Assembly: GCF_000950575.1 (NCBI RefSeq)
Contig: NZ_CP011005.1
Coordinates: 744,001-808,000 of the forward strand
Length of the DNA: 64,000 nt
Direction: 5' to 3'
Source of the DNA: Psychromicrobium lacuslunae
Lineage (GTDB): Bacteria; Actinomycetota; Actinomycetes; Actinomycetales; Micrococcaceae
Shown here: positions 1-64,000 of the stretch, in pieces
Layout: every line of letters starts with the position of its first letter
Numbering within the stretch: the stretch's first letter is position 1
Position numbers and translations under genes: made by a program
Notes under the pieces: generated by a model
Told to the model about the DNA's origin: nothing
The model's database searches: none
What the model saw: only the letters and a program-made list of their open reading frames with translations

Positions 1-162
1 GGGTAGCGAGGGGTTGCGTCGCATCAATTCCCGGATGCACTTGACCACCAGGTCATCGGCCCGAGTTGAGGCGTAGATGCCTTTTTCTCCGGCTTTTCCA
101 AAAGGGGTTCTGACGCCATCAACAAAAACTACTTCACGGACTTGCCGTGCATTTGGGCTCAC
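1..162 (-). CDS. Acetyl-CoA acyltransferase (thiolase), N-terminal part
   Basis: Only the first 54 codons lie in the window; the gene continues past base 1. The translated start contains the thiolase opening REVVFVDGVRTPFGKAG, as in FadA/FadI-type 3-ketoacyl-CoA thiolases of fatty-acid beta-oxidation. The catalytic Cys and His boxes lie outside the window, so thiolase subtype cannot be judged. I chose the GTG at 162 because GGAG sits five bases upstream; an in-frame ATG at 183 is the alternative. A 28-bp palindrome lies about 60 bases upstream, so transcription is probably controlled by a repressor. Confidence 0.85.
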   Translation of the reverse strand, partial: MSPNARQVREVVFVDGVRTPFGKAGEKGIYASTRADDLVVKCIRELMRRNPSLP

Positions 163-222
163 TTTAGCTCCTTTTATCGGCATTGTGCCAAGGCCTAGCG
201 CAGCATAAAACTGCACCAATAG

Positions 223-250
223 CTATATGCTACTCATGAGTAACATATAG
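223..250. promoter_or_regulatory. 28-bp palindromic operator over the thiolase promoter
   Basis: The core TACTCATGAGTA (231-242) is a perfect palindrome. The flanks CTATATGC and ACATATAG extend it to 28 bp with one mismatched pair. On the minus strand a TTGAAA -35 box (251-256) and a TAGCAT -10 box (227-232) are 18 bases apart, so the palindrome fills the spacer of a promoter pointing into the thiolase gene. Size and symmetry suit a TetR- or GntR-type dimer. The regulator is not in the window. Confidence 0.6.
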
Positions 251-329
251 TTTCAAACCCCTGCGGAATTAAAAGCTGAAGAAATTGTTTCGCACCTTGC
301 TGCCTAGTCAAGACAGCCCTGCATAGCGG

Positions 330-1706
330 CTAGTTACTCGCTGAACCTTCGGCCGTGGCGTCCTTGTTTGGCAGCGGATCTGGGTGGTTGAAGGCCTCTA
401 CTAGAAGCGGGGCAGTCAGCTTGATCTGCCAGCCCCGGGCGCCCAAATCGGCAAGTGCGGCAGCGATTGACTCCAACTCAAATAGCTCAGGTGGGCGCCA
501 ACATAATCTGCGTAAGAAGTCCGGGGTGAGCAGGTTCTCTACTGGCAGCTTGAGATCCTTGGCGAGCGCAGCCAGCCGGGGACGGGCGGTCGCCAATCTG
601 GCAGCCGCAGCAGGATCCTTATCCGTCCAGGCACGCGGCGGGGGCGGCGCATTGCTGGGCAGATGCAATGGCGGTAATTCTTTGAGAGCCTTTGCCTCAT
701 TAATGGCGCGCATCCAGCGAGGTGCCTCCCGGTGCACTGCGCGGCCATTAAAGCCGGGCACCGCAAGCAGCTGAGGAATCGTATTCGGCATCGCTTTAGC
801 GGCAACCACGATGGCCGAATCAGGCAGCAATCGGCCCGGGGCGACATCACGGTTCTGGGCCAGGGCGTCTCTTTCCTGCCAGAGCTGGCGAACCGCGGCG
901 AGCTGACGCCGGTCCCGGAGCTGATGCACCCCGGAGGTGCGCCGCCACGGATCAACGCGAGGCGCTGGCGGTCCGACCTGCAGAATGGCATGGAATTCCT
1001 CATTGACCCATTCGAGCTTGCCATCAGCGGTCAATAACTCGACGAGTTCCTCGCGCAATTCGGCCAGCACCTCGACGTCGAGTGCGGCGTAGCGCAACCA
1101 GGGCTCTGGCAGCGGGCGAGTCGACCAGTCGGCGGCCGAATGTTCTTTGGCTAGTCCAAAACCCAGCAATTGTTCGACCACTGCGGCTAGGCCTACCTTG
1201 GGTAGCCCCGCGATCCGAGCAGCTAACTCGGTATCAAAGAGCGAGTCAGGCCACATCCCTAGGTCGTAGAGGCAGGGCAGATCTTGGCTGGCCGCATGAA
1301 GGATCCATTCCACGCCACGGAGGGCTTCATCGATGATTTTGAGATCCTCGAAAGGTTCCGGATCAATCAGCCAAGTGCCAGCGCCTTCCCGCCGAATCTG
1401 CACCAAGAAGGCGCGCTGGCCGTAACGGAATCCAGAAGCCCGCTCGGCATCAACACCCGCTGGTCCAGTGCCAGCCGCCAGGGCTTTAGCGGCCCGGGAT
1501 AGCCCTTCAGCGGTATTGATCACTAAAGGCACCCCGTCGCGGGGGGTGTCTAGTTCAATGACTTCGGGTATCTCGCTCAGATCAAGGTCAGCGATTTCGG
1601 CGCTTTCTGGACTCGCGGGGATAGCTTCGGGCTTCACCCTAGCTGTTCGCTGAGATCTATCCCGGCTGCGCTTCGTCGGGGAGTCCTGCTGGTCAGCTGG
1701 ACTCAA
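330..1706 (-). CDS. rnd: Ribonuclease D (3'-5' exoribonuclease with HRDC domain)
   Basis: DEDDy-family exoribonuclease. The Exo I Asp-x-Glu is in VDAERASG, Exo II is in HAASQDLPCL, and Exo III is in YAALDVEVL with the Tyr and Asp that define the DEDDy type. An HRDC-like segment (RRQLAAVRQLWQERDALA) and a second helical region follow, as in RNase D of actinobacteria. It probably trims stable RNA. The N-terminus is a low-complexity Ser/Pro/Arg stretch, so the start is uncertain. The TTG at 1706 overlaps the stop of the upstream DUF3000 gene, suggesting translational coupling; the open frame extends to 1787, and a GTG inside the low-complexity region is also possible. Confidence 0.9.
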   Translation of the reverse strand: MSPADQQDSPTKRSRDRSQRTARVKPEAIPASPESAEIADLDLSEIPEVIELDTPRDGVPLVINTAEGLSRAAKALAAGTGPAGVDAERASGFRYGQRAFLVQIRREGAGTWLIDPEPFEDLKIIDEALRGVEWILHAASQDLPCLYDLGMWPDSLFDTELAARIAGLPKVGLAAVVEQLLGFGLAKEHSAADWSTRPLPEPWLRYAALDVEVLAELREELVELLTADGKLEWVNEEFHAILQVGPPAPRVDPWRRTSGVHQLRDRRQLAAVRQLWQERDALAQNRDVAPGRLLPDSAIVVAAKAMPNTIPQLLAVPGFNGRAVHREAPRWMRAINEAKALKELPPLHLPSNAPPPPRAWTDKDPAAAARLATARPRLAALAKDLKLPVENLLTPDFLRRLCWRPPELFELESIAAALADLGARGWQIKLTAPLLVEAFNHPDPLPNKDATAEGSASN

Positions 1707-2290
1707 CTGCGCCGCCGATGAGGTAACGCGCTGACCCCTTCGGGCAGCGGTGGTAGCCCGGCAAAGGTGCACACCATATCTGACCAAGCTTCAAGGTGAT
1801 CTTTCATCTTTTCATCTTCCGGCGTCCAGGAAGCCCTGAGCTCAATGTCAATCGAATCAGGACGACCAGCCAAGGAGCCATAGCTCTCGGAGAGAATTCG
1901 GGTTGCAGTACCTCCGGCTGCGCGATACCGCGCACCGTGGCTTTCCAATGCTTCGACCAGCCAGGTCCAAGCGACCGAGCCGAGCATCGCGTCGGTGCCG
2001 ATATCTGCCTCAAGTTGCGCGCGAATGTAGGTAACCACTCGGAAGGTGCCGTCCCAGAGCGCAGAGCCCTCGGGATCGTGCAGCAGAATGAAACGTCCGG
2101 TGGCAAGTTCGGCGGTGCTTGCCTCCACGGCAGCGGGTTCGAAGACCTCGGCTCCCAAGGCCACCGCATAAGGGGCTAGCCGGGAGGGGGCTGGGATCTC
2201 TTCGAGTCGTAATTCGCTACGACACTGGGCCTGGCGAAGGGTGCCGAGGGCAGTTAGGAAGTCAGAGGGGACCTTTGCAAGCGCGCTCAC
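1703..2290 (-). CDS. DUF3000 family protein
   Basis: A 195-residue protein that I recognise as the actinobacterial DUF3000 family (starting MSALAKVPSDFLTALGTLRQ). The role is unknown. No signal peptide or membrane segment is visible. Its TGA overlaps the likely TTG start of rnd, and DUF3000 next to RNase D is a common actinobacterial arrangement, so the two are probably co-transcribed. A bent RNA-processing link is only inference from this position. Confidence 0.8.
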   Translation of the reverse strand: MSALAKVPSDFLTALGTLRQAQCRSELRLEEIPAPSRLAPYAVALGAEVFEPAAVEASTAELATGRFILLHDPEGSALWDGTFRVVTYIRAQLEADIGTDAMLGSVAWTWLVEALESHGARYRAAGGTATRILSESYGSLAGRPDSIDIELRASWTPEDEKMKDHLEAWSDMVCTFAGLPPLPEGVSALPHRRRS

Positions 2291-2378
2291 CCTGGAAGAC
2301 TATGCCCGAGCGCCGACAGAATAGCGTAGGCGCGCCGTTTTAGCCTGCCATGCCGGGGCGTTAGCAGAGACCGGCCGA

Positions 2379-2413
2379 GGCTGGGATGCTATGCGGCGCA
2401 CAGCATCCCAGCC
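2379..2413 (-). terminator. Stem-loop after the SDR gene
   Basis: A 12-bp perfect stem (GGCTGGGATGCT at 2379-2390 with AGCATCCCAGCC at 2402-2413) and an 11-base loop lie just downstream of the minus-strand SDR gene and before DUF3000. There is no long T run, so it is only a probable terminator. Confidence 0.5.
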
Positions 2414-2448
2414 CATCTTGGCCTTCGGGGTTTGTTTCCAGCCAACTT

Positions 2449-3171
2449 TTAGTCGGCGGTGAGATCGATAACGCTGGCATTCAACTGCTCGGCGGGCTGC
2501 TCAAACAGCGTCCTGATCCGCGCTGCCAGTTCATCCACGTGGGTATAGCCCGGGAATCGTCGCTCCGGTTGGGCTGCTCGCATCTCATCGGTGAGCAGGG
2601 ATTTGACCCGAAGGATCACCGCAGCGGCCTGACCCGCGGTAGTAGCAGCTTCCCCCAACTGTTCCGCTTCGGCCGCTTTGCCGAAGCCTTGAGCAATGGC
2701 AAGAGTCCAGGCTTCAGCAGCAGCTTTAGCTGCCACATAGTTAGCATTGCCCGCGGTCGGCTTGGCCACCGAAGTAGAGGAGACGATGGCTAGCAAGCCG
2801 GCCGTCTGCTCCAGATCCGGCGCGAATTCCCGGCTGGTGATTCGAAGCGTCTCAATCACGTTATGGCTGAGGAATCCCCAGTCCGCGTCGTTCTGCTCGG
2901 CCAGCCCGCCGCCACCGCGCCAGCCGCCCACCAAATGGATCAAGCCATGGATCGGACCATAGTCGCTGAGTATTTTTTGGTGCAGCTCCGCGACCGCTGC
3001 AGGCTCCGCCAAGTCGGCGCTGAGCGGGGATGCGCCGCTGGCCTTAGCTGCACTTTCAATTCGCGCAGCCGATGAACCAACTGTGACAACCCGATAGCCG
3101 GCCCCGACTAAGGCGCGCGCCGTGGCAATGCCGGCGGCTGAAGAGCCGCCGGCAATCAAAATTGTTTTCAT
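2449..3171 (-). CDS. SDR family oxidoreductase
   Basis: A 240-residue classical short-chain dehydrogenase with an N-terminal Rossmann fold. The glycine motif is GGSSAAGIATA at about residues 8-18, slightly different from the usual TGxxxGxG. The catalytic triad is represented by Ser in the VSSTS region and YVAAK (Tyr-x-x-x-Lys). The substrate cannot be read from the sequence. Its ATG lies inside the end of the upstream DUF6421 gene (ATGA-type overlap, 3168-3171), so the two are translationally coupled and may act on the same substrate. Confidence 0.85.
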   Translation of the reverse strand: MKTILIAGGSSAAGIATARALVGAGYRVVTVGSSAARIESAAKASGASPLSADLAEPAAVAELHQKILSDYGPIHGLIHLVGGWRGGGGLAEQNDADWGFLSHNVIETLRITSREFAPDLEQTAGLLAIVSSTSVAKPTAGNANYVAAKAAAEAWTLAIAQGFGKAAEAEQLGEAATTAGQAAAVILRVKSLLTDEMRAAQPERRFPGYTHVDELAARIRTLFEQPAEQLNASVIDLTAD

Positions 3172-4592
3172 GCTTCAGTTCTAGCAGGAACCCTGTCAGA
3201 TTCGCTCACCGCGTCTTTTCCGGTAATACCGGTGGTCGACTCGATCACGCTGCGCATTTTCTTCTCCAGCGCCTCATAGAACATGGAAAGCGGGAATTCG
3301 TCATCAAGGACCTGATCGGTCAGCGCCCGCGGCGGTTCATTCAGCGGCAAAGCGTCCGGCCCCTTGGCCCAGACCGAAGCCGGGTTCGGGGTGACAGTGT
3401 TGGAAACCAGCTCGTAGGCTGCCAGCCAGTGAGCGGTCTTGGGCCGGTCGATGGAGCGCCAGTACAGGTCGTGGATCTTTTCGCCGAGGGAGACCACGAC
3501 GTCGGCCACTTCGTCCCAGTCAATTGTCAGTTTGGTGTCGGTCCAGTGAAGCACGTGGTGCTGGTGCATCCAGGCGAACAGCAGCTGACCACCGAGGCCG
3601 TCATAGTTACGCACCCGGCTACCGGTGATCGCGAAGCGGAAGATCCGGTCGAAGATCACTGCGTACTGCACCAGTTTGGCGTATTTACGGGCTTCTTCGG
3701 AGGCCTCCGGGTCCTTCTCGATTTTGACCGATTCGCTGAAAGCGGTCAGATCGCAGCGAAGTTCTTCAAGCGAGTACAGGAAGAACGGCATCCGCTGCTT
3801 GATCATGAAGGGGTCAAAAGGCAGGTCGCCGCGCATGTGAGTACGGTCATGAATCAGATCCCACATCACGAAGGTTTCCTGGGTGAGTTTCTGATCGTCA
3901 AGCAACTCAGCAGCATCGGCCGGGAGTTCTAGCGAGGTGATCTCGGCGGCCGCGCTCAGCACCCGGCGGAATCGAGCTGCCTCACGGTCCTGGAAAATCG
4001 CGCCCCAGGTGAACTTTGGGGTTTCCCGGACGCCGACGCTCTCCGGGAACAGCACGGCGGAGTTGGTGTCGTAGCCGGGGGTGAAGTCAACGAAGGAAAT
4101 CGGCACGAAGAGCTTATTCGAATAAGCCCCGGCTTCGAGTTCGCCGATGAATTCGGGCCAGATCACTTTGACCAGTACGGCCTCGACGAACCGGTTGGTT
4201 GAGCCGTTCTGGGTGTACATCGGGAAAACCACCAGGTGGCCGAGGCCGTCAATGCGGTTTTCCTGTGGTTGGAAGGCGAGCAGGGAATCGAGGAAGTCGG
4301 GGATGCCGAAGCCTTCCGCAGCCCAGCGCTCGAAGTCCTTCACCAGCAGCGAGAGGTATTCGGCGTCGTGCGGGAAGTTCGGAGCGAGTTCGTTGATCGA
4401 ACTGACCAGCGTTTCGACGAGTTTGCTGGCCCGAGACTTGTCCTCGGCTTCGGGAACCGAACCGTCCTTAATCTGCAGGTCCTGGAGTTCGGTCGCGGCA
4501 GCCTTCAAAGCTTGCCAGGGCTGGCCCGCGGCGATGGCTTCAAGATCGGTGTCGGCGCTGGCTAATGGTGCGGCAGGCAAGGTCTGCGTCAT
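3168..4592 (-). CDS. DUF6421 family protein
   Basis: A 474-residue soluble protein that I recognise as the actinobacterial DUF6421 family. Function is unknown. It is rich in aromatic and charged residues and has several conserved His-containing stretches (for example MWDLIHDRTHMRGD near residue 245 and AWMHQHHVLHW near 345), which might bind a metal; that is inference. No signal peptide is visible. It is the first gene of a two-gene unit with the SDR. The 255 bases upstream, to the divergent gene at 4860, are relatively AT-rich and must hold promoters for both directions. Confidence 0.75.
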   Translation of the reverse strand: MTQTLPAAPLASADTDLEAIAAGQPWQALKAAATELQDLQIKDGSVPEAEDKSRASKLVETLVSSINELAPNFPHDAEYLSLLVKDFERWAAEGFGIPDFLDSLLAFQPQENRIDGLGHLVVFPMYTQNGSTNRFVEAVLVKVIWPEFIGELEAGAYSNKLFVPISFVDFTPGYDTNSAVLFPESVGVRETPKFTWGAIFQDREAARFRRVLSAAAEITSLELPADAAELLDDQKLTQETFVMWDLIHDRTHMRGDLPFDPFMIKQRMPFFLYSLEELRCDLTAFSESVKIEKDPEASEEARKYAKLVQYAVIFDRIFRFAITGSRVRNYDGLGGQLLFAWMHQHHVLHWTDTKLTIDWDEVADVVVSLGEKIHDLYWRSIDRPKTAHWLAAYELVSNTVTPNPASVWAKGPDALPLNEPPRALTDQVLDDEFPLSMFYEALEKKMRSVIESTTGITGKDAVSESDRVPARTEA

Positions 4593-4859
4593 GGCGAAAG
4601 TCCTTCCAGAGTCTTTATCTTCTTGATGAAATCTTAACTCAAAAGACAGGAAACCTTATGCAATATTTATGAATTGATTAGAAGATCTGGCGCTCGGTGT
4701 GGTGTTTCTCTCAGCCAGGATGAGCTTCGCTTGCCGGACATTCTGGAGGCAATGCGGATTCCGTTACGGATCTTGGCTTCAGCGATCACCGGTGGAACCA
4801 CGATGGGCCCCTAGCCGGATGATCACCAGTTCAGTCAGAATCGAGAAATGAGGAACTCA

Positions 4860-5399
4860 GTGAGCTGGCAAGATGCGAGCGGAACCGGGCTGGAAGACCT
4901 TGAATTACTGCTGAGTCATCAGGGCGGAGTGGCTTCGGGGCGGGTACAAGGACCCAAAGGTGCACCTTTTCAGCTTGAATACACAGTGGAATTTGATGCT
5001 CAATGGCGGACCAGGAAAGTTTTCGCCCTTGAGCGGCTCAGCGGTCGGAGTTTGCTACTTCGAGCTGACGGAATGGGTTGCTGGAGGGACCAAGACAATG
5101 TCGAACTGGTGGAACTCAGCGGTGCCATTGATGTGGACTTGAGTGCCACACCCTTCAGTAACACCTTGCCGATCAGACGGTTACGACCCGAGATTGGCGA
5201 AAGTTTTGAGATTGTCACTGCCTATATCTCCGTCCCAGAACTTACCTTGCAAGCTGACCCACAGCGATACACCCGACTTGCCGAGACTCGCTATCGTTAT
5301 GAATCGTTGGACAGCGATTTTCAGGCAGAGATTTCGGTCGATGAGATGGCTCTGGTCACCGAGTATCCCGGGCTGTTCAGCCGACGACATATTGGCTAA
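4860..5399 (+). CDS. Putative glycolipid-binding domain protein (PA1994-like)
   Basis: About 179 residues with the pattern of the PA1994-like putative glycolipid-binding family: an all-beta protein carrying YTVEFDAQWRTRK and the C-terminal YPGLFSRR. The family fold resembles LolA/LppX-type lipid carriers, but no enzymatic role is known. I placed the start at the GTG at 4860 because AGGA lies five bases upstream; the in-frame ATG at 4848 is possible and would add four residues. The gene stands alone, convergent with msrB. Confidence 0.75.
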   Translation: MSWQDASGTGLEDLELLLSHQGGVASGRVQGPKGAPFQLEYTVEFDAQWRTRKVFALERLSGRSLLLRADGMGCWRDQDNVELVELSGAIDVDLSATPFSNTLPIRRLRPEIGESFEIVTAYISVPELTLQADPQRYTRLAETRYRYESLDSDFQAEISVDEMALVTEYPGLFSRRHIG

Positions 5400-5429
5400 T
5401 AGTGGCTGAACAGCCGCCAGCATTCCAAA

Positions 5430-5876
5430 CTATTCGCTGGGCACCAACGTCATTGAGATTGAGTTAATGCAATATCGCTTATCGGTCGGAGTCCCATACC
5501 CCTCGCCCTCAAAGACGTGACCCAGATGTGAATCACAATTGGCGCAGCGCACTTCTACTCGCTCCATGCCCAGGCTTCGGTCATGGATGTAACGCACCCG
5601 CTCCTCAGCCAATGGGGCGAAGAAGGAAGGCCAGCCACAATGCGAATCAAATTTCTCATTGCTGCGGAAAAGCTCAGCCCCACAGGCACGGCACTGATAC
5701 ACCCCGGCGGTATGCGTATCGGTGTACTCTCCGATAAAAGCCCGCTCGGTGCCCGCCTGGCGGAGTACCCGATATTCCTCGGGACTCAGTTCCGCGCGCC
5801 ACTCTTGCTCCGTCTTCACCACCGCAGGGGTATAGGAGTTCTGGAAAAAACTGGTGTTTCCGGCAGATTCACTCAT
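5430..5876 (-). CDS. msrB: Peptide-methionine (R)-S-oxide reductase MsrB
   Basis: Reduces methionine R-sulfoxide in proteins, repairing oxidative damage in the cytoplasm. The 148-residue length is normal for stand-alone MsrB. Zinc ligands are two CxxC pairs (Cys62/Cys65 and Cys111/Cys114). The catalytic Cys136 is in RYCINS, and Cys80 in SHCGWPSF lies in the usual substrate-side loop. A 14-base gap separates its start from the downstream end of the 163-residue hypothetical gene, so they are probably one operon. Confidence 0.95.
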   Translation of the reverse strand: MSESAGNTSFFQNSYTPAVVKTEQEWRAELSPEEYRVLRQAGTERAFIGEYTDTHTAGVYQCRACGAELFRSNEKFDSHCGWPSFFAPLAEERVRYIHDRSLGMERVEVRCANCDSHLGHVFEGEGYGTPTDKRYCINSISMTLVPSE

Positions 5877-5890
5877 ATCTGTAGCAACGT

Positions 5891-6382
5891 TTAGGAGTCG
5901 CCAATAAATCCCGACCCCGAGTACAGATGCAATACCGGCAACCCCAGCTTGTCCTGCGCACGCGTCGCCCAGTCGGTGTGGAAGGTATCCTCCAAAGCAT
6001 GCGGCTCGGTGACAACCACGGCTTGACGGGCGGAGCGTTCCTCGACCTCAGCGACTAGTCCGGCGACCGCATCGCCTTCGAAAACCTTGCCGCTGACCGT
6101 CGCACCGGTGGCTTGTAGCGCGGCCAGCGAGGTCTGCAGGGTGCTTTCGGCACGCTGCTTAGCTTCTTCCTTGCTTTCCCGGCCACCGAACTCCTTGAGC
6201 GCCGCCGGGAGATCAAGCAGGCTCAGCTGATCGATGACATCGACGAGCAGGTTCCGCCGCACGTCATCCGGCACCAACACGATAAGTTCGGGTTGCTCGG
6301 AGTCGGCGAACAGGCCAGTGATGTTTTCCACGTCGACCTCGCCCAAAGGAGCCTCGGTCAGAATGATGATGGTATCGGTCAT
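5891..6382 (-). CDS. Conserved hypothetical protein, USP-like alternation
   Basis: A 163-residue acidic soluble protein. The sequence alternates hydrophobic strands (TIIILTEAP, LIVLVPDD, AVVVTEPHA) with helices, like a Rossmann-type or universal-stress-type fold, but I see no nucleotide-binding motif. I do not recognise a named function. It sits just upstream of msrB in the same direction, which hints at a stress-related operon. Confidence 0.65.
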   Translation of the reverse strand: MTDTIIILTEAPLGEVDVENITGLFADSEQPELIVLVPDDVRRNLLVDVIDQLSLLDLPAALKEFGGRESKEEAKQRAESTLQTSLAALQATGATVSGKVFEGDAVAGLVAEVEERSARQAVVVTEPHALEDTFHTDWATRAQDKLGLPVLHLYSGSGFIGDS

Positions 6383-6391
6383 GAGCTAAGC

Positions 6392-6485
6392 GTATCTCCC
6401 CAGGGCCCCGCGTCGAGCTAGCGAGGCGTGGGAGGGGCGATACGCGGTATCTCCCCAGGGCCCCGCGTCTAACTCGACGCGGGGC
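6392..6485. repeat. 23-bp direct repeat with a GC-rich hairpin
   Basis: The 23-bp sequence beginning GTATCTCCCCAGGGCCCC occurs at 6392-6414 and again at 6447-6469. The end of the second copy pairs with the following bases to give a 9-bp perfect stem (CCCCGCGTC and GACGCGGGG, 6461-6484). It lies between the divergent hypothetical gene and the alpha/beta hydrolase gene, so it may be a duplicated regulatory segment. Confidence 0.6.
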
Positions 6486-6508
6486 GGGCGCTCCGCCACA
6501 ATGGAGTC

Positions 6509-7759
6509 ATGGCTGACCTAAGCGCGAAGAAGCACACTGGCTGGTTGAAATGGTTGCTGTTTGGCGCAGCGGCCGGAGCTGGTGTGGTCTCCGTGCTGGC
6601 CGCGGGAAGCTCAGCGCTGGCTGGTTATTTCGCCCGTAGAGTAGTCACCCCGGAGAAGGAGCAGCCAGAGGATCTTGAGATCTTGGCGGTGCTTCGGGTC
6701 GGTGAGGAATTACAGATCGTGCTGCCTGCCAACCAGGAAACCATCGTTGATGGGGTTTACGGATTGAGCTTTGACGGTGAGCGCGGAAATGCTCGGATTG
6801 GCGCGATCCGGTCCTATGTGCCCCGCGAAGGTACGGTCTCCCGACTGGTCGAGGAAGTGGTTGCGGGGGATTTGCAGCACGCGGTCCGGGGACGCTGGAG
6901 CGGCGCGGTTTTCCAATCGCCAGCTGAGATCGGGGTGGCGGCGGAAGAGGTATGGATCGATTTGCCGGTAGGTCCGGCACCGGCCTGGCTGATTAAACCA
7001 ACCGAGCAAAGGCTCTCCAGCTGGGCGATTATGGTCCACGGCCGGGGTGCCCGTCGCACCGAAGGATTACGTGCGGTGCGCACCGCACGCGCGCTCGGAC
7101 TGACCAGTCTGCTGATTTCTTATCGTAATGACGGCGATGCGCCAGCCGCGGAGGACGGTCGCTACGGCCTTGGCGTGACCGAATGGCGGGACGTGGAGGC
7201 CGCAATCGACTACGCACTCGACCACGGTGCGAAGGACGTGGTGCTTTTTGGCTACTCAATGGGCGGCGCAGTAGCGTTGCAAACCGTCGACTTGAGTCAC
7301 CGCCGCCAGGAGGTCACCGCGCTGGTGCTGGACGGTCCGGTGATCAATTGGATCGATGTTTTGGCGCATCAAGCCACGCTGAACCGGATCCCGGCAGCTA
7401 TTGGCAAATACGGTCAGCTCATGCTGAGTCATCCACTCGGTCGGCGAATCACCGGTTTGGCAGCACCGGTGAACCTAAAAAGCATGGACTGGGTGAGCCG
7501 CGCCATTGAACTGCGAACCCCCACCCTGATCATGCACAGTAAAGACGATGACTTTGTGCCGTATGGTCCGTCGAAGGAACTCGCGCGGCGCAATCCTGAG
7601 ATTGTCAGTTTTGTGGAATTTGACACCGCTGCGCACACCCGCGAGTGGAATGTCGATCCGCAGCGTTGGGATTCGGTTGTCAGGTCTTGGCTGGCTCCGC
7701 GCTTAGGTCGCTACGATCTGCCCAGGGATACCGTGCCCGAGGAATTCCGGGACGCTTAG
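6509..7759 (+). CDS. Membrane-anchored alpha/beta hydrolase
   Basis: A 416-residue protein with one N-terminal membrane segment (about residues 12-38, WLLFGAAAGAGVVSVLAAGS) followed by a serine-hydrolase domain. The oxyanion-side motif is VHGRGARR, the nucleophile elbow is GYSMGG (Ser at about residue 249), and a late HSKDDDFVP plus AAHTREW supply the probable Asp and His. It resembles the prolyl-oligopeptidase-like or BAAT-type hydrolases of actinobacteria. The substrate is unknown. Confidence 0.8.
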   Translation: MADLSAKKHTGWLKWLLFGAAAGAGVVSVLAAGSSALAGYFARRVVTPEKEQPEDLEILAVLRVGEELQIVLPANQETIVDGVYGLSFDGERGNARIGAIRSYVPREGTVSRLVEEVVAGDLQHAVRGRWSGAVFQSPAEIGVAAEEVWIDLPVGPAPAWLIKPTEQRLSSWAIMVHGRGARRTEGLRAVRTARALGLTSLLISYRNDGDAPAAEDGRYGLGVTEWRDVEAAIDYALDHGAKDVVLFGYSMGGAVALQTVDLSHRRQEVTALVLDGPVINWIDVLAHQATLNRIPAAIGKYGQLMLSHPLGRRITGLAAPVNLKSMDWVSRAIELRTPTLIMHSKDDDFVPYGPSKELARRNPEIVSFVEFDTAAHTREWNVDPQRWDSVVRSWLAPRLGRYDLPRDTVPEEFRDA

Positions 7760-8274
7760 CTTTTACGGCCTATTGGTGCCACGGTGGCCTGGCAGAGTTC
7801 GACCAAAAGGGCTGGCGCAAGTTCAATCTCTAGGCCACGCCGTCCCGCCGAGAAGTACAAGGTCGCCAGATTCAAGGCTGACTCATCAAGGACCACTGGG
7901 TTGGCGAGCTTACTGCCTAGCGGCGAGATGCCACCCAGCACATAGCCGGTGCGACGCTGTGCCAGCTGCGGATCCGCCAGTTCGGCTTTTTTGGCCGCCA
8001 TCGCAGCGGCCAGCAGCTTGAGGTCCAGGCTTTCGCTGACCGGGACCATAGCGGCCACCAAGAAAGTTCCGTTGCTGCCGGTCACCGCGGCCATCAGGGT
8101 TTTGAACACCCGTTCTGCCGGAACACCTAGTTTGCTGCTGGCTTCAGTGCCGAAGGAAGGAATCTTGGCATCGTGCTGGTAGCTGTGCAACGTGTAGCGG
8201 ACCCCGGCAGTATCGAGCAGCGAGGTCGCCGGAGTACCACCTTTCGAGCGTCCACTGCTAGTGCGCTGGCTCAT
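7756..8274 (-). CDS. ybaK: Cys-tRNA(Pro) deacylase, YbaK/EbsC family
   Basis: A trans-editing protein that hydrolyses mischarged Cys-tRNA(Pro). The 172 residues carry the family markers FKTLMA, the nearby invariant Lys, and GYVLGGISPLG with the glycine-rich loop. The length and single domain match YbaK. Its last four bases overlap the convergent hydrolase gene. SufE-like and rhodanese genes lie just upstream on the same strand. Confidence 0.9.
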   Translation of the reverse strand: MSQRTSSGRSKGGTPATSLLDTAGVRYTLHSYQHDAKIPSFGTEASSKLGVPAERVFKTLMAAVTGSNGTFLVAAMVPVSESLDLKLLAAAMAAKKAELADPQLAQRRTGYVLGGISPLGSKLANPVVLDESALNLATLYFSAGRRGLEIELAPALLVELCQATVAPIGRKS

Positions 8275-8310
8275 TGAGTTAGGCTCATCGCTTGAGGCTG
8301 AGCGGCGCCA

Positions 8311-8763
8311 CTAATCGTTGGGCAGCTGGGCGCGCACCTGACGCTTAATCCGCCCCAGCATTGCGGTCATCCCTCGCAACCGAAGCGGGGTCAGCGCATG
8401 GGTTAGCCCCAGTTGTTCAGGCATATCGTCGGGCACCGCCAAAATTTCGCGCACGGAATGCCCATTCAAGCCTTCGTGCAGCACGCTGGCAAAGCCTCGG
8501 GTAGTAGGCGCCTCCGGGGGAGCGGAGAAGAAGAGTTGCACCCTATCGTCTGCTACCTCAAGGGTCAGGAACAGCGGGGATTGACACTCCACCACTTGCT
8601 CAAGTAACTCGGGATGTTCCGCAAAGCGATCTGGCAGCGCGGGCAGGCTCCGTGAGAACTCTAGAAGCAACTGGAGCCGCTCAGGTTCCTCGAGGGCCTG
8701 AAAATCATCAATAATCTCAAGTAGCTCGGCAGGCATCGAAGCAGAGTCGAGGGAATTAGTCAC
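8311..8763 (-). CDS. SufE family sulfur-acceptor protein
   Basis: A 150-residue protein of the SufE/CsdE fold, which accepts persulfide sulfur for Fe-S assembly. The acceptor Cys60 lies in VVECQSPLFL, the usual position. The start is the GTG at 8763; the open frame extends further upstream to 9252, but that part overlaps the rhodanese gene in another frame and does not look like SufE. It lies 118 bases downstream of the rhodanese gene, so a sulfur-transfer pair is likely. Confidence 0.85.
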   Translation of the reverse strand: MTNSLDSASMPAELLEIIDDFQALEEPERLQLLLEFSRSLPALPDRFAEHPELLEQVVECQSPLFLTLEVADDRVQLFFSAPPEAPTTRGFASVLHEGLNGHSVREILAVPDDMPEQLGLTHALTPLRLRGMTAMLGRIKRQVRAQLPND

Positions 8764-8881
8764 AATATCCAGAATACGTCTTTCCGGCGGCAGCTTGCAG
8801 TCCACCACTCGTGGCCTGGCCCGCCAGCCGCGTCGTCTTAGCCTGAACTTTTTCCTGCTTCGGTGCCTCAGGCGATGGCAC

Positions 8882-9790
8882 TCAGAGTGTGCCGGGAGCT
8901 TCGCCCTTAGCAATCGGCACCCGAACCGCGTTGCCCCATTCGGTCCAGGAACCGTCATAATTGCGGACCTTGTCGAATCCCAGCAGGTGCTTGAGCACGA
9001 ACCAGGTGTGGCTGGAGCGCTCGCCGATTCGGCAGTAGGCAACCACATCGTCACCGGCGCGCAGTCCAGCACCGTCAAGATAAATCGCCTCCAACTCCGC
9101 CCGGGTGCGGAAGGTGCCGTCTTCGGCCGCCGCCTTCGCCCACGGCACCGAGGCAGCCGTCGGGATGTGACCGCCACGCAGCGCGCCCTCCTCGGGATAA
9201 GCCGGCATTGAGGTGCGTGCACCGGTGTATTCCTCGGGGGAGCGGACGTCAATTAACGGGCCATTGCCAAGGTGCTGCAGAACCTCATCCTTAAAGGCCC
9301 GGATTGGTGCGTCCTCACGCTGCACGGACGGGTATTCGGCGGCTGCGGGCGTCGGCGTTTCGGTGCTCAGCGGCCGTCCTTCGGCAATCCACTTATCCCG
9401 TCCGCCGTCGAGTAGCCGCACATCTTGATGCCCGAAAAGCGTGAAAACCCAGAGCGCATAAGCTGCCCACCAGTTCGACTTATCACCGTAGATCACCACG
9501 GTGGTGTCCCGGCTAATGCCCTTAGCGCCGAGCAGCTTAGCGAAGGCTTCACCGTCGATGTAATCCCGGGTATCGGCGTCATTGAGATCGGTATGCCAAT
9601 CAATCTTGACCGCGCCCGGCACGTGCCCGGTTTCGTAGAGCAGGATGTCTTCGTCCGATTCAACGACAGCGAGTTCCGGGGTGCCTACCGTGCCCGCGGC
9701 GATAGCTTCGGCAAGCCAATCGGTAGAGACCAAGCGCTCCGGATTGGCGTAGTCGGTGAACTTCTGGGTGCTGTCTGCGGCAATGCTCAT
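8882..9790 (-). CDS. sseA: Sulfurtransferase, tandem rhodanese domains
   Basis: A 302-residue thiosulfate or 3-mercaptopyruvate sulfurtransferase. It has two rhodanese domains; the N-terminal one is inactive (YGDKSNWWA), and the C-terminal one holds the catalytic Cys253 in [12 protein letters not shown]. The CRIGERSS loop is the one usual in actinobacterial thiosulfate sulfurtransferases. It probably feeds sulfur to the SufE-like protein encoded next. A GAGG ribosome site precedes the ATG. Confidence 0.9.
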
Positions 9791-9988
9791 CGTGAACTCC
9801 TCGGAATGCTATCTATCGCTACTTAAGCTTCGTTTAAGCCTAACCACGGGCTGCTCAAAATACTTCCGGAAGTCATAGAACGACATATCGGCGTTACCGG
9901 AGCGGTATCCTTGCAGTGCATATACTCGCGCGTTTCACTCAGCTGAGACGCCTCTCCGGGCCGTCCGCCCGATTGGAATGGATGAATT

Positions 9989-11032
9989 TTGGTCGCTGTA
10001 GAACACCTCGCCGCGCGCACGCCCTCGGTCTCGGTCGATGAGCTGTTGAAAGGGTTCTACCCCTCACCGAGATTTGGTGAAGTTTCTTTCGACAGTTATC
10101 GCCCCGATCCAGCGCAACCTTCCCAGGCAGCCGCGGTGAAAGCTCTGCAGCACTTCGCTAGCTCGGTGGGGCATCCCGAGGCTCGTGGCCTGCGTAAGCT
10201 TTTCGCTGCGAAGAAGACCGACAGCCGGGCCGGGATTTACCTCGATGGCGGTTTCGGCGTCGGCAAGACACACTTGCTCGCTTCGCTCTGGCACGCGGTG
10301 CCGGGGCCAAAGGCTTTCGGCACTTTTGTCGAGTACACCAATCTGGTCGGCGCGCTCTCATTCCGTAAAACTGTTGACGCGCTCAAACAATACAAGCTTG
10401 TCTGCATTGACGAATTCGAGCTCGATGACCCAGGCGACACCGTGTTAATGTCGCGGCTTATGCGAGAACTGGCCGATGCCGGGGTGAAACTTGCTGCCAC
10501 CTCGAACACCCTGCCTGGCTCGCTCGGGGAAGGACGATTCGCCGCGGTGGATTTCCAGCGCGAGATCCAGGTGCTGGCCGATCAGTTCGAGGTGATTCGG
10601 ATTGACGGTGAGGATTACCGGCACCGCGGCTTGCCGACACCGCCGGAGCCGCTGCCCGACGAAGAACTGGAGGCCGCCGCAGAGGTCGAATTCGCGACCG
10701 CTGGGACTATTGCTGTCGATGATTTCGAGGAGTTACTTGAGCATCTGGCTGGTGTGCACCCCAGCCGTTATCGACAACTCTTGGCCGGAATCGACGGTGT
10801 GGTGTGGCACCGAGTGCGCACCATTACCGAGCAGAGCGTGGCGCTGAGATTTGTGGTGTTGGCAGACCGGCTCTACGACAAGGACGTGCCGATTCTGGCT
10901 AGCGGGGTGCCCTTTGACCAGCTATTCAGCGCCGAGATGATGGCGGGCGGCTATTTGAAGAAGTACTTCAGAGCGGTTTCCCGACTGACTGCGCTGGCTC
11001 GTGAGGCGCAGGTGCAGGAAAGCCCGAAATAG
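9989..11032 (+). CDS. zapE: Cell division protein ZapE (AFG1-like ATPase)
   Basis: A 347-residue AFG1-like P-loop ATPase. Walker A is GGFGVGKT at residues 87-94 and Walker B is CIDEFELDD at about 134. In proteobacteria ZapE binds FtsZ at the division site, and the mitochondrial relative acts in protein quality control; the actinobacterial role is not settled. The start is the TTG at 9989. It is divergent from sseA, with about 200 bases between them. Confidence 0.88.
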   Translation: MVAVEHLAARTPSVSVDELLKGFYPSPRFGEVSFDSYRPDPAQPSQAAAVKALQHFASSVGHPEARGLRKLFAAKKTDSRAGIYLDGGFGVGKTHLLASLWHAVPGPKAFGTFVEYTNLVGALSFRKTVDALKQYKLVCIDEFELDDPGDTVLMSRLMRELADAGVKLAATSNTLPGSLGEGRFAAVDFQREIQVLADQFEVIRIDGEDYRHRGLPTPPEPLPDEELEAAAEVEFATAGTIAVDDFEELLEHLAGVHPSRYRQLLAGIDGVVWHRVRTITEQSVALRFVVLADRLYDKDVPILASGVPFDQLFSAEMMAGGYLKKYFRAVSRLTALAREAQVQESPK

Positions 11033-11152
11033 CCCGACCGTACCGCACCTGAACTGAGCTGAACTGTGAGCTGACCCGAGCTGCCTGGCTTGCCTCGCTG
11101 CGGCCCTTTTAAGCAGTTTCTTTGCCTGCTAATTGTGCCGGTTACTCGGTGC

Positions 11153-12385
11153 TTACTGCCGGCTCGCCGCTCGTCGCTCACTGAGCGCCCAACGCACCAC
11201 TAGACCGCCGAGCAGGGCCCAGAATGCGGCCCCGATGCCGGCGAAACTCAGACCTGAGGCAGCGATCAAGAAGGTCACGATGGCACCGATGCGTTCTTTG
11301 GCCTCCGCGAGGGCGGCGGAGATGGCACTAGCCATGGTGGAGAGCAATGCTAGCCCGGCGACCGCCTCGACCAGGCCCGCCGGTGCCGCCGCGACCAAAG
11401 TGACAAGTGCGGCGGAGAGCGCGGCGAGCAGCAAATAGACCCAACCAGAGGTGAAAGCGGCTACCCAGCGGCGTCGTGGTTCGCTACCGGCTTCCTCGCC
11501 GGCGGCCAGTGCTGCACTCAACGCGGCGAGATTAATGGCGTGTCCGCCGAAGGGGGCTCCGAGCGCGGTGCCCATGCCGGTGACCACCATCGAGGAGCGC
11601 CACGGAGTGCTGAAACCAAACGACTTGAGTACCGCCACGCCCGGCACATTTTGCGAGGCCATCGTGACGATAAAAAGCGGCAGCGAAATACCTGCTATTG
11701 CCTGCCAACTAAAGCCCGGGGTGGTCCACACCAAGGTGGGAACCAAATGGGCAGCGGAGAGCGTGGTACCGGAAAGTACGAGGTAAATTCCGATTACGGC
11801 GAGAGCGAGGGCCAAGGCCACCGGCACTGCCCAGCGGGCGGCAAATCTCATCATGATAAGCCAGGCAATAATGATCGGTAGTACCAATAACGGAGTGGTT
11901 CCCAATGCCTTGAAGGGCGCCAAACATAATGACAGCAACACCCCAGCCAGCATGGCCTGCGCCAGGGAGACCGGAATTTTACCGATCAGTTGGCCCAAGG
12001 CCGGGATCAACCCGGTGAGCACAATGAGCACCCCGACAATAACGAAAGCCCCCACCGCGGCCGGCCAACCGCCCTCCACCGCTCCGGTGCTGACCAAGAG
12101 AGCTGCCCCGGGAGTCGACCAGGCCAGCGTGATCGGAAGCTTGGTCCGCCAGGACAGCAGCAGGATTCCCAGCCCGAAGGTCAAGGTGAGGGCGAGGAGC
12201 CCGGAAGCGGCTTGGGCGTCTGAGGCACCGACCGCTCGCAGGCCAGCTAGCACTACAGCGAACGAGGAGGTGAAACCGACCAAGGCGGTTACCACGCCAG
12301 CAATGATCGGCCGGGAGGTTTCGGGGCGGCTGATAGTTATCGACGACACGTTGCGATCCTTGGGGGAATTGGAAGGAGCGGGCAA
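11153..12385 (-). CDS. benE: Benzoate/H(+) symporter BenE family
   Basis: A 410-residue integral membrane protein with about 12 hydrophobic segments spanning the whole length. It matches the BenE family: an early helix VVTALVGFTSSFAVVLAGL and a central GGHAINLAALSAAL segment. The family imports benzoate with protons. No benzoate-degradation genes are nearby, so the real substrate is open. The N-terminal 20 residues are weakly conserved, and a slightly later start is possible. Confidence 0.88.
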   Translation of the reverse strand: MPAPSNSPKDRNVSSITISRPETSRPIIAGVVTALVGFTSSFAVVLAGLRAVGASDAQAASGLLALTLTFGLGILLLSWRTKLPITLAWSTPGAALLVSTGAVEGGWPAAVGAFVIVGVLIVLTGLIPALGQLIGKIPVSLAQAMLAGVLLSLCLAPFKALGTTPLLVLPIIIAWLIMMRFAARWAVPVALALALAVIGIYLVLSGTTLSAAHLVPTLVWTTPGFSWQAIAGISLPLFIVTMASQNVPGVAVLKSFGFSTPWRSSMVVTGMGTALGAPFGGHAINLAALSAALAAGEEAGSEPRRRWVAAFTSGWVYLLLAALSAALVTLVAAAPAGLVEAVAGLALLSTMASAISAALAEAKERIGAIVTFLIAASGLSFAGIGAAFWALLGGLVVRWALSERRAASRQ

Positions 12386-12452
12386 ACGGCTAACTGGAGA
12401 CGCTAACTGGAGGCGGGGAGCAGCGCCGGTTTAACGCCAGATTAACGCCAAA

Positions 12453-12488
12453 GATCGCCTGCGCTGCCTCGCGGCAGGGCAGGCGATC
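12453..12488 (-). terminator. Terminator of the antitoxin-like gene
   Basis: A 10-bp perfect stem (GATCGCCTGC at 12453-12462 with its complement at 12479-12488) lies 30 bases after the stop of the minus-strand antitoxin-like gene. The minus-strand transcript continues with a short T run. Confidence 0.6.
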
Positions 12489-12518
12489 CCTTTGACTTAG
12501 ATCTTGAGCGAAGGTCGC

Positions 12519-12734
12519 TTAGGCCTGAGGGTCAGCTGCAGGAGCGTCATCCTTGTTCGCGTTATCGACAAAATCGCTAGCGGCCTTCTGGGCGCCATCG
12601 ATCTGGTCCTTGAACTTGTCACCGGTCTTGTCGTCGATGAAATCGCCGACTTTCTCGATGCCGTCTTTCAGCTTGTCTGCATTGTCGCCGATCAGATCCT
12701 CGGCCTTGCCCTTGATGTCGTCAAAAATAGACAC
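12519..12734 (-). CDS. Rv0909/MT0933-like antitoxin-type small protein
   Basis: A 71-residue acidic, helical, lysine- and aspartate-rich protein beginning MSIFDDIKGKAEDLIGDNAD, the pattern of the MT0933-like antitoxin family. I chose the GTG at 12734 because GGGAGG lies seven bases upstream; the frame extends to 12782 without a better site. In mycobacteria the homologue pairs with a toxin, but no toxin gene is adjacent here, so the label describes the family and not the demonstrated role. It is divergent from the guanidine exporter gene. Confidence 0.75.
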   Translation of the reverse strand: MSIFDDIKGKAEDLIGDNADKLKDGIEKVGDFIDDKTGDKFKDQIDGAQKAASDFVDNANKDDAPAADPQA

Positions 12735-12869
12735 GGGCACCTCCCTTCGATAGTCGGGGCCATCTTGCCCCCATCGGCTCAATAATAGACCGAGATTTTT
12801 GGCACGCCAAGAGAAAGTAACTATCAGTTATTTAGCCATTGGTGAAATACTAAAAGTGCCAAAGGCACC

Positions 12870-12911
12870 CCGGACGAGGTGCGCCGTACCCGGCCAGCGA
12901 AAAGACGGCGC
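12870..12911 (+). ncRNA. Guanidine-III riboswitch (ykkC-III)
   Basis: The 42 bases match the guanidine-III (ykkC-III) aptamer almost position by position, as I remember it from the Thermobifida fusca structure: they open with CCGGACGAGGTGCGCCGTAC, continue with CCCGG and end with AAGACGGCGC. The CCGG/CCGG and GGCGC-type pairings needed for the pseudoknot are present. The exporter's GGAGG ribosome site begins within a few bases of the aptamer end (12915), so guanidinium binding probably frees it for translation. Confidence 0.93.
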
Positions 12912-12923
12912 GTGGAGGTCAAC

Positions 12924-13250
12924 ATGGCAACGTCTCTTGCCTGGATTGTTTTGGTATTCTCGGGAATTTTGGAAGCCGTTTGGGCTACCGCACTGGGTAA
13001 ATCTGAGGGTTTTTCTAAACTGTGGCCCAGCGTGGTGTTTGGCGTCGCGGTGGTGGCGAGTATGGTCGGCCTGGCCTGGGCGATGCGTACCTTGCCGGTT
13101 GGCACGGCCTACGCGGTCTGGGTGGGGATCGGTGCGGTACTCACCGTGGCTTATGCCATGGTGACCGGCACCGAATCCGTTTCCTTGATTAAGGTTCTCT
13201 TGCTGCTGGGCATTGTTGGCTGCGTCGTCGGGCTCAAATTACTGCACTAA
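12924..13250 (+). CDS. sugE: SMR-family guanidinium exporter (SugE/Gdx type)
   Basis: A 108-residue protein with four membrane helices, the normal SMR size. The essential Glu17 is in SGILEAVWATALG, and AWAMRTLPVGTAYAVWVGIG is the SugE signature helix region. SugE/Gdx members export guanidinium with protons as dual-topology dimers. The guanidine-III riboswitch directly upstream supports that substrate rather than quaternary ammonium drugs. I chose the ATG at 12924 because TGGAGG lies just upstream; the frame opens at 12879 inside the riboswitch and is not a start. Confidence 0.93.
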   Translation: MATSLAWIVLVFSGILEAVWATALGKSEGFSKLWPSVVFGVAVVASMVGLAWAMRTLPVGTAYAVWVGIGAVLTVAYAMVTGTESVSLIKVLLLLGIVGCVVGLKLLH

Positions 13251-13290
13251 CAGTTGCACTAACTGTTAAGATCTTTTCTTTCACCGCCGG

Positions 13291-13347
13291 CGAGTGTGCA
13301 GATTTACATTTTTTGAGACCCTCATGAGGTGTAGAACTGCACACTCG
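13291..13347. repeat. 57-bp palindromic element, copy A
   Basis: It begins CGAGTGTGCAG (13291-13301) and ends with the exact complement CTGCACACTCG (13337-13347). The interior holds a shorter imperfect hairpin (TGAG with CTCA). It lies between the exporter gene and the terminator of the tRNA cluster. It has the same 57-bp length and terminal CGAGT/ACTCG as two other elements in the window (14143 and 63757). Confidence 0.85.
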
Positions 13348-13396
13348 ATGGCCGAGGGGAGTACGTCATGAGGTTAGAGCGTGGTTAAAACTGAAT

Positions 13397-13418
13397 GGCC
13401 CCGTTCTTCAACGGGGCC
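13397..13418 (-). terminator. Terminator of the Gly-Cys-Val tRNA cluster
   Basis: An 8-bp perfect GC-rich stem (GGCCCCGT with ACGGGGCC) and a six-base loop lie six bases beyond the encoded CCA end of tRNA-Val on the minus strand. Confidence 0.7.
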
Positions 13419-13424
13419 AAACTG

Positions 13425-13499
13425 TGGTGGGCGATACTGGGATCGAACCAGTGACCTCTTCCGTGTCAGGGAAGCGCGCTACCGCTGCGCCAATCGCCC
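13425..13499 (-). tRNA. tRNA-Val (GAC)
   Basis: 75 bases with encoded CCA. The acceptor GGGCGAT pairs with ATCGCCC, the anticodon stem is CTTCC/GGAAG with loop CTGACAC (anticodon GAC), and the T loop is GGTTCGATCCC. It is the last gene of a three-tRNA cluster on the minus strand, and nearly identical to tRNA-Val(CAC) at 14026 except in the anticodon arm. Confidence 0.96.
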
Positions 13500-13518
13500 A
13501 AAAACTCTCAAAACTGAG

Positions 13519-13589
13519 AGGTGGGAACGGGATTCGAACCCGTGTACGCGGCTTTGCAGGCCGCTGCCTCGCCTCTCGGCCACCCCACC
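13519..13589 (-). tRNA. tRNA-Cys (GCA)
   Basis: 71 bases without encoded CCA. The acceptor GGTGGGG pairs with TCCCACC, the anticodon loop holds GCA (CCTGCAAAG), and the T arm is CGGGTTCGAATCCCG. It is the middle gene of the cluster. Confidence 0.96.
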
Positions 13590-13652
13590 GGGTTTCAAAG
13601 GTGCCCGCCTCATCAGCTATGACGAGCGGGCTACAGTTGACAGTTTCCTGCG

Positions 13653-13724
13653 AGCGGATGACGAGATTCGAACTCGCGACCCTCACCTTGGCAAGGTGAT
13701 GCTCTACCACTGAGCCACATCCGC
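13653..13724 (-). tRNA. tRNA-Gly (GCC)
   Basis: 72 bases without encoded CCA. The acceptor GCGGATG pairs with CATCCGC, and the anticodon stem TCACC/GGTGA carries loop TTGCCAA (anticodon GCC). It is the first gene of the cluster. The 301 bases upstream (13725-14025) hold no gene that I can support and must contain the promoters for this cluster and for the divergent tRNA-Val. Confidence 0.96.
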
Positions 13725-14025
13725 AGAAGGAACGGGTTTCCCCTTGAGTAGCTTACTTTGCTTCGACTGGATGGCCGATTCGGAGTAACTTTCCTCGTGT
13801 TCCTGCGAGTAAAAACTCTATCCGACGATCGGGGAAACGCAAAATCACCGTGTTTCTGCGGCGCGTTCCGGTGTTGTTGCTGCTGAGCTAATAACCGCCT
13901 CGCTCCGACTGGCCTAGAACCTTGTGCTGGTTTCGACTGCGCCTCATGCCTAGTCAGAACTGCCCGGAGTTAGTTCCGATTAGGCACCTTGGTGAACTTT
14001 CCGATAATATTTCTGAGCAGCACAC

Positions 14026-14100
14026 GGGCGATTGGCGCAGTGGTAGCGCGCTTCGTTCACACCGAAGAGGTCACTGGTTCGAACCCAGTATCGCCCACCA
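14026..14100 (+). tRNA. tRNA-Val (CAC)
   Basis: 75 bases with encoded CCA. The anticodon stem CTTCG/CGAAG carries loop TTCACAC (anticodon CAC). Acceptor, D and T arms match tRNA-Val(GAC) at 13425 nearly base for base, in inverted orientation. A TAATAT box lies a short distance upstream, at about 14004. Confidence 0.96.
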
Positions 14101-14102
14101 TC

Positions 14103-14135
14103 AGGTGGCTCCGTGATTCACGGAGCCACCTTTTT
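14103..14135 (+). terminator. Terminator of tRNA-Val (CAC)
   Basis: A 12-bp perfect stem (GGTGGCTCCGTG with CACGGAGCCACC), a three-base loop and a TTTTT tract give a textbook rho-independent terminator. Confidence 0.93.
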
Positions 14136-14142
14136 CATCTGT

Positions 14143-14199
14143 CGAGTTCGGAGATCTGCACGTTATGCGGCGCTGAAAATGTGCAGATCTCCGTACTCG
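14143..14199. repeat. 57-bp palindromic element, copy B
   Basis: It begins CGAGTTCGGAGATCTGCAC (14143-14161) and ends GTGCAGATCTCCGTACTCG (14181-14199); 18 of 19 positions pair. The middle differs from copy A. It lies eight bases after the tRNA-Val terminator and only 12 bases before the frame of the next gene. Confidence 0.87.
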
Positions 14200-14229
14200 G
14201 TGGTCGGTTAGGTGGCTGGACTAGGTCCT

Positions 14230-15603
14230 ATGCTTAGCTGCATGGCAGCGAGAAGTCCGGAAAAGCAACGTTACGAGACCGAAGAGTGGTTCCGGCTGCA
14301 GGGCCTGCCCTATTTCGTCAAACCCCGGGATCGCTCCAAACACTTACTCGCCCGTTGCGCCCCGGCGCTTTTGTTCTTCGCGCTACTAGGCCTGGGCTGG
14401 GCCATTACCTCGCATTTCAGCCTTATGACCGAGGACACCGATGAGCTGAGCGACGTCGAAGAAGTGCTTTTTCTTGGTGTGCTAGGCCTGACCGTCCTAG
14501 TCCCTCTGATCGTTGCACTGATCGCCAACCGACTGCTACGAGGTCGTACCCTGTTGGCCAGAACCACCGCTATCGTCGCGATTTTTGTACTTTTAGTGGT
14601 CAATCAGCTGGTGATGCTGGGAGCTTCGGCGGCTGATTGGTGGCAAAGCGCGCTGGAGAATGTGGTGCCGTTATTGCTGGTCTTGCTGCTTACCTGGCTT
14701 GGCATCGGCTCACTCCTGGGGTGGAGCCTGCGGGCGGCAATTCGTCAACTCTCAGCGATTTGGCTGCTCGCTGCAATTGCCTTGCCATTGCTGATCCTGG
14801 TGGTTATCTCGGTGTTTTACGCCCAGGAGTTCTGGCAGGTCGCCGCTGCATTGCAACGCGGCCAGGTCTTCTGGCTGATCGTTTTCCTGCTCGGCATTGG
14901 CATGCTTTTTGTGATTTACAGCACGCGTAAAGAGCTGCGTGATATGCCTGAGATGCTGACTCCGGAGGTGCCGGACGCAGAGCTTTTAGGTCCGGAACGT
15001 CAGTCCTTGCTGCGTCAAGGAAGCTGGCGCCAGCTCGGAGGTGCGGAGCGCGCCAATGTGGTCCTCATCATGGTGCTCGCACAATGCATCCAGGTGCTGA
15101 TTTTCGGGGTATTGGTTTTTGCTTTCATCATGGCGCTCAATGCCCTTTCCATTCCGCCGCAGCTCGCCGTGCAGTGGGCTGGCCGAGCAGCAAGTAATTT
15201 GCAGATCTTTGGCTTCGCATTGCCGGTCCCTGAGGTGCCGGTCAGAGTGGCGGCTTTTTTGAGTGCCATTGCGGCGCTGAATTTTGTGGTGTCGATTAAC
15301 ACCAGCAAGGACTACCGGGACGCTTTCTTCGATCCGCTGATTTTGCAGACCCAGCAGGCACTCAGCGTACAAGCGGGTTATCAAGCGCGGTTGGCTGAGG
15401 ACCGGGCGGTGAAAGAAGCACAGAAAGAAGCACAGAAAGAAACAACAAAAGAAACAACAAAAGAAACAACAAAAGAAAACAGCACGATGGGGCCTGTATC
15501 GTCACAAACCCAGCCTGCTGCACCGGCCAGTGCCGGCGCCCAGGCTGAGTCCAAGCATGCCGACTCAGCGGTGTCAGCGGCGGATGACATAGTAGAACCA
15601 TGA
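14230..15603 (+). CDS. Integral membrane protein with C-terminal KEAQ/KETT repeat
   Basis: About 457 residues with eight to ten hydrophobic segments between about residues 35 and 375, then a hydrophilic tail. I do not recognise a family. The tail has a short tandem repeat (KEAQ twice, KETT three times), followed by a Pro/Ala/Ser-rich end. The start is uncertain: in-frame ATGs lie at 14230 and 14242, and a GTG at 14212; none has a strong ribosome site. Its stop overlaps the next gene (ATGA), so the two are coupled. Confidence 0.7.
   Translation: MLSCMAARSPEKQRYETEEWFRLQGLPYFVKPRDRSKHLLARCAPALLFFALLGLGWAITSHFSLMTEDTDELSDVEEVLFLGVLGLTVLVPLIVALIANRLLRGRTLLARTTAIVAIFVLLVVNQLVMLGASAADWWQSALENVVPLLLVLLLTWLGIGSLLGWSLRAAIRQLSAIWLLAAIALPLLILVVISVFYAQEFWQVAAALQRGQVFWLIVFLLGIGMLFVIYSTRKELRDMPEMLTPEVPDAELLGPERQSLLRQGSWRQLGGAERANVVLIMVLAQCIQVLIFGVLVFAFIMALNALSIPPQLAVQWAGRAASNLQIFGFALPVPEVPVRVAAFLSAIAALNFVVSINTSKDYRDAFFDPLILQTQQALSVQAGYQARLAEDRAVKEAQKEAQKETTKETTKETTKENSTMGPVSSQTQPAAPASAGAQAESKHADSAVSAADDIVEP
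15412..15480 (+). repeat. In-frame 12-bp tandem repeat
   Basis: Two copies of AAAGAAGCACAG (15412-15435) are followed by three copies of AAAGAAACAACA (15436-15471) and a partial unit. Because the unit is 12 bases, changes in copy number would keep the reading frame and only alter the length of the charged tail. Confidence 0.9.
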
Positions 15604-16448
15604 CCCAGCCAGCCTTAGCTCATGCCACCGAGTTCGGCCGAATGTACGGCCGCTCGCTCAACGACACGCCCTCGGTGCCGTCAATCACCACCGTGATCGG
15701 CATGCAGGCAATGGATTTGAGCGGCTGGGCGGGGTATATGGCTGCTTCGAAGCTGGCCGCCCATCCTGGCCTGGTGGAGGCTGCGGGGCGATCGGAAAAG
15801 TTGCGACCGCTGGTACGCGAGGCTGCCAATGCGGCGGAGAATTATCGAAATGAGGCGGCTGCACGCGGGGATCGGGTGCATTTTTATGCCGAGCAAGTTG
15901 CCCTGCGGGCTTTGGACCGTGAGCATGAGGTGGAGCGCGCTCAGGCCGAACTGGCCGAGCATCAGGAACAGCGTTTTGCGCAAGCCTTCGACGCCTGGTG
16001 GCAGGAATATCGTGTGCAACCGCTGGCCCCGGAGGTGACGATCTGGAACCAGAGCGTTGGCTACGCCGGAACCTTGGACCTGGTGGCCGAGATCTCCGGT
16101 CGGCTCTGCCTGATCGATTACAAGACCAAGGGCACCGATCGCAATGGTGAGCTGAAAGCCGTCGACCCTAAAGTGGTCATGCAGTTGGTGGCCGGTATGA
16201 AAGCTGAAGAAAGTTTGCTGGATGCTCGGGCTGGGCAGTGGGAGGCCTGGAAATATGGCCAGGAGCCATTGCTGTTAGCTGTCGCCATCGGTGAGACCGG
16301 TGTGCGCCCGATGCGGGCCAATCCCTCGGTTTTGCCACAGCAATGGTACAAATTTTGTGCGTTGCATCGGCTCTGGGAACGCAATACGGCAGCTGCCCAA
16401 GCCGGCGAGCCGCTGCTGCCGCTAGCCCCGCCGCGGCCTACGCCCTGA
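15600..16448 (+). CDS. PD-(D/E)XK nuclease-like protein
   Basis: A 282-residue protein with the order expected of a Cas4/RecB-like PD-(D/E)XK fold: GDRVHFYAEQVAL (helix with His and Glu, about residue 95), GYAGTLDLVAE (metal-binding Asp, about 163) and LIDYKTKG (Asp-x-Lys, about 177). This suggests a DNA nuclease. No helicase or Cys cluster is present, and no partner DNA-repair gene is nearby. It overlaps the preceding membrane-protein gene by four bases, and def follows 130 bases later. Confidence 0.75.
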   Translation: MTQPALAHATEFGRMYGRSLNDTPSVPSITTVIGMQAMDLSGWAGYMAASKLAAHPGLVEAAGRSEKLRPLVREAANAAENYRNEAAARGDRVHFYAEQVALRALDREHEVERAQAELAEHQEQRFAQAFDAWWQEYRVQPLAPEVTIWNQSVGYAGTLDLVAEISGRLCLIDYKTKGTDRNGELKAVDPKVVMQLVAGMKAEESLLDARAGQWEAWKYGQEPLLLAVAIGETGVRPMRANPSVLPQQWYKFCALHRLWERNTAAAQAGEPLLPLAPPRPTP

Positions 16449-16578
16449 ACAACCCTCCGCTGAGCCAGTAGAAGGTCAGCAGCTGTCCGACGCTTGAGCG
16501 CTTGGGCGCTCTGTTTGAGAATTCTCTGGCCTAGAATGTTCAGGACGACCGACCGAGAAAAAGACAGGGTTCAACTGC

Positions 16579-17166
16579 ATGGCAATTCTTCATATCCGGC
16601 TGATCGGAGACCCGGTGCTGCGGACTGTTGCCGAGCCAGTCACCGAGTTCGGGGCTGATCTGGCAAAGCTGATCGCCGACATGATGGAGACCATGGATGA
16701 CGTTGACGGGGCAGGCCTGGCGGCCCCGCAGATCGGCGTAGGCTTGCAAATTTTCACCTATCGAGTGGGTGATCAATCCGGGCACATGATCAACCCGATC
16801 ATCACCAACGGGGAGGACGATCAGGAACCGGGGGCTGAAGGCTGTCTTTCGGTACCTGGCCTCGGGTTCGTCACCCCGCGTAAGCAGTTCAGCAGGGTGA
16901 CTGGCGTTGACCTGAATGGCGAACCACTGGTGATTGAGGCAGCAGGTATGCTGGCGCGTTGCCTGCAGCATGAAACCGATCATCTGAACGGCAAGCTTTA
17001 TGTCGATCGGCTCGCCGGTGAGGATCGTAAATCGGCTTTCCGGGCGATCCGGGCTGAACATTACGAGGAAATTACCGCTCGGACCACCGCTAAGCGCTCC
17101 CAAACTGTTGGTTCCAGTTTCGGCGGCTCAGCCATCGGCCGCTCAGTTCTCAAGGATCATGCATGA
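16579..17166 (+). CDS. def: Peptide deformylase
   Basis: Removes the formyl group from nascent protein N-termini. The three motifs are all present: GAGLAAPQIG (residues 44-53), EGCLS (Cys89, metal ligand) and HETDH (131-135). The 195-residue length is within range. It overlaps fmt by four bases, so the enzymes that add and remove the formyl group are translationally coupled. Confidence 0.97.
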   Translation: MAILHIRLIGDPVLRTVAEPVTEFGADLAKLIADMMETMDDVDGAGLAAPQIGVGLQIFTYRVGDQSGHMINPIITNGEDDQEPGAEGCLSVPGLGFVTPRKQFSRVTGVDLNGEPLVIEAAGMLARCLQHETDHLNGKLYVDRLAGEDRKSAFRAIRAEHYEEITARTTAKRSQTVGSSFGGSAIGRSVLKDHA

Positions 17167-18086
17167 GGCTGCTTTTTGCTGGTACCCCGCAGGTCGCGGT
17201 GCCTGCTTTGGAAGCCTTGCTCAATGCTGGGTTCGGCGTTGTCGGCGTACTGACCAGGCCAGATGCCCCGGTCGGTCGCAAGCGAGTGCTGACTCCCTCT
17301 CCGGTAGCCCAGCGCGCGGCCGCTCTGGGGCTGCCGGTGTTGAAGCCGCAGCGGCTCGACGCCGCTGCACAGACTCAGATTGCCGAGTTAGCGCCTGAGG
17401 CGGCAGCCATTGTGGCCTATGGTGCGCTGATTCCACCGGCAGCACTGGACATCCCACACCACGGCTGGGTCAATCTGCATTTTTCGCTCTTACCGGCTTG
17501 GCGAGGCGCGGCACCGGTGCAGCATGCCGTGATCAACGGCGATGAGCTCACTGGTGCTTCGACCTTCCTGCTCGAAGCGGGCCTTGATACTGGCCCGGTC
17601 TACGGCACCGTGGTGGAGCAAATCAGGGCTGAAGATACTTCCTCGGTTTTGCTGGAGCGGTTGTCCCGCTCTGGCGCGATGCTGCTGACTCAGACGATGA
17701 GTGCCATTGAGTCTGGCACTGCGGTGGCGGTACCACAGTCAGGCCCGGTATCGCTGGCACCCAAACTAGGGCTGGCTGATGGGCACATCGATTTTAGCCA
17801 GCCAGCCCTTGCCATCTCGCGGCGAATTCGCGGGGTGACTCAGGAACCCGGGGCATGGGCTAATTTAGCTGGGCAGCGTTTCAAATTCGGTCCGGTCTCG
17901 CTGCGACCCGAGCAACGTGCCTTGGCTCCCGGTGAGCTGTCAATAGTTGGTGGCAAATCAGCGTTGGTTGGCACCGGTTCACACGCCGTGCAACTTGAGA
18001 CGGTACAACCCGCTGGAAAGAAGATGATGTCCGCTGCCGATTGGTTGCGGGGTCTGAATAGCATTGAAGATCTGAGATTTGAATGA
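17163..18086 (+). CDS. fmt: Methionyl-tRNA formyltransferase
   Basis: Formylates initiator Met-tRNA using 10-formyltetrahydrofolate. The 307-residue protein has the N-terminal transferase domain with the conserved NLHFSLLPAWRGAAP segment (catalytic Asn and His, about residues 109-123) and Asp in LDTGPVY, followed by the C-terminal tRNA-binding barrel. Its end overlaps the long open frame of rsmB but not the start that I prefer. Confidence 0.97.
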   Translation: MRLLFAGTPQVAVPALEALLNAGFGVVGVLTRPDAPVGRKRVLTPSPVAQRAAALGLPVLKPQRLDAAAQTQIAELAPEAAAIVAYGALIPPAALDIPHHGWVNLHFSLLPAWRGAAPVQHAVINGDELTGASTFLLEAGLDTGPVYGTVVEQIRAEDTSSVLLERLSRSGAMLLTQTMSAIESGTAVAVPQSGPVSLAPKLGLADGHIDFSQPALAISRRIRGVTQEPGAWANLAGQRFKFGPVSLRPEQRALAPGELSIVGGKSALVGTGSHAVQLETVQPAGKKMMSAADWLRGLNSIEDLRFE

Positions 18087-18117
18087 AGTGCATGACGAGT
18101 GGAATCGAGTTAGGAAG

Positions 18118-19608
18118 ATGAGCGACCAGGGTCGACGCAATGACCGTGGCCGGGAGCGCAACCGCGGTGCCAATCGCGCTCGGGGCGGTCAGCAAGCTCG
18201 GAAGTACTCCGAGTCGAGTCCCGCGCAGCGTCTGCGTGAGGCAGATCCTGCTCGCTTAGTCGCTTTTGAGGTGCTCCGAGCGGTCTCCAAAGACAACGCC
18301 TATGCGAATTTGGTGCTTCCGAGCAAAATACGTCAGTACCGGTTGGATAAGCGCGACGCTGGCCTGGCTACCGAGCTGAGTTACGGTGCGCTGCGCGCTC
18401 GGGGTAGTTACGACGCGATTATTGCGCGTTGCGTGGATCGGGAAATTTCCGATGTCGAAGAGGCGATTATGGACGCGCTACGACTCGGTGCGCACCAATT
18501 ATTGGCAATGCGGGTGCCTCCGCATGCGGCTGTCAATCAAACGGTGGGGCTGGCACGTGCGGTGATTGGTGCCGGCCCGGCCTCCTTTATCAATGCTGTG
18601 CTACGCAAGATCGGTTCGAAGGACCTCGCCGAGTGGCTGATCGAGCTCAGTGCCGGGGTGAGCGATCCGATTAAGCTGGCTGCGCTTGAATTCGCGCATC
18701 CGGAATGGATCATTCGGGCGCTTCGCCAAGCTTTGGTGGCGCATGGACGGACGGTGCAGGAGATCGATGAGCTGCTGGCAGCCGATAATGCTGCTCCGGT
18801 GGTCAACCTGGTCGCTCTGCCCGGGCTAGGGTCGCTAACAGAAGCTTTCGAGGCCGAATTCACGCCGGGACCGCTGGTGGTTAATTCGGCGCTTTCTTCC
18901 GGCGGCGACCCGGGGCGGCTCGGTGGCGTCAGGGACGGTTCGGTGCGGGTGCAGGACGTCGGCTCGCAACTTGTCGCGCGCGCCTTGGCCGCGGCGCCGT
19001 TGGGTGCTGGCCCCGATCAGCACTGGCTTGATCTCTGTGCCGGACCGGGTGGAAAAGCGGCGTTGCTGGCTGCCTTGGCAGCGCAGCGAGGCGCGCAGCT
19101 AGTGGCGAACGAACCACTTGAACACCGAGCTGAATTGGTTCGGAAAGCTCTTAGTGCGGTGCCCAAAGAGCACTGGGACGTGATGATTGAAGACGGCCGT
19201 GACTTTGGTTCGCAGGAGCCGGAGCGCTATGACCGGATTATGGTTGATGCGCCCTGTAGCGGCCTGGGCGCGCTGCGGCGTCGCCCCGAGGCGCGTTGGC
19301 GGCGCACTCCGGCAGAGGTCGCTGATCTCAGCCAGCTGCAGCGAGAGCTGCTGGCATCTGCGCTGAAGGCATTGCGTCCCGGGGGAGTGCTGGCCTACGT
19401 GACCTGCTCACCGCACCCGGCGGAGACCAATGCCGTAGTGGACGACGTGCTGCGCGGTCGCAGCGATATTGAGTTGCTCGACGCCGGTGAAGCACTGGAT
19501 GCGGTGGCGCTCGAGCCGCTTTCCGCCGGGCATGAAAAAACCGCGCAGCTGTGGCCGCATCTGCACCACACCGACGCCATGTTCTTGGCCTTAATCCGTA
19601 AAAAGTGA
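18118..19608 (+). CDS. rsmB: 16S rRNA (cytosine-967-C5)-methyltransferase RsmB-type
   Basis: An N-terminal Arg/Gly-rich tail, a NusB-like RNA-binding domain (about residues 40-180) and a C-terminal Rossmann methyltransferase. SAM-binding motif I is LDLCAGPGGKAA. The catalytic cysteines are in DAPCSGLG and VTCSPHPAE, the usual two-Cys RNA m5C mechanism. I prefer the ATG at 18118; the frame extends to 18079 and would overlap fmt. The downstream rpe gene starts 23 bases after the stop. Confidence 0.93.
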   Translation: MSDQGRRNDRGRERNRGANRARGGQQARKYSESSPAQRLREADPARLVAFEVLRAVSKDNAYANLVLPSKIRQYRLDKRDAGLATELSYGALRARGSYDAIIARCVDREISDVEEAIMDALRLGAHQLLAMRVPPHAAVNQTVGLARAVIGAGPASFINAVLRKIGSKDLAEWLIELSAGVSDPIKLAALEFAHPEWIIRALRQALVAHGRTVQEIDELLAADNAAPVVNLVALPGLGSLTEAFEAEFTPGPLVVNSALSSGGDPGRLGGVRDGSVRVQDVGSQLVARALAAAPLGAGPDQHWLDLCAGPGGKAALLAALAAQRGAQLVANEPLEHRAELVRKALSAVPKEHWDVMIEDGRDFGSQEPERYDRIMVDAPCSGLGALRRRPEARWRRTPAEVADLSQLQRELLASALKALRPGGVLAYVTCSPHPAETNAVVDDVLRGRSDIELLDAGEALDAVALEPLSAGHEKTAQLWPHLHHTDAMFLALIRKK

Positions 19609-19631
19609 ACTGAAAGCCGAAGGAAAATGCC

Positions 19632-20315
19632 ATGAGCTGTGCCATCCATCCGAGTATTCTTTCCGCCGATTTCGTCAACCTTGAGACCGAGCTAGCTCGG
19701 ATCAGCAATGCTGATGCGGTGCACGTCGATGTGATGGATAACCACTTCGTGCCGAATCTCACCCTAGGACTGCCGGTTGTTTCACGGATTCAACAGGTCA
19801 GCCCGGTGCCGCTCGATGTGCATCTGATGATCTCCGAGGTTGATCGCTGGGCACCTGAATACGCTGAGCTGGGGGCGGCTTCGGTGACTTTTCACGTTGA
19901 AGCCTCCGCCGCGCCGATCAGATTGGCGCGGGAAATTCGGCAGCGCGGAGCCAAGGTGGGAATGGCGCTCCGCCCGGCGACTCCGGTCGGACCGTATCTC
20001 GACCTGCTCGCCGAGTTGGATTTGCTACTGGTGATGACAGTGGAACCGGGTTTCGGCGGCCAGGCTTTTTTGGACGTCATGCTGCCGAAAATCAGGCGGG
20101 CACGGGCCGCCATTGACGGTTCCGGGGCGCAGCTGAGTCTGCAGGTCGACGGCGGGATCTCCGCTGACACCATTCAACGTGCCGCCGAGGCCGGTGCCGA
20201 CGTTTTCGTCGCTGGTTCAGCGGTTTACAACACCCCCGACCCCGCTACGGCGATCACGCAGCTGCGTAACCTGGGCAACTCGCACTCTCCTCGTCTCGGT
20301 GAGGAAGTCGGCTAA
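19632..20315 (+). CDS. rpe: Ribulose-phosphate 3-epimerase
   Basis: Interconverts ribulose-5-phosphate and xylulose-5-phosphate in the pentose phosphate pathway. The 227-residue TIM barrel carries [37 protein letters not shown] and VDGGI, which include the metal ligands and the phosphate loop. It precedes the riboflavin operon, whose precursor is ribulose-5-phosphate, although it lies upstream of the FMN riboswitch and is therefore not under its control. Confidence 0.97.
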
Positions 20316-20409
20316 CAGGCAGACCGGGGAAGAGACTTCCGACGCGGAATGTGACGCTACGGGAATACGCTGCGGCGGATGTCGGTTCAACATGTCATAA
20401 TCGTTTTAT

Positions 20410-20558
20410 CAACGTGCTCCGGGGTCGGTGTAAGTCCGAACCGGCGGTTATAGTCCGCGACCCGCGCGTCCCGTGCAGAAAGTTTGCACAGGACAAACGG
20501 TTGAATCGGTGAAATTCCGATACCGACAGTTAAAGTCTGGATGGGAGAAGCACGTAGG
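20410..20558 (+). ncRNA. FMN riboswitch (RFN element)
   Basis: It has the conserved RFN blocks in order: GGGGTCGGTGTAAGTCCGAACCGGCGGT-like segments near 20423, a variable hairpin (CCCGTGCAGAAAGTTTGCACAGG), the ATCGGTGAAATTCCGATACCGACAG-type arm and the closing TGGGAGAAGCACGT. It lies about 90 bases upstream of ribM and controls the whole ribM-D-E-B-A-H run by binding FMN. The gap 20316-20649 holds only this element. Confidence 0.96.
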
Positions 20559-20649
20559 TATGGCTATTGTGCCGCTTTTTTGGCGAGCATAAGAGCTTTA
20601 CTGACGTTACCCCGGAGCCATCGCGCTCAAGGAAAGGGGTAACTGTCAC

Positions 20650-21366
20650 GTGACAGATATTCTGCGATGGCTCTTTGACGCCAAGATCGAATTCGCCGGT
20701 GGCGGATTCCTACTCTGGCGAGAAGTGCTTGGCAATCTCTTTGGTTTACTCAGTGCCCTCGGCGGAATGCGCCGCAAAGTCTGGGCCTGGCCGGTCGGTA
20801 TTATCGGCAATGCCCTGCTCTTCACGGTGTTTCTTGGCACCGTCTTCGGCGCTCCGAACCCGGTCAACCTGCTCGGCCAAGCTAGCCGACAGATTATGTT
20901 CATCGTGGTCTCCATATACGGCTGGTATCGCTGGCGACAAGCTCAAAAAGCCTCAGTAGATGGCGACCAAGCCGCCGTCGAACCTAACTGGGCGTCCTGG
21001 CCGGCCCGAATCGGCCTGCTGGTAGCACTCTTTGGCGGCACCGCGCTGCTAACCCCGCTTTTCAAGCTGCTCGGTTCTTATGAGCCGGTCTGGGCGGACG
21101 CCTGGATTTTCATGGGCTCACTGCTAGCAACCTATGGGATGGCTAAGGGCTGGGTCGAGTTCTGGCTGATCTGGGTCGCCGTCGACATTGTCGGGGTGCC
21201 GCTGCTGTTCAGCGCTGGCTACTATGCGAGCGCTTTGATGTACATCTTCTACGGCATCTTCACCCTGATCGGTTTCTTTGTCTGGTGGCGGGTGAAACGC
21301 CAAGCTGGACAGAAACTTTCGGTGGAAACCGGCTTTCCCGATCCGACGGTAACGGTGAAAAAGTGA
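20650..21366 (+). CDS. ribM: Riboflavin transporter RibM (PnuC family)
   Basis: A 238-residue membrane protein with about seven helices and the PnuC-type features GNLFGLLSALGG, WPVGIIGNALL and a late YASALMYIFYG. In actinobacteria PnuC-like proteins behind FMN riboswitches import riboflavin (RibM) rather than nicotinamide riboside; the riboswitch directly upstream supports that here. The GTG start at 20650 follows AAAGGGG. Its stop overlaps the ribD start. Confidence 0.9.
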   Translation: MTDILRWLFDAKIEFAGGGFLLWREVLGNLFGLLSALGGMRRKVWAWPVGIIGNALLFTVFLGTVFGAPNPVNLLGQASRQIMFIVVSIYGWYRWRQAQKASVDGDQAAVEPNWASWPARIGLLVALFGGTALLTPLFKLLGSYEPVWADAWIFMGSLLATYGMAKGWVEFWLIWVAVDIVGVPLLFSAGYYASALMYIFYGIFTLIGFFVWWRVKRQAGQKLSVETGFPDPTVTVKK

Positions 21367-22412
21367 GTTCTTCATCGGCAGCGGCTCAGCACAGATCGAA
21401 TTGGGATGCCGTCATGCAAATGGCCATTGATGCAGCGCTCAAAGGCGTCAGGGGAGCCAATCCGCTGGTTGGCGCGGTCATCCTGAGTGAAAGCGGTGAG
21501 CTGCTCTCCACCGGTTGGCACCGAGGCGCAGGCACCCCGCACGCCGAGGCAGATGCGCTGGCCAAGATCACCCCGGAACAGGCTAAAGGCGCCACTATGG
21601 TGGTAAGCCTTGAGCCCTGTAATCATCTGGGCAGGATGCCGGCCTGTAGTCAGAGCATTATTGACGCCGGGATGAAGCGCGTGGTTTATGCGGTGGACGA
21701 TCCTGATCAGCACGCCGCCGGTGGGGCTCAACGCTTAGCTGAGGCGGGCCTCGAGGTGGTCGGCCAGGTCAAGGGCAGTGAAGGGGCCGAGCTGAACCGC
21801 CGCTGGCTGAACGCCGTGCAGCAGCAACGGCCCTACACCACGGTACATATTGCTCAGACAGTTGATGGCAGGATTGCTGCTGCGGACGGTACCAGCCAGT
21901 GGATCTCCAGCCCAGAGTCGCTTGCCGCTAATCACGCTCTACGGGCTCGCGTCGACGCCATGCTAGTGGGCACCGGTACGGTGTTCGCTGATAATCCGCG
22001 GCTCACCGCACGCTCAGCCGACGGAACCTTGGCTGCCAGCCAACCGCTTCGGGTGGTGCTCGGCAACCGTGCTATTCCTGAAGACGCGGCTTTGAGGGCG
22101 GACGAGAACTGGCTGCAACTGGAGTATCACGACCCGGCTCGCGCCGGTCACGAACTATGGCAGCGCGGCATCCGGCACCTGATGGTGGAGGGCGGCGCCC
22201 AGGTCAGTGCTGCTTTCTTGGCCGCTGACCTGATTGACGAACTGATGGTTTCTATCGCGCCCACCGTGCTAGGTGCTGGGATTCCCAGTGTCGGCGATAT
22301 CGGTGTGCACACGCTCGCAGCGGCACGCCATTTTTCCTGGGATGCCGCCGCCCCCGCTTTGCGACACGGCAGCGATCTCACCTTCACCCTGATACCGGAA
22401 GGAACTAACTGA
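21363..22412 (+). CDS. ribD: Bifunctional riboflavin biosynthesis protein RibD
   Basis: The N-terminal deaminase and C-terminal reductase catalyse two successive steps from the GTP cyclohydrolase product. The deaminase zinc site is HAEADAL (His at about 60) with EPCNHLGRMPAC (two Cys at about 85 and 94); the usual TPPC is MPAC here. The reductase half starts near residue 155 (TVHIAQTVDGRIA). I chose the GTG at 21363, which overlaps the ribM stop (GTGA), although the frame is open from 21285. The stop is immediately followed by ribE. Confidence 0.95.
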   Translation: MSSSSAAAQHRSNWDAVMQMAIDAALKGVRGANPLVGAVILSESGELLSTGWHRGAGTPHAEADALAKITPEQAKGATMVVSLEPCNHLGRMPACSQSIIDAGMKRVVYAVDDPDQHAAGGAQRLAEAGLEVVGQVKGSEGAELNRRWLNAVQQQRPYTTVHIAQTVDGRIAAADGTSQWISSPESLAANHALRARVDAMLVGTGTVFADNPRLTARSADGTLAASQPLRVVLGNRAIPEDAALRADENWLQLEYHDPARAGHELWQRGIRHLMVEGGAQVSAAFLAADLIDELMVSIAPTVLGAGIPSVGDIGVHTLAAARHFSWDAAAPALRHGSDLTFTLIPEGTN

Positions 22413-22413
22413 G

Positions 22414-23139
22414 ATGTTCACCGGAATAGTTAGCGCCCGCGGTACTGTACGGGCCTTGGAAAAGACTGACGACGGTTCGGCCAAGTTGATTCTCGATATT
22501 GGCAGCCAAGCTGCTGGCCTAGCGCTGGGTGGTTCTATTGCGGTCGACGGTGTTTGCCTCACCGCGACCTCGATCGACTCCTCGACGCAATCGGCGCAGA
22601 GCGACACAGCAACTAGCCACCAGGCCGAGGCCAACGGAGTCATCAGCATAGATGTGATGGGGGAGACCCTGCTGCGCAGCACTATTGGTCTACGGCGCAG
22701 CGGTGATCAAGTCAACCTGGAGCGTTGCGTTGCGGCTGGGGAACGCTTCGATGGGCACGTCGTCCAGGGACACGTCGACGGTGTCGGTGCCTTGCTGGAG
22801 CGCGAAGACCAAGGGGAATGGCAACGGTTGCGCTTCAGCGTGCCCACCCCGCTGGCCCGCTACATCGCGGAGAAGGGATCAATCGCCATCGACGGCGTCT
22901 CACTCACCGTAACCGCCGTCAGTGCCCCGCAATTAGACGAGCAATGGTTTGAAGTGGGGTTGATTCCCACCACCTTGGAACACACCGGGCTGGGGAGCAA
23001 GAGTATCGGCGAAGCGGTCAATCTGGAGGTTGACGTTTTAGCGAAATACACCGAACGCCTGCTCGCTTTCGGCGGACCCGCAGCAGTCGTCGTGGGGACT
23101 GAAGAAATAGTGACCACCAGCGCGGATACCGGGGTGTGA
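22414..23139 (+). CDS. ribE: Riboflavin synthase, alpha subunit
   Basis: Dismutates two 6,7-dimethyl-8-ribityllumazine molecules to give riboflavin. The 241-residue protein has two homologous beta-barrel repeats, each with a G-x-S-I-x-V/I-D-G-V-C/S motif (GGSIAVDGVCLT near residue 44 and KGSIAIDGVSLT near 151), and starts with the typical MFTGIV. The start is one base after the ribD stop, and the end overlaps ribB by four bases. Confidence 0.97.
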   Translation: MFTGIVSARGTVRALEKTDDGSAKLILDIGSQAAGLALGGSIAVDGVCLTATSIDSSTQSAQSDTATSHQAEANGVISIDVMGETLLRSTIGLRRSGDQVNLERCVAAGERFDGHVVQGHVDGVGALLEREDQGEWQRLRFSVPTPLARYIAEKGSIAIDGVSLTVTAVSAPQLDEQWFEVGLIPTTLEHTGLGSKSIGEAVNLEVDVLAKYTERLLAFGGPAAVVVGTEEIVTTSADTGV

Positions 23140-23779
23140 CGATGGGTATTTTCGACCCGATTGAGCAGGCAGTGATCGCCATTGCACGGGGTGCGGCGGT
23201 GATTGTGCTTGATGATGAAGACCGGGAAAATGAAGGCGATATTGTTTTTGCCGCGCAGCACAGCACGCCAGAACTGATGGGTTGGACGATCCGCTACAGC
23301 TCAGGGGTGATTTGTGTGCCGCTCACCGCTGAGCGAGCCGAGGCCTTGGAGTTACCCGCTATGACGCAATCCAATCAAGATGCCAAAGGCACCGCTTACA
23401 CTGTCAGTTGCGATGCCCGTGGCGTGACCAGCACCGGCATCAGCGCGAGCGATCGTGCCGTGACAGCGAAATACCTGGCCGATCCAACTAAACAGGCAGA
23501 AAATTTTAGTCGACCAGGGCATATTTTCCCGCTACGGGCTGTTGCAGGAGGAGTTAGGCAACGGCCGGGACACACCGAAGCCGCGATTGAACTGGCCCGT
23601 TTGGCTGGCTGCGAACCGGTCGGTGTGATCAGCGAAGTTGTGCGAGATGATGGTGAGATGATGCGTCGGGACGAATTGCGGGTATTTGCTACCAGCCATG
23701 GTTGCCCGATGGTGTCAATCGCTGATCTGGTGAAGTACCTGGAGAAACACGAGATGGAGCAAGCTTTGGAGGCGGCGCG

Positions 23780-23783
<4 letters not shown>
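23136..23783 (+). CDS. ribB: 3,4-dihydroxy-2-butanone-4-phosphate synthase, stand-alone
   Basis: Makes the four-carbon unit of lumazine from ribulose-5-phosphate. The 215-residue domain has LDDEDRENEGDIVF (acidic catalytic loop, about residues 28-41), RPGHIFPLRA and HTEAAIEL, all typical. Many actinobacteria fuse this to GTP cyclohydrolase II, but here it ends with its own stop and overlaps ribA by ATGA. Confidence 0.95.
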
Positions 23784-24894
<1,111 letters not shown>

Positions 24895-25006
24895 CCGCCG
24901 CCGAGCTAGTGCATTGGGCGTCCGGTTAGCAGCAATGTGACGCTACTAACCGATGGGAATCACCGTTCGAGGCGAAGCTGAGCGGCAGAAACGATAGAGT
25001 GTTGCT

Positions 25007-25270
25007 GTGAAATCTTTCGAAAGCCTCTTCGTCGAATTGGGCGAAAAGGCAGTGCAACGCCCCGAGGGGTCCAAAACGGTCGCCGAACTGGACTCCGGTG
25101 TGCACAGCATCGGCAAGAAAATTGTGGAAGAAGCAGCCGAGGTGTGGATGGCCGCCGAGTATCAGAGTGATCGCGAAACCGCCGAGGAAATTTCCCAGTT
25201 GTTGTACCACGTTCAGGTTCTGATGGTGGCTAAAGGGCTCAGCCTGCAGGACGTTTACGAGCATCTATAG
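25007..25270 (+). CDS. hisE: Phosphoribosyl-ATP pyrophosphatase
   Basis: Second step of histidine synthesis. The 87-residue MazG-like helical protein has [15 protein letters not shown] (the metal-binding E-E-x-x-E helix) and a downstream EEISQLLYH helix. The start is a GTG. It stands alone from hisI, whose product performs the next step. A perfect hairpin follows immediately. Confidence 0.95.
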
Positions 25271-25293
25271 CCACCAGCTGCTCAGCTGGTGGC
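25270..25293 (+). terminator. Hairpin between hisE and hisG
   Basis: An 11-bp perfect stem (GCCACCAGCTG with CAGCTGGTGGC) and a two-base loop begins on the last base of hisE and ends 39 bases before hisG. There is no T run. It may be a weak terminator or an mRNA-processing or stability element that separates hisE and hisG expression. Confidence 0.5.
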
Positions 25294-25331
25294 TCTAATG
25301 CCCTTTGACCCAGCAAACTGAAAGACCTCTT

Positions 25332-26174
25332 ATGCTCCGTGTAGCCGTCCCAAACAAGGGATCCCTGTCCGAATCAGCAGCCGTAATGCTCTCCGAAGCC
25401 GGTTACCGGCAACGCCGAGACAGCCGGGAACTCGTCCTGGTGGATGCCGATAACGAGATTGAATTCTTCTACCTTCGCCCCCGCGATATCGCTGTCTACG
25501 TCGGGGCAGGCACGCTCGACGTCGGAATCACCGGCCGCGACTTACTACTTGACGCCGATGTCGAAGCTGATGAGCTACTGCAGCTCGGCTTTGCAGCCTC
25601 TACTTTTCGTTTCGCCGGCCCAATCGGGGACTTCAACTCGGCAACCGATTTGAATGGTAAACGGCTGGCTACTAGCTACGACGGGCTGCTGCGCCGCTAC
25701 TTGGCAGAGCGTGAAATTGACGCCAAGGTGGTCCGCTTGGACGGCGCGGTCGAATCTTCCGTGCGGCTAGGCGTCGCCGACGCGATTGCCGATGTGGTGG
25801 AGACCGGCAATACCTTGCGTGCCGCCGGGATGGAAATTTTCGGTGACCCGATCCTGCGTTCCGAAGCGGTGTTGATTGGCAGAGCTGGCCAACAGCCGGC
25901 CGGTCTCGATGTGCTGATCCGCCGTCTGCAAGGCGTGCTAGTGGCCCGGCAATATGTCTTGATGGACTACGACATTCGAGCCGAGCTGGTCGAAGCGGCC
26001 GGTAAACTCACCCCGGGTTTGGAGTCGCCCACGGTCTCCCCGCTGCAGAACTCCGAGTGGGTGGCTGTGCGTTCCATGGTGCTCAAGAAAGATACCAACC
26101 GAGTGATGGACGCGCTTTACGAGCTGGGCGCAAGAGCGATCCTGGTCACCTCTATTCACGCTGCCCGGATTTGA
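25332..26174 (+). CDS. hisG: ATP phosphoribosyltransferase (long form)
   Basis: First and feedback-inhibited step of histidine synthesis. The 280-residue length and C-terminal ACT-like regulatory domain (about residues 205-280) define the long HisG form. The catalytic domain has [16 protein letters not shown] and [14 protein letters not shown], the PRPP-binding loop. I chose the ATG at 25332 (typical [10 protein letters not shown] start, GAAAGA upstream); the frame opens with a TTG at 25305. hisF follows 12 bases later. Confidence 0.95.
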
Positions 26175-26186
26175 GGACGTGAAGCA

Positions 26187-26966
26187 ATGAGCGTGGCGAT
26201 TAGAGTCATTCCGTGCCTGGACGTTGACGCCGGACGCGTGGTCAAGGGGGTCAATTTCGCTGATTTGCGGGATGCGGGGGATCCGGTTGAGTTGGCGCAT
26301 CGCTACGATTTGGCTGGCGCCGATGAACTGACCTTCCTCGATGTCACCGCAAGCTCAGGGAACCGCGAAACCACCTTCGACGTGGTCGCCCGCACCGCGG
26401 AGGAAGTCTTTATCCCGCTGACCGTCGGCGGCGGGGTACGTGAAGTGGCCGACGTCGACCGATTGCTACGCACCGGAGCCGATAAAGCCTCAATCAACAC
26501 CGCGGCGGTCAGTAGACCCGAAGTGATTGACGAGATCACCCGGCACTTCGGCTCGCAGGTATTAGTGCTCTCGTTGGACGCGAAGCGAATTGAAGGCGGC
26601 GCTAATGCCGAGATTCCCTCCGGCTTCGAGGTCACCACGCACGGTGGGCGGCGCGGCACCGGCATTGACGCGGTCGCCTGGGCAAAGCAGGCAGCGGATC
26701 GGGGAGTGGGCGAGATCCTGCTCAATTCCATTGACGCTGATGGTACCCAGGACGGCTTCGACCTGGAAATGATCCGGGCAGTGCGGGCCGCAGTGACCGT
26801 GCCGCTGATCGCCTCCGGCGGAGCAGGCAAGCCTGAGCATTTCCCCGCAGCGGTGATTGCGGGTGCGGATGCGGTGCTGGCGGCGTCAATCTTTCACTTC
26901 GGCCCGGTCAACGCGATCTCCGAGGTTAAGGCGGCCATCCGAGCGGCAGGCTACGAGGTTCGCTAG
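26187..26966 (+). CDS. hisF: Imidazole glycerol phosphate synthase, cyclase subunit
   Basis: Works with HisH to form the imidazole ring. The 259-residue TIM barrel has the catalytic Asp in [13 protein letters not shown] (about residue 11) and in LSLDAKR (about 130), and the usual [11 protein letters not shown] phosphate loop. hisH is not in the window. The gene order hisE-hisG-hisF is typical for this group, with the other his genes elsewhere. Confidence 0.97.
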
Positions 26967-27036
26967 AAGGCAACTTAGCTAGAAAATAACCTAGCCGGTG
27001 GAGAGTCACTTGCTGGGCGAGCGCCAACTGTGTTTT

Positions 27037-27684
27037 CTAGAGCCCGATTTCCGCTGATTTGAGCAATGCCACAGCGTCTTGCTGCCCTTCAAAGGTGACC
27101 AAAGCATGGTCTGTCCGGCCGAAAGCGTGCATTAATAACTCGCCGGGGGCGCCCACAATGGCGACCGACACCGGCGCTCGCTTCGCCACATGCCGTGGCC
27201 CGGAGGGCTGTACCAGCACAATACCCAGATCGACGCCGCGGTAAAGCAGTGCGGCTCGTTTGATCAGTTCATCCCAGAGAGCTTGCGAATATTCCTCATC
27301 CAGGGCGCGCGGTGCCCAGCGGTCAGAGGCGCGCCGGACATCTTCGGTGTGCACAAAGTATTCGATCAGATTGGCACTCTCGTCGACCGCCTTAATTCTC
27401 ATCGGGGAAAGCGCAGGCGGGCCGGAACGGAATTGTTCCACCAGTTTCGTATAGCTCTCCGGAGTGGAAGCCTTTGCGGCTACCTTGCGGGTGGTGGAAT
27501 CCGAGGCGCGAGCGAAAGCTCGGAGGATAAGGCCCAGCCCGACCCCGGCATTGCGCTCTCGCAGATAGAGATGCGCGGCGAGTTCCTGAGTGCGCCAACC
27601 GGAGCATAGGGTATCCGCACCTGGGCCGGCTGCAAGCAATGTTTCGGCCAGGACTTCACGGGACGGATCTACGAAATGCATCAC
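27037..27684 (-). CDS. TIGR03085 family metal-binding protein (DinB/MDMPI-like)
   Basis: A 215-residue protein that I recognise as TIGR03085, part of the DinB-like or mycothiol-dependent maleylpyruvate isomerase superfamily. It has CSGWRTQELAAHLYLRERN (metal-site His and Glu) near residue 27 and IEYFVHTEDVRRA (second His) near 110. Mycothiol-dependent chemistry is possible but not shown. It lies on the opposite strand between hisF and hisI. Confidence 0.85.
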   Translation of the reverse strand: MMHFVDPSREVLAETLLAAGPGADTLCSGWRTQELAAHLYLRERNAGVGLGLILRAFARASDSTTRKVAAKASTPESYTKLVEQFRSGPPALSPMRIKAVDESANLIEYFVHTEDVRRASDRWAPRALDEEYSQALWDELIKRAALLYRGVDLGIVLVQPSGPRHVAKRAPVSVAIVGAPGELLMHAFGRTDHALVTFEGQQDAVALLKSAEIGL

Positions 27685-27824
27685 TTCGAAATTAGCATGT
27701 TCTGGCCTTAAAGGAGTGCTCCGAACCGCCGAAATTCTTCATCTGCAGACTCTCCGTGGAGATCTCGACCCTGCGCCGTCGAGCGGATTCCTCAGCGCCA
27801 GAGCTAGGCCATAGACTTGTTAGG

Positions 27825-28214
27825 ATGCCCACCCTAAGAAACCCCGATGAACAATCGCTGCCCGCTGAGATAGCTGAGCGGTTGAAACGTGATTCAGCAG
27901 GCCTAGTTGCGGCCGTGGTGCAGCAATATGACAGCCAGCAAGTGCTAATGCTCGGCTGGATGGACGATGAGGCACTGCGACGGACCTTGAGTACCGGCCG
28001 GGTCACCTTCTACTCCCGGTCGAGGCAGGAGTACTGGCGTAAAGGCGATACGTCCGGAAATATCCAATTGGTGAAATCGGTAGCACTTGACTGTGATGGT
28101 GATGCCCTGCTGATCCGCGTCGATCAACACGGCCCGGCCTGTCACACCGGAACTCGCAGCTGTTTTGATGGTCGGCAGATCCCTGCCGTCGTGCTCGACC
28201 AAGAAAGTGAATAA
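27825..28214 (+). CDS. hisI: Phosphoribosyl-AMP cyclohydrolase
   Basis: Third step of histidine synthesis. The 129-residue protein has [29 protein letters not shown] and the metal-binding Cys residues in [10 protein letters not shown] and SCF. I chose the ATG at 27825; no clear ribosome site precedes it, and TAGACTT lies 14-8 bases upstream, so the message may be nearly leaderless. Its stop overlaps the ATG of trpE by one base. Confidence 0.95.
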
Positions 28215-29815
28215 TGAAGGAAATATCCACCGTGGCGCTGGGCAAGATTAGCCCTAGCCTCGAGGAATTCCGCGAGCTAGCGCGCAATCACCGGGTCATT
28301 CCGGTGACCTTGCGGGTGCTGGCGGATTCATATACTCCCATTGCTCTGTATCGGGCGCTGGCTGATGGCGCTCCGGGTACCTTTCTGATGGAGTCTGCCG
28401 CGCCGGGCGGAGTCTGGTCGCAGCATTCCTTTATCGGGGTGCGCTCCCGGGCCACGTTGACCAGTAAAGCTGGCCAAGCTTTCTGGATTGGTGAGCCGCC
28501 GAGTGGAGTTCCGCAAGACGGCAACCCGGTAGAAGCGCTGGCTAAAACCGTTGAGTTGTTGCAGACCGAGCGGTTCACCGGTTTGCCGCCGTTCAGTTCC
28601 GGCATGGTGGGGTTCCTGGGCTGGGAATCAGTGAGGCACTGGGAGCGGCTGCCAAATCCACCGAAAGATGACCTTGGCTTGCCTGAACTGGCGATGAACC
28701 TGGTCAGCGATATGGCGGTGCACGACAATACCGATGGCAGCGTGCTCTTGATCGCTAATGCGATTAACTTCGATGGCAGCGACGAACGGGTCGATGAAGC
28801 CTGGCAGGACGCGGTTGAACGGGTGCAGGTCATGCTGCAGACCATGAATGCCCCCTTGAAACCGTCGGTGAGCGCGCTGAGCGAAGCGGAGGCAGTGGCC
28901 GCGCCGGACGCTTACCGTGCCGCGGTACGGGAAAGCTGGGATGAAGCCGAGTACCTCGGCGCAATCAAACTCGGTAAAGAAGCAATCGTCGACGGCGAGG
29001 TCTTCCAGGTGGTGATTTCTCGGCGGTTCGAAATGCATAACGCCGCCGATCCGCTTGACGTCTATCGCTTGCTGCGCGCATCGAACCCGAGCCCCTATAT
29101 GTATCTTTACAGCTTCGTGGACCCGGACGGCGAGAACTACTCGATTGTCGGTTCCTCGCCCGAGGCGCTCGTTACGGTGACCGGCGACGAAGTGATCACG
29201 CACCCGATTGCTGGCTCCCGGCCACGGGGCAAGACCGTAGAGGCTGACCAAGCACTGGCTGAAGACCTGCTCGCCGATCAGAAGGAACGCGCCGAACACC
29301 TGATGCTGGTGGACCTGGCCCGTAATGACATTTCCAAGGTCTGCCTGCCCGGTACCGTAGACGTCACTCAGTTCATGGAGGTGGAGCGGTTCAGTCACAT
29401 CATGCACCTGGTCTCCACCGTGGTCGGCACCCTGGCGCCGGGGAAGACCGCCTATCACACGCTCGCCGCCACATTCCCGGCGGGCACTCTTTCTGGAGCA
29501 CCCAAACCCCGGGCGATGCGACTGCTCGACGAACTCGAACCGCACCGGCGCGGGCTCTATGGCGGAGTGGTTGGTTACCTGGATTTCGCCGGAAATATGG
29601 ACACCGCAATCAGTATTCGTACCGCGCTGCTTCGGGGGGATACCGCCTATGTGCAAGCCGGCGGTGGAATTGTGGCGGATTCGGATGACGTTGCCGAAGC
29701 GCAGGAATCGGTCAATAAGGCGGCTGCGCCGCTACGGGCGGTCTATCTGGCTCAGCATCTGAGCAGCGTGAGCACCACTGATTCAGCATCGGAGGCTCAG
29801 CATGACGGAACCTAA
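28214..29815 (+). CDS. trpE: Anthranilate synthase component I
   Basis: Converts chorismate to anthranilate with glutamine-derived ammonia. The 533-residue protein has the tryptophan feedback site MESAAPGG near residue 58 (the usual is LLESA), and the catalytic PIAGSRPRGKT, DLARNDISKVC and ATFPAGTLSGAPKPRAM blocks. trpG is not in the window. It is joined to hisI by a one-base overlap and overlaps the following membrane gene by 14 bases. Confidence 0.97.
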   Translation: MKEISTVALGKISPSLEEFRELARNHRVIPVTLRVLADSYTPIALYRALADGAPGTFLMESAAPGGVWSQHSFIGVRSRATLTSKAGQAFWIGEPPSGVPQDGNPVEALAKTVELLQTERFTGLPPFSSGMVGFLGWESVRHWERLPNPPKDDLGLPELAMNLVSDMAVHDNTDGSVLLIANAINFDGSDERVDEAWQDAVERVQVMLQTMNAPLKPSVSALSEAEAVAAPDAYRAAVRESWDEAEYLGAIKLGKEAIVDGEVFQVVISRRFEMHNAADPLDVYRLLRASNPSPYMYLYSFVDPDGENYSIVGSSPEALVTVTGDEVITHPIAGSRPRGKTVEADQALAEDLLADQKERAEHLMLVDLARNDISKVCLPGTVDVTQFMEVERFSHIMHLVSTVVGTLAPGKTAYHTLAATFPAGTLSGAPKPRAMRLLDELEPHRRGLYGGVVGYLDFAGNMDTAISIRTALLRGDTAYVQAGGGIVADSDDVAEAQESVNKAAAPLRAVYLAQHLSSVSTTDSASEAQHDGT

Positions 29816-30452
29816 GCCAGCTAACAAGGTTCCAGCTTTTCGGCGGAAAAGTGTGCTGATCCTTAGCGCTCTGCTCTTGAGCATCATTATTTTCGGCACC
29901 ACCACTCAAACCTGGCTGTACAGCACTGCCGACCAAGGGGCAGTGAAGACGGCAGATATCGCTATTCAGGGGTCCAAGGCGGCGACCGCTGTCACCGCTC
30001 TGGCCGTGGTCGCGATTGCCGGTTCCCTGGCCGCTTCGATTTCTGGTCGGGTAATCCGAATCGTGGCTGGCTGCGTTGTGCTGCTGGCTGCTATCGGGAT
30101 CGACATCGCGGTGATCACTGTGCTGCTGAACCCTCAGGCGGCAGCCGCCGGGCCGGTGGGCGCCCAAATCGGGCTGACCGGCATCTCCCTGAGCGTCACC
30201 CTGACCGCAATGATCTGGATCGCCCTGGTCGCCGGAGTTCTGCTGATCTTCAGCGCGCTCGCCATCTTGGTACTGGGCAGGAAATGGCCGGGCAGCAAGA
30301 AGTACGACAACTACCGCACCACACCGGCTAGTCAAAGCGCGGAACCGGTCGACGATATCGACAGTTGGGATCGGCTGAGCCGTGGTGAGGACCCAACATC
30401 TGGCACAATAGAAGACAGTTCAGCAGACCACAGCAATCAGGAGAAGTCATGA
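29802..30452 (+). CDS. Trp biosynthesis-associated membrane protein
   Basis: A 216-residue protein of the TIGR02234 family, found in actinobacterial trp operons. It has about four membrane helices: one at residues 17-37 followed by three between about 55 and 165, then a hydrophilic tail rich in Ser and Asp. The start lies within the end of trpE, and the next gene starts four bases before its stop. Its function is unknown. Confidence 0.88.
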   Translation: MTEPKPANKVPAFRRKSVLILSALLLSIIIFGTTTQTWLYSTADQGAVKTADIAIQGSKAATAVTALAVVAIAGSLAASISGRVIRIVAGCVVLLAAIGIDIAVITVLLNPQAAAAGPVGAQIGLTGISLSVTLTAMIWIALVAGVLLIFSALAILVLGRKWPGSKKYDNYRTTPASQSAEPVDDIDSWDRLSRGEDPTSGTIEDSSADHSNQEKS

Positions 30453-30721
30453 GCCCGGAGACCGTCAATCGCGAAGCAGCTGTAAGCCAGGCGCAGGCCC
30501 CGCAAGCAGCCGACGGACACGGTAATAGCCCGGCAGCCTGGAGCTGCGTTTTCATTATGCTGGCGGGTGCTTTGCTTTCCTCAATCGCCTTCGTGTTGGC
30601 TAATACTGTGTTATTCGTGGCCGGTCTCGGCGTGATGGTTATCGGCCTGATCGTGGGCTGGGTACTGCGTGCGGTGGGATTCGGAGTTGGCGGTTCTAGG
30701 GTCAAGAACTCGGGCCACTAA
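30449..30721 (+). CDS. HGxxPAAW family small membrane protein (DUF6704)
   Basis: A 90-residue protein named for its conserved HGNSPAAW motif (residues 24-31), followed by two membrane helices. The family occurs within trp operons of actinobacteria; no role is known. It overlaps the preceding gene by four bases (ATGA). Confidence 0.87.
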   Translation: MSPETVNREAAVSQAQAPQAADGHGNSPAAWSCVFIMLAGALLSSIAFVLANTVLFVAGLGVMVIGLIVGWVLRAVGFGVGGSRVKNSGH

Positions 30722-31534
30722 GTGCCTGATTCAGCGATGTCCGGAACGGTTCTTGACCAGATCATCCAAGGGGTAAGGGCTGACTTAGCGGAGCGCCAGC
30801 GCAGTGTTTCCTTAGCGGATCTCAAGACTGCGGTGCTCGAACAGCCAGCGGCGCTCAATGCCTTAGCGGCTTTGCAGCAGCCAGGACTCGCGGTGATTGC
30901 CGAGGTCAAACGACGTAGCCCTTCTAAAGGCGAGCTGGCGAGCATTGCCGATCCGGCCGCGCTGGCTCGGCGCTATGCCGAAGGCGGTGCTGCGGTGGTC
31001 AGCGTGCTGACCGAAGAGCGTCGATTCTCCGGCACACTCGAGGACCTGGACGCGGTGCGAGCCGCCATCGATATTCCGGTGCTGCGCAAAGATTTCACGG
31101 TTGATGCTTACCAAATTTGGGAAGCTAGAGCTCACGGCGCTGATCTGGTGCTGCTCATTGTGGCGGCACTCAGCGATCAACAGCTTGCCGATTTCCTGGC
31201 ACTCACCGAAGAACTCGGCATGCACGCCCTGGTGGAAACCCACACCGCTGAAGAAGTGGCGCGCGCGCTCGCGGTGGGTGCCAGGATCATTGGCGTGAAT
31301 GTCCGTAACTTGAAAACCCTCGACGTCGATCGGGATGTTTTCGCACCGCTCGCCGCTGAACTACCGGCGGGCTTGGTAGTGGTGGCTGAGTCGGGCGTGC
31401 GCGACGCCAACGACGTAGCCCGCTATGCTTCCGAAGGTGCCACCGCAATCCTGGTCGGCGAAGCGCTGGTCAGCGATTCAACCCCGGCGGAGCGGATCGC
31501 AGAATTCCGTGCGGTCGCCGCCCAGGCCAACTGA
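30722..31534 (+). CDS. trpC: Indole-3-glycerol phosphate synthase
   Basis: Closes the indole ring. The 270-residue TIM barrel carries [11 protein letters not shown] (catalytic Lys, substrate loop), [31 protein letters not shown] and [10 protein letters not shown], all typical. The GTG at 30722 starts one base after the previous stop; an ATG at 30737 is the alternative start. No trpD or trpF is visible in this run. Confidence 0.96.
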
Positions 31535-31556
31535 CACACTATTAGAAGGACTCATC

Positions 31557-32810
31557 ATGGTCAGCAACCCATCGCCTGCTTCGCTCAAGCATGCCACCGG
31601 ACCGTATTTCGGGGACTTCGGCGGGCGCTGGATGCCCGAGTCCTTGATTGCGGCTTTGGACCAGCTCGAGGACACCTTTGAGAAAGCCAAGGTCGACCCC
31701 GAATTTCTTGCCGAGATAGCAAGGCTGAACAAGGACTACTCCGGACGGCCTTCGCTACTCACCGAGGCGCGCCGCTTCGCCGAGCACGCTGGTGGGGTCC
31801 GGGTTTTCTTGAAGCGCGAAGATCTCAACCACACTGGTTCGCACAAGATCAATAATGTGCTCGGCCAAGCCCTGCTCGCGCAGCGAATGGGTAAGACCCG
31901 GCTGATCGCCGAGACCGGGGCCGGCCAGCACGGAGTCGCCAGTGCCACCGCGGCCGCCTTGCTCGGGATGGAATGCGTGGTTTACATGGGAGCCGAGGAC
32001 TGCCGTCGGCAATCTCTGAACGTGGCTCGCATGCAGTTGCTCGGTGCCACCGTGATCCCGGTGACCAATGGCTCCCAAACCCTCAAAGACGCCATTAACG
32101 AAGCGTTGCGAGACTGGGTCGCGAACGTCGATAACACCCATTACCTGCTCGGTACAGCGGCCGGAGCCCACCCGTTCCCGGCGATGGTGCGTTTCTTCCA
32201 CGAAGTGATCGGCGAGGAAGCCCGTGAGCAGGTTCTGGCGCAGACCGGCAAGCTGCCGGACGCGGTTTGTGCTTGTGTTGGCGGCGGTTCTAACGCCATT
32301 GGCATTTTCCATGCTTTCCTCGATGACGAGTCGGTGAAGCTCTATGGTTTCGAGCCTGGTGGCGATGGCGTGGAAACTGGCCGACATGCGGCAACTATCA
32401 CGCTTGGCCGTCCGGGCGTGCTGCACGGCGCACGGTCCTTCTTGATGCAGGACGAGGACGGCCAGACCATTGAATCGCATTCAATCTCCGCTGGTCTTGA
32501 TTATCCCGGCGTCGGGCCTGAGCATTCCTATCTGGCCGAGATTGGTCGAGCCAGTTACGAACCGGTGACCGACACCGAGGCGATGGACGCCTTCTCGCTG
32601 CTTTGCCGCACCGAAGGCATCATTCCGGCCATTGAGTCCGCGCATGCGTTGGCCGGAGCGATCAAAATCGGTCAGCGGCTGGCCGAAGGGGTAGCAGATC
32701 CCAGCGAACTGGTGGTTTTGGTGAATCTTTCTGGCCGCGGCGATAAGGACGTTGGCACCGCTGCCGAATGGTTCAAGCTCGGCACACTTGATTTAGGAGT
32801 CGCGAAATGA
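31557..32810 (+). CDS. trpB: Tryptophan synthase beta chain
   Basis: Joins indole and serine with PLP. The 417-residue protein has the PLP Lys in HTGSHKINN (about residue 97), [10 protein letters not shown] (phosphate loop) and the C-terminal LSGRGDKD. I chose the ATG at 31557 because AGAAGGA lies just upstream; the frame opens at 31425 inside trpC. It overlaps trpA by four bases. Confidence 0.97.
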
Positions 32811-33667
32811 CTGTCAGCACCTCAGCCACCACGAGTGGGGCAGCACAATCGCTCAGCAAAGCGGCGGCGGCAATCGACAGGGCGAAGGCGGCAGGCCGGA
32901 AAGCCCTGATCGGCTACCTGCCGGCCGGCTACCCGGATGTGCAGGCCACCATTGACGCCGGAATTGCGATGGCACGCAACGGTGCTGATCTGATTGAAAT
33001 CGGTATTCCCTATTCTGACCCGGTGATGGACGGGCCGGTGATTCAGGCCGCCACCACGGCAGCCCTGGCAGATGGTTTCCGGGTCGCTCAGGTCTTTGAC
33101 GTGGTGGCTGGTATCACTGCTGAGACTGATGCTGCCGTGCTGGTGATGACCTACTGGAACCCGGTGCTGCAGATGGGGGTGCGCGAGTTCTCGCGTCGGC
33201 TCGCCGCGGCTGGGGGAGCAGGCCTGATCACCCCCGACCTAATCCCCGACGAAGCCGAAGAGTGGTTTACCGCCTCGGACGAATTCGGTCTGGATCGGGT
33301 GTTCTTGGTAGCGCCCTCCTCCACTCCGGAGCGGCTCGCTAGAACCGTAGCCGCGAGCCGTGGTTTTGTTTATGCGGTGTCAATTATGGGAGTCACCGGC
33401 GAACGCCAGAATGTTTCCTCCAGCGCCGAAGCATTAGTGGCCGCCACCCGTCGAGCCGGTGCGGAGCGGGTTTGTGTGGGCCTCGGAGTTAGCCACGCCG
33501 GGCACGTCGAAGAGATCGCTCGCTATGCGGATGGGGTTATTGTAGGCACTGCCTTAGTTGCCGCGATCCGGGACGGTGGAGTCCCGGCGGTGGCAACCCT
33601 GGTCAAGGAGTTGAGTGCCGGTACTGCTGCGTCAGCGCACCGGGAGAACGAAGAAGGGCGATCATGA
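32807..33667 (+). CDS. trpA: Tryptophan synthase alpha chain
   Basis: Cleaves indole-glycerol phosphate and channels indole to TrpB. The 286-residue barrel has the catalytic Glu in [15 protein letters not shown] (about residue 64) and Asp in the [10 protein letters not shown] loop, with GLGVSHAGH near the end. The start overlaps the trpB stop and the end overlaps the lgt start. Confidence 0.97.
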
Positions 33668-34968
33668 GCACCCTACAGGTGGCTAGCGCGATGCCGGCCA
33701 GCATTCCGAGCCCCAGTTGGTCCGGTTTCTCTATTCCCTTGCCGTGGGGGGCGTTGACCATTCACGCTTACGCGCTCGCCATCTTGCTCGGCATTATCGC
33801 CGCGCTCTGGCTGACCAGCGTTCGCTGGAAACGGCGTAACCCGCCGGAGGGCTCGCTCTGGGACATTGCCATCTGGGCCATTCCCTTCGGCATTATCGGC
33901 GGCCGTCTCTACCATGTGTTTTCCTCCCCGGACGCTTATTTTGGCCCCGGTTACAGTGGCGGCGGTGATCCGTGGAAGATCCTGCGGATCTGGGAAGGCG
34001 GCCTCGGTATTTGGGGAGCCGTGGTACTGGGTGTGGTCGGTGCTTGGATTGGCTGCCGTCGCTCCGGGGTCAAGGTCACCGCGCTCATTGACGCAGCCGC
34101 GCCCGGGCTCTTGCTGGCCCAGGCAATTGGCCGCTGGGGTAACTACTTCAACCAGGAGCTCTTCGGCGGCCCCACCACGCTGCCCTGGGGCCTGCAGGTA
34201 GATCCGAATAGCCCCAACTTTCCGGCCGGTTATGCGGCAGACACGCTTTTCCACCCGACCTTCCTCTATGAGTGCCTCTGGAACCTGGTCGGGGTAGTGA
34301 TCCTGCTGCTGCTGGACCGCAAATTCCACTTCCGCCGGGGCCGGTTGTTCTGGCTTTACGCGATGTACTACACGCTCGGCCGGGTCTGGATCGAGGCGCT
34401 CCGAATTGACGATGCCGAGCAAATCACCTTCTTCGGCATTACCACCAGATTGAACGTCTGGACCTCGATCCTGGTCTTCCTGGTTTCGCTGCTGATCTTC
34501 CTGGTGCTGAGCTTCGTTGGACGTAAGAACGACGCCACCGCCTCGGTGATGCTGCCCGGGCGCGAAGCAGAGCGTGAGCAAGCCGCTGAGGAACCGCTCG
34601 AGCCAATAGCAGCAGCTGAGCCTGCTGGCTCTGTCGGCGCCGCTGGCTCTGCCGTAACCATTGACGCTGGCGGCAGTGCAACGCAGGCTGAGTCGGCAAA
34701 TCTAGCGACTGAGTCGGCCGCTGCCGGTTCGGTAAAAACCTCGATAGATCCAGCAACCGTGACGACCACCGAGGCTGAGCCAGCCGAAGTTAAACCGGTG
34801 GAGGCAGAGCAGTCGAACGCCGCACCGCCCGTCCAGAATGTGGACAAATCATCTCAGGATGCGACCATTGAGGCGGCCCATGATAATCTGCCCAATAACT
34901 CTTCGGAGGTGCAGACCAGCACCGATTCCGAGGCTGAGACGCAGGGCGGAACTACCGACAAGCCCTGA
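33664..34968 (+). CDS. lgt: Prolipoprotein diacylglyceryl transferase with long C-terminal tail
   Basis: Adds diacylglycerol to the lipobox Cys of prolipoproteins at the membrane. The seven-helix core (residues 1 to about 290) has GGRLYHV, the Lgt signature region RWGNYFNQELFGGPT and the late GRVWIEALRID. A hydrophilic tail of about 140 residues rich in Ala, Glu, Thr and Pro follows, absent from E. coli Lgt but common in actinobacteria. Overlap with trpA suggests expression from the trp operon. Confidence 0.95.
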   Translation: MSTLQVASAMPASIPSPSWSGFSIPLPWGALTIHAYALAILLGIIAALWLTSVRWKRRNPPEGSLWDIAIWAIPFGIIGGRLYHVFSSPDAYFGPGYSGGGDPWKILRIWEGGLGIWGAVVLGVVGAWIGCRRSGVKVTALIDAAAPGLLLAQAIGRWGNYFNQELFGGPTTLPWGLQVDPNSPNFPAGYAADTLFHPTFLYECLWNLVGVVILLLLDRKFHFRRGRLFWLYAMYYTLGRVWIEALRIDDAEQITFFGITTRLNVWTSILVFLVSLLIFLVLSFVGRKNDATASVMLPGREAEREQAAEEPLEPIAAAEPAGSVGAAGSAVTIDAGGSATQAESANLATESAAAGSVKTSIDPATVTTTEAEPAEVKPVEAEQSNAAPPVQNVDKSSQDATIEAAHDNLPNNSSEVQTSTDSEAETQGGTTDKP

Positions 34969-35011
34969 GTCGCTGCGGCGCATCCACGGCACGCGACGAT
35001 AACTTCATGCA

Positions 35012-35029
35012 GGGCGAGAATTCTCGCCC
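35012..35029. repeat. 18-bp perfect palindrome upstream of gltB
   Basis: GGGCGAGAATTCTCGCCC is a perfect palindrome, 70 bases upstream of the gltB start and 43 bases after the lgt stop. It has no loop and no T run, so it suits a protein-binding site for gltB at least as well as a terminator of lgt. Confidence 0.5.
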
Positions 35030-35098
35030 TCCGGGGCCAGTGTTGTCCCCCTCGCCACGACACCGGTCGTGTGCATACTGACGGGGAAGGACTCAGCT

Positions 35099-38000
35099 AT
35101 GACGCACCACTCTTCCGCAGCGGATTCGCTCGCGGCTCAGCACACTGACGTCCAGAGCTCAGCGCCTCAAGCTACGGATGTCCGGTCACCTTTCGAACGA
35201 TTCGCCAGCCTACCCGCGGCGAACGGTCTCTATCACCCAGAGGATGAGAAAGACGCCTGCGGTCTAGCCATCATCGCCACGCTGCGCGGTGTCGCCGGAC
35301 ACGATATCGTCGATGCCGCGCTGACCGCATTACGAGCCCTAGAACATCGCGGTGCGGTGGGCGCAGACGAAGGCACTGGTGACGGGGCGGGTCTGCTGAC
35401 GCAGATTCCGGACGAATTCTTCCGTGCCGTTGTCGATTTTGAGCTGCCGCAAACCGGCAGTTATGTGGTCGGTACCGCTTTCTTGCCGGTGCAGGAAAGT
35501 GAAGCTCGAGTCGCCATCGAAGGCTTGGAGTCACTGGCCGCGGAAGAGGGACTCCAAGTATTGGGCTGGCGTAAGGTCCCGGTGGTGGAAGAGCTGATCG
35601 GCTCGATGGCCCGGGCCTCAATGCCGCGATTCATGCAGCTCTTTATGGCCTTACCGGAAGGCCACGGAGTGGCCAGCGCTGAGCTGCCGATAACGCTCGA
35701 CTCCCGTGCTTACCGGATCCGGAAACGCGCGCAGAACAAGCTGGGTGTCTACTTCCCTTCGCTCTCGAGCCGCACCATTGTCTATAAGGGCATGCTCACC
35801 ACCGCCCAGTTGGAACCGTTCTACCCGGACCTTTCCGATGCTCGGTTCAAAACCAAACTGGGCATTGTGCACTCCCGCTTCTCAACCAACACCTTCCCAT
35901 CCTGGCCGCTCGCGCAACCCTTCCGGACCATCGCTCACAATGGCGAAATCAATACCGTGAAAGGGAACCGAAACTGGATGCGGGCCCGGCAGTCAACGCT
36001 GGCCAGCCCGCTACTGGGGGATAACCCGGAGGAATTGTTTCCAATCTGTACGCCGGGCGCCTCAGACTCGACGTCCTTCGACGAAGTAGCCGAGTTGCTC
36101 TGGCTTTCCGGCAGGCCGATCACTCACGCCATTATGATGATGATTCCGGAGGCCTGGGAAAACCATGCCACCATGGACCCGGCTCGCCGGGCCTTTTATG
36201 AGTACCACTCATTGTTAATGGAACCCTGGGACGGGCCAGCCGCAGTATCCTTCAGCGATGGTTCCCTGGTCGGTGCCACTTTGGACCGCAATGGCCTGCG
36301 TCCGGGACGATATTGGATCACCGAGGACGGCTTAGTGGTCTTCGCCTCCGAGGTCGGCGTGGTTGATATCGAGCCCGCTAAGGTGGTCAAGAAGGGCCGA
36401 GTCTCACCGGGCAAAATGTTCCTGGTAGATACCGATGCCGGTCGGATCGTTGCCGACGAGGAGATCAAGGCCGAGTTGGCCGCCGCCGAGCCGTGGGCGG
36501 AATGGCTGGAACACAATCTGATCAGCCTGAAAGATTTGCCCGAGCGTGAGCACGTGGTGCACACCTCGGCTTCGGTCAACCTGCGTCAGCGGACTTTTGG
36601 TTATACCCAAGAAGAGCTCCGGATTCTGCTTGGCCCGATGGCGCGGACCGGCGCCGAGCCGCTTGGTGCGATGGGTTCCGATACACCGATTGCGGTGCTC
36701 TCCAATCGGCCCCGGCTGCTTTTTGACTACTTTGTGCAATCCTTCGCGCAGGTCACCAACCCCCCGCTGGATGCGATCCGTGAAGAACTCGTCACCTCGC
36801 TGCGCACTTCAATCGGACCGAACGGTAACTTGCTGGCCAGCACCGAGGTGCGGCAACCGCAGGTGTCCTTAGACTTTCCGGTGATCGATAATGACGAGCT
36901 GGCAAAAATTGCCAATATCGAATCGGCCGACGGCGATCGCTTAGCGATCAAGGTTCGCGGCCTCTACCGGGTGGCTGGTGGCGAGGCGGCATTGCGGGCT
37001 CGGCTGACCGAGATCTGCGAACAAGTTTCGGGAGCGATTAACCGGGGCGTGCAGTACCTGGTGCTTTCGGATCGTGAATCCAATGCGCAGTGGGCGCCGA
37101 TTCCGTCGTTGCTGCTGATCAGTGCGGTGCATCATCATCTCTTGCGTAGCGCCACCCGGACCAAGACCGCGTTAGTAGTTGAGGCCGGTGACGTTCGGGA
37201 AGTGCATCACGTCGCCTTGCTGATCGGTTATGGAGCGGCCGCGGTCAACCCCTATTTGGCGATGGAAAGCGTCGAGGAACTGATTCGTTGCGACGACATC
37301 GTCGGCGTCACCCCAGAACAAGGTGTTTACAACCTCATCAAGGGCCTGGGCAAAGGCGTACTCAAGATCATGTCCAAAATGGGTATCTCCACCGTGGCTT
37401 CATACTGTGGTGCCCAGACTTTCGAAGCACTAGGCCTTTCGCAGGAATTAGTCGACGAATTTTTCTCCGGGACCCGCAGCCAGCTAGGTGGCATCGGGCT
37501 CGAAGTTTTGGCCGCCGAGGTGGCGGCACGACATGCCATGGCCTACCCCGAAGATGGCGTGGAACAAGCACACCGTCCTTTGCTCGGTGGCGGCGAGTAT
37601 CAGTGGCGTCGGGAGGGTGAACCGCACCTTTTCAATCCGGATACTGTTTTCAGGCTCCAGCATGCCACCCGTGAGCGTCGCTACGACATCTTCAAGAACT
37701 ACACCAAGGCGGTCGACGACCAGTCCGCAAACCTCATGACCTTGCGGGGCCTGCTGAATTTCAAAACTGGGGTCCGGCCAGCCATTTCAATCGATGAAGT
37801 TGAGCCGATCTCCGAAATCGTCAAGCGCTTCTCCACTGGGGCGATGAGTTACGGCTCGATCTCTCAGGAAGCTCACGAGACACTGGCCATTGCGATGAAC
37901 CAGTTGGGCGGCAAGTCCAATACCGGTGAGGGTGGCGAGGACGTCGATCGTTTGCTCGACCCGCGTCGGCGTTCGGCCATTAAGCAGGTGGCTTCCGGAC

Positions 38001-39766
38001 GTTTCGGCGTTACCTCGCTCTACCTGAGCAACGCCGAAGATATCCAGATCAAGATGGCACAGGGGGCAAAACCCGGCGAAGGCGGCCAGCTAATGGCCCA
38101 GAAGGTGTATCCGTGGATCGCTTCGACTCGGCATTCAACTCCGGGCGTCGGGTTGATTTCGCCGCCACCGCACCACGATATTTACTCGATTGAGGATTTG
38201 GCGCAGCTCATCTACGACCTCAAGCGCGCCAATCCTTCGGCTCGGGTGCACGTCAAGCTGGTCTCCGAGGTTGGCATTGGCACCGTAGCTGCTGGGGTGA
38301 CTAAGTCCAAGGCCGATGTTGTGCTGGTCTCCGGTCATGACGGCGGCACCGGCGCTAGCCCGCTCAATTCGCTCAAGCATGCCGGTGCGCCCTGGGAACT
38401 AGGCCTGGCCGAAACTCAGCAGACGTTGATTCTGAACGGTTTGCGCGACCGGGTGGTGGTGCAGGTCGACGGCCAGCTCAAGACCGGGCGCGATGTAGTG
38501 ATTGCGGCGTTGCTCGGGGCTGAGGAGTATGGCTTTGCCACCGCACCCTTGGTGGTTTCCGGCTGTGTGATGATGCGGGTTTGTCATCTGGATACCTGTC
38601 CGGTGGGGGTGGCCACCCAGAACCCCGAGTTGCGTGCCCGCTTCACTGGCAAGCCCGAGTTCGTGGTCAATTTCTTCGAATTCCTGGCGCAGGAGGTCCG
38701 TGAGATTCTCGCCGAGCTGGGCTTCCGCAGCCTGCAGGAAGCGATTGGTCAGGTTGACGCATTGAACGCTCAGCAAGCGGTTGACCATTGGAAGGCCGAT
38801 GGCCTGAATTTGGCACCCATCTTGCAGAATCAGAGTTTCGATGCGGATGTGCCGCTACGTAATTTGGTGCCGCAGCATCATGAACTGGACAAGCATTTCG
38901 ATCAGCAGCTGATCACCATGGCTGCGGAAGCTCTGGCAGATCGGAGCCCGGTCAAGATCAGCGTTCCGGTGGTCAATACCGATCGTTCGGTGGGCACCAT
39001 GCTGGGGCATGAGGTGACCAAGAAGTTCGGGATTGAGGTGCTCGGCACTGACACCATCGACGTCACGCTGACCGGCCAGGCTGGTCAATCCTTGGGTGCC
39101 TTCCTGCCCGCCGGAATTACCTTGCGGTTGTTCGGCGATTCGAACGACTACGTGGGGAAGGGACTTTCCGGTGGCCGGATCATTGTGCGGCCAGAACGCA
39201 GCAATATCTTCGTCGCCGAAGAAAACGTGATTGCCGGAAATGTGATCGGCTACGGAGCTACTAGCGGCGAGATCTTCCTGCGCGGACAGGTCGGCGAACG
39301 CTTCCTGGTGCGCAATTCCGGTGCCACCGCGGTGGCCGAGGGAATTGGTGATCATGGTTGTGAGTACATGACCGGTGGGCGAGCATTGATTCTGGGCCGG
39401 ACCGGCCGTAACTTTGGTGCGGGTATGTCCGGCGGGGTCGCCTATGTCTTAGATCTGCGGCATAGCAGGGTTAATAAACAAGCTCTTGAGTCGGGTGAAC
39501 TGCAGCTGCACGAACTCGACCAAGAGGACTTTGAATTCGTCACCGAACTGTTGCGTAAACATCAGGAGGAGACCGGCTCAACCTTGGCGGCCAGACTACT
39601 CGCCGATCTTGAAGACTCACCAGAACTGACCACGGCGCGGTTCACCAAGGTGCTGCCCCGGGACTATGCGGCGGTTCTGGACACCCGGAAGAAGGCTTCA
39701 ACCGAAGGTCTCGACCCGGATAGCGATGTGGTCTGGAAGCGGATTTTGGAGGTGACTGGTGGCTAA
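35099..39766 (+). CDS. gltB: Glutamate synthase, large subunit
   Basis: Makes glutamate from 2-oxoglutarate and glutamine. The 1,555-residue length is normal for the bacterial alpha chain. The N-terminal nucleophile is Cys54 (KDACGLAII), so a 53-residue propeptide must be removed. A class II glutaminase domain, the central domain, the FMN barrel ([13 protein letters not shown]) with a 3Fe-4S Cys cluster ([14 protein letters not shown]) and the C-terminal beta-helix follow. The ATG at 35099 has GGAAGGA upstream; the frame opens at 35069. It overlaps gltD by eight bases. Confidence 0.97.
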
Positions 39767-41216
39767 TCCCCGAGGATTTTTAGAGGTTCGAAATCGGCAG
39801 ACGCAACCGCGACGTCCCGTCTCGGTGCGCATTATGGACTGGAAAGAAGTCTACGAAGCGCAAGAGAAGGGTGTACTCAAATCTCAGGCCGGGCGCTGCA
39901 TGGACTGCGGGGTGCCGTTCTGCCATCAGGGTTGTCCACTCGGCAATCTGATTCCGGAGTGGAACGATCTGGTTCGCCGTGACAAGGGCGAAGAAGCCAT
40001 CGAGCGACTGCACGCCACTAATAACTTCCCGGAGTTCACCGGTCGGCTCTGCCCAGCACCGTGCGAGTCCTCCTGCGTGCTCGGTATCAATCAGCCCGCC
40101 GTCACGATCAAGCAAGTTGAAGTGTCGATCATTGACGATGCCTTCGACAACGATTGGGTAAAGCCGTTGCCGCCAGCTCGGCTGACCGGCCGTACCGTGG
40201 CCGTGGTGGGCTCAGGTCCAGCGGGCTTAGCTGCCGCGCAACAGCTTACCCGGGTGGGGCACACCGTCGCGGTCTATGAGCGCGATGACCGGATTGGTGG
40301 GCTACTGCGCTACGGTATTCCGGACTTCAAGATGGAGAAGGAACACCTGGATCGTAGGCTTGAGCAGATGCGCGCTGAAGGCACTCGTTTCCGGGCCGGT
40401 GTCGAAATTGGTAAAGACATCTCCTGGGAACAGTTGCGTCGCCGTTACGACACCGTGCTGATTGCCACCGGAGCCACCGTGCCGCGTGATTTGCCGATCC
40501 CGGGCCGGGAGCTCTCCGGGGTGCACTTCGCGATGGACTACCTCGTGCAGGCCAACCGAGTAGTGGCCGGTGACACCGTGGCAGAGCAGATTGACGCCCG
40601 GGGCAAGCACGTCATCATCCTCGGTGGTGGGGATACCGGTGCTGACTGCCTCGGCACCGCGCACCGTCAGCAGGCGGCCTCGGTGACCACGCTGGCTATT
40701 GGCATGCAGCCGCCGGCCGAGCGTCCGGCGCACCAGCCATGGCCGATGTTCCCGACTCTCTTCGAGGTCGCCAGCGCCCATGAAGAGGGCGGTGAGCGGA
40801 CCTACTTAGCTTCCACCGTGGAGTTCGTCGGCAAGGACGGTGTACTGACCGCTTTGAAGATCGCGGAAACCGAGTATGTTGATGGTAAGCGGCTGCCCAA
40901 GGCCGGTACCGAACGTGAAATTCCGGCCGATTTGGTCTTCCTCTCGCTGGGCTTCACCGGCCCGGAAACTGTGGCGCTGAGCGAACAACTCGACGCCGAG
41001 CTCGATGGCCGGGGCAATGTGGTTCGGGACGGCTATTACATGACCAGTACCGATGGCGTCTTCGTCGCCGGTGATGCGGGCCGCGGCCAGTCGCTCATTG
41101 TCTGGGCCATTGCCGAGGGCCGGGCGGCTGCGGCTGCGGTAGATAAATACCTCAGCGGGTCAACCATTTTGCCGGCCCCAGTGGCCCCGAGCGACGTCGC
41201 AATCGCGCCGCTATAA
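39759..41216 (+). CDS. gltD: Glutamate synthase, small subunit
   Basis: Passes electrons from NADPH to GltB. The 485-residue protein has the N-terminal Cys cluster [17 protein letters not shown] (two 4Fe-4S centres with CPAPCESSC), the FAD-binding [13 protein letters not shown] at about 150 and the NADPH-binding [13 protein letters not shown]. The GTG start lies inside the end of gltB, so the subunits are translationally coupled. Confidence 0.97.
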
Positions 41217-41293
41217 CTAAAGATTCATCCAAGATTCATCGTAGGAAAGACGCAGCACACGCGAGCCCAAAAGGCTCAGACTAGGGTAGGTAT

Positions 41294-42769
41294 ATGAGAC
41301 GCGCAAAAATCGTTGCAACATTTGGGCCGGCAATCTCCGGTTTTGAGCAGGCCCTGGCCGTGCTTGAAGCCGGTGTTGATGTGGCTCGAATGAACATGAG
41401 TCACGGGGATTACACCGTGCACAATGAAACCTACGAAAATGTTCGTAAAGCGGCGGCGCAGCTGGCCAAGCCAGTCGCGATCATGGCCGATCTGCAAGGG
41501 CCGAAGATTCGACTTGGGCGTTTTGTTGACGGCCCCTACGCACTGGCTCCCGGTGATGTTTTCACCATCACCACCGAAGATGTGCCCGGCACCAAAGAGA
41601 TTTGCTCGACCACGCTGAAGAGCCTCACCGAAGATGTTAAAGTGGGGGACTCGCTGCTCATCGACGACGGCAAGGTCGCGTTGCGGGCCACTGCGGTGGA
41701 CGACGTGAAAGTGGTCACCGAGGTCGTGGTGGGCGGTCTGGTCTCCAATAACAAGGGCATTAATCTGCCCGGTGTGGCAGTGAACGTGCCCGCTTTGAGC
41801 GAGAAGGACGAGGCTGATCTGCGCTGGGCACTGGGACGCGGCGTCGATCTGGTGGCGCTGTCCTTCGTGCGTGACGCAGCTGATATTGGTCGGGTGCACG
41901 AAATCATGGACGAAGAAGGCCGCCGAGTTCCGGTTATTGCGAAGATTGAGAAGCCGCAAGCCGTGCAAAACTTGCCCGAGATTATTGATTCGTTTGACGC
42001 CATCATGGTCGCCCGTGGCGATCTCGGCGTTGAATTGCCGCTCGAGGAGGTGCCGATTGTGCAGAAGCGTGCCATCGAATTGGCCCGCCGCTGGGCCAAA
42101 CCGGTGATTGTGGCCACTCAGGTGCTGGAATCAATGATTGAGAATCCGCGACCTACCCGGGCCGAGGCTTCTGACTGCGCCAATGCGGTGCTTGACGGCG
42201 CCGACGCGGTGATGCTCTCCGGCGAGACCAGCGTGGGCAAGTATCCGATCGAGACGGTGCGCACGATGGCTCGGATCATCGAATCCACCGAGGAACACGG
42301 CCTGGAACGGGTGCCCGCGCTCGGCACCGATCCGAAGACTCGCGGCGGCGCGATTACCCGCGCCGCGGTGGTGATTGCAGATCAGCTGAACGCTAAGTAC
42401 GTCTGCGCCTTTACCCAGTCGGGTGACTCTGCGCGGCGACTCTCTCGGTTGCGGCCGATCAAACCGGTAGTGGCTTTCACCCCGGACGAGCGGGTCTGGA
42501 ACCAGCTCTCGCTGACCTGGGGTATTCAGCAAATTATGGTGCCCATGGTGCAGCACACCGACGAGATGACCGAGCAGGTGGACAACACTCTGTTGGAGAA
42601 GGGTCTGGTCGAACTGGATGACCTGGTGGTGATCGCTGCTGGTTCGCCTCCCGGACAGGCTGGCTCTACCAACTCACTCAAGGTGCACAAAGTGGGGGAT
42701 TTGGCTGATTTCTCGGCAACCGGACGGAGCAACCGCGAGAAAGTCGGACCCTGGCCGACCAAGAGCTAG
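41294..42769 (+). CDS. pyk: Pyruvate kinase
   Basis: Last step of glycolysis, making pyruvate and ATP. The 491-residue protein has the start MRRAKIVATFGPA, the substrate Lys in VIAKIEKPQAVQN (about residue 217), MVARGDLGVELP and the PTRAEASDCANAV signature. The C-terminal domain is the allosteric one. AGGTAT precedes the ATG. A strong terminator follows at 42812. The short direct repeat AAGATTCATC lies between gltD and pyk. Confidence 0.97.
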   Translation: MRRAKIVATFGPAISGFEQALAVLEAGVDVARMNMSHGDYTVHNETYENVRKAAAQLAKPVAIMADLQGPKIRLGRFVDGPYALAPGDVFTITTEDVPGTKEICSTTLKSLTEDVKVGDSLLIDDGKVALRATAVDDVKVVTEVVVGGLVSNNKGINLPGVAVNVPALSEKDEADLRWALGRGVDLVALSFVRDAADIGRVHEIMDEEGRRVPVIAKIEKPQAVQNLPEIIDSFDAIMVARGDLGVELPLEEVPIVQKRAIELARRWAKPVIVATQVLESMIENPRPTRAEASDCANAVLDGADAVMLSGETSVGKYPIETVRTMARIIESTEEHGLERVPALGTDPKTRGGAITRAAVVIADQLNAKYVCAFTQSGDSARRLSRLRPIKPVVAFTPDERVWNQLSLTWGIQQIMVPMVQHTDEMTEQVDNTLLEKGLVELDDLVVIAAGSPPGQAGSTNSLKVHKVGDLADFSATGRSNREKVGPWPTKS

Positions 42770-42811
42770 AGACTCAGCAGCCTAGAAATTCAGCAGCCTA
42801 GAAACTCAGTG

Positions 42812-42858
42812 AAAGAGCCAGCTTGCAACGCGATGACCGCGTTGCAAGCTGGCTCTTT
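42812..42858. terminator. Bidirectional terminator between pyk and pdtaR
   Basis: A 21-bp perfect stem (AAAGAGCCAGCTTGCAACGCG and its complement) with a five-base loop, flanked by A on the left and T on the right, serves the convergent pyk and ANTAR-regulator transcripts. Confidence 0.93.
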
Positions 42859-42894
42859 CGCTTAAGGACGGGCCTTAGTGCGGCTGATCCGTTC

Positions 42895-43500
42895 TTAGTT
42901 GACCTGGCTAATGATGGTCTCGGCGACTTCTTTCATGCTGAGTCGACGATCCATCGAGGTCTTCTGGATCCAGCGGAACGCCTCTGGCTCTGTGAGGCCC
43001 ATTTTGGTGGTCAGCAGGGATTTTGCCCGCTCTACCAATTTTCGGGTCTCAAAACGGTCCTGGAGGTCAGTTACTTCGGCCTCCAGCGCTTTGATCTCCT
43101 CGTGCCGGGAGAGCGCGATCTCGATCGCTGGAATCAGGTCGGCCGGGGTGAAAGGTTTCACCACATAGGCCATTGCGCCGGCATCCCGGGCCCGCTCAAC
43201 TAGCTCCTTCTGGCTGAAAGCCGTGAGTAACACGACCGGGGCGATACGTTCCTTGACGATTTTCTCTGCTGCGCTGATCCCATCCATCACCGGCATCTTC
43301 ACGTCCATCAGGACTAGATCTGGGTCCAGTTCCCTGGCCAGCTCGACGGCTTTCTCGCCGTTATCGGCTTCACCGACCACGTCGTAGCCCTCGCCGCGCA
43401 GGATTTCGATAATGTCCAGACGGATCAAGGTTTCGTCTTCAGCCACTACGACGCGCCGGGCGACAGCGCTAGCGGCTGATGATTCTGGGGTTTCTGACAC
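42895..43500 (-). CDS. pdtaR: ANTAR-domain response regulator (PdtaR-type)
   Basis: A 201-residue regulator with an N-terminal receiver (acidic pocket Glu21-Asp22, phospho-acceptor Asp66 in LMDVKMPVMDG, Thr93, Lys115) and a C-terminal ANTAR RNA-binding domain (about 140-200: RKLVERAKSLL then LSMKEVAETII). PdtaR pairs with the PdtaS histidine kinase and acts by binding two-hairpin RNA targets that affect terminators. I chose the GTG at 43500 because AAGGAG lies five bases upstream; the frame opens at 43569. No kinase gene is adjacent. Confidence 0.9.
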   Translation of the reverse strand: MSETPESSAASAVARRVVVAEDETLIRLDIIEILRGEGYDVVGEADNGEKAVELARELDPDLVLMDVKMPVMDGISAAEKIVKERIAPVVLLTAFSQKELVERARDAGAMAYVVKPFTPADLIPAIEIALSRHEEIKALEAEVTDLQDRFETRKLVERAKSLLTTKMGLTEPEAFRWIQKTSMDRRLSMKEVAETIISQVN

Positions 43501-43622
43501 ATGAGCTCCTTGAACTGCGGACTGACTTTCATGAAATAGCCTATCGGCATGTAGAGTAGATTCTCGCATGCGAAGCTGCGTCGCAGACCCGGTCTGAGAC
43601 GACTTTCACATGTACTGTGTTC

Positions 43623-43704
43623 GCCCGAGTGGCGGAATTGGCAGACGCGCTGCACTCAAAATGCAGTATCGAAAGGTGTGTGGGTTCGAGTCCCACCTCG
43701 GGCA
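43623..43704 (+). tRNA. tRNA-Leu (CAA)
   Basis: 82 bases with a long variable arm, as expected of a class II tRNA. The acceptor GCCCGAG pairs with CTCGGGC, the anticodon stem CTGCA/TGCAG carries loop CTCAAAA (anticodon CAA), and the T arm is GGGTTCGAGTCCC. No CCA is encoded. The accessory-looking region begins just beyond it. Confidence 0.95.
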
Positions 43705-43711
43705 CAGTAGG

Positions 43712-43762
43712 AAAAGCCGCAGGTCAGGAGCTCTATTATGAGCTTTCCGACCTGCGGCTTTG
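43712..43762 (+). terminator. Terminator of tRNA-Leu
   Basis: A long stem (AAAGCCGCAGGTC with GACCTGCGGCTTT) with an inner GAGCTC/GAGCT helix lies eight bases after the tRNA. A short T run follows. Confidence 0.88.
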
Positions 43763-43965
43763 TCGTTGACGGTTTCCAGATGCTTGGAATTGGACAGGAG
43801 TTCCACCTCGACACTTTTGTGCCTGGCTGTTTCGAAGTCAGTGACGCGGTCTGAGAGCGTCGTTTCGTTGACTTCGGTGTGAATTCCGGCTGCCGCCTGA
43901 ATTGTCTCGGGAGACTGCGACTGGCCTTGGCCAATGTGGCGGGGGGACGCCTGATCTAGGGATCT

Positions 43966-44169
43966 CTATTTATTGAACAGATAGATACCGATGACTACAA
44001 GCACAATGATGGCTGGAAAAATTAGGAATGGCCATGTACGTTTTGCTGGTTTGCTGTGCAACTCGTCTCGGTATATTCCAGCCATCATATTTTGCGAGGT
44101 GGCCGGCATTTGATCGATTGGTTTCTGGTATTTTTGACCAATCTCGTTGTTTCGATCGGGATCCGCCAT
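43966..44169 (-). CDS. Small tail-anchored membrane protein
   Basis: A 67-residue protein with a hydrophilic N-terminus (MADPDRNNEIGQKYQKP) and one C-terminal hydrophobic helix (about residues 46-64, TWPFLIFPAIIVLVVIGIYL), so it is probably tail-anchored. AGGA lies upstream of the ATG. It starts 12 bases after the end of the secreted-protein gene, so the two form a bicistron. I recognise no family. The DNA looks AT-richer than the flanking core genes. Confidence 0.6.
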   Translation of the reverse strand: MADPDRNNEIGQKYQKPIDQMPATSQNMMAGIYRDELHSKPAKRTWPFLIFPAIIVLVVIGIYLFNK

Positions 44170-44181
44170 GGGTGGTCCTAT

Positions 44182-45045
44182 CTATTTCACCGGTGTTCCG
44201 AACAGAATTATTTGCTTGGAACTACCTAATTTATCGTTCGTGGACGGTGCTGAGCTTTTGGATTGACTTGTGCGCGTGACCAACACGTCGAAGACTGATG
44301 TTTTTGCTCTACTCTTAGCCTTAAGATCGACGTATAGGTTGTTAGGTTTTGATGTTAATCCCTGCGAGGTTAGAGTTCTGTCTTGTGTGACGAAACCTTG
44401 CGGAACTAGCACCGCCTGCGCATGTGTCTTGGGAGTGTCTAGCCGAACGGTGAGCCCGTGCTGGTTGAACTCAGCCGCGCTGGCGGTTGATGAACTCGTG
44501 AAGCCGTCCTCTGATTCTGCTGTAAGGGTTGTTGCACCGCCAGCTGAGGTTACTTCCCAGAACTTTGTGCCTTCCGATTGGCCAATTAGCGATGGCTTTG
44601 AGGCGTTAGGGTTGGTGTCATTCGTGTCTGCGGCGACTAAGCTCATGCCGCCACCGCCGCCAGGGACGTCCAGTAGTATTGAAGTCACGCCAATGTGTTC
44701 ATTGGCGTTCGGAGCAGCCGGGTATTCCCATCGGAACTTCGCAAGGTTGATTCCTCTTGGTCCGCTAAGATTAGCGCTCGCTCCACCTTGGCTGCTGGCG
44801 CTGCCTAACCAAAGAGTGGTTCGGAAGAAACCACTGCCATTGGCGCCATTGAGCTGGACGGATACGCCGCCACGGAGCAGATTTCGGGTATTCGATGATT
44901 CGGAGTAGACCTGATTTTGAGTTGTATCCCCTTTATACCAGGTATAAGTGTTTGCGGAGGCCGGTGCGGCAGAAGACGCGGCTAGGCCGATAACTGCAAT
45001 AGTTGCTAAGGCAGCAATACTGATTCTTCGCGATGTTTCTCTCAC
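44182..45045 (-). CDS. Secreted protein of unknown function
   Basis: A 287-residue protein with a clear signal peptide: Arg-Arg near residue 6, a hydrophobic core (ISIAALATIAVIGLAAS) and an Ala-x-Ala site (ASA-N, residue 31/32). The mature part is rich in Ser, Thr, Gly and Asn and looks beta-rich, like a surface or extracellular protein. It has no Cys and no LPXTG or lipobox. I chose the GTG at 45045 because AGAGGA lies six bases upstream; a TTG frame extends to 45102. I do not recognise a family. Confidence 0.7.
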   Translation of the reverse strand: MRETSRRISIAALATIAVIGLAASSAAPASANTYTWYKGDTTQNQVYSESSNTRNLLRGGVSVQLNGANGSGFFRTTLWLGSASSQGGASANLSGPRGINLAKFRWEYPAAPNANEHIGVTSILLDVPGGGGGMSLVAADTNDTNPNASKPSLIGQSEGTKFWEVTSAGGATTLTAESEDGFTSSSTASAAEFNQHGLTVRLDTPKTHAQAVLVPQGFVTQDRTLTSQGLTSKPNNLYVDLKAKSRAKTSVFDVLVTRTSQSKSSAPSTNDKLGSSKQIILFGTPVK

Positions 45046-45176
45046 GGATATCCTCTGTTTGGTTGAATAATCTGACTCGTTCAGATTAGGTTCATTTATC
45101 AATTTTCTTGATTTTCATTACCTAACTTGACTTTCGATAACAAATCATTACTGAGTGCGCCTCACTTCAGGAAACT

Positions 45177-45356
45177 ATGCAACAAATGCTTTGTGGCAGG
45201 GGTATCGTGTCGACTCAGCAATTGTTGCTCCAGCTACTCGCCAACCTGTTGAAGGGCGAAGCGGACTTAGACGCTTTCGCGAGGGAGATCGAGGCCATGG
45301 GCCAGATGGTAGGGGTAACCTTCGCTGTGGCTCAGCTCAATCTGCTGAATGCATGA
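45177..45356 (+). CDS. Short ORF, 59 residues
   Basis: The ATG at 45177 has AGGA six bases upstream. The predicted peptide is helical and amphipathic, with hydrophobic and acidic runs (QQLLLQLLANLLKGEADL, then AFAREIEAMGQ). I recognise no family. It is divergent from the secreted-protein gene. A longer open frame on the same strand (45155-45406) overlaps it, but its Arg/Gly-rich sequence looks like a shadow. Confidence 0.35.
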   Translation: MQQMLCGRGIVSTQQLLLQLLANLLKGEADLDAFAREIEAMGQMVGVTFAVAQLNLLNA

Positions 45357-45554
45357 TGACAGGCAGCTTCAGGATGTTCGAGGCAAACTCGGTGGTCGGG
45401 TCGTAGGGTTTCCATGAATCACGGCCAGCAGGCAAGCTAGCCGTGAGGTATTCGGAAGAATGTCGACTCTTGAGCCGGTGGGGCATCGTAGGCTATCCGC
45501 AAAGACTTCCAATCAAGAGAAAGATAGAACTAGTGGTTTGCTGGAGGCATTTAG

Positions 45555-45671
45555 TTGGTGCTCGAATCAATTCAAAAAATTGGTTTCGATGCGAAGGAAG
45601 CCCTCGGTCTGATGTAGCAGGGGGTGGATGCTGTCGCTGGGAAAGTTGATATCGTCATGGATATTTGTTAG
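45555..45671 (+). pseudogene. Interrupted ORF ahead of the HEPN-like gene
   Basis: A TTG at 45555, with GGAGG seven bases upstream, opens a frame that reads MVLESIQKIGFDAKEALGLM and then a TAG at 45615-45617. The same frame continues without further stops as QGVDAVAGKVDIVMDIC to a TAG at 45669-45671, overlapping the start of the next gene. It looks like a small coding region broken by one nonsense codon. The rest of the gap 45357-45554 shows nothing that I can support. Confidence 0.4.
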
Positions 45672-46429
45672 ATGCTCAGTATTCTGGCAAGGTGGCTCAA
45701 ACTGAATTGACAGAACTCTGTCTGAAATTTGGTGTCCATCAAGGGGACTGGGATGTTATCTCGGAGGGTGGCTCCAGCCTGAGGGTGCATCATTTTGAAA
45801 ATGCTCCGCATGATTTTTTGCGGCAAGCCGAAACAGATCTGCTGCATGAAACGACCGGTAGCGACCAAAACGCCTTTACTAACGCCAAGCGTGCGATTGC
45901 TTGCGTGATGGATCAGATTCTCTTCACGTTTGGTTACCAATCTCTACGCTGGAATACAGCAAAAAAAGTTCAGACCATAGTCGCCATGGGCATAGTTGCT
46001 CCTCGGATCATTGGCAAGGTAAATTCGACCCGGAACTTGCTGGAGCATTCGTACCGGAGGGTATCTCGCTCTGCTGCCGAAGACGGCGTGGATATTGCCA
46101 CTTTATTCGTTGAGTCGGCATCAGCCATACTGCGACTGTTCCCGGGCCAATTTTTCGTAGCAACGGGGAGCGACGGCGAGTATTACGCTCAGACAATCGA
46201 CTTCTGGTACCGCGAGGAAGATTCCAAAGGATTTTACGTGAAAGAATACGGGGCGCCCTGGGGAACCATGATGTTAACCGCGGATGACGCCAGCTTTCCA
46301 GCCGTCATCGCGCTCGCCCTCGCCGCTGATCGTGGAATAGGCGTAGATCGTGCCATGCGGAATTTCCAAGGCTCGATTGTCGCTGAGAATGACCGCCTTG
46401 CTCAGCCTCCGAAGTCGAACGTGCGCTGA
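45665..46429 (+). CDS. HEPN-like protein of unknown function
   Basis: A 254-residue soluble protein. A helical segment (AKRAIACVMDQILF, near residue 80) is followed by TRNLLEHSYRRV at about residue 122, in which Arg123 and His128 form the R-x4-H pattern of HEPN ribonucleases, with the RN...EH.Y spacing often seen in that superfamily. The C-terminal part ends in a Phe/Tyr-rich region (DFWYREED, FYVKEYGAPWGTMM). The start is uncertain; the TTG at 45665 overlaps the broken ORF upstream and has no clear ribosome site. The HEPN assignment is pattern-based. Confidence 0.65.
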   Translation: MLDAQYSGKVAQTELTELCLKFGVHQGDWDVISEGGSSLRVHHFENAPHDFLRQAETDLLHETTGSDQNAFTNAKRAIACVMDQILFTFGYQSLRWNTAKKVQTIVAMGIVAPRIIGKVNSTRNLLEHSYRRVSRSAAEDGVDIATLFVESASAILRLFPGQFFVATGSDGEYYAQTIDFWYREEDSKGFYVKEYGAPWGTMMLTADDASFPAVIALALAADRGIGVDRAMRNFQGSIVAENDRLAQPPKSNVR

Positions 46430-46532
46430 CAATCAGCGGTCGGAGCCGGGTTCACCTGATCTTCAACTTCCGGTCGCCTAGCCGCCGTGTCGAAGTTGCC
46501 AGAAATCTTCCCGGCCTGGTGACAGTGGTGGT

Positions 46533-47678
46533 GTGAAGGTCGCAATCATTGCTGAATCCTTTTTGCCGTTGATGAACGGCGTTACTCACTCACTCTTAAA
46601 AATTCTTCACCACCTGGCAGAACGCGGCGATGAGGTGTTGGTGATTGCCCCTTCCGCTAAGCAGCATGAAGCCACCGAGGTCGCTGGAGCCCGAGTGCTC
46701 AGACTGCCCGCCGTACCGCTTACCGGCTACCGGAATCTGCGAGTCGCGGTCGGCGGGGTCAACCGGCTCAGGGTTTTGCTGAATGAATTTCAGCCAGATG
46801 TGGTGCATCTGGCCTCGCCTTTTATTCTGGGTTGGCGAGCCGCGCAGGCTGCCCAGCAACTCGGCCTGCCTATTGTCGCGGTTTACCAAACCGATGTGCC
46901 TGGCTATGCCGCTAAGTACGGGGTGCCCTTCCTGGAGAACAAAGCTTGGGAAAGGGTGGAAAACATTCACCTTGCGGCTACCCGCACCTTAGCGCCCTCC
47001 AGCCACGCCGTCACCGAATTGCGTAGTCACGGCATTCCTCGGGTGCAGCTTTGGCCGCGCGGGGTGGACACGGTGCGATTCCATCCGGCCAAGCGGAGCC
47101 AATTATTTCGGCAGCAGGTCGCGCCGGGTGGCGAGCGAATCATTGGCTATGTCGGTCGTCTCGCTTTGGAGAAGCAGCTTGAAGACCTCGCAGCGATTAG
47201 CGAGTTGCCGGGCACCAAACTGGTCATCGTGGGTGAGGGGCCGCTCGGCGCAGAGTTGCGCAATAGATTTCCGGACGCATACTTCACCGGTTTCCTGGAT
47301 GGCGAAGAGCTTGCCGTCGCGGTCGCCAGCTTCGATCTTTTCGTGCACCCGGGGGAGTTGGAGACCTTCTGTCAAACCATCCAGGAGGCGATGGCTTCAG
47401 GGGTGCCCGTAGTCGCCACCGGACGAGGCGGCCCACTCGATTTAGTTGAGTCCTCAAAGACTGGCTGGCTCTACCCGCCTGGGGAATTGGCGCAATTTCG
47501 TAGCTACGTGCTGGATCTGATCGGCGATGACGCTAAGCGGGAGGCTTTTGCGACAGCCGCCTTCCGCACTGTGCAGGGCCGAACCTGGCAAGCGGTTTGC
47601 GCACGACTGATTGAGCATTACCACGACGCCATCGCCGAACATGCAATGGCGACCACTTCGATGAAAGGCTCACGATGA
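46533..47678 (+). CDS. GT4 glycosyltransferase (mannosyltransferase type)
   Basis: A 381-residue GT-B glycosyltransferase. The N-terminal half begins KVAIIAESFLPLMNGVTHS (the GT4 acceptor-side glycine loop), and the C-terminal half has YVGRLALEKQ and the EXFCQTIQEAMASGVPVVAT nucleotide-sugar site with the E-x7-E pattern. It resembles GDP-mannose-dependent alpha-mannosyltransferases (MgtA/PimB type) of cell-envelope glycolipids. The start is a GTG. It overlaps the dehydrogenase gene by four bases. Confidence 0.88.
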   Translation: MKVAIIAESFLPLMNGVTHSLLKILHHLAERGDEVLVIAPSAKQHEATEVAGARVLRLPAVPLTGYRNLRVAVGGVNRLRVLLNEFQPDVVHLASPFILGWRAAQAAQQLGLPIVAVYQTDVPGYAAKYGVPFLENKAWERVENIHLAATRTLAPSSHAVTELRSHGIPRVQLWPRGVDTVRFHPAKRSQLFRQQVAPGGERIIGYVGRLALEKQLEDLAAISELPGTKLVIVGEGPLGAELRNRFPDAYFTGFLDGEELAVAVASFDLFVHPGELETFCQTIQEAMASGVPVVATGRGGPLDLVESSKTGWLYPPGELAQFRSYVLDLIGDDAKREAFATAAFRTVQGRTWQAVCARLIEHYHDAIAEHAMATTSMKGSR

Positions 47679-49012
47679 AAATCTCGGTGATTGGTTGTGG
47701 TTATCTAGGTGCGGTGCATGCCGCCAGCCTGGCCAGTTTTGGCCACCAGGTGATCGGGGTTGATCACGATGAGCGGAAAATTGAGCATCTAAGCCGTGGT
47801 TTCGCTCCTTTCTTCGAAGCGGGCTTGGAGCCGCTGCTCAAAGCAGGGCTGGAACAGGGCAGGCTGAGTTTTTCCACTGATTTTGCTGCTCTCGCCGAGG
47901 CTGAGCTGCATTTCATCTGTGTTGGCACCCCACAGTCCAAGACCACTCAGGAGGCTGACCTGAGTTCCTTGCTTTCCGTCGTGGAAGGTCTGCATCCCTA
48001 CTTGCGCCCCGGCACCCTAGTAGTGGGCAAATCAACCGTCCCGGTGGGCACCGCCGCCGCTATTGCTGAGGCCATCGCGGGCACCGGCGCGGTGCTCGCC
48101 TGGAACCCAGAATTTTTGCGGCAGGGCAGTGCGGTCGCCGACTCCTTGCAACCCGATCGGCTGGTCTATGGGATCCCGAAGGGTATTGGGGCTGGCCGCA
48201 GCCAGCATCTGCTCGACCAAGTTTATGCCCCGATCCTGGCCGCCGGAGTGCCGCGTCTGGTCACCGATTTGGCTACCGCGGAGCTCACCAAGGTGGCGGC
48301 AAATGCCTTTTTGGCGCTCAAGCTCTCCTACATCAATGCGGTTGGTGAACTCTGCGAAGCTACCGGTGCGGATGTCACTGAACTAGCTCGGGCGCTGGGT
48401 CTAGACGAACGTATCGGTGCCAAGTACCTTGCCGCCGGAGCGGGATTTGGCGGTGGTTGCCTGCCCAAGGACATTCGGTCCTTCAGAGCGCAGGCCGCCA
48501 AGCACGGCATCGAGCCGCTTGAGGAGTTAATGTCCTTGATCGACGGCATTAACGCCGATGCTCGCTACCGGATCGCGGAAGCCGCAAGCCAACTCTGCAG
48601 TGGCACGCTGGCCGGAAAGAAGATCGCAATACTTGGAGCAGCCTTCAAACCGAATACCGACGACATTAGGGACTCACCGGCGCTCGACGTTGCTTTGCAG
48701 CTTGCCCAGCAGGGCGCAGAAGTGGTGGTGACCGATCCGCAAGCGGTGAATCAAGCATGGCTGCAGTACCCGCAATTACGATTTGAAACCCAGCTAGACG
48801 CCGCTCTGCAGGGCGCTGAACTCGTGGTGCTGATGACTGAATGGCAAGAGTACCGGCAATTGCAGCCAGCCGCGGTGGCCAGCCTGGTTGCCCGACCGGT
48901 GCTGCTGGATGGCCGGAATGCGCTCGACGCGGCAAGTTGGCGTGCCGCTGGCTGGCGCTACCGGGGCATTGGCGTCGGGTCCGCGGATCAACTGACAGCC
49001 GATATTAGCTAA
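47675..49012 (+). CDS. UDP-glucose/UDP-sugar 6-dehydrogenase
   Basis: Oxidises UDP-glucose to UDP-glucuronate, a precursor of envelope polysaccharide. The 445-residue protein has the NAD motif GCGYLGAVHAASLA at residues 7-20, the catalytic Cys in FGGGCLPKD (about 261) and the C-terminal substrate domain. Overlap with the glycosyltransferase suggests a two-gene envelope glycan unit. A related specificity such as UDP-GlcNAc cannot be excluded. Confidence 0.9.
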   Translation: MKISVIGCGYLGAVHAASLASFGHQVIGVDHDERKIEHLSRGFAPFFEAGLEPLLKAGLEQGRLSFSTDFAALAEAELHFICVGTPQSKTTQEADLSSLLSVVEGLHPYLRPGTLVVGKSTVPVGTAAAIAEAIAGTGAVLAWNPEFLRQGSAVADSLQPDRLVYGIPKGIGAGRSQHLLDQVYAPILAAGVPRLVTDLATAELTKVAANAFLALKLSYINAVGELCEATGADVTELARALGLDERIGAKYLAAGAGFGGGCLPKDIRSFRAQAAKHGIEPLEELMSLIDGINADARYRIAEAASQLCSGTLAGKKIAILGAAFKPNTDDIRDSPALDVALQLAQQGAEVVVTDPQAVNQAWLQYPQLRFETQLDAALQGAELVVLMTEWQEYRQLQPAAVASLVARPVLLDGRNALDAASWRAAGWRYRGIGVGSADQLTADIS

Positions 49013-49204
49013 CTAGCTGGCTGACTAATTAGTCAGCTAGCTGAGCAGTCTGAAACTCAGCGTAGAAAGCCTTGTCATTGCTTCTCTGGTACCACTTGTC
49101 TGGTACTAGCTGTGCGCGAATTGCTTCTGCCCCCAAACTGTCGGTGCTGCGTCATACCCTGAACTGCGGTGGGTGGTGACTCTGATCACTTATTCATTCT
49201 GGAC

Positions 49205-49220
49205 TATTCCAACTGGAATA
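49205..49220. promoter_or_regulatory. Probable PadR operator
   Basis: TATTCC and GGAATA arms with a four-base spacer (16 bases) lie 50 bases upstream of the padR-type gene, just before a GGTATTCTAAT -10-like box. PadR repressors bind short AT-rich inverted repeats upstream of their own operon, so this is the likely autoregulatory site. Confidence 0.5.
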
Positions 49221-49269
49221 TTTCAGGTATTCTAATCAAGGTTGAATAAGTTCGTGGTAGGAGGAATCA

Positions 49270-49884
49270 ATGGCCGAGGCAATAACACCGCTGGGCGCAG
49301 CCGTGCTGGCGCTGCTGGTCGAACGCAGCATGCACCCTTATGAGATGTATCAGACGTTGATTGAGCGCCGCGAAGACAGATTGATGAAAATCCGCCCCGG
49401 CTCGCTCTATCACGCGGTTGATCGATTGCTGACTCAGGGGCTGATCAGTCAAGAAGGTACTGAACGAGAGGGCAACCGGCCGGAACGTACCAACTATTCG
49501 ATTGAGTCGAACGGCTATCAAGCCTTGCGGGAACATCTCAGTGGACTGCTGCGCGAGGTGAAAAACGAGTACCCGGATTTTCGGCGCGGAGTCGCGGAAG
49601 CCCACAACCTTTCAAAAGAGGAAGTGGTCGAGCTACTCTCCGAGCGGGCTGCTGCCCTGGTCGAGGAGATCGAGGACCTCCAGGAGAACTCCGCAGGCCT
49701 TGTTTCACTCGGCTTGCAGCGCGCGCTGTGGCTGGACATCGGTTATGACCTGGAAGTGATGCAGGCCCAATTGAATTGGGTGCGCCGCACCATTGACGAA
49801 CTAAAAAGCGATGAACTGCCCTGGACGGACTACTCCAGACTGATGGCTAATCATCCTCGCTTGCAGCACCAACCCAATAAATAA
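49270..49884 (+). CDS. PadR family transcriptional regulator
   Basis: A 204-residue regulator with an N-terminal winged helix-turn-helix (residues 1-75, MHPYEMYQTLIERREDR then SLYHAVDRLLTQGLI) and a C-terminal coiled-coil dimerisation domain that includes LVEEIEDLQENSAG. The start has GGAGGAATCA just upstream. It lies 20 bases before the DHA2 exporter, so it probably represses that gene and itself and is relieved by the exported compound. Confidence 0.92.
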   Translation: MAEAITPLGAAVLALLVERSMHPYEMYQTLIERREDRLMKIRPGSLYHAVDRLLTQGLISQEGTEREGNRPERTNYSIESNGYQALREHLSGLLREVKNEYPDFRRGVAEAHNLSKEEVVELLSERAAALVEEIEDLQENSAGLVSLGLQRALWLDIGYDLEVMQAQLNWVRRTIDELKSDELPWTDYSRLMANHPRLQHQPNK

Positions 49885-49904
49885 TTTTGAGCTAAGGAAT
49901 TCTG

Positions 49905-51413
49905 ATGAACGAACACGCAAGAGCTTGGCCGGCGCTGTGGTCGCTGGTGATTGGCTTCTTCATGATTCTGGTGGACTCCACCATTGTTTCGGTAGCCACT
50001 CCAGCCATTATGGAAGGCCTCAAAGCCGATATTAATCAAGTGGTCTGGGTGACCAGCGCCTACTTGCTCGCTTACGCTGTGCCGTTGCTGATTACCGGCC
50101 GACTCGGTGATCGTTTCGGACCCAAGAACCTCTATCTGGTGGGCTTGGTGGTCTTCACGGCAGCCTCCGCCTGGTGTGGCTTCTCCGGCACCGTGGAGAC
50201 CCTGATCGTGGCCCGCGTTGTACAGGGCCTGGGCGCCGCTTTGATGACACCGCAAACCATGGCCGTGATCACCCGAGTGTTCCCGCCGGAACGGCGTGGT
50301 GCCGCTATGGGACTCTGGGGCTCGGTTGCGGGTGTTGCCACCCTGGTCGGTCCCATCCTGGGCGGCGTGTTGGTGGATACCCTGGGCTGGGAATGGATTT
50401 TCTTCATTAACGTTCCGGTCGGCGTGATTGGTTTCGTGCTGGCGGCCCGCCTGGTGCCGAAGCTGCCGACTCACTCGCACCGCTTTGACTGGCTCGGAGT
50501 GGTGCTCAGCGCGGCAGGTATGTTCTGCATCGTTTTCGGCTTGCAAGAGGGCGAGAGCTATAACTGGGGGACCATCGCCGGTCCGATCAGCGTCTGGTCG
50601 CTCATTATCCTCGGCGTGGTGTTGATGGCGATTTTTGTGGCCTGGCAATACTTCAATAAATCGGAGCCGCTGCTGCCGCTCAAACTCTTCAAAGACCGCA
50701 ATTTCTCACTCGCTAATATCGCCATTACCGGGATGGGCTTCGCGATTACCGCGATGGTATTGCCGTTGATGTTGTACGCGCAGAACGTCAGATCGTTGAC
50801 GCCCACCGAAGCGGCTCTGCTGATGGTTCCGATGGCAGTGATCTCCGGTGGTCTGGCTCCCGTGGTGGGCAAATTGCTGCCCAAGGTCAATCCCCGCTAC
50901 TTTGCTGTCGCCGGTTTCGCTATTCTGTCGATCGCCTTGTTTTGGCTTGGCTCGATGCTCACCCCGGATGTGCCGATCTGGCAGTTGCTGATGCCAATTG
51001 CCCTCTTTGGCTTCGCCAATGCCGGGATTTGGGCACCGGTTTCAATGACCGCAACCCGGAACCTAGATCCGGCGCAGGCCGGAGCGGGTTCCGGCGTCTA
51101 CAACACCACTCGGCAGATCGGGGCGGTACTCGGCTCGGCGGCCATCGCCACTCTGATGACTTCACGGCTGACCGCCAATCTGCCAGCCATCCCGGGTGGT
51201 GGATCGGCGCCCAAGGGTGACTCCGGTCCGTTGCCTGAGTTCCTGCACGCCGGCTATGCCAGCGCGATGGGGCAGTCACTGTACTTGCCCGCCATCGTCA
51301 TTCTGGTAGCTCTGGTGGCAGCGTTCTTCTTCGCTAAGCCGAAGGCTCGGAGCTTCCCGGGACAAGCACCGCAGCAGGACGAGCCGGCTAAGACTGTCGG
51401 TGCTCAACCCTAA
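49905..51413 (+). CDS. DHA2 family MFS drug exporter (14 helices)
   Basis: A 502-residue proton-coupled exporter. It has 14 probable membrane helices, motif A-like LGDRFGPKNLYLVG after helix 2, the GLGAALMTPQTMAVI helix with ERRG loop and a late GSGVYNTTRQIGAVLG antiporter motif. It resembles EmrB/QacA-type multidrug pumps. AAGGAATTCT lies upstream. The substrate is not known. The tail (about 20 residues) is hydrophilic. Confidence 0.93.
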   Translation: MNEHARAWPALWSLVIGFFMILVDSTIVSVATPAIMEGLKADINQVVWVTSAYLLAYAVPLLITGRLGDRFGPKNLYLVGLVVFTAASAWCGFSGTVETLIVARVVQGLGAALMTPQTMAVITRVFPPERRGAAMGLWGSVAGVATLVGPILGGVLVDTLGWEWIFFINVPVGVIGFVLAARLVPKLPTHSHRFDWLGVVLSAAGMFCIVFGLQEGESYNWGTIAGPISVWSLIILGVVLMAIFVAWQYFNKSEPLLPLKLFKDRNFSLANIAITGMGFAITAMVLPLMLYAQNVRSLTPTEAALLMVPMAVISGGLAPVVGKLLPKVNPRYFAVAGFAILSIALFWLGSMLTPDVPIWQLLMPIALFGFANAGIWAPVSMTATRNLDPAQAGAGSGVYNTTRQIGAVLGSAAIATLMTSRLTANLPAIPGGGSAPKGDSGPLPEFLHAGYASAMGQSLYLPAIVILVALVAAFFFAKPKARSFPGQAPQQDEPAKTVGAQP

Positions 51414-51422
51414 GCTCAGAGG

Positions 51423-51983
51423 ATGGGAATAACTCAGTACTATCTGGCTAGTTCTATCGATGGCTTCCTCGCCGAATCCGACGGCGGGCTGGACTGGTTA
51501 TTACAGTTCGAGGGATTCGAAGGGCAAAGCGAGGCGTATCAAGAGTTCTACCAGGGTGTCGGCGCCATCGTGATGGGCGCCGACACCTATCGGTTCGTGC
51601 TTGAAGAGATGCCAGGAGGCTGGCCTTACCCGGGACTGCCGTGCTGGGTTTTCAGCAATCATGAACTCCCGGGCTACCAGGGGGAGGACATTCGCTTTGT
51701 CAGCGGTGAGGTCAGCGAGATCGCCCGCGAGGCGAGTTCGGCAGCCGGGCAGCGCAATGTCTGGCTACTGGGCGGCGGCCAGCTGGCCGGGCAGTTTCAG
51801 CGAGCCGGACTGATCGACGAACTCATCCTCACCATAGTTCCAGTGCTTCTAGGTTCCGGGCGGCCCATCATGCCGCTGAGTCAGTCGAGCCCAGAATTAC
51901 AGCTGCTCGGGCAACGCCAGTTTGGACGCGGCATTATTGAGCTGCGTTACCGGCTCAAGGAGTCCAGCCATTCGGTTGTTTGA
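51423..51983 (+). CDS. DHFR-like (RibD C-terminal domain) reductase
   Basis: A 186-residue protein of the dihydrofolate-reductase-like family that includes YyaP and the RibD reductase. It has YLASSIDGFLAESDGGLDWL at residues 6-25, IVMGADTYRF and WLLGGGQLAGQF, with the last forming the NADPH-binding loop. The substrate is unknown. Its last 37 bases overlap the convergent P-loop kinase gene. Confidence 0.85.
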   Translation: MGITQYYLASSIDGFLAESDGGLDWLLQFEGFEGQSEAYQEFYQGVGAIVMGADTYRFVLEEMPGGWPYPGLPCWVFSNHELPGYQGEDIRFVSGEVSEIAREASSAAGQRNVWLLGGGQLAGQFQRAGLIDELILTIVPVLLGSGRPIMPLSQSSPELQLLGQRQFGRGIIELRYRLKESSHSVV

Positions 51984-52531
51984 GCCGGAGTCTGGAACAA
52001 AAGCACTCGTGGCGCGGTCGAATCTCGTGCCGCCCGCGCTGCGAGATCGCGCATAGTCCGGCGTTTTCTGCTGAAGCTTTTGACATGCCAGCCGAGAATG
52101 GAGTCTCTTGAGAACACCTTGGCGAGCGTTTCAACATTGCCATTGCAGACCAGTTCGCGGTTTCTTATCCGTCGCCAGGTGCGGCGTATCAACTGACTCA
52201 AAGTGCGCAGCCTGGAGTAGTCAAGGCCAATAATTAGTTCAGCTCTTGGCACCACCAGATCACGGAATTTGCCGTAGGCCGAATCAAAGATCCAGCGCTC
52301 CTCGGCGGCTAGCCGGGCCGCGATCTCGCGTTGCTCAGCTATCGGACGTTCCTGCCAGTTCGGCAGCCAGCCAATTTCCTCGTCAACCAGATGGGCCGGA
52401 ATCCCAGTGATGTGCGCTAATCTGCGCGCCAGCGTGGACTTTCCGGAACCGGTCACCCCGTACAGCAGAATTCGCTGACTGGCAGCCAACTCGCTAATCT
52501 TGGCTGATCTGTCCGCCGCTGGCGGGATCAC
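51947..52531 (-). CDS. P-loop kinase-like protein (topology modulation/FlaR type)
   Basis: A 194-residue protein with the Walker A loop YGVTGSGKST at about residues 24-33 and HLVDEEIGWLPNW after it, the pattern of adenylate-kinase-like proteins annotated FlaR or topology modulation. The target is unknown. Its end overlaps the convergent DHFR-like gene, and it begins within the end of the upstream thioesterase gene (ATGA overlap), so those two are co-translated. Confidence 0.8.
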   Translation of the reverse strand: MIPPAADRSAKISELAASQRILLYGVTGSGKSTLARRLAHITGIPAHLVDEEIGWLPNWQERPIAEQREIAARLAAEERWIFDSAYGKFRDLVVPRAELIIGLDYSRLRTLSQLIRRTWRRIRNRELVCNGNVETLAKVFSRDSILGWHVKSFSRKRRTMRDLAARAARDSTAPRVLLFQTPAQTTEWLDSLSR

Positions 52532-52980
52532 TCTGCCGAGCCGCTGCGCCGAATCAGATTGGTGATCCGGGCGGTGGAGAGCTTGCGTCCCGCTTCATCG
52601 GTCATCACCACTTCATGAGTGGTCAACGTCCGACCCAGATGAATGGCCGTGCAAGTGCCGGTGACCAATCCGGTGGCGACCGAGCGGTGGTGGCTGGCAC
52701 CGATCTCAATACCGAGGGCTTGGCCGTCAACTCCAGCATGGATGCCAGCCGCAAATGACCCTAAGGTCTCGGCCAGCACTAAATGTGCGCCACCGTGCAG
52801 AATGCCGGCCACCTGGGTGTTGCCCTCTACCGGCATGGTGCCAACCATGCGCTCGGGGCTGAGTTCAAGGAACTTAATTCCCATCCGGACCACCAAAGCG
52901 CCTACGCCGTGACGGCTCAGCATTTGGTGCATGATCGGAGGAATACCTGCATCGATGAGTTCTTGCGTGTAGTCGGTCAT
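52528..52980 (-). CDS. Hotdog-fold thioesterase, PaaI type
   Basis: A 150-residue acyl-CoA thioesterase of the PaaI subfamily. The hotdog helix motif HGGAHLVLAETLGSFAAG (Glu nucleophile-activating residue, about 70) and the ASHHRSV strand are present. The native acyl substrate is not known. The ATG at 52980 has GAATT-type spacing without a strong ribosome site. It is the first gene of a two-gene unit with the P-loop kinase. Confidence 0.87.
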   Translation of the reverse strand: MTDYTQELIDAGIPPIMHQMLSRHGVGALVVRMGIKFLELSPERMVGTMPVEGNTQVAGILHGGAHLVLAETLGSFAAGIHAGVDGQALGIEIGASHHRSVATGLVTGTCTAIHLGRTLTTHEVVMTDEAGRKLSTARITNLIRRSGSAE

Positions 52981-53164
52981 GGAATTAGGCTGGCACGGCT
53001 TGCCCTAAGATACAAAAGGACTAAAAAATCCCAGCCAACCCCAACTGAGTAATCGACGATATTTTGGGCTGGCCGGGAGTGCTGAGTAGCGCTGCAACAA
53101 TTGGTTTTTTCGATTGATCCGGCGATATTGAGCAGTGAATTGCACATGCTAGGTGAGGAATCTT

Positions 53165-54352
53165 GTGGACTTGTTGGTGGTAGTTGTCCTGGTCATCGCG
53201 GTGGCGCTGTTCTTCGACTTCACCAATGGTTTCCACGACACCGCCAATGCGATGGCCACGCCTATCGCCACCGGTGCGATTAAGCCTAAGGTCGCCGTCG
53301 GGCTCGCCGCGCTGCTCAACCTGGTAGGCGCTTTTCTCTCCACCGAGGTGGCCAAAACCATTTCGGGAAACCTCATCAACGAGGGGCCGAGCGGCATTAA
53401 CATCACCCCGACCATTATCTTTGCGGGTCTGCTGGGAGCGGTGCTGTGGAACATGCTGACCTGGCTGATGGGACTCCCTTCTAGTTCTTCGCATGCGCTC
53501 TTCGGCGGGCTGATTGGCGCCGCCGTGGTCGGCGCGGGCTTTGGCGTCATCAATTACGGGGTGCTGCTCAGCAATGTCATTATTCCGGCCTTATTAGCTC
53601 CTCTGGTCGCCGGGTTCGTGGCTTTCGTCTGCACCTTGGTCGCCTACGCGATCACCCAGCGAGTGGCCGACGACGGCGCTAACCTGCGGAATCGACGAGG
53701 TGGCTTCCGCTACGCGCAGATCTTTTCTTCCTCGCTCGTGGCCTTAGCGCACGGTACAAACGACGCGCAAAAGACGATGGGCGTTATCACCCTAGTGCTG
53801 ATTGCCGGCGGCTATCAGGCAGCTGGCACTGGCCCGCAATTCTGGGTTATCGCTGCCTGCGCGGTGGCCATCGCCTTGGGTACTTACTCCGGTGGTTGGC
53901 GGATTATTAAGACGCTGGGAACCGGGCTTACCGAGGTAAAGCCTGCCCAGGGCTTTGCTTCGGAGACCTCCACAGCAGCTGCTATTTTGGCCTCTTCACA
54001 TCTAGGTTTCGCGCTCTCCACCACCCAGGTTGCCTCGGGCGCAGTGATTGGCTCTGGGTTAGGCCGCCCTGGAGCTGTGGTGCGCTGGCGCCTGGCGGGC
54101 AAGATGGCTGTTGGTTGGCTTTTCACCTTGCCTGCTGCCGCGATAGTGGGGGCGATAGCCGCTTTCATTGCGCAACTGGGCCTGTTCGGTCTGATTCTGG
54201 ACGCGGTGCTTGGTCTTGGCGGGATTTTGGCTATCTTTATTATTTCGCGACGCAGCGAAGAAAGAGATATCGCTGGTGTCTCTGAGGTCGAGGCGGCAGC
54301 AGACATTGTCAGACGGCCGAGCCGACGAAGCCGAATGGCGAGGAAAAAATGA
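53165..54352 (+). CDS. pit: Inorganic phosphate transporter, PiT family
   Basis: A 395-residue symporter with about ten helices. The two PiT signatures are GFHDTANAMATPIATGA near residue 20 and AHGTNDAQKTMGVI near 195. The C-terminal cytoplasmic tail is Arg/Ser-rich. I chose the GTG at 53165 because AGGTGAGGA lies five bases upstream; the frame opens at 53153. It overlaps the small gene 54349 by four bases. Confidence 0.93.
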   Translation: MDLLVVVVLVIAVALFFDFTNGFHDTANAMATPIATGAIKPKVAVGLAALLNLVGAFLSTEVAKTISGNLINEGPSGINITPTIIFAGLLGAVLWNMLTWLMGLPSSSSHALFGGLIGAAVVGAGFGVINYGVLLSNVIIPALLAPLVAGFVAFVCTLVAYAITQRVADDGANLRNRRGGFRYAQIFSSSLVALAHGTNDAQKTMGVITLVLIAGGYQAAGTGPQFWVIAACAVAIALGTYSGGWRIIKTLGTGLTEVKPAQGFASETSTAAAILASSHLGFALSTTQVASGAVIGSGLGRPGAVVRWRLAGKMAVGWLFTLPAAAIVGAIAAFIAQLGLFGLILDAVLGLGGILAIFIISRRSEERDIAGVSEVEAAADIVRRPSRRSRMARKK

Positions 54353-54579
54353 CTATTAACTGGAATGCCTTTGTGGTAGTGGCGATCGCCACCTTGGTCG
54401 GTGCACTCGCCGTGGTTACCCTGTTTTCCTTTGCGGTGCGGCTGCATGCTGCGAGTTTGGATAGAACCGGGGCAGATCGCGTTCGCGTCAAAATTGCCGA
54501 GTACCTTTGCTATCTGCTCTGCGCCGGATCGGTGCTCTACGGCATCTACCTGATCGTGCCGTTTTTCCACAGCAAGTAG
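54349..54579 (+). CDS. Small membrane protein coupled to pit
   Basis: A 76-residue protein with two hydrophobic helices (about residues 6-30 and 50-70) and a short basic loop between. I recognise no family. Its ATG overlaps the stop of the phosphate transporter, and a similar small gene follows PiT in related actinobacteria, so it may be an accessory subunit; that is inference. Confidence 0.7.
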   Translation: MTINWNAFVVVAIATLVGALAVVTLFSFAVRLHAASLDRTGADRVRVKIAEYLCYLLCAGSVLYGIYLIVPFFHSK

Positions 54580-54678
54580 CTAAGCCTCTCAAACGACTGT
54601 GCACTAGGGACGTTCTGCCGCGGACAGTTTGTCAGTTTGGGGTGCCCGTAGTCAGAGCCTCGGGATAGGCTTACTCCT

Positions 54679-57423
54679 GTGAGTGAGACAACTTCTTTGG
54701 CTGCCCCAGATCCGTCGACCCTGAGCGCTGAGACGCCGAAACTGCTGGTGATTGACGGTCACTCGATGGCTTTCCGTGCCTTTTACGCACTGCCGCCGGA
54801 GACCTTTGTGATTGACACCGGGCAGCATACCAACGCCGTGCACGGCTTCACCTCAATGCTGCTGACCATGATCCGGCAGCAGAAGCCAAGCCATGTGGTG
54901 GTGGCTTTCGACCTGGACACCCCGACCTTTCGCTCCGAAGAGTACAGCGAGTACAAGGGCGGCCGGAATAAGACACCCGAGGAATTCGGTGGCCAGGTCG
55001 ACCTGATCATTAAGGTGATGGAGGCGATGAACGTGCCAACCATCAGTCTCGACGGTTATGAAGCCGATGACATTATCGCCACCCTGGCCACCCAATCAGA
55101 GCAGGCCGGCTGGCAGACCCTGGTGGTTTCCGGTGATCGTGACGCCTTCCAACTGATCACCGACAACACCCTGGTGCTCTACCCCAAAAAAGGCATTTCA
55201 GATATCCCACCAATGGATGCCGCAGCGGTACAGGAGAAGTATTTTGTCTCGCCCGCCCAATACTCGGATCTGGCCGCCCTGGTGGGGGAGACAGCAGACA
55301 ATCTTCCGGGCGTCCCGGGAGTCGGCCCCAAAACAGCCGCTAAATGGATTAACCAGTACGGCGGGCTGGAAGGCATCCTGGAAAATCTCGATGCTATTGG
55401 TGGCAAGGTAGGCGACGCGCTGCGCGAACACGTCGAGAGTGTGAAGCGTAATCGTCGGCTAAATCACTTGCTGCGCGATCTCGAGTTGCCGGTGACTCTC
55501 GATCAGATGGAACTGAAGCATCCGAACCGGGAAAAAGTAGAAGAACTCTTCGACGCGCTGCAATTCAAGACACTGCGGAAGCGGCTCTTTGACCAGTTCG
55601 GCGAGGACGCCGAGGACGGCCCGGATCCCGAGCATCAGCTTCCGGTGCACGTGGTGCTGGGCAGCGAAACGGAACTTAGTGCTTGGCTGAAAGACGCTGT
55701 CGGGCAGCGGGTCGGTTTGGCATTATTGGGCGATCAGCTGCCGATCGTCGACCCGGTTGGCCTCGATGTGCGGGCTTTGGCACTCAGCACCGAAAACAAA
55801 GCGGCCTTTGTGCCGCTAGAGGGGCTGGACGCTGCTGCCGAGAAGGTTCTTGCCGACTGGCTTTCGAGCAGCGACCCCAAAGCGGTGCACGACGCTAAGG
55901 CAGCCTATAAGGCGCTTTCCGGACGTGGCCTGGCGCTGGCGGGCGTGGTGGATGACACTTCGATTTCGAGCTATCTGATTCAGCCTGAACGGCGTAATTA
56001 TGAACTGGCTGATCTCAGCCTCTACTACCTGAAGTCTCATCTGGGAGTCGGCGAGGGCAAGCCGTCCGGTCAGTTAGACCTAGGCTTGGAGGGCGACGCC
56101 GATGCTACCGAGGCAGTGGCCAGAGCCTTTGCTACCGAGCGGCTCAGCGCTGAATTGGAACCGCTTTTAGTGGAGCGAGGGGCGGATAAGCTGCTCAGCA
56201 GCCTGGAATTGCCTTTGCAGCGTACCCTTGCCGAGATGGAGTTGGCCGGGGTGGCGATTGATAAGGGCATCCTGGATACCTTGATGGCCGATTTCACCAC
56301 CACCATTGAGGCGGCGCAGAGCGAAGCTTATGAACTGATCGGCCATGAGGTGAACTTGGGATCGCCCAAGCAACTGCAGACGGTGCTCTTTGAAGAGCTC
56401 GAGATGCCGAAAACCAAGAAGATTAAGACCGGTTTCTCCACCGATGCCGAAGCGCTAACCGATCTGATGGCGAAGAGCCCGCACCCTTTCCTGCAGCAGT
56501 TGCAGATCTATCGTGATGCCACCAAGCTTCGGCAGACGGTGGAGGGCCTGCTGAAGTCAATCGGTTCAGATGCTCGGGTGCACACTACTTACGCGCAGAA
56601 CATCGCTGCTACCGGGCGGCTCTCTTCAAACAACCCGAATCTGCAGAACATCCCGATCCGCAGTGAGGAAGGTCGGCGAATTCGCAGTGCCTTCGTGGTC
56701 GGCCAAGGCAAGGCTAGGCAGCGTTATGAGACCCTGCTGACCGCTGACTATTCGCAGATTGAAATGCGAATCATGGCCCATCTCTCCGGCGATCAGGCGC
56801 TCATCCAGGCTTTTAAGGACGGCGAAGATCTGCACCGCTTTGTCGGTTCGCATATTTTCAATGTGGAACCACAAGACGTCACCTCGGCAATGCGCTCTAA
56901 GGTGAAGGCAATGTCTTACGGCCTGGCCTATGGTCTGAGTTCCTTCGGACTGTCCAAACAGCTGAATATCTCGGTCGACGAGGCGCGCACCCTGATGAAG
57001 GATTACTTCGACCGTTTTGGTGCGGTGCGCGATTATTTGCGTGGCGTGGTGGAACAAGCCCGAGTGGATGGTTACACCGAAACCATTGAAGGCCGTCGTC
57101 GATACTTGCCGGATTTGACCAGCGACAATAGACATCTGCGTGAAATTGCCGAGCGGGTGGCGCTCAATTCGCCGATTCAGGGCTCGGCCGCGGACATCAT
57201 TAAGCGAGCCATGCTGGGCGTGGATAAGGCGATTGCTGAGAGCGGACTGAAATCACGGATGCTGCTGCAGGTGCACGATGAGTTGGTGCTTGAAGTTGCT
57301 CCGGGAGAATTAGCACAGCTACAAGTTTTGGTGCCGGAGCAGATGGCCGGAGCGGCTGAGCTGTCCGTCCCCTTGGACGTTCAGCTCGGTGTCGGGGAGA
57401 GCTGGTTCGACGCCGGTCACTAA
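54679..57423 (+). CDS. polA: DNA polymerase I
   Basis: Fills gaps and removes RNA primers. The 914-residue protein has a 5'-3' nuclease domain (residues about 20-310, IDGHSMAFRAFYAL, then GYEADDIIATLA and GDRDAFQL), a central 3'-5' exonuclease-like domain that lacks the DxE metal residues and is probably inactive, and a polymerase with motif A DYSQIEMR (about 690), motif B RSKVKAMSYGLAYG (about 740) and motif C VHDELV (about 866). The start is a GTG. A strong terminator follows. Confidence 0.97.
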   Translation: MSETTSLAAPDPSTLSAETPKLLVIDGHSMAFRAFYALPPETFVIDTGQHTNAVHGFTSMLLTMIRQQKPSHVVVAFDLDTPTFRSEEYSEYKGGRNKTPEEFGGQVDLIIKVMEAMNVPTISLDGYEADDIIATLATQSEQAGWQTLVVSGDRDAFQLITDNTLVLYPKKGISDIPPMDAAAVQEKYFVSPAQYSDLAALVGETADNLPGVPGVGPKTAAKWINQYGGLEGILENLDAIGGKVGDALREHVESVKRNRRLNHLLRDLELPVTLDQMELKHPNREKVEELFDALQFKTLRKRLFDQFGEDAEDGPDPEHQLPVHVVLGSETELSAWLKDAVGQRVGLALLGDQLPIVDPVGLDVRALALSTENKAAFVPLEGLDAAAEKVLADWLSSSDPKAVHDAKAAYKALSGRGLALAGVVDDTSISSYLIQPERRNYELADLSLYYLKSHLGVGEGKPSGQLDLGLEGDADATEAVARAFATERLSAELEPLLVERGADKLLSSLELPLQRTLAEMELAGVAIDKGILDTLMADFTTTIEAAQSEAYELIGHEVNLGSPKQLQTVLFEELEMPKTKKIKTGFSTDAEALTDLMAKSPHPFLQQLQIYRDATKLRQTVEGLLKSIGSDARVHTTYAQNIAATGRLSSNNPNLQNIPIRSEEGRRIRSAFVVGQGKARQRYETLLTADYSQIEMRIMAHLSGDQALIQAFKDGEDLHRFVGSHIFNVEPQDVTSAMRSKVKAMSYGLAYGLSSFGLSKQLNISVDEARTLMKDYFDRFGAVRDYLRGVVEQARVDGYTETIEGRRRYLPDLTSDNRHLREIAERVALNSPIQGSAADIIKRAMLGVDKAIAESGLKSRMLLQVHDELVLEVAPGELAQLQVLVPEQMAGAAELSVPLDVQLGVGESWFDAGH

Positions 57424-57442
57424 CCGAAATGGTTACTTGACG

Positions 57443-57490
57443 AAAGTGCTGCTGGCTGCGACCCACGGGTTGCAACCAGCAGCACTTTTT
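57443..57490 (+). terminator. polA terminator
   Basis: A 13-bp perfect outer stem (AAAGTGCTGCTGG with CCAGCAGCACTTT) plus inner pairs (TGC/GCA, ACCC/GGGT), followed by TTTTT. It lies 19 bases after the polA stop. Confidence 0.93.
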
Positions 57491-57584
57491 GCGGGTGCGG
57501 GAGAGCGTTAGCTAACCGTTTTGTACTGCGCAGAAAAAGGATCCAGAACGCAAAACTCAGGACGCAGGGCTCAACACGTTGGGC

Positions 57585-58556
57585 TCAGAATGCGTTCACG
57601 CCGGTGAGTTCGGCGGAAAGATCCCAGAGCTTACGGGCTTCCTCTCGGTCAGCCGCCCAAGCCTTGACTCCGCCAATTGCCGGGTTGTCTACTGAGGCTG
57701 GCTCCGCGACATCGGCGTCTTGGCAGTACACCCCGCCGTGGCCTTCGAGCAGGGGCGAGGTGGCCGCCCAGACCGTGGTAGCCGCGCCTTGCGCCGGAGT
57801 TTTGAAGTGCGCAGTCGCCAAGGGGCTCGGGGTGCCGTCCTCGGCCAGCCAGCCGAGCGCGATTTGATCTTCTTGCGAGAGATGACGTTGCAAGGGCGTG
57901 AAGATCCCACCCGGGTGCAGGGAGAAAGCGTGTAGGCCGCTTTCTGCGCCTAGTGAATCAAGGTGCAGGGCGAACAGGGCGTTAGCGGTCTTAGCCTGAC
58001 CATAGGCTTGCCAACGGTCATAACCGTTGCTGAACTGCACATCATCCCAGCGGATCGGCGAGCGGAAATGCCCGGTAGAGGACAGCGCCACGACTCGGCT
58101 CTTTGCGGCCAAGGCAGGGCGCAGCCGATTTACCAAAGCGAAATGCCCCAGATGATTAGTGGCGAACTGAGCCTCCCAGCCTGGTCCTACTCTGGTCTCC
58201 GGGCAGGCCATAATGCCCGCGTTATTGATCACCAAGTCGAGTTTGGTGCCGCTATCGAGAAAGTCCTCGGCAAACTTCTTAACGCTCTCCAGGTCGGCGA
58301 GATCTAGGCTGCCAACGCTGACATTATCGAGGTCCTTGACAGCCTCGGCAGCGGCTTCCGGACGCCGGGCCGGCACCACCACATGGGCGCCAGCCTTGCT
58401 CAGCGCCGCGGTGGTTTCATAGCCCAGACCGGAATAGCCGCCGGTGACCAGGGCGGTCTGACCACTCAGGTCAATGCCGTGCAGGACCTCGTCAGCGGTG
58501 CTGTGAGCGCCGAAACCCGAATTCAGTTTCCGTTGATTCTCCAAATTTGATGTCAT
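57585..58556 (-). CDS. SDR family oxidoreductase (retinol dehydrogenase-like)
   Basis: A 323-residue SDR with TGGYSGLGYETTAAL (NAD(P)-binding Gly motif, about residues 39-53), NNAGIMA, the catalytic Ser in VALSSTGH and YGQAKTANALF (Tyr-x-x-x-Lys). The length and the HLGHFALVN segment suit the retinol-dehydrogenase-like or WWOX-like subgroup. The substrate is unknown. It is upstream of nothing on its strand except polA's terminator. Confidence 0.88.
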   Translation of the reverse strand: MTSNLENQRKLNSGFGAHSTADEVLHGIDLSGQTALVTGGYSGLGYETTAALSKAGAHVVVPARRPEAAAEAVKDLDNVSVGSLDLADLESVKKFAEDFLDSGTKLDLVINNAGIMACPETRVGPGWEAQFATNHLGHFALVNRLRPALAAKSRVVALSSTGHFRSPIRWDDVQFSNGYDRWQAYGQAKTANALFALHLDSLGAESGLHAFSLHPGGIFTPLQRHLSQEDQIALGWLAEDGTPSPLATAHFKTPAQGAATTVWAATSPLLEGHGGVYCQDADVAEPASVDNPAIGGVKAWAADREEARKLWDLSAELTGVNAF

Positions 58557-58589
58557 GCCTTCAGGCTAGGTCCTGGAGTGCGCTCCAGG

Positions 58590-59345
58590 TCAAGGTCGCG
58601 GCTGATTTCGCCAGCCAGAGGTTTCGGCGAGCAACAGACACATCCAAGCCGCCAAACTGTTCACCAGTAAAAGCGAAATAAGCACCAGGAGCTGGACCTG
58701 CCCCGCCGCGATCGGGCTGGCGCCGCCGAGAATCAAACCGACAAAAGCTCCAGGCAAGGTCACTGTGCCAGCTGTTCGGGCTTGATCAATGCTGGGCAGC
58801 ACCGCCTCGCCGGAGACCGGTTTGGCAATCAGCCTGCGCGCCTGCGACCAGGTGAAGCCGAGCGCGACCGCGGCTTCCACCTCACCCGAGCGGAGTTGCA
58901 GCTCGGCCTCAATTCGACGACCGGCAACTGTCGTGGTCGACATTGCGCCACCAATTTGCTGGCCAATCACGGCAATGACCGCCAGCGAATTGAAGGGCAG
59001 CACACCACTGGCGAACATCAACAGTGTGACGGGGAGCACCCCGGCCGCAATGGGTAGGCTGGCAAGCCACCAGCGACCGGTCGCTGCGATCCGCCGACCG
59101 GCGGTCCAGACCGCCGTGACGAACATCAACAGCACAAAAGCCAGAGACCAGAGTAGATGGCCAGAGAGCTGGGAAATCAGCAACGCCACAATAGCGAGTT
59201 GCAATAGTGCGCGAACCGAGGCGAACACAATGTCCTTGGCGGGGCGCCCCAACAGCAATCGCCAGACCAGGCTTGCCGCCGCAATCAGGAGGGCAAGGAG
59301 TAGCCAGCTGATAGGTCCAAGGTTCAGCAGTGTGGATTCTTGCAC
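58590..59345 (-). CDS. FetB-like ABC transporter permease (UPF0014)
   Basis: A 251-residue membrane protein with six or seven helices, matching the UPF0014/YbbM (FetB) family, which with an ATPase partner is linked to iron homeostasis in E. coli. It shows AVIAVIGQQIGGAMS and the late GAFVGLILGGASPIAAGQVQ. I chose the GTG at 59345 because AGGA lies seven bases upstream; the frame opens at 59462. No partner ATPase gene (FetA) is next to it. Confidence 0.85.
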   Translation of the reverse strand: MQESTLLNLGPISWLLLALLIAAASLVWRLLLGRPAKDIVFASVRALLQLAIVALLISQLSGHLLWSLAFVLLMFVTAVWTAGRRIAATGRWWLASLPIAAGVLPVTLLMFASGVLPFNSLAVIAVIGQQIGGAMSTTTVAGRRIEAELQLRSGEVEAAVALGFTWSQARRLIAKPVSGEAVLPSIDQARTAGTVTLPGAFVGLILGGASPIAAGQVQLLVLISLLLVNSLAAWMCLLLAETSGWRNQPRP

Positions 59346-59398
59346 CGTTTCATCCTGCCACTTCAATTGGCTCCGAGAGCCAACTAGGCTGGATTCTT

Positions 59399-60715
59399 GT
59401 GACTGTGATCCGAGAGCCCGAAGAGAACTTCCCGTACAAACTCGAAAGTTGGACCGCAACAAAGCCGGCGGAGGGTGTGGTCGACGAACGCGACAAGGCC
59501 TGGACCCAGGCGGTGGCGAGAGGCTTCCACGAGGCTGAGACGAGTGATGACCGGCTACCCAAACTGATCACCACGGCTGCTGCTGATCAGCAAAGAATTT
59601 ACGGGGTTTATGCCACCGAGGTCCTTCAGCACAGCCTGCCCCAGCTCGACCCGGTGGCCACGTACGCCTCCTTTGACGGCACGCTCAATGTTGGCGAGCG
59701 AACCGTGCCGGCGGATATGATCACCGCCGTCACGGTGCGGCCCAGTCATCGCCGTCGCGGTCTGCTTTCCGCGATGATCACCGCTGATTTGCATGACGCT
59801 CAGCAGCGAGGGCTGCCAATGGCTGCGCTGACCGCTTCGGAGGCAACTATTTATGGCAGGTTTGGCTTCGGCGAAGCTAGCCGCTTCCGCTCTGTCACCG
59901 TCGACACCAGTAATGGATTCGCGCTGCGCAGCGCCGTGACCGGCAGCGTGGAGATGCTTCCGACAAGCTCGGCGGCCGATCTGCAAGTCAGGCTCTTTGA
60001 CCTGCTGCATGCCGAAACCTTTGGCTCAATCTCGCGGCCCGACCATTATCGTTCGATGGTCGCGGGTGAGGGCAGCTACGATCACCCGGAGCCCGATCGT
60101 AAGGTCCGCGTTGTCGCGCACTATGACGTCGACGGCAAGATCGACGGTTATGTCAGCTATAAACATCTCGGTTATGAGAGCAAACCGGTAAGTCTTGAAA
60201 TCATCGACATTTTGGCGTTGAACTCCAACGCTTATCTGGCGTTGTGGAAATTCCTCGGCGAGGTCGATCTTTCGGCGGCGGTGAATATGCCGGGGGCACC
60301 GATGAACGACCCGTTACTCTGGGCGCTTACTGACTCTCGTCGCTACCGGGTCACCCGGGAAGGGGATTCGCTCTGGCTGCGGGCCTTGGATGTGCCTGCC
60401 CTCTTAGCGGCGCGGAAATATTATGCGGATGGTGAGCTGGTGATTAAGGTCAATGACCGGCTGGGGCTGGCCGGAGGCCGCTTCGCCTTGCGGGTCGCAG
60501 CGGGCCAAGGCCAGTCGGAGAGCCTGAGCGCTGAGGGGACAGCGGATCTGGAACTGGACGTAGCGGCATTCAGTTCGCTCTATTTGGCCGGAGTGAGTGC
60601 CAGCACCCTCCATCAGGCGGGACGGATCACGGCGCAGAGCGAGCAAGCCGCGCTCAAGCTTTTCGACAAGATTTTCCAGACCCCGGAACCACCGGTGAGC
60701 AGGAGCTCCTTCTAA
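59399..60715 (+). CDS. Eis-like GNAT acetyltransferase, copy 1
   Basis: A 438-residue protein of the Eis family: an N-terminal GNAT domain with the CoA loop VTVRPSHRRRGLLS (about residues 110-123), a second GNAT-like domain and a C-terminal SCP2-like domain (LELDVAAFSSLYLAG). The chain ends in Phe, whose carboxylate is catalytic in mycobacterial Eis. Eis acetylates aminoglycosides and other amines; the native role is unknown. The GTG at 59399 or 59405 is the start. It runs directly into copy 2. Confidence 0.87.
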   Translation: MTVIREPEENFPYKLESWTATKPAEGVVDERDKAWTQAVARGFHEAETSDDRLPKLITTAAADQQRIYGVYATEVLQHSLPQLDPVATYASFDGTLNVGERTVPADMITAVTVRPSHRRRGLLSAMITADLHDAQQRGLPMAALTASEATIYGRFGFGEASRFRSVTVDTSNGFALRSAVTGSVEMLPTSSAADLQVRLFDLLHAETFGSISRPDHYRSMVAGEGSYDHPEPDRKVRVVAHYDVDGKIDGYVSYKHLGYESKPVSLEIIDILALNSNAYLALWKFLGEVDLSAAVNMPGAPMNDPLLWALTDSRRYRVTREGDSLWLRALDVPALLAARKYYADGELVIKVNDRLGLAGGRFALRVAAGQGQSESLSAEGTADLELDVAAFSSLYLAGVSASTLHQAGRITAQSEQAALKLFDKIFQTPEPPVSRSSF

Positions 60716-62046
60716 TGACTTTTGACGAAAATTACCAGATCCAGCGATTCCCGGCGGCCCGACCAGGGGAGCCGGGATTTGAGCAGGCCGTTGAGTGGAT
60801 TCGTGCGGTCAATCACGGTTTTCACCAGCCGAAACGCACGCTTGAACAGATCACCACGGCGCTTGGCGTCCGGCTAGCCGATGATCGTGAACAGCTCGGG
60901 GTGTACCAGCGCGGTTCCGTCGCTGAGCATTCCTTCCCGGCGGAACGTCCGGTGGCCACCTTCGGTACCTTGCGCAAGGACGTGAATATCGGTTTCGGGA
61001 AAATGCTACCGGCCCTGTTGGTCACCGCCGTGACGGTGCGCGCTTCGCATCGGCGACGCGGCATCCTGAGCCGGGTGATGCGTGAAGAGCTGGGCCGGGC
61101 TCAGCAGGCAGGGCTCCCGCTTGCCGCGCTGAATGCTTCAGAGGCCGCGATTTACCGGAGGTTCGGTTTCGGCGTGAGTACCAAGGAACGCAAGATCACC
61201 GTTGACGTCGGGCCGAAATTCAAGCTGAATCACACCGACGCTGGCCGGGTGGAGAGCGTGCCACGCCAAGTGCTACTTGAACTGGCGGCGCAGATCTTTG
61301 CTTCCTGGCATGCTGCGCAACCTGGTTCGGTGGGGCGTTCCGAAGGCTATCGCTATCAGGCCGCCGGAATGGGCGGCTGGGGCAATGAGGACGACGATAA
61401 CGTTCTGGCTGCTTTGCACTACGATGCGGCGGGCGTCATCGACGGTTATGTTTCGTACCGTTTCCTGGGCTGGGACGTTTCCCCGGGAACTTTCGAAATC
61501 GTCGACTTTGTCACGGCTAACGAGGCGGCCTATCTGGCGCTATGGGGCTTTCTGGCGTCCAATGATCTGGTCGAACGGGTCAGTTGGGCGACTGCGCCGC
61601 CGGAGAATCCGCTGGAATGGGCCCTGGAAGATCGTCGCTGCGTGCGATTGGTGGATGAAAAAGACATGCTCTGGCTGCGCATTCTCGATGTTGTCGCTGC
61701 TCTCGAAGGGCGGGAGTATTCAACCGATGGTGAGTTGACGCTTGAAGTGCATGACCGTTTGGGGTTTGGTAGCGGTAGTTATCGGTTGAGCGTGGCTGGT
61801 GGAGCAGTTCAGGTCATTCAGCTCGATCCGGGCACCGAGGGCAGCGGAAGCCAAGCGGCTGTGCCGAGCGGTGACGCGGACCTCAGCCTCGATGTGGCAG
61901 ATCTGGCGTCGATCTACCTGGGTGGGGTGCTTCCCAGTACTTTACTGGCAGCCGGCCGGATCCTGGAACATCGGGCTGGTGCCGCATTGCTGGCGCAGCG
62001 GATGTTCGCGGTAGAAAAAGCGCCGTTCTGTGCCAGCCATTTCTAA
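60715..62046 (+). CDS. Eis-like GNAT acetyltransferase, copy 2
   Basis: A 443-residue paralogue of the previous gene, starting on its last stop base. It has VTVRASHRRRGILS (about residues 105-118), ALNASEAAIYRRFGFG, a central GNAT-like domain (DGYVSYRFLGW) and a SCP2-like end (LSLDVADLASIYLGG), again ending in Phe. The two genes form an operon and a recent or old tandem duplication; differences in the central domain suggest different substrates. Confidence 0.87.
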   Translation: MTFDENYQIQRFPAARPGEPGFEQAVEWIRAVNHGFHQPKRTLEQITTALGVRLADDREQLGVYQRGSVAEHSFPAERPVATFGTLRKDVNIGFGKMLPALLVTAVTVRASHRRRGILSRVMREELGRAQQAGLPLAALNASEAAIYRRFGFGVSTKERKITVDVGPKFKLNHTDAGRVESVPRQVLLELAAQIFASWHAAQPGSVGRSEGYRYQAAGMGGWGNEDDDNVLAALHYDAAGVIDGYVSYRFLGWDVSPGTFEIVDFVTANEAAYLALWGFLASNDLVERVSWATAPPENPLEWALEDRRCVRLVDEKDMLWLRILDVVAALEGREYSTDGELTLEVHDRLGFGSGSYRLSVAGGAVQVIQLDPGTEGSGSQAAVPSGDADLSLDVADLASIYLGGVLPSTLLAAGRILEHRAGAALLAQRMFAVEKAPFCASHF

Positions 62047-62069
62047 CTCCGCTGAGTGAAGTCTGTGTT

Positions 62070-62098
62070 TTGCGTTAGTTGGCAGTTCCAACTAGACT
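62070..62098 (+). promoter_or_regulatory. rpsA promoter with an inverted repeat in the spacer
   Basis: TTGCGT (62070-62075) and TAGACT (62093-62098) are 17 bases apart. The spacer starts with a 7-bp inverted repeat, TAGTTGG and CCAACTA (62076-62094), which overlaps the -10 box. A TF bound to the repeat would block the promoter. The start codon is about 70 bases further on, leaving a leader that could form structure. Confidence 0.55.
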
Positions 62099-62166
62099 AA
62101 ACGGGCGCGTATTGCGCGTATCCAAGAGCTTTTCCACAAAACTATCCACATCGGAGTCCCTACTAC

Positions 62167-63642
62167 ATGACCATCACCACCCCAGAGAAGACCAGTACCC
62201 CTGTCGTCGCAGTGAACGACATTGGTACTTCTGAGGATTTCCTCGCCGCTATTGATGCGACTATCAAGTACTTCAATGACGGCGATCTCGTCGAAGGCAC
62301 TGTCGTCAAGGTTGACCGCGACGAAGTTCTGCTCGACATCGGCTACAAGACCGAAGGTGTTATTCCTTCCCGTGAACTTTCCATCAAGCACGACGTCGAC
62401 CCCTCCGAGGTCGTTTCCGTAGGCGATGAGGTCGAGGCTTTGGTCTTGACCAAGGAAGACAAAGAAGGCCGTCTGATCCTGTCCAAGAAGCGCGCACAGT
62501 ACGAGCGCGCCTGGGGCGATATCGAGAAGGTCAAGGAAGAAGACGGTGTGGTCACCGGTACGGTCATCGAGGTTGTCAAGGGTGGCTTGATCCTGGACAT
62601 CGGTCTCCGTGGCTTCCTGCCGGCGTCGCTGGTCGAAATGCGCCGGGTGCGCGATTTGGCTCCGTACATCGGTCAGCAGATCGAAGCGAAGATCATCGAG
62701 CTGGACAAGAACCGCAACAACGTTGTGCTTTCGCGTCGCGCTTGGCTTGAGCAGACTCAGTCCGAGGTTCGCTCGACCTTCCTGAACAAGCTGGAAAAGG
62801 GTCAGGTTCGTCCCGGCGTCGTTTCCTCGATCGTCAACTTCGGTGCCTTCGTGGACCTGGGCGGCGTCGACGGCTTGGTGCACGTTTCGGAACTCTCCTG
62901 GAAGCACATCGATCACCCCTCCGAGGTTGTCGAGGTCGGCCAGGAAGTCACCGTCGAGGTGCTCGAAGTCGATCTGGATCGCGAGCGGGTCTCGCTCTCG
63001 CTCAAGGCCACCCAGGAAGATCCGTGGCAGACCTTTGCCCGCACCCACGCACTGGGTCAGGTTGTCCCGGGTCGGGTCACCAAGCTGGTTCCGTTCGGTG
63101 CGTTTGTGCGCGTCGAAGACGGCATCGAGGGCTTGGTGCACATTTCCGAGCTGGCCGTGCGTCACGTTGAGCTGGCCGAGCAGGTTGTCTCCGTTGGTGA
63201 CGAGCTGTTCGTCAAGGTCATCGACATCGACCTGGAACGTCGTCGGATCTCGCTCTCGCTCAAGCAGGCTAACGAGGGTGTTGACCCCGAGTCGACCGAA
63301 TTCGATCCGGCACTCTACGGCATGGCCGCTGAGTACGACGAAGAGGGCAACTACAAGTACCCGGAGGGCTTCGACCCGGAGTCCAACGAGTGGCTCGAAG
63401 GCTTCGAGACTCAGCGAGCCACCTGGGAGCAGCAGTACGCTGAAGCCCAGACCCGTTGGGAAGCTCATAAGAAGCAGGTTGCTCAGCACGCCGCGGATGA
63501 TGCAGCTGCCGAGTCCGAGGTTGGCAGCGAAGCTGCACCGACCAGCTACTCCTCAGCTGTTGAGGCTCCGGCCGCCGACGCTGGCACCTTGGCTTCCGAT
63601 GAAGCTCTCGCCGCCCTGCGGGAGAAGCTGACCGGAAACTAA
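62167..63642 (+). CDS. rpsA: 30S ribosomal protein S1
   Basis: Guides mRNA onto the small subunit. The 491-residue protein has four S1 RNA-binding domains between about residues 35 and 380, each with the G-x-V-x.. G-x-F/V-V..G motif (EGTVVKVDRDEVLLDIG, TGTVIEVVKGGLILDIG, PGVVSSIVNFGAFVDLG, PGRVTKLVPFGAFVRVE). Four domains instead of six is usual in actinobacteria. The acidic Ala/Glu-rich tail is also typical. A terminator follows. Confidence 0.97.
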   Translation: MTITTPEKTSTPVVAVNDIGTSEDFLAAIDATIKYFNDGDLVEGTVVKVDRDEVLLDIGYKTEGVIPSRELSIKHDVDPSEVVSVGDEVEALVLTKEDKEGRLILSKKRAQYERAWGDIEKVKEEDGVVTGTVIEVVKGGLILDIGLRGFLPASLVEMRRVRDLAPYIGQQIEAKIIELDKNRNNVVLSRRAWLEQTQSEVRSTFLNKLEKGQVRPGVVSSIVNFGAFVDLGGVDGLVHVSELSWKHIDHPSEVVEVGQEVTVEVLEVDLDRERVSLSLKATQEDPWQTFARTHALGQVVPGRVTKLVPFGAFVRVEDGIEGLVHISELAVRHVELAEQVVSVGDELFVKVIDIDLERRRISLSLKQANEGVDPESTEFDPALYGMAAEYDEEGNYKYPEGFDPESNEWLEGFETQRATWEQQYAEAQTRWEAHKKQVAQHAADDAAAESEVGSEAAPTSYSSAVEAPAADAGTLASDEALAALREKLTGN

Positions 63643-63656
63643 GTTTCCTTTCGCTC

Positions 63657-63688
63657 GGAGGGCCGCCACGTTCGCGTGGCGGCCCTCC
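63657..63688 (+). terminator. rpsA terminator hairpin
   Basis: A 14-bp perfect stem (GGAGGGCCGCCACG with CGTGGCGGCCCTCC) and a TTCG loop lie 14 bases after rpsA. The T run is weak (GTCGTT). Confidence 0.8.
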
Positions 63689-63756
63689 GTCGTTAAAGCA
63701 AAATCGCCCCTCCCCACACCAGTGCCCCACCAACCCAACGCCCCACCACACACCGT

Positions 63757-63813
63757 CGAGTGTCGAGATATGGGGCTTAAAACCGGATTTTAAGCCCCAT
63801 ATATCGACACTCG
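63757..63813. repeat. 57-bp palindromic element, copy C
   Basis: It begins CGAGTGTCGAGATATGGGGC and ends with a near-perfect complement ending CGACACTCG; most of the 57 bases pair, including TGGGGCTTAAAA with TTTTAAGCCCCA. It has the same length, terminal CGAGT/ACTCG and AGAT at positions 10-13 as copies A and B. It lies between the rpsA terminator and the last gene. Confidence 0.9.
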
Positions 63814-63829
63814 GCGAAAGGAAAGTGTT

Positions 63830-64000
63830 GTGATTCCGCAGGAATGGATCAGCGTTATTCGACCCGAGGACCGTGAAGTGGTGGGTTACCTTGAGATGTT
63901 CGAGGACGGCTTCGTGCCTTATGACTTATTGGGGCGAGCGGTGCCAGTCGAAGGTGCGCCTGAGGAATCCAATCAGGCGAACTTCGCGCCACAGCCGAGG
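63830..64000 (+). CDS. Hypothetical protein, N-terminal part
   Basis: Fifty-seven codons are in the window and the frame stays open to base 64000. The peptide begins MIPQEWISVIRPEDREVVGY, then a run of acidic and hydrophobic residues. AAAGGA lies seven bases before the GTG at 63830. I recall similar hypothetical genes near rpsA and coaE in Arthrobacter relatives but no known function. Confidence 0.65.
   Translation, partial: MIPQEWISVIRPEDREVVGYLEMFEDGFVPYDLLGRAVPVEGAPEESNQANFAPQPR

Follow-up and report, generated by a model that had tools for sequence, protein, structure and literature searches.

A guanidine-III riboswitch and its predicted guanidinium exporter gene in Psychromicrobium lacuslunae: relatives, start-region complementarity and a possible second target family

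What does the small membrane pump encoded behind a structured leader in Psychromicrobium lacuslunae carry, and how might the leader control its synthesis? The locus lies in a stretch of 64,000 nucleotides (positions 744,001 to 808,000 of contig NZ_CP011005.1; hereafter the window), for which a first-pass annotation made from the letters alone had proposed a guanidine-III riboswitch in front of a SugE/Gdx exporter. We find good support for this pair: the riboswitch class and its usual gene were already known, and their occurrence here is newly recognised. Guanidinium can be named as the likely substrate of a gene that is probably annotated as a generic drug pump. The main interest of this report lies in a signal in the start region that may act as an expression platform, and in an association of guanidine-III aptamers with membrane proteins of the CBU_0592 family.

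Against the Rfam model Guanidine-III (RF01763) the leader scored 67.0 bits (cut-off 36; E 1.2e-11), with model positions 1-67 of 67 covered and no non-standard pair flagged in the alignment. The first-pass annotation had offered a covariance-model search as the check on which its reading could fall, and the score clears the cut-off by a wide margin. The start it had given is the first base of the aptamer core, to which the Rfam model adds an upstream hairpin (Table 1). Our own model, R1, gave 67.6 bits on the window sequence, which is one of the 32 rows on which R1 was trained. The description of the aptamer as matching its class nearly base for base also held up, with core bases 1-24 identical to what we take to be the letters of the T. 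fusca crystal RNA. Departures from that RNA, with the same letters taken for it, lie in the joining strand and include C31 to A at 12901 and one inserted base. By hand mapping onto the numbering in the accessible text of PMC5696562, the window RNA keeps the traits of the class, namely the H-type pseudoknot and the guanidinium contacts in the conserved ACGA core and at G17. The P1/P2 pseudoknot layout and the ligand-contact bases are the same as in T. fusca guanidine-III (ykkC-III; PDB 5NWQ), and both RNAs lie near a ribosome-binding site. The ribosome site had been placed a few bases from the aptamer end, and it does begin 2 bases past the core, compared with 16 nt in T. fusca (PMC5696562, same portion); that paper also gives a guanidine Kd of 60 uM for the class. 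The leader as a whole folds no better than its shuffles (z -0.21). Elsewhere in the same genome, no second Guanidine-III match was found among the 150 of 651 candidates scored, and Guanidine-I and Guanidine-II had no match. Judged from sequence, the stretch is very probably an ordinary, well conserved guanidine-III ON riboswitch of a Gdx gene, for which we infer both the ligand and the ON direction. Guanidine is a toxic metabolite, and the pump encoded immediately behind its sensor would be expected to expel it.

Table 1. Features at the riboswitch-gdx locus (window positions)
Feature	Position	Strand	Basis
Guanidine-III riboswitch, upstream hairpin plus aptamer	12851..12914	+	RF01763 match, full model
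Upstream hairpin GUGCC-AAA-GGCAC, part of the Rfam model	12856..12868	+	Rfam alignment, fold
Aptamer core	12870..12911	+	hand mapping onto crystal numbering (PMC5696562, accessible text)
P1 pseudoknot	12870-12873 with 12890-12893	+	hand mapping (PMC5696562 numbering, accessible text)
P2	12881-12887 with 12905-12911	+	hand mapping (PMC5696562, accessible text); covariation, 32 sequences
Ligand-contact bases C6, G7, G17	12875, 12876, 12886	+	hand mapping (PMC5696562, accessible text)
Shine-Dalgarno GGAGG, 5 bases 5' of ATG, 2 bases past core	12914..12918	+	sequence
gdx, sugE-type SMR, predicted guanidinium exporter, 108 aa plus stop (ATG at 12924; stop codon ends 13250)	12924..13250	+	PF00893, SugE model, 6wk5
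N-terminal codons; CGUCU at 12931-12935 (codons 3-4) complementary to aptamer 3'-strand AGACG	12927..12941	+	folds
Possible weak terminator from the stop codon, AACAGT/ACTGTT then T-rich	13249..13278	+	by eye

The protein belongs to PF00893 (Multi_Drug_Res; E 1.1e-20), and SugE was the best of 21 NCBIfam SMR models with 93.8 bits (runner-up 49.2), short of its equivalog cut-off of 126. We read this shortfall as a matter of model calibration and not as a lost Gdx trait; it matters for automatic naming. With Multi_Drug_Res as its Pfam name and every NCBIfam model short of its own cut-off, the gene may plausibly be called a multidrug pump by automatic annotation. The closest PDB entries were 6wk5 (E 2.9e-18) and 8vxu (1.1e-17), followed by EmrE (2.5e-9); 6wk5 shares the sequence of 6WK9, to which the available sections of PMC9574504 give the name Gdx-Clo. 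The SugE/Gdx features that had been claimed for the exporter can be located as E17, W20, S46, Y63, W66, G68 and G70, and comprise the SMR domain, the central Glu, the switch Tyr, the binding-site Trp and GxG, with equivalents of E13, W16, S42, Y59, W62 and GIG of Gdx-Clo (PDB 6WK5/6WK8/6WK9). Identity to Gdx-Clo is 38% in a three-sequence alignment, and the window protein has 4 more N-terminal residues; its relatives, too, usually start 4 residues further in. Like Gdx-Clo it is encoded by a single gene and its charges are balanced (Lys/Arg bias of 0 by hand count), as described for lone dual-topology SMR genes in PMC9574504 (same sections). With EmrE, of the Qac subtype, it shares the SMR family, the Glu, the Tyr, the second Trp and GxG, but it has Trp, not Ala or Gly, 3 residues past the Glu, and its scores against this subtype are lower. 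W16 is conserved in Gdx, with Gly or Ala at that position in Qac, according to the portion of PMC7695847 available. Since W20 stands at this position, 3 residues past the central Glu, and the genome's second SMR protein (L003), which scores highest with the EbrB, EbrA and Qac models, has Ala there, we place the gene on the Gdx side. Guanidinium is likely to be its natural substrate, and its transport is predicted from these sequence features. No guanidine carboxylase in the genome passed the TIGR02712 cut-off (1303.85 bits), the best match reaching 545.9 bits across positions 1-441 of 1201.

Two other readings concern the substrate and the ligand. In one, the gene encodes a multidrug SMR exporter of general scope, guanidine being just one inducer; we think this very unlikely, since the residue that separates the window protein from the genome's Qac-type protein is the Trp of Gdx, every NCBIfam model other than SugE stays at or below 49.2 bits, and no Guanidine-III match adjoins the Qac-type gene by the Rfam scan or our own model. 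What speaks for it is the Pfam name, together with the report, in the portion of PMC7695847 available, that the substrates of Gdx proteins include some hydrophobic guanidinyl compounds. The other reading, in which C31 to A and the inserted base of the joining strand make the aptamer a variant with changed ligand preference, is extremely improbable. GAAAAG in place of GACAAG is indeed rare, being found in only 2 of the 88 family loci parsed (L001, L033), but C31 to A also occurs in other relatives, and the same GAAAAG letters precede Gdx genes in Rhodococcus erythropolis (L121) and Tsukamurella ocularis (L139), which is why we doubt a changed ligand. Moreover, the contacts C6, G7 and G17 are unchanged, and in the crystal C31 forms part of the joining-strand base stack, the ligand contacts being those three bases (PMC5696562, accessible text).

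The guanidine-III riboswitch of a Gdx gene is common among relatives. A Guanidine-III match was present in 172 of 295 genomes of the family, 166 of them over the cut-off; within the genus, six of seven genomes had an aptamer match and the same six matched the Gdx protein, the seventh (G026) having neither. We examined 90 loci found through the aptamer, the window included, made up of the 30 best-scoring and 60 chosen by hand across genera and multi-copy genomes, and thus not a random sample. A Gdx-like gene adjoins the aptamer in 89 of them, in one case broken by a frameshift (L034). A second sample started from the protein and took the best 80 of at least 554 confirmed loci, from named genomes; RF01763 lies just 5' of the gene in 77 of these best 80 (20/20, 20/20, 19/20 and 18/20). 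The other three (L142, L156, L167) have no aptamer at the Rfam cut-off, nor one adjoining the gene by R1. The two samples overlap at a few places, for example L094 and L026. Our own sequence patterns missed two of the 90 (L044, L046) and four of the 77 (L103, L109, L116, L126), all of which match Rfam.

Across 32 sequences P2 shows both-sided changes at five of its seven pairs (25 such cells vs 4.2 in shuffles), and its pairing is lost when the partners are slid by 1-3 columns; its outer two pairs are broken in 12 and 4 of the 32. The pseudoknot is invariant across those same 32 sequences, and among 49 distinct cores its first pair becomes G-C in two and is broken in one. Tandem gdx pairs occur in 16 of the 90 loci (L038, L040, L042, L051, L054, L056, L057, L069-L071, L076-L079, L091 and L092), and by eye all 16 carry the CAGU/ACUG form of P2, the single-gdx loci having been compared in part. 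The frameshifted gdx of L034 belongs to a genome of the same genus (G129), where the riboswitch in front still matches.

How the aptamer acts on the pump gene can be set out as a proposal. Guanidinium would be held by G7 and G17 of the H-type pseudoknot. Without ligand, the aptamer 3' strand CGAAAAGACGGCGC may base-pair with the adjoining downstream segment that contains the ribosome site and the start, and once the folded aptamer takes up this strand the start region would be left free; the ligand-bound aptamer may protect the mRNA against RNase E as well. As ligand would free the start region, the pump would be made as guanidine accumulates. Guanidine is described in excerpts of PMC12186494 as promoting the pseudoknot, freeing the Shine-Dalgarno (SD) sequence and halting RNase E scanning, and exposure of the ribosome site is called probable in the accessible text of PMC5696562. 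For the OFF state, we lean towards pairing of the aptamer strand with the start region.

This proposal was compared with folds of the leaders, all computed with pseudoknot, triplex and ligand left out. Identical leaders and those without a recognised SD or with N were dropped, as were those with a long spacer except in the comparison of the SD with and without the aptamer; this left 78 leaders for that comparison, 74 for SD hiding and 74 for strand pairing, and 65 outside Micrococcaceae after 6 loci judged to be Micrococcaceae were set aside. Enforcing the aptamer lowered mean SD openness from 0.571 to 0.441, with a rise in 16 and a fall in 45 of the 78 leaders (0.79 free to 0.57 enforced in the window). 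Nor is the SD unusually hidden in the free state, native leaders being less open than shuffles of their upstream part in 23 of 74. Sequestration of the SD as the OFF state is thus unsupported by folds with and without the aptamer.

The aptamer 3' strand, on the other hand, shows stronger pairing with the downstream region than with shuffles of that region (0.580 vs 0.298; 67 of 74 leaders), also outside Micrococcaceae (0.519 vs 0.347; 52 of 65). In 29 of 74 and 16 of 65 leaders, respectively, no more than one of the leader's own 20 shuffles did as well. The word GUC, complementary to GAC of the aptamer, stands between SD and start in 33 of 74 leaders (8.2 expected), in 32 of 63 outside Micrococcaceae (8.0 expected) and in 19 of 226 other ORFs, a control picked mechanically and not made up of verified genes. 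Counting distinct leaders, the GUC usually sits right against the start codon (27 of 32 and 23 of 29). Another word, CGT, reaches 15 of 63 outside Micrococcaceae, and the spacer GUC could serve some other purpose. As the sequences are related, the pairing and GUC counts are not independent and are inflated. Over all leaders, the unpaired fraction of the start codon rises slightly, from 0.45 to 0.52, with the aptamer (up in 38, down in 19 of 74).

The window leader has no separate GUC in its spacer. Its start codon is unpaired at 0.11 in the free state vs 0.47 with the aptamer enforced, and the wider initiation region is unchanged (0.54 to 0.53). In the fold, CGUCU within codons 3-4 and AGACG of the aptamer 3' strand would close a hairpin with the SD in its loop and the AUG in its stem; when the 12 extra bases were removed in silico, P2 became the predicted fold of the leader. 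Against shuffles of the codons this alternative pairing lacks significance: 21 of 300 pair at least as much, and 44 of 300 do so for the start codon. The CGUCU-AGACG OFF hairpin of the window is suggestive only. Across the class, start regions recurrently complement the aptamer strand, which provides a testable OFF state.

A different account of the last step alone is that mRNA lifetime is the main target, with the ligand-bound pseudoknot blocking RNase E scanning and translation not being switched directly. Protection from RNase E is reported for the class (excerpts of PMC12186494, citing Richards and Belasco 2021), and the failure of the SD-release model in simple folding fits such an account; we nevertheless consider it rather unlikely, given that two findings fit a translational platform: the start region complements the aptamer strand beyond the level of shuffles, and a GUC precedes the start codon. 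The position of the SD just past P2 is also conserved, and in 79 of 87 leaders the start codon lies 12-19 bases past a 5-bp P2. Pairing of the aptamer strand with the start region remains the OFF state that we favour.

One of the 90 aptamer-led loci, L064 (151-484), has no Gdx-like gene; its aptamer precedes an 84-aa protein of the CBU_0592 family (NCBIfam 39.2 bits, cut-off 25), and its genome has no match to the Gdx query. When the class was searched with this protein, 32 of 394 genomes had a relative, and 30 loci were examined; because the query is itself aptamer-bearing, the sample favours aptamer-bearing loci. Rfam places an aptamer beside eight of the 30, and our own model, which was trained on Gdx loci only, together with a sequence pattern adds L208 and L211, so that with L064 the count is 11 of 31. 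Of four plasmid matches three were read: an aptamer is present on Streptomyces nigrescens plasmid SNP1 (L244), and none adjoins the gene at the Rhodococcus plasmid loci L242 and L243. In all 12 aptamer-bearing loci (L064, L203, L205-L211, L213, L220 and L244) the Glu lies in GFLLLEG, the next residue is V, T or A, and a Trp comes after that. Among loci with this Glu form, 11 of 17 have the aptamer (L064 and 10 of the 30 from the class search); against a strict link, Glu-form L204, L212 and L214-L217 and the Rhodococcus loci L242 and L243 are without one. Loci with Asn instead (L218, L219, L221-L224, L227, L230) have no aptamer in any of the eight readable cases, and since they retain the Trp, Glu is the residue that differs. 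In six further loci whose residue the script could not read (L225, L226, L228, L229, L231, L232), Rfam finds no aptamer. The gene of aptamer-bearing L220 has an in-frame stop; in both L214 and L220, which come from different families, an in-frame TGA stands just 5' of GFLLLE, where most relatives have Trp, and the residues that follow are conserved.

Gdx is present in 80% of Actinobacteria (PMC9574504, available sections). In the 11 aptamer-bearing CBU_0592 genomes, no SMR match exceeds 35% identity with the window Gdx: G028, G409, G517, G415 and G379 have no Gdx match, and in G505, G434, G590, G309, G380 and G454 the matches are merely 31-35% identical. The six Glu-form genomes without aptamer are similar, with no Gdx match in five and one at 32% in G362. 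Three Asn-form genomes were searched, of which G305 and G328 have a 64-65% identical Gdx that is preceded by an aptamer (L233, L234), and G659, 63% complete, has no Gdx match. The one resemblance between Gdx and the Glu-form proteins is a local E-x-x-W stretch, which reads LEAVWA in the window protein and mostly LEGVWA in CBU_0592. Homology between CBU_0592 proteins and SMR was considered and rejected (profile comparison probability 1.6 over 6 columns); a PDB search gave no relative of the CBU_0592 protein at E up to 1, and the name CBU_0592 was not found in the open-licence papers searched. These patterns could mean that actinobacterial guanidine-III riboswitches control two unrelated but interchangeable small membrane proteins, Gdx and the Glu form of CBU_0592 (~80 aa), the latter as a second family that came to guanidinium transport by convergence, an idea to which we attach no more belief than disbelief. 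If true, it would provide a function for an uncharacterised membrane-protein family and a case of convergent guanidinium handling.

Downstream of gdx, the possible weak terminator seen by eye (Table 1) was not reported by a terminator scan. A palindrome-like intergenic element follows at 13283-13352; it has 66 matches in the genome, of which about half are separate places because most places match on both strands. It lies beside a tRNA cluster at 13425-14100 with genes for Val, Cys and Gly on the minus strand and Val on the plus strand, and in L031, L055, L094 and L119, too, gdx is followed by tRNA genes. Further along the window, an FMN riboswitch (20410-20557; 97.9 bits) precedes a gene for a PnuC-like membrane protein (20650-21366) and rib genes, the gene names having been assigned by eye.
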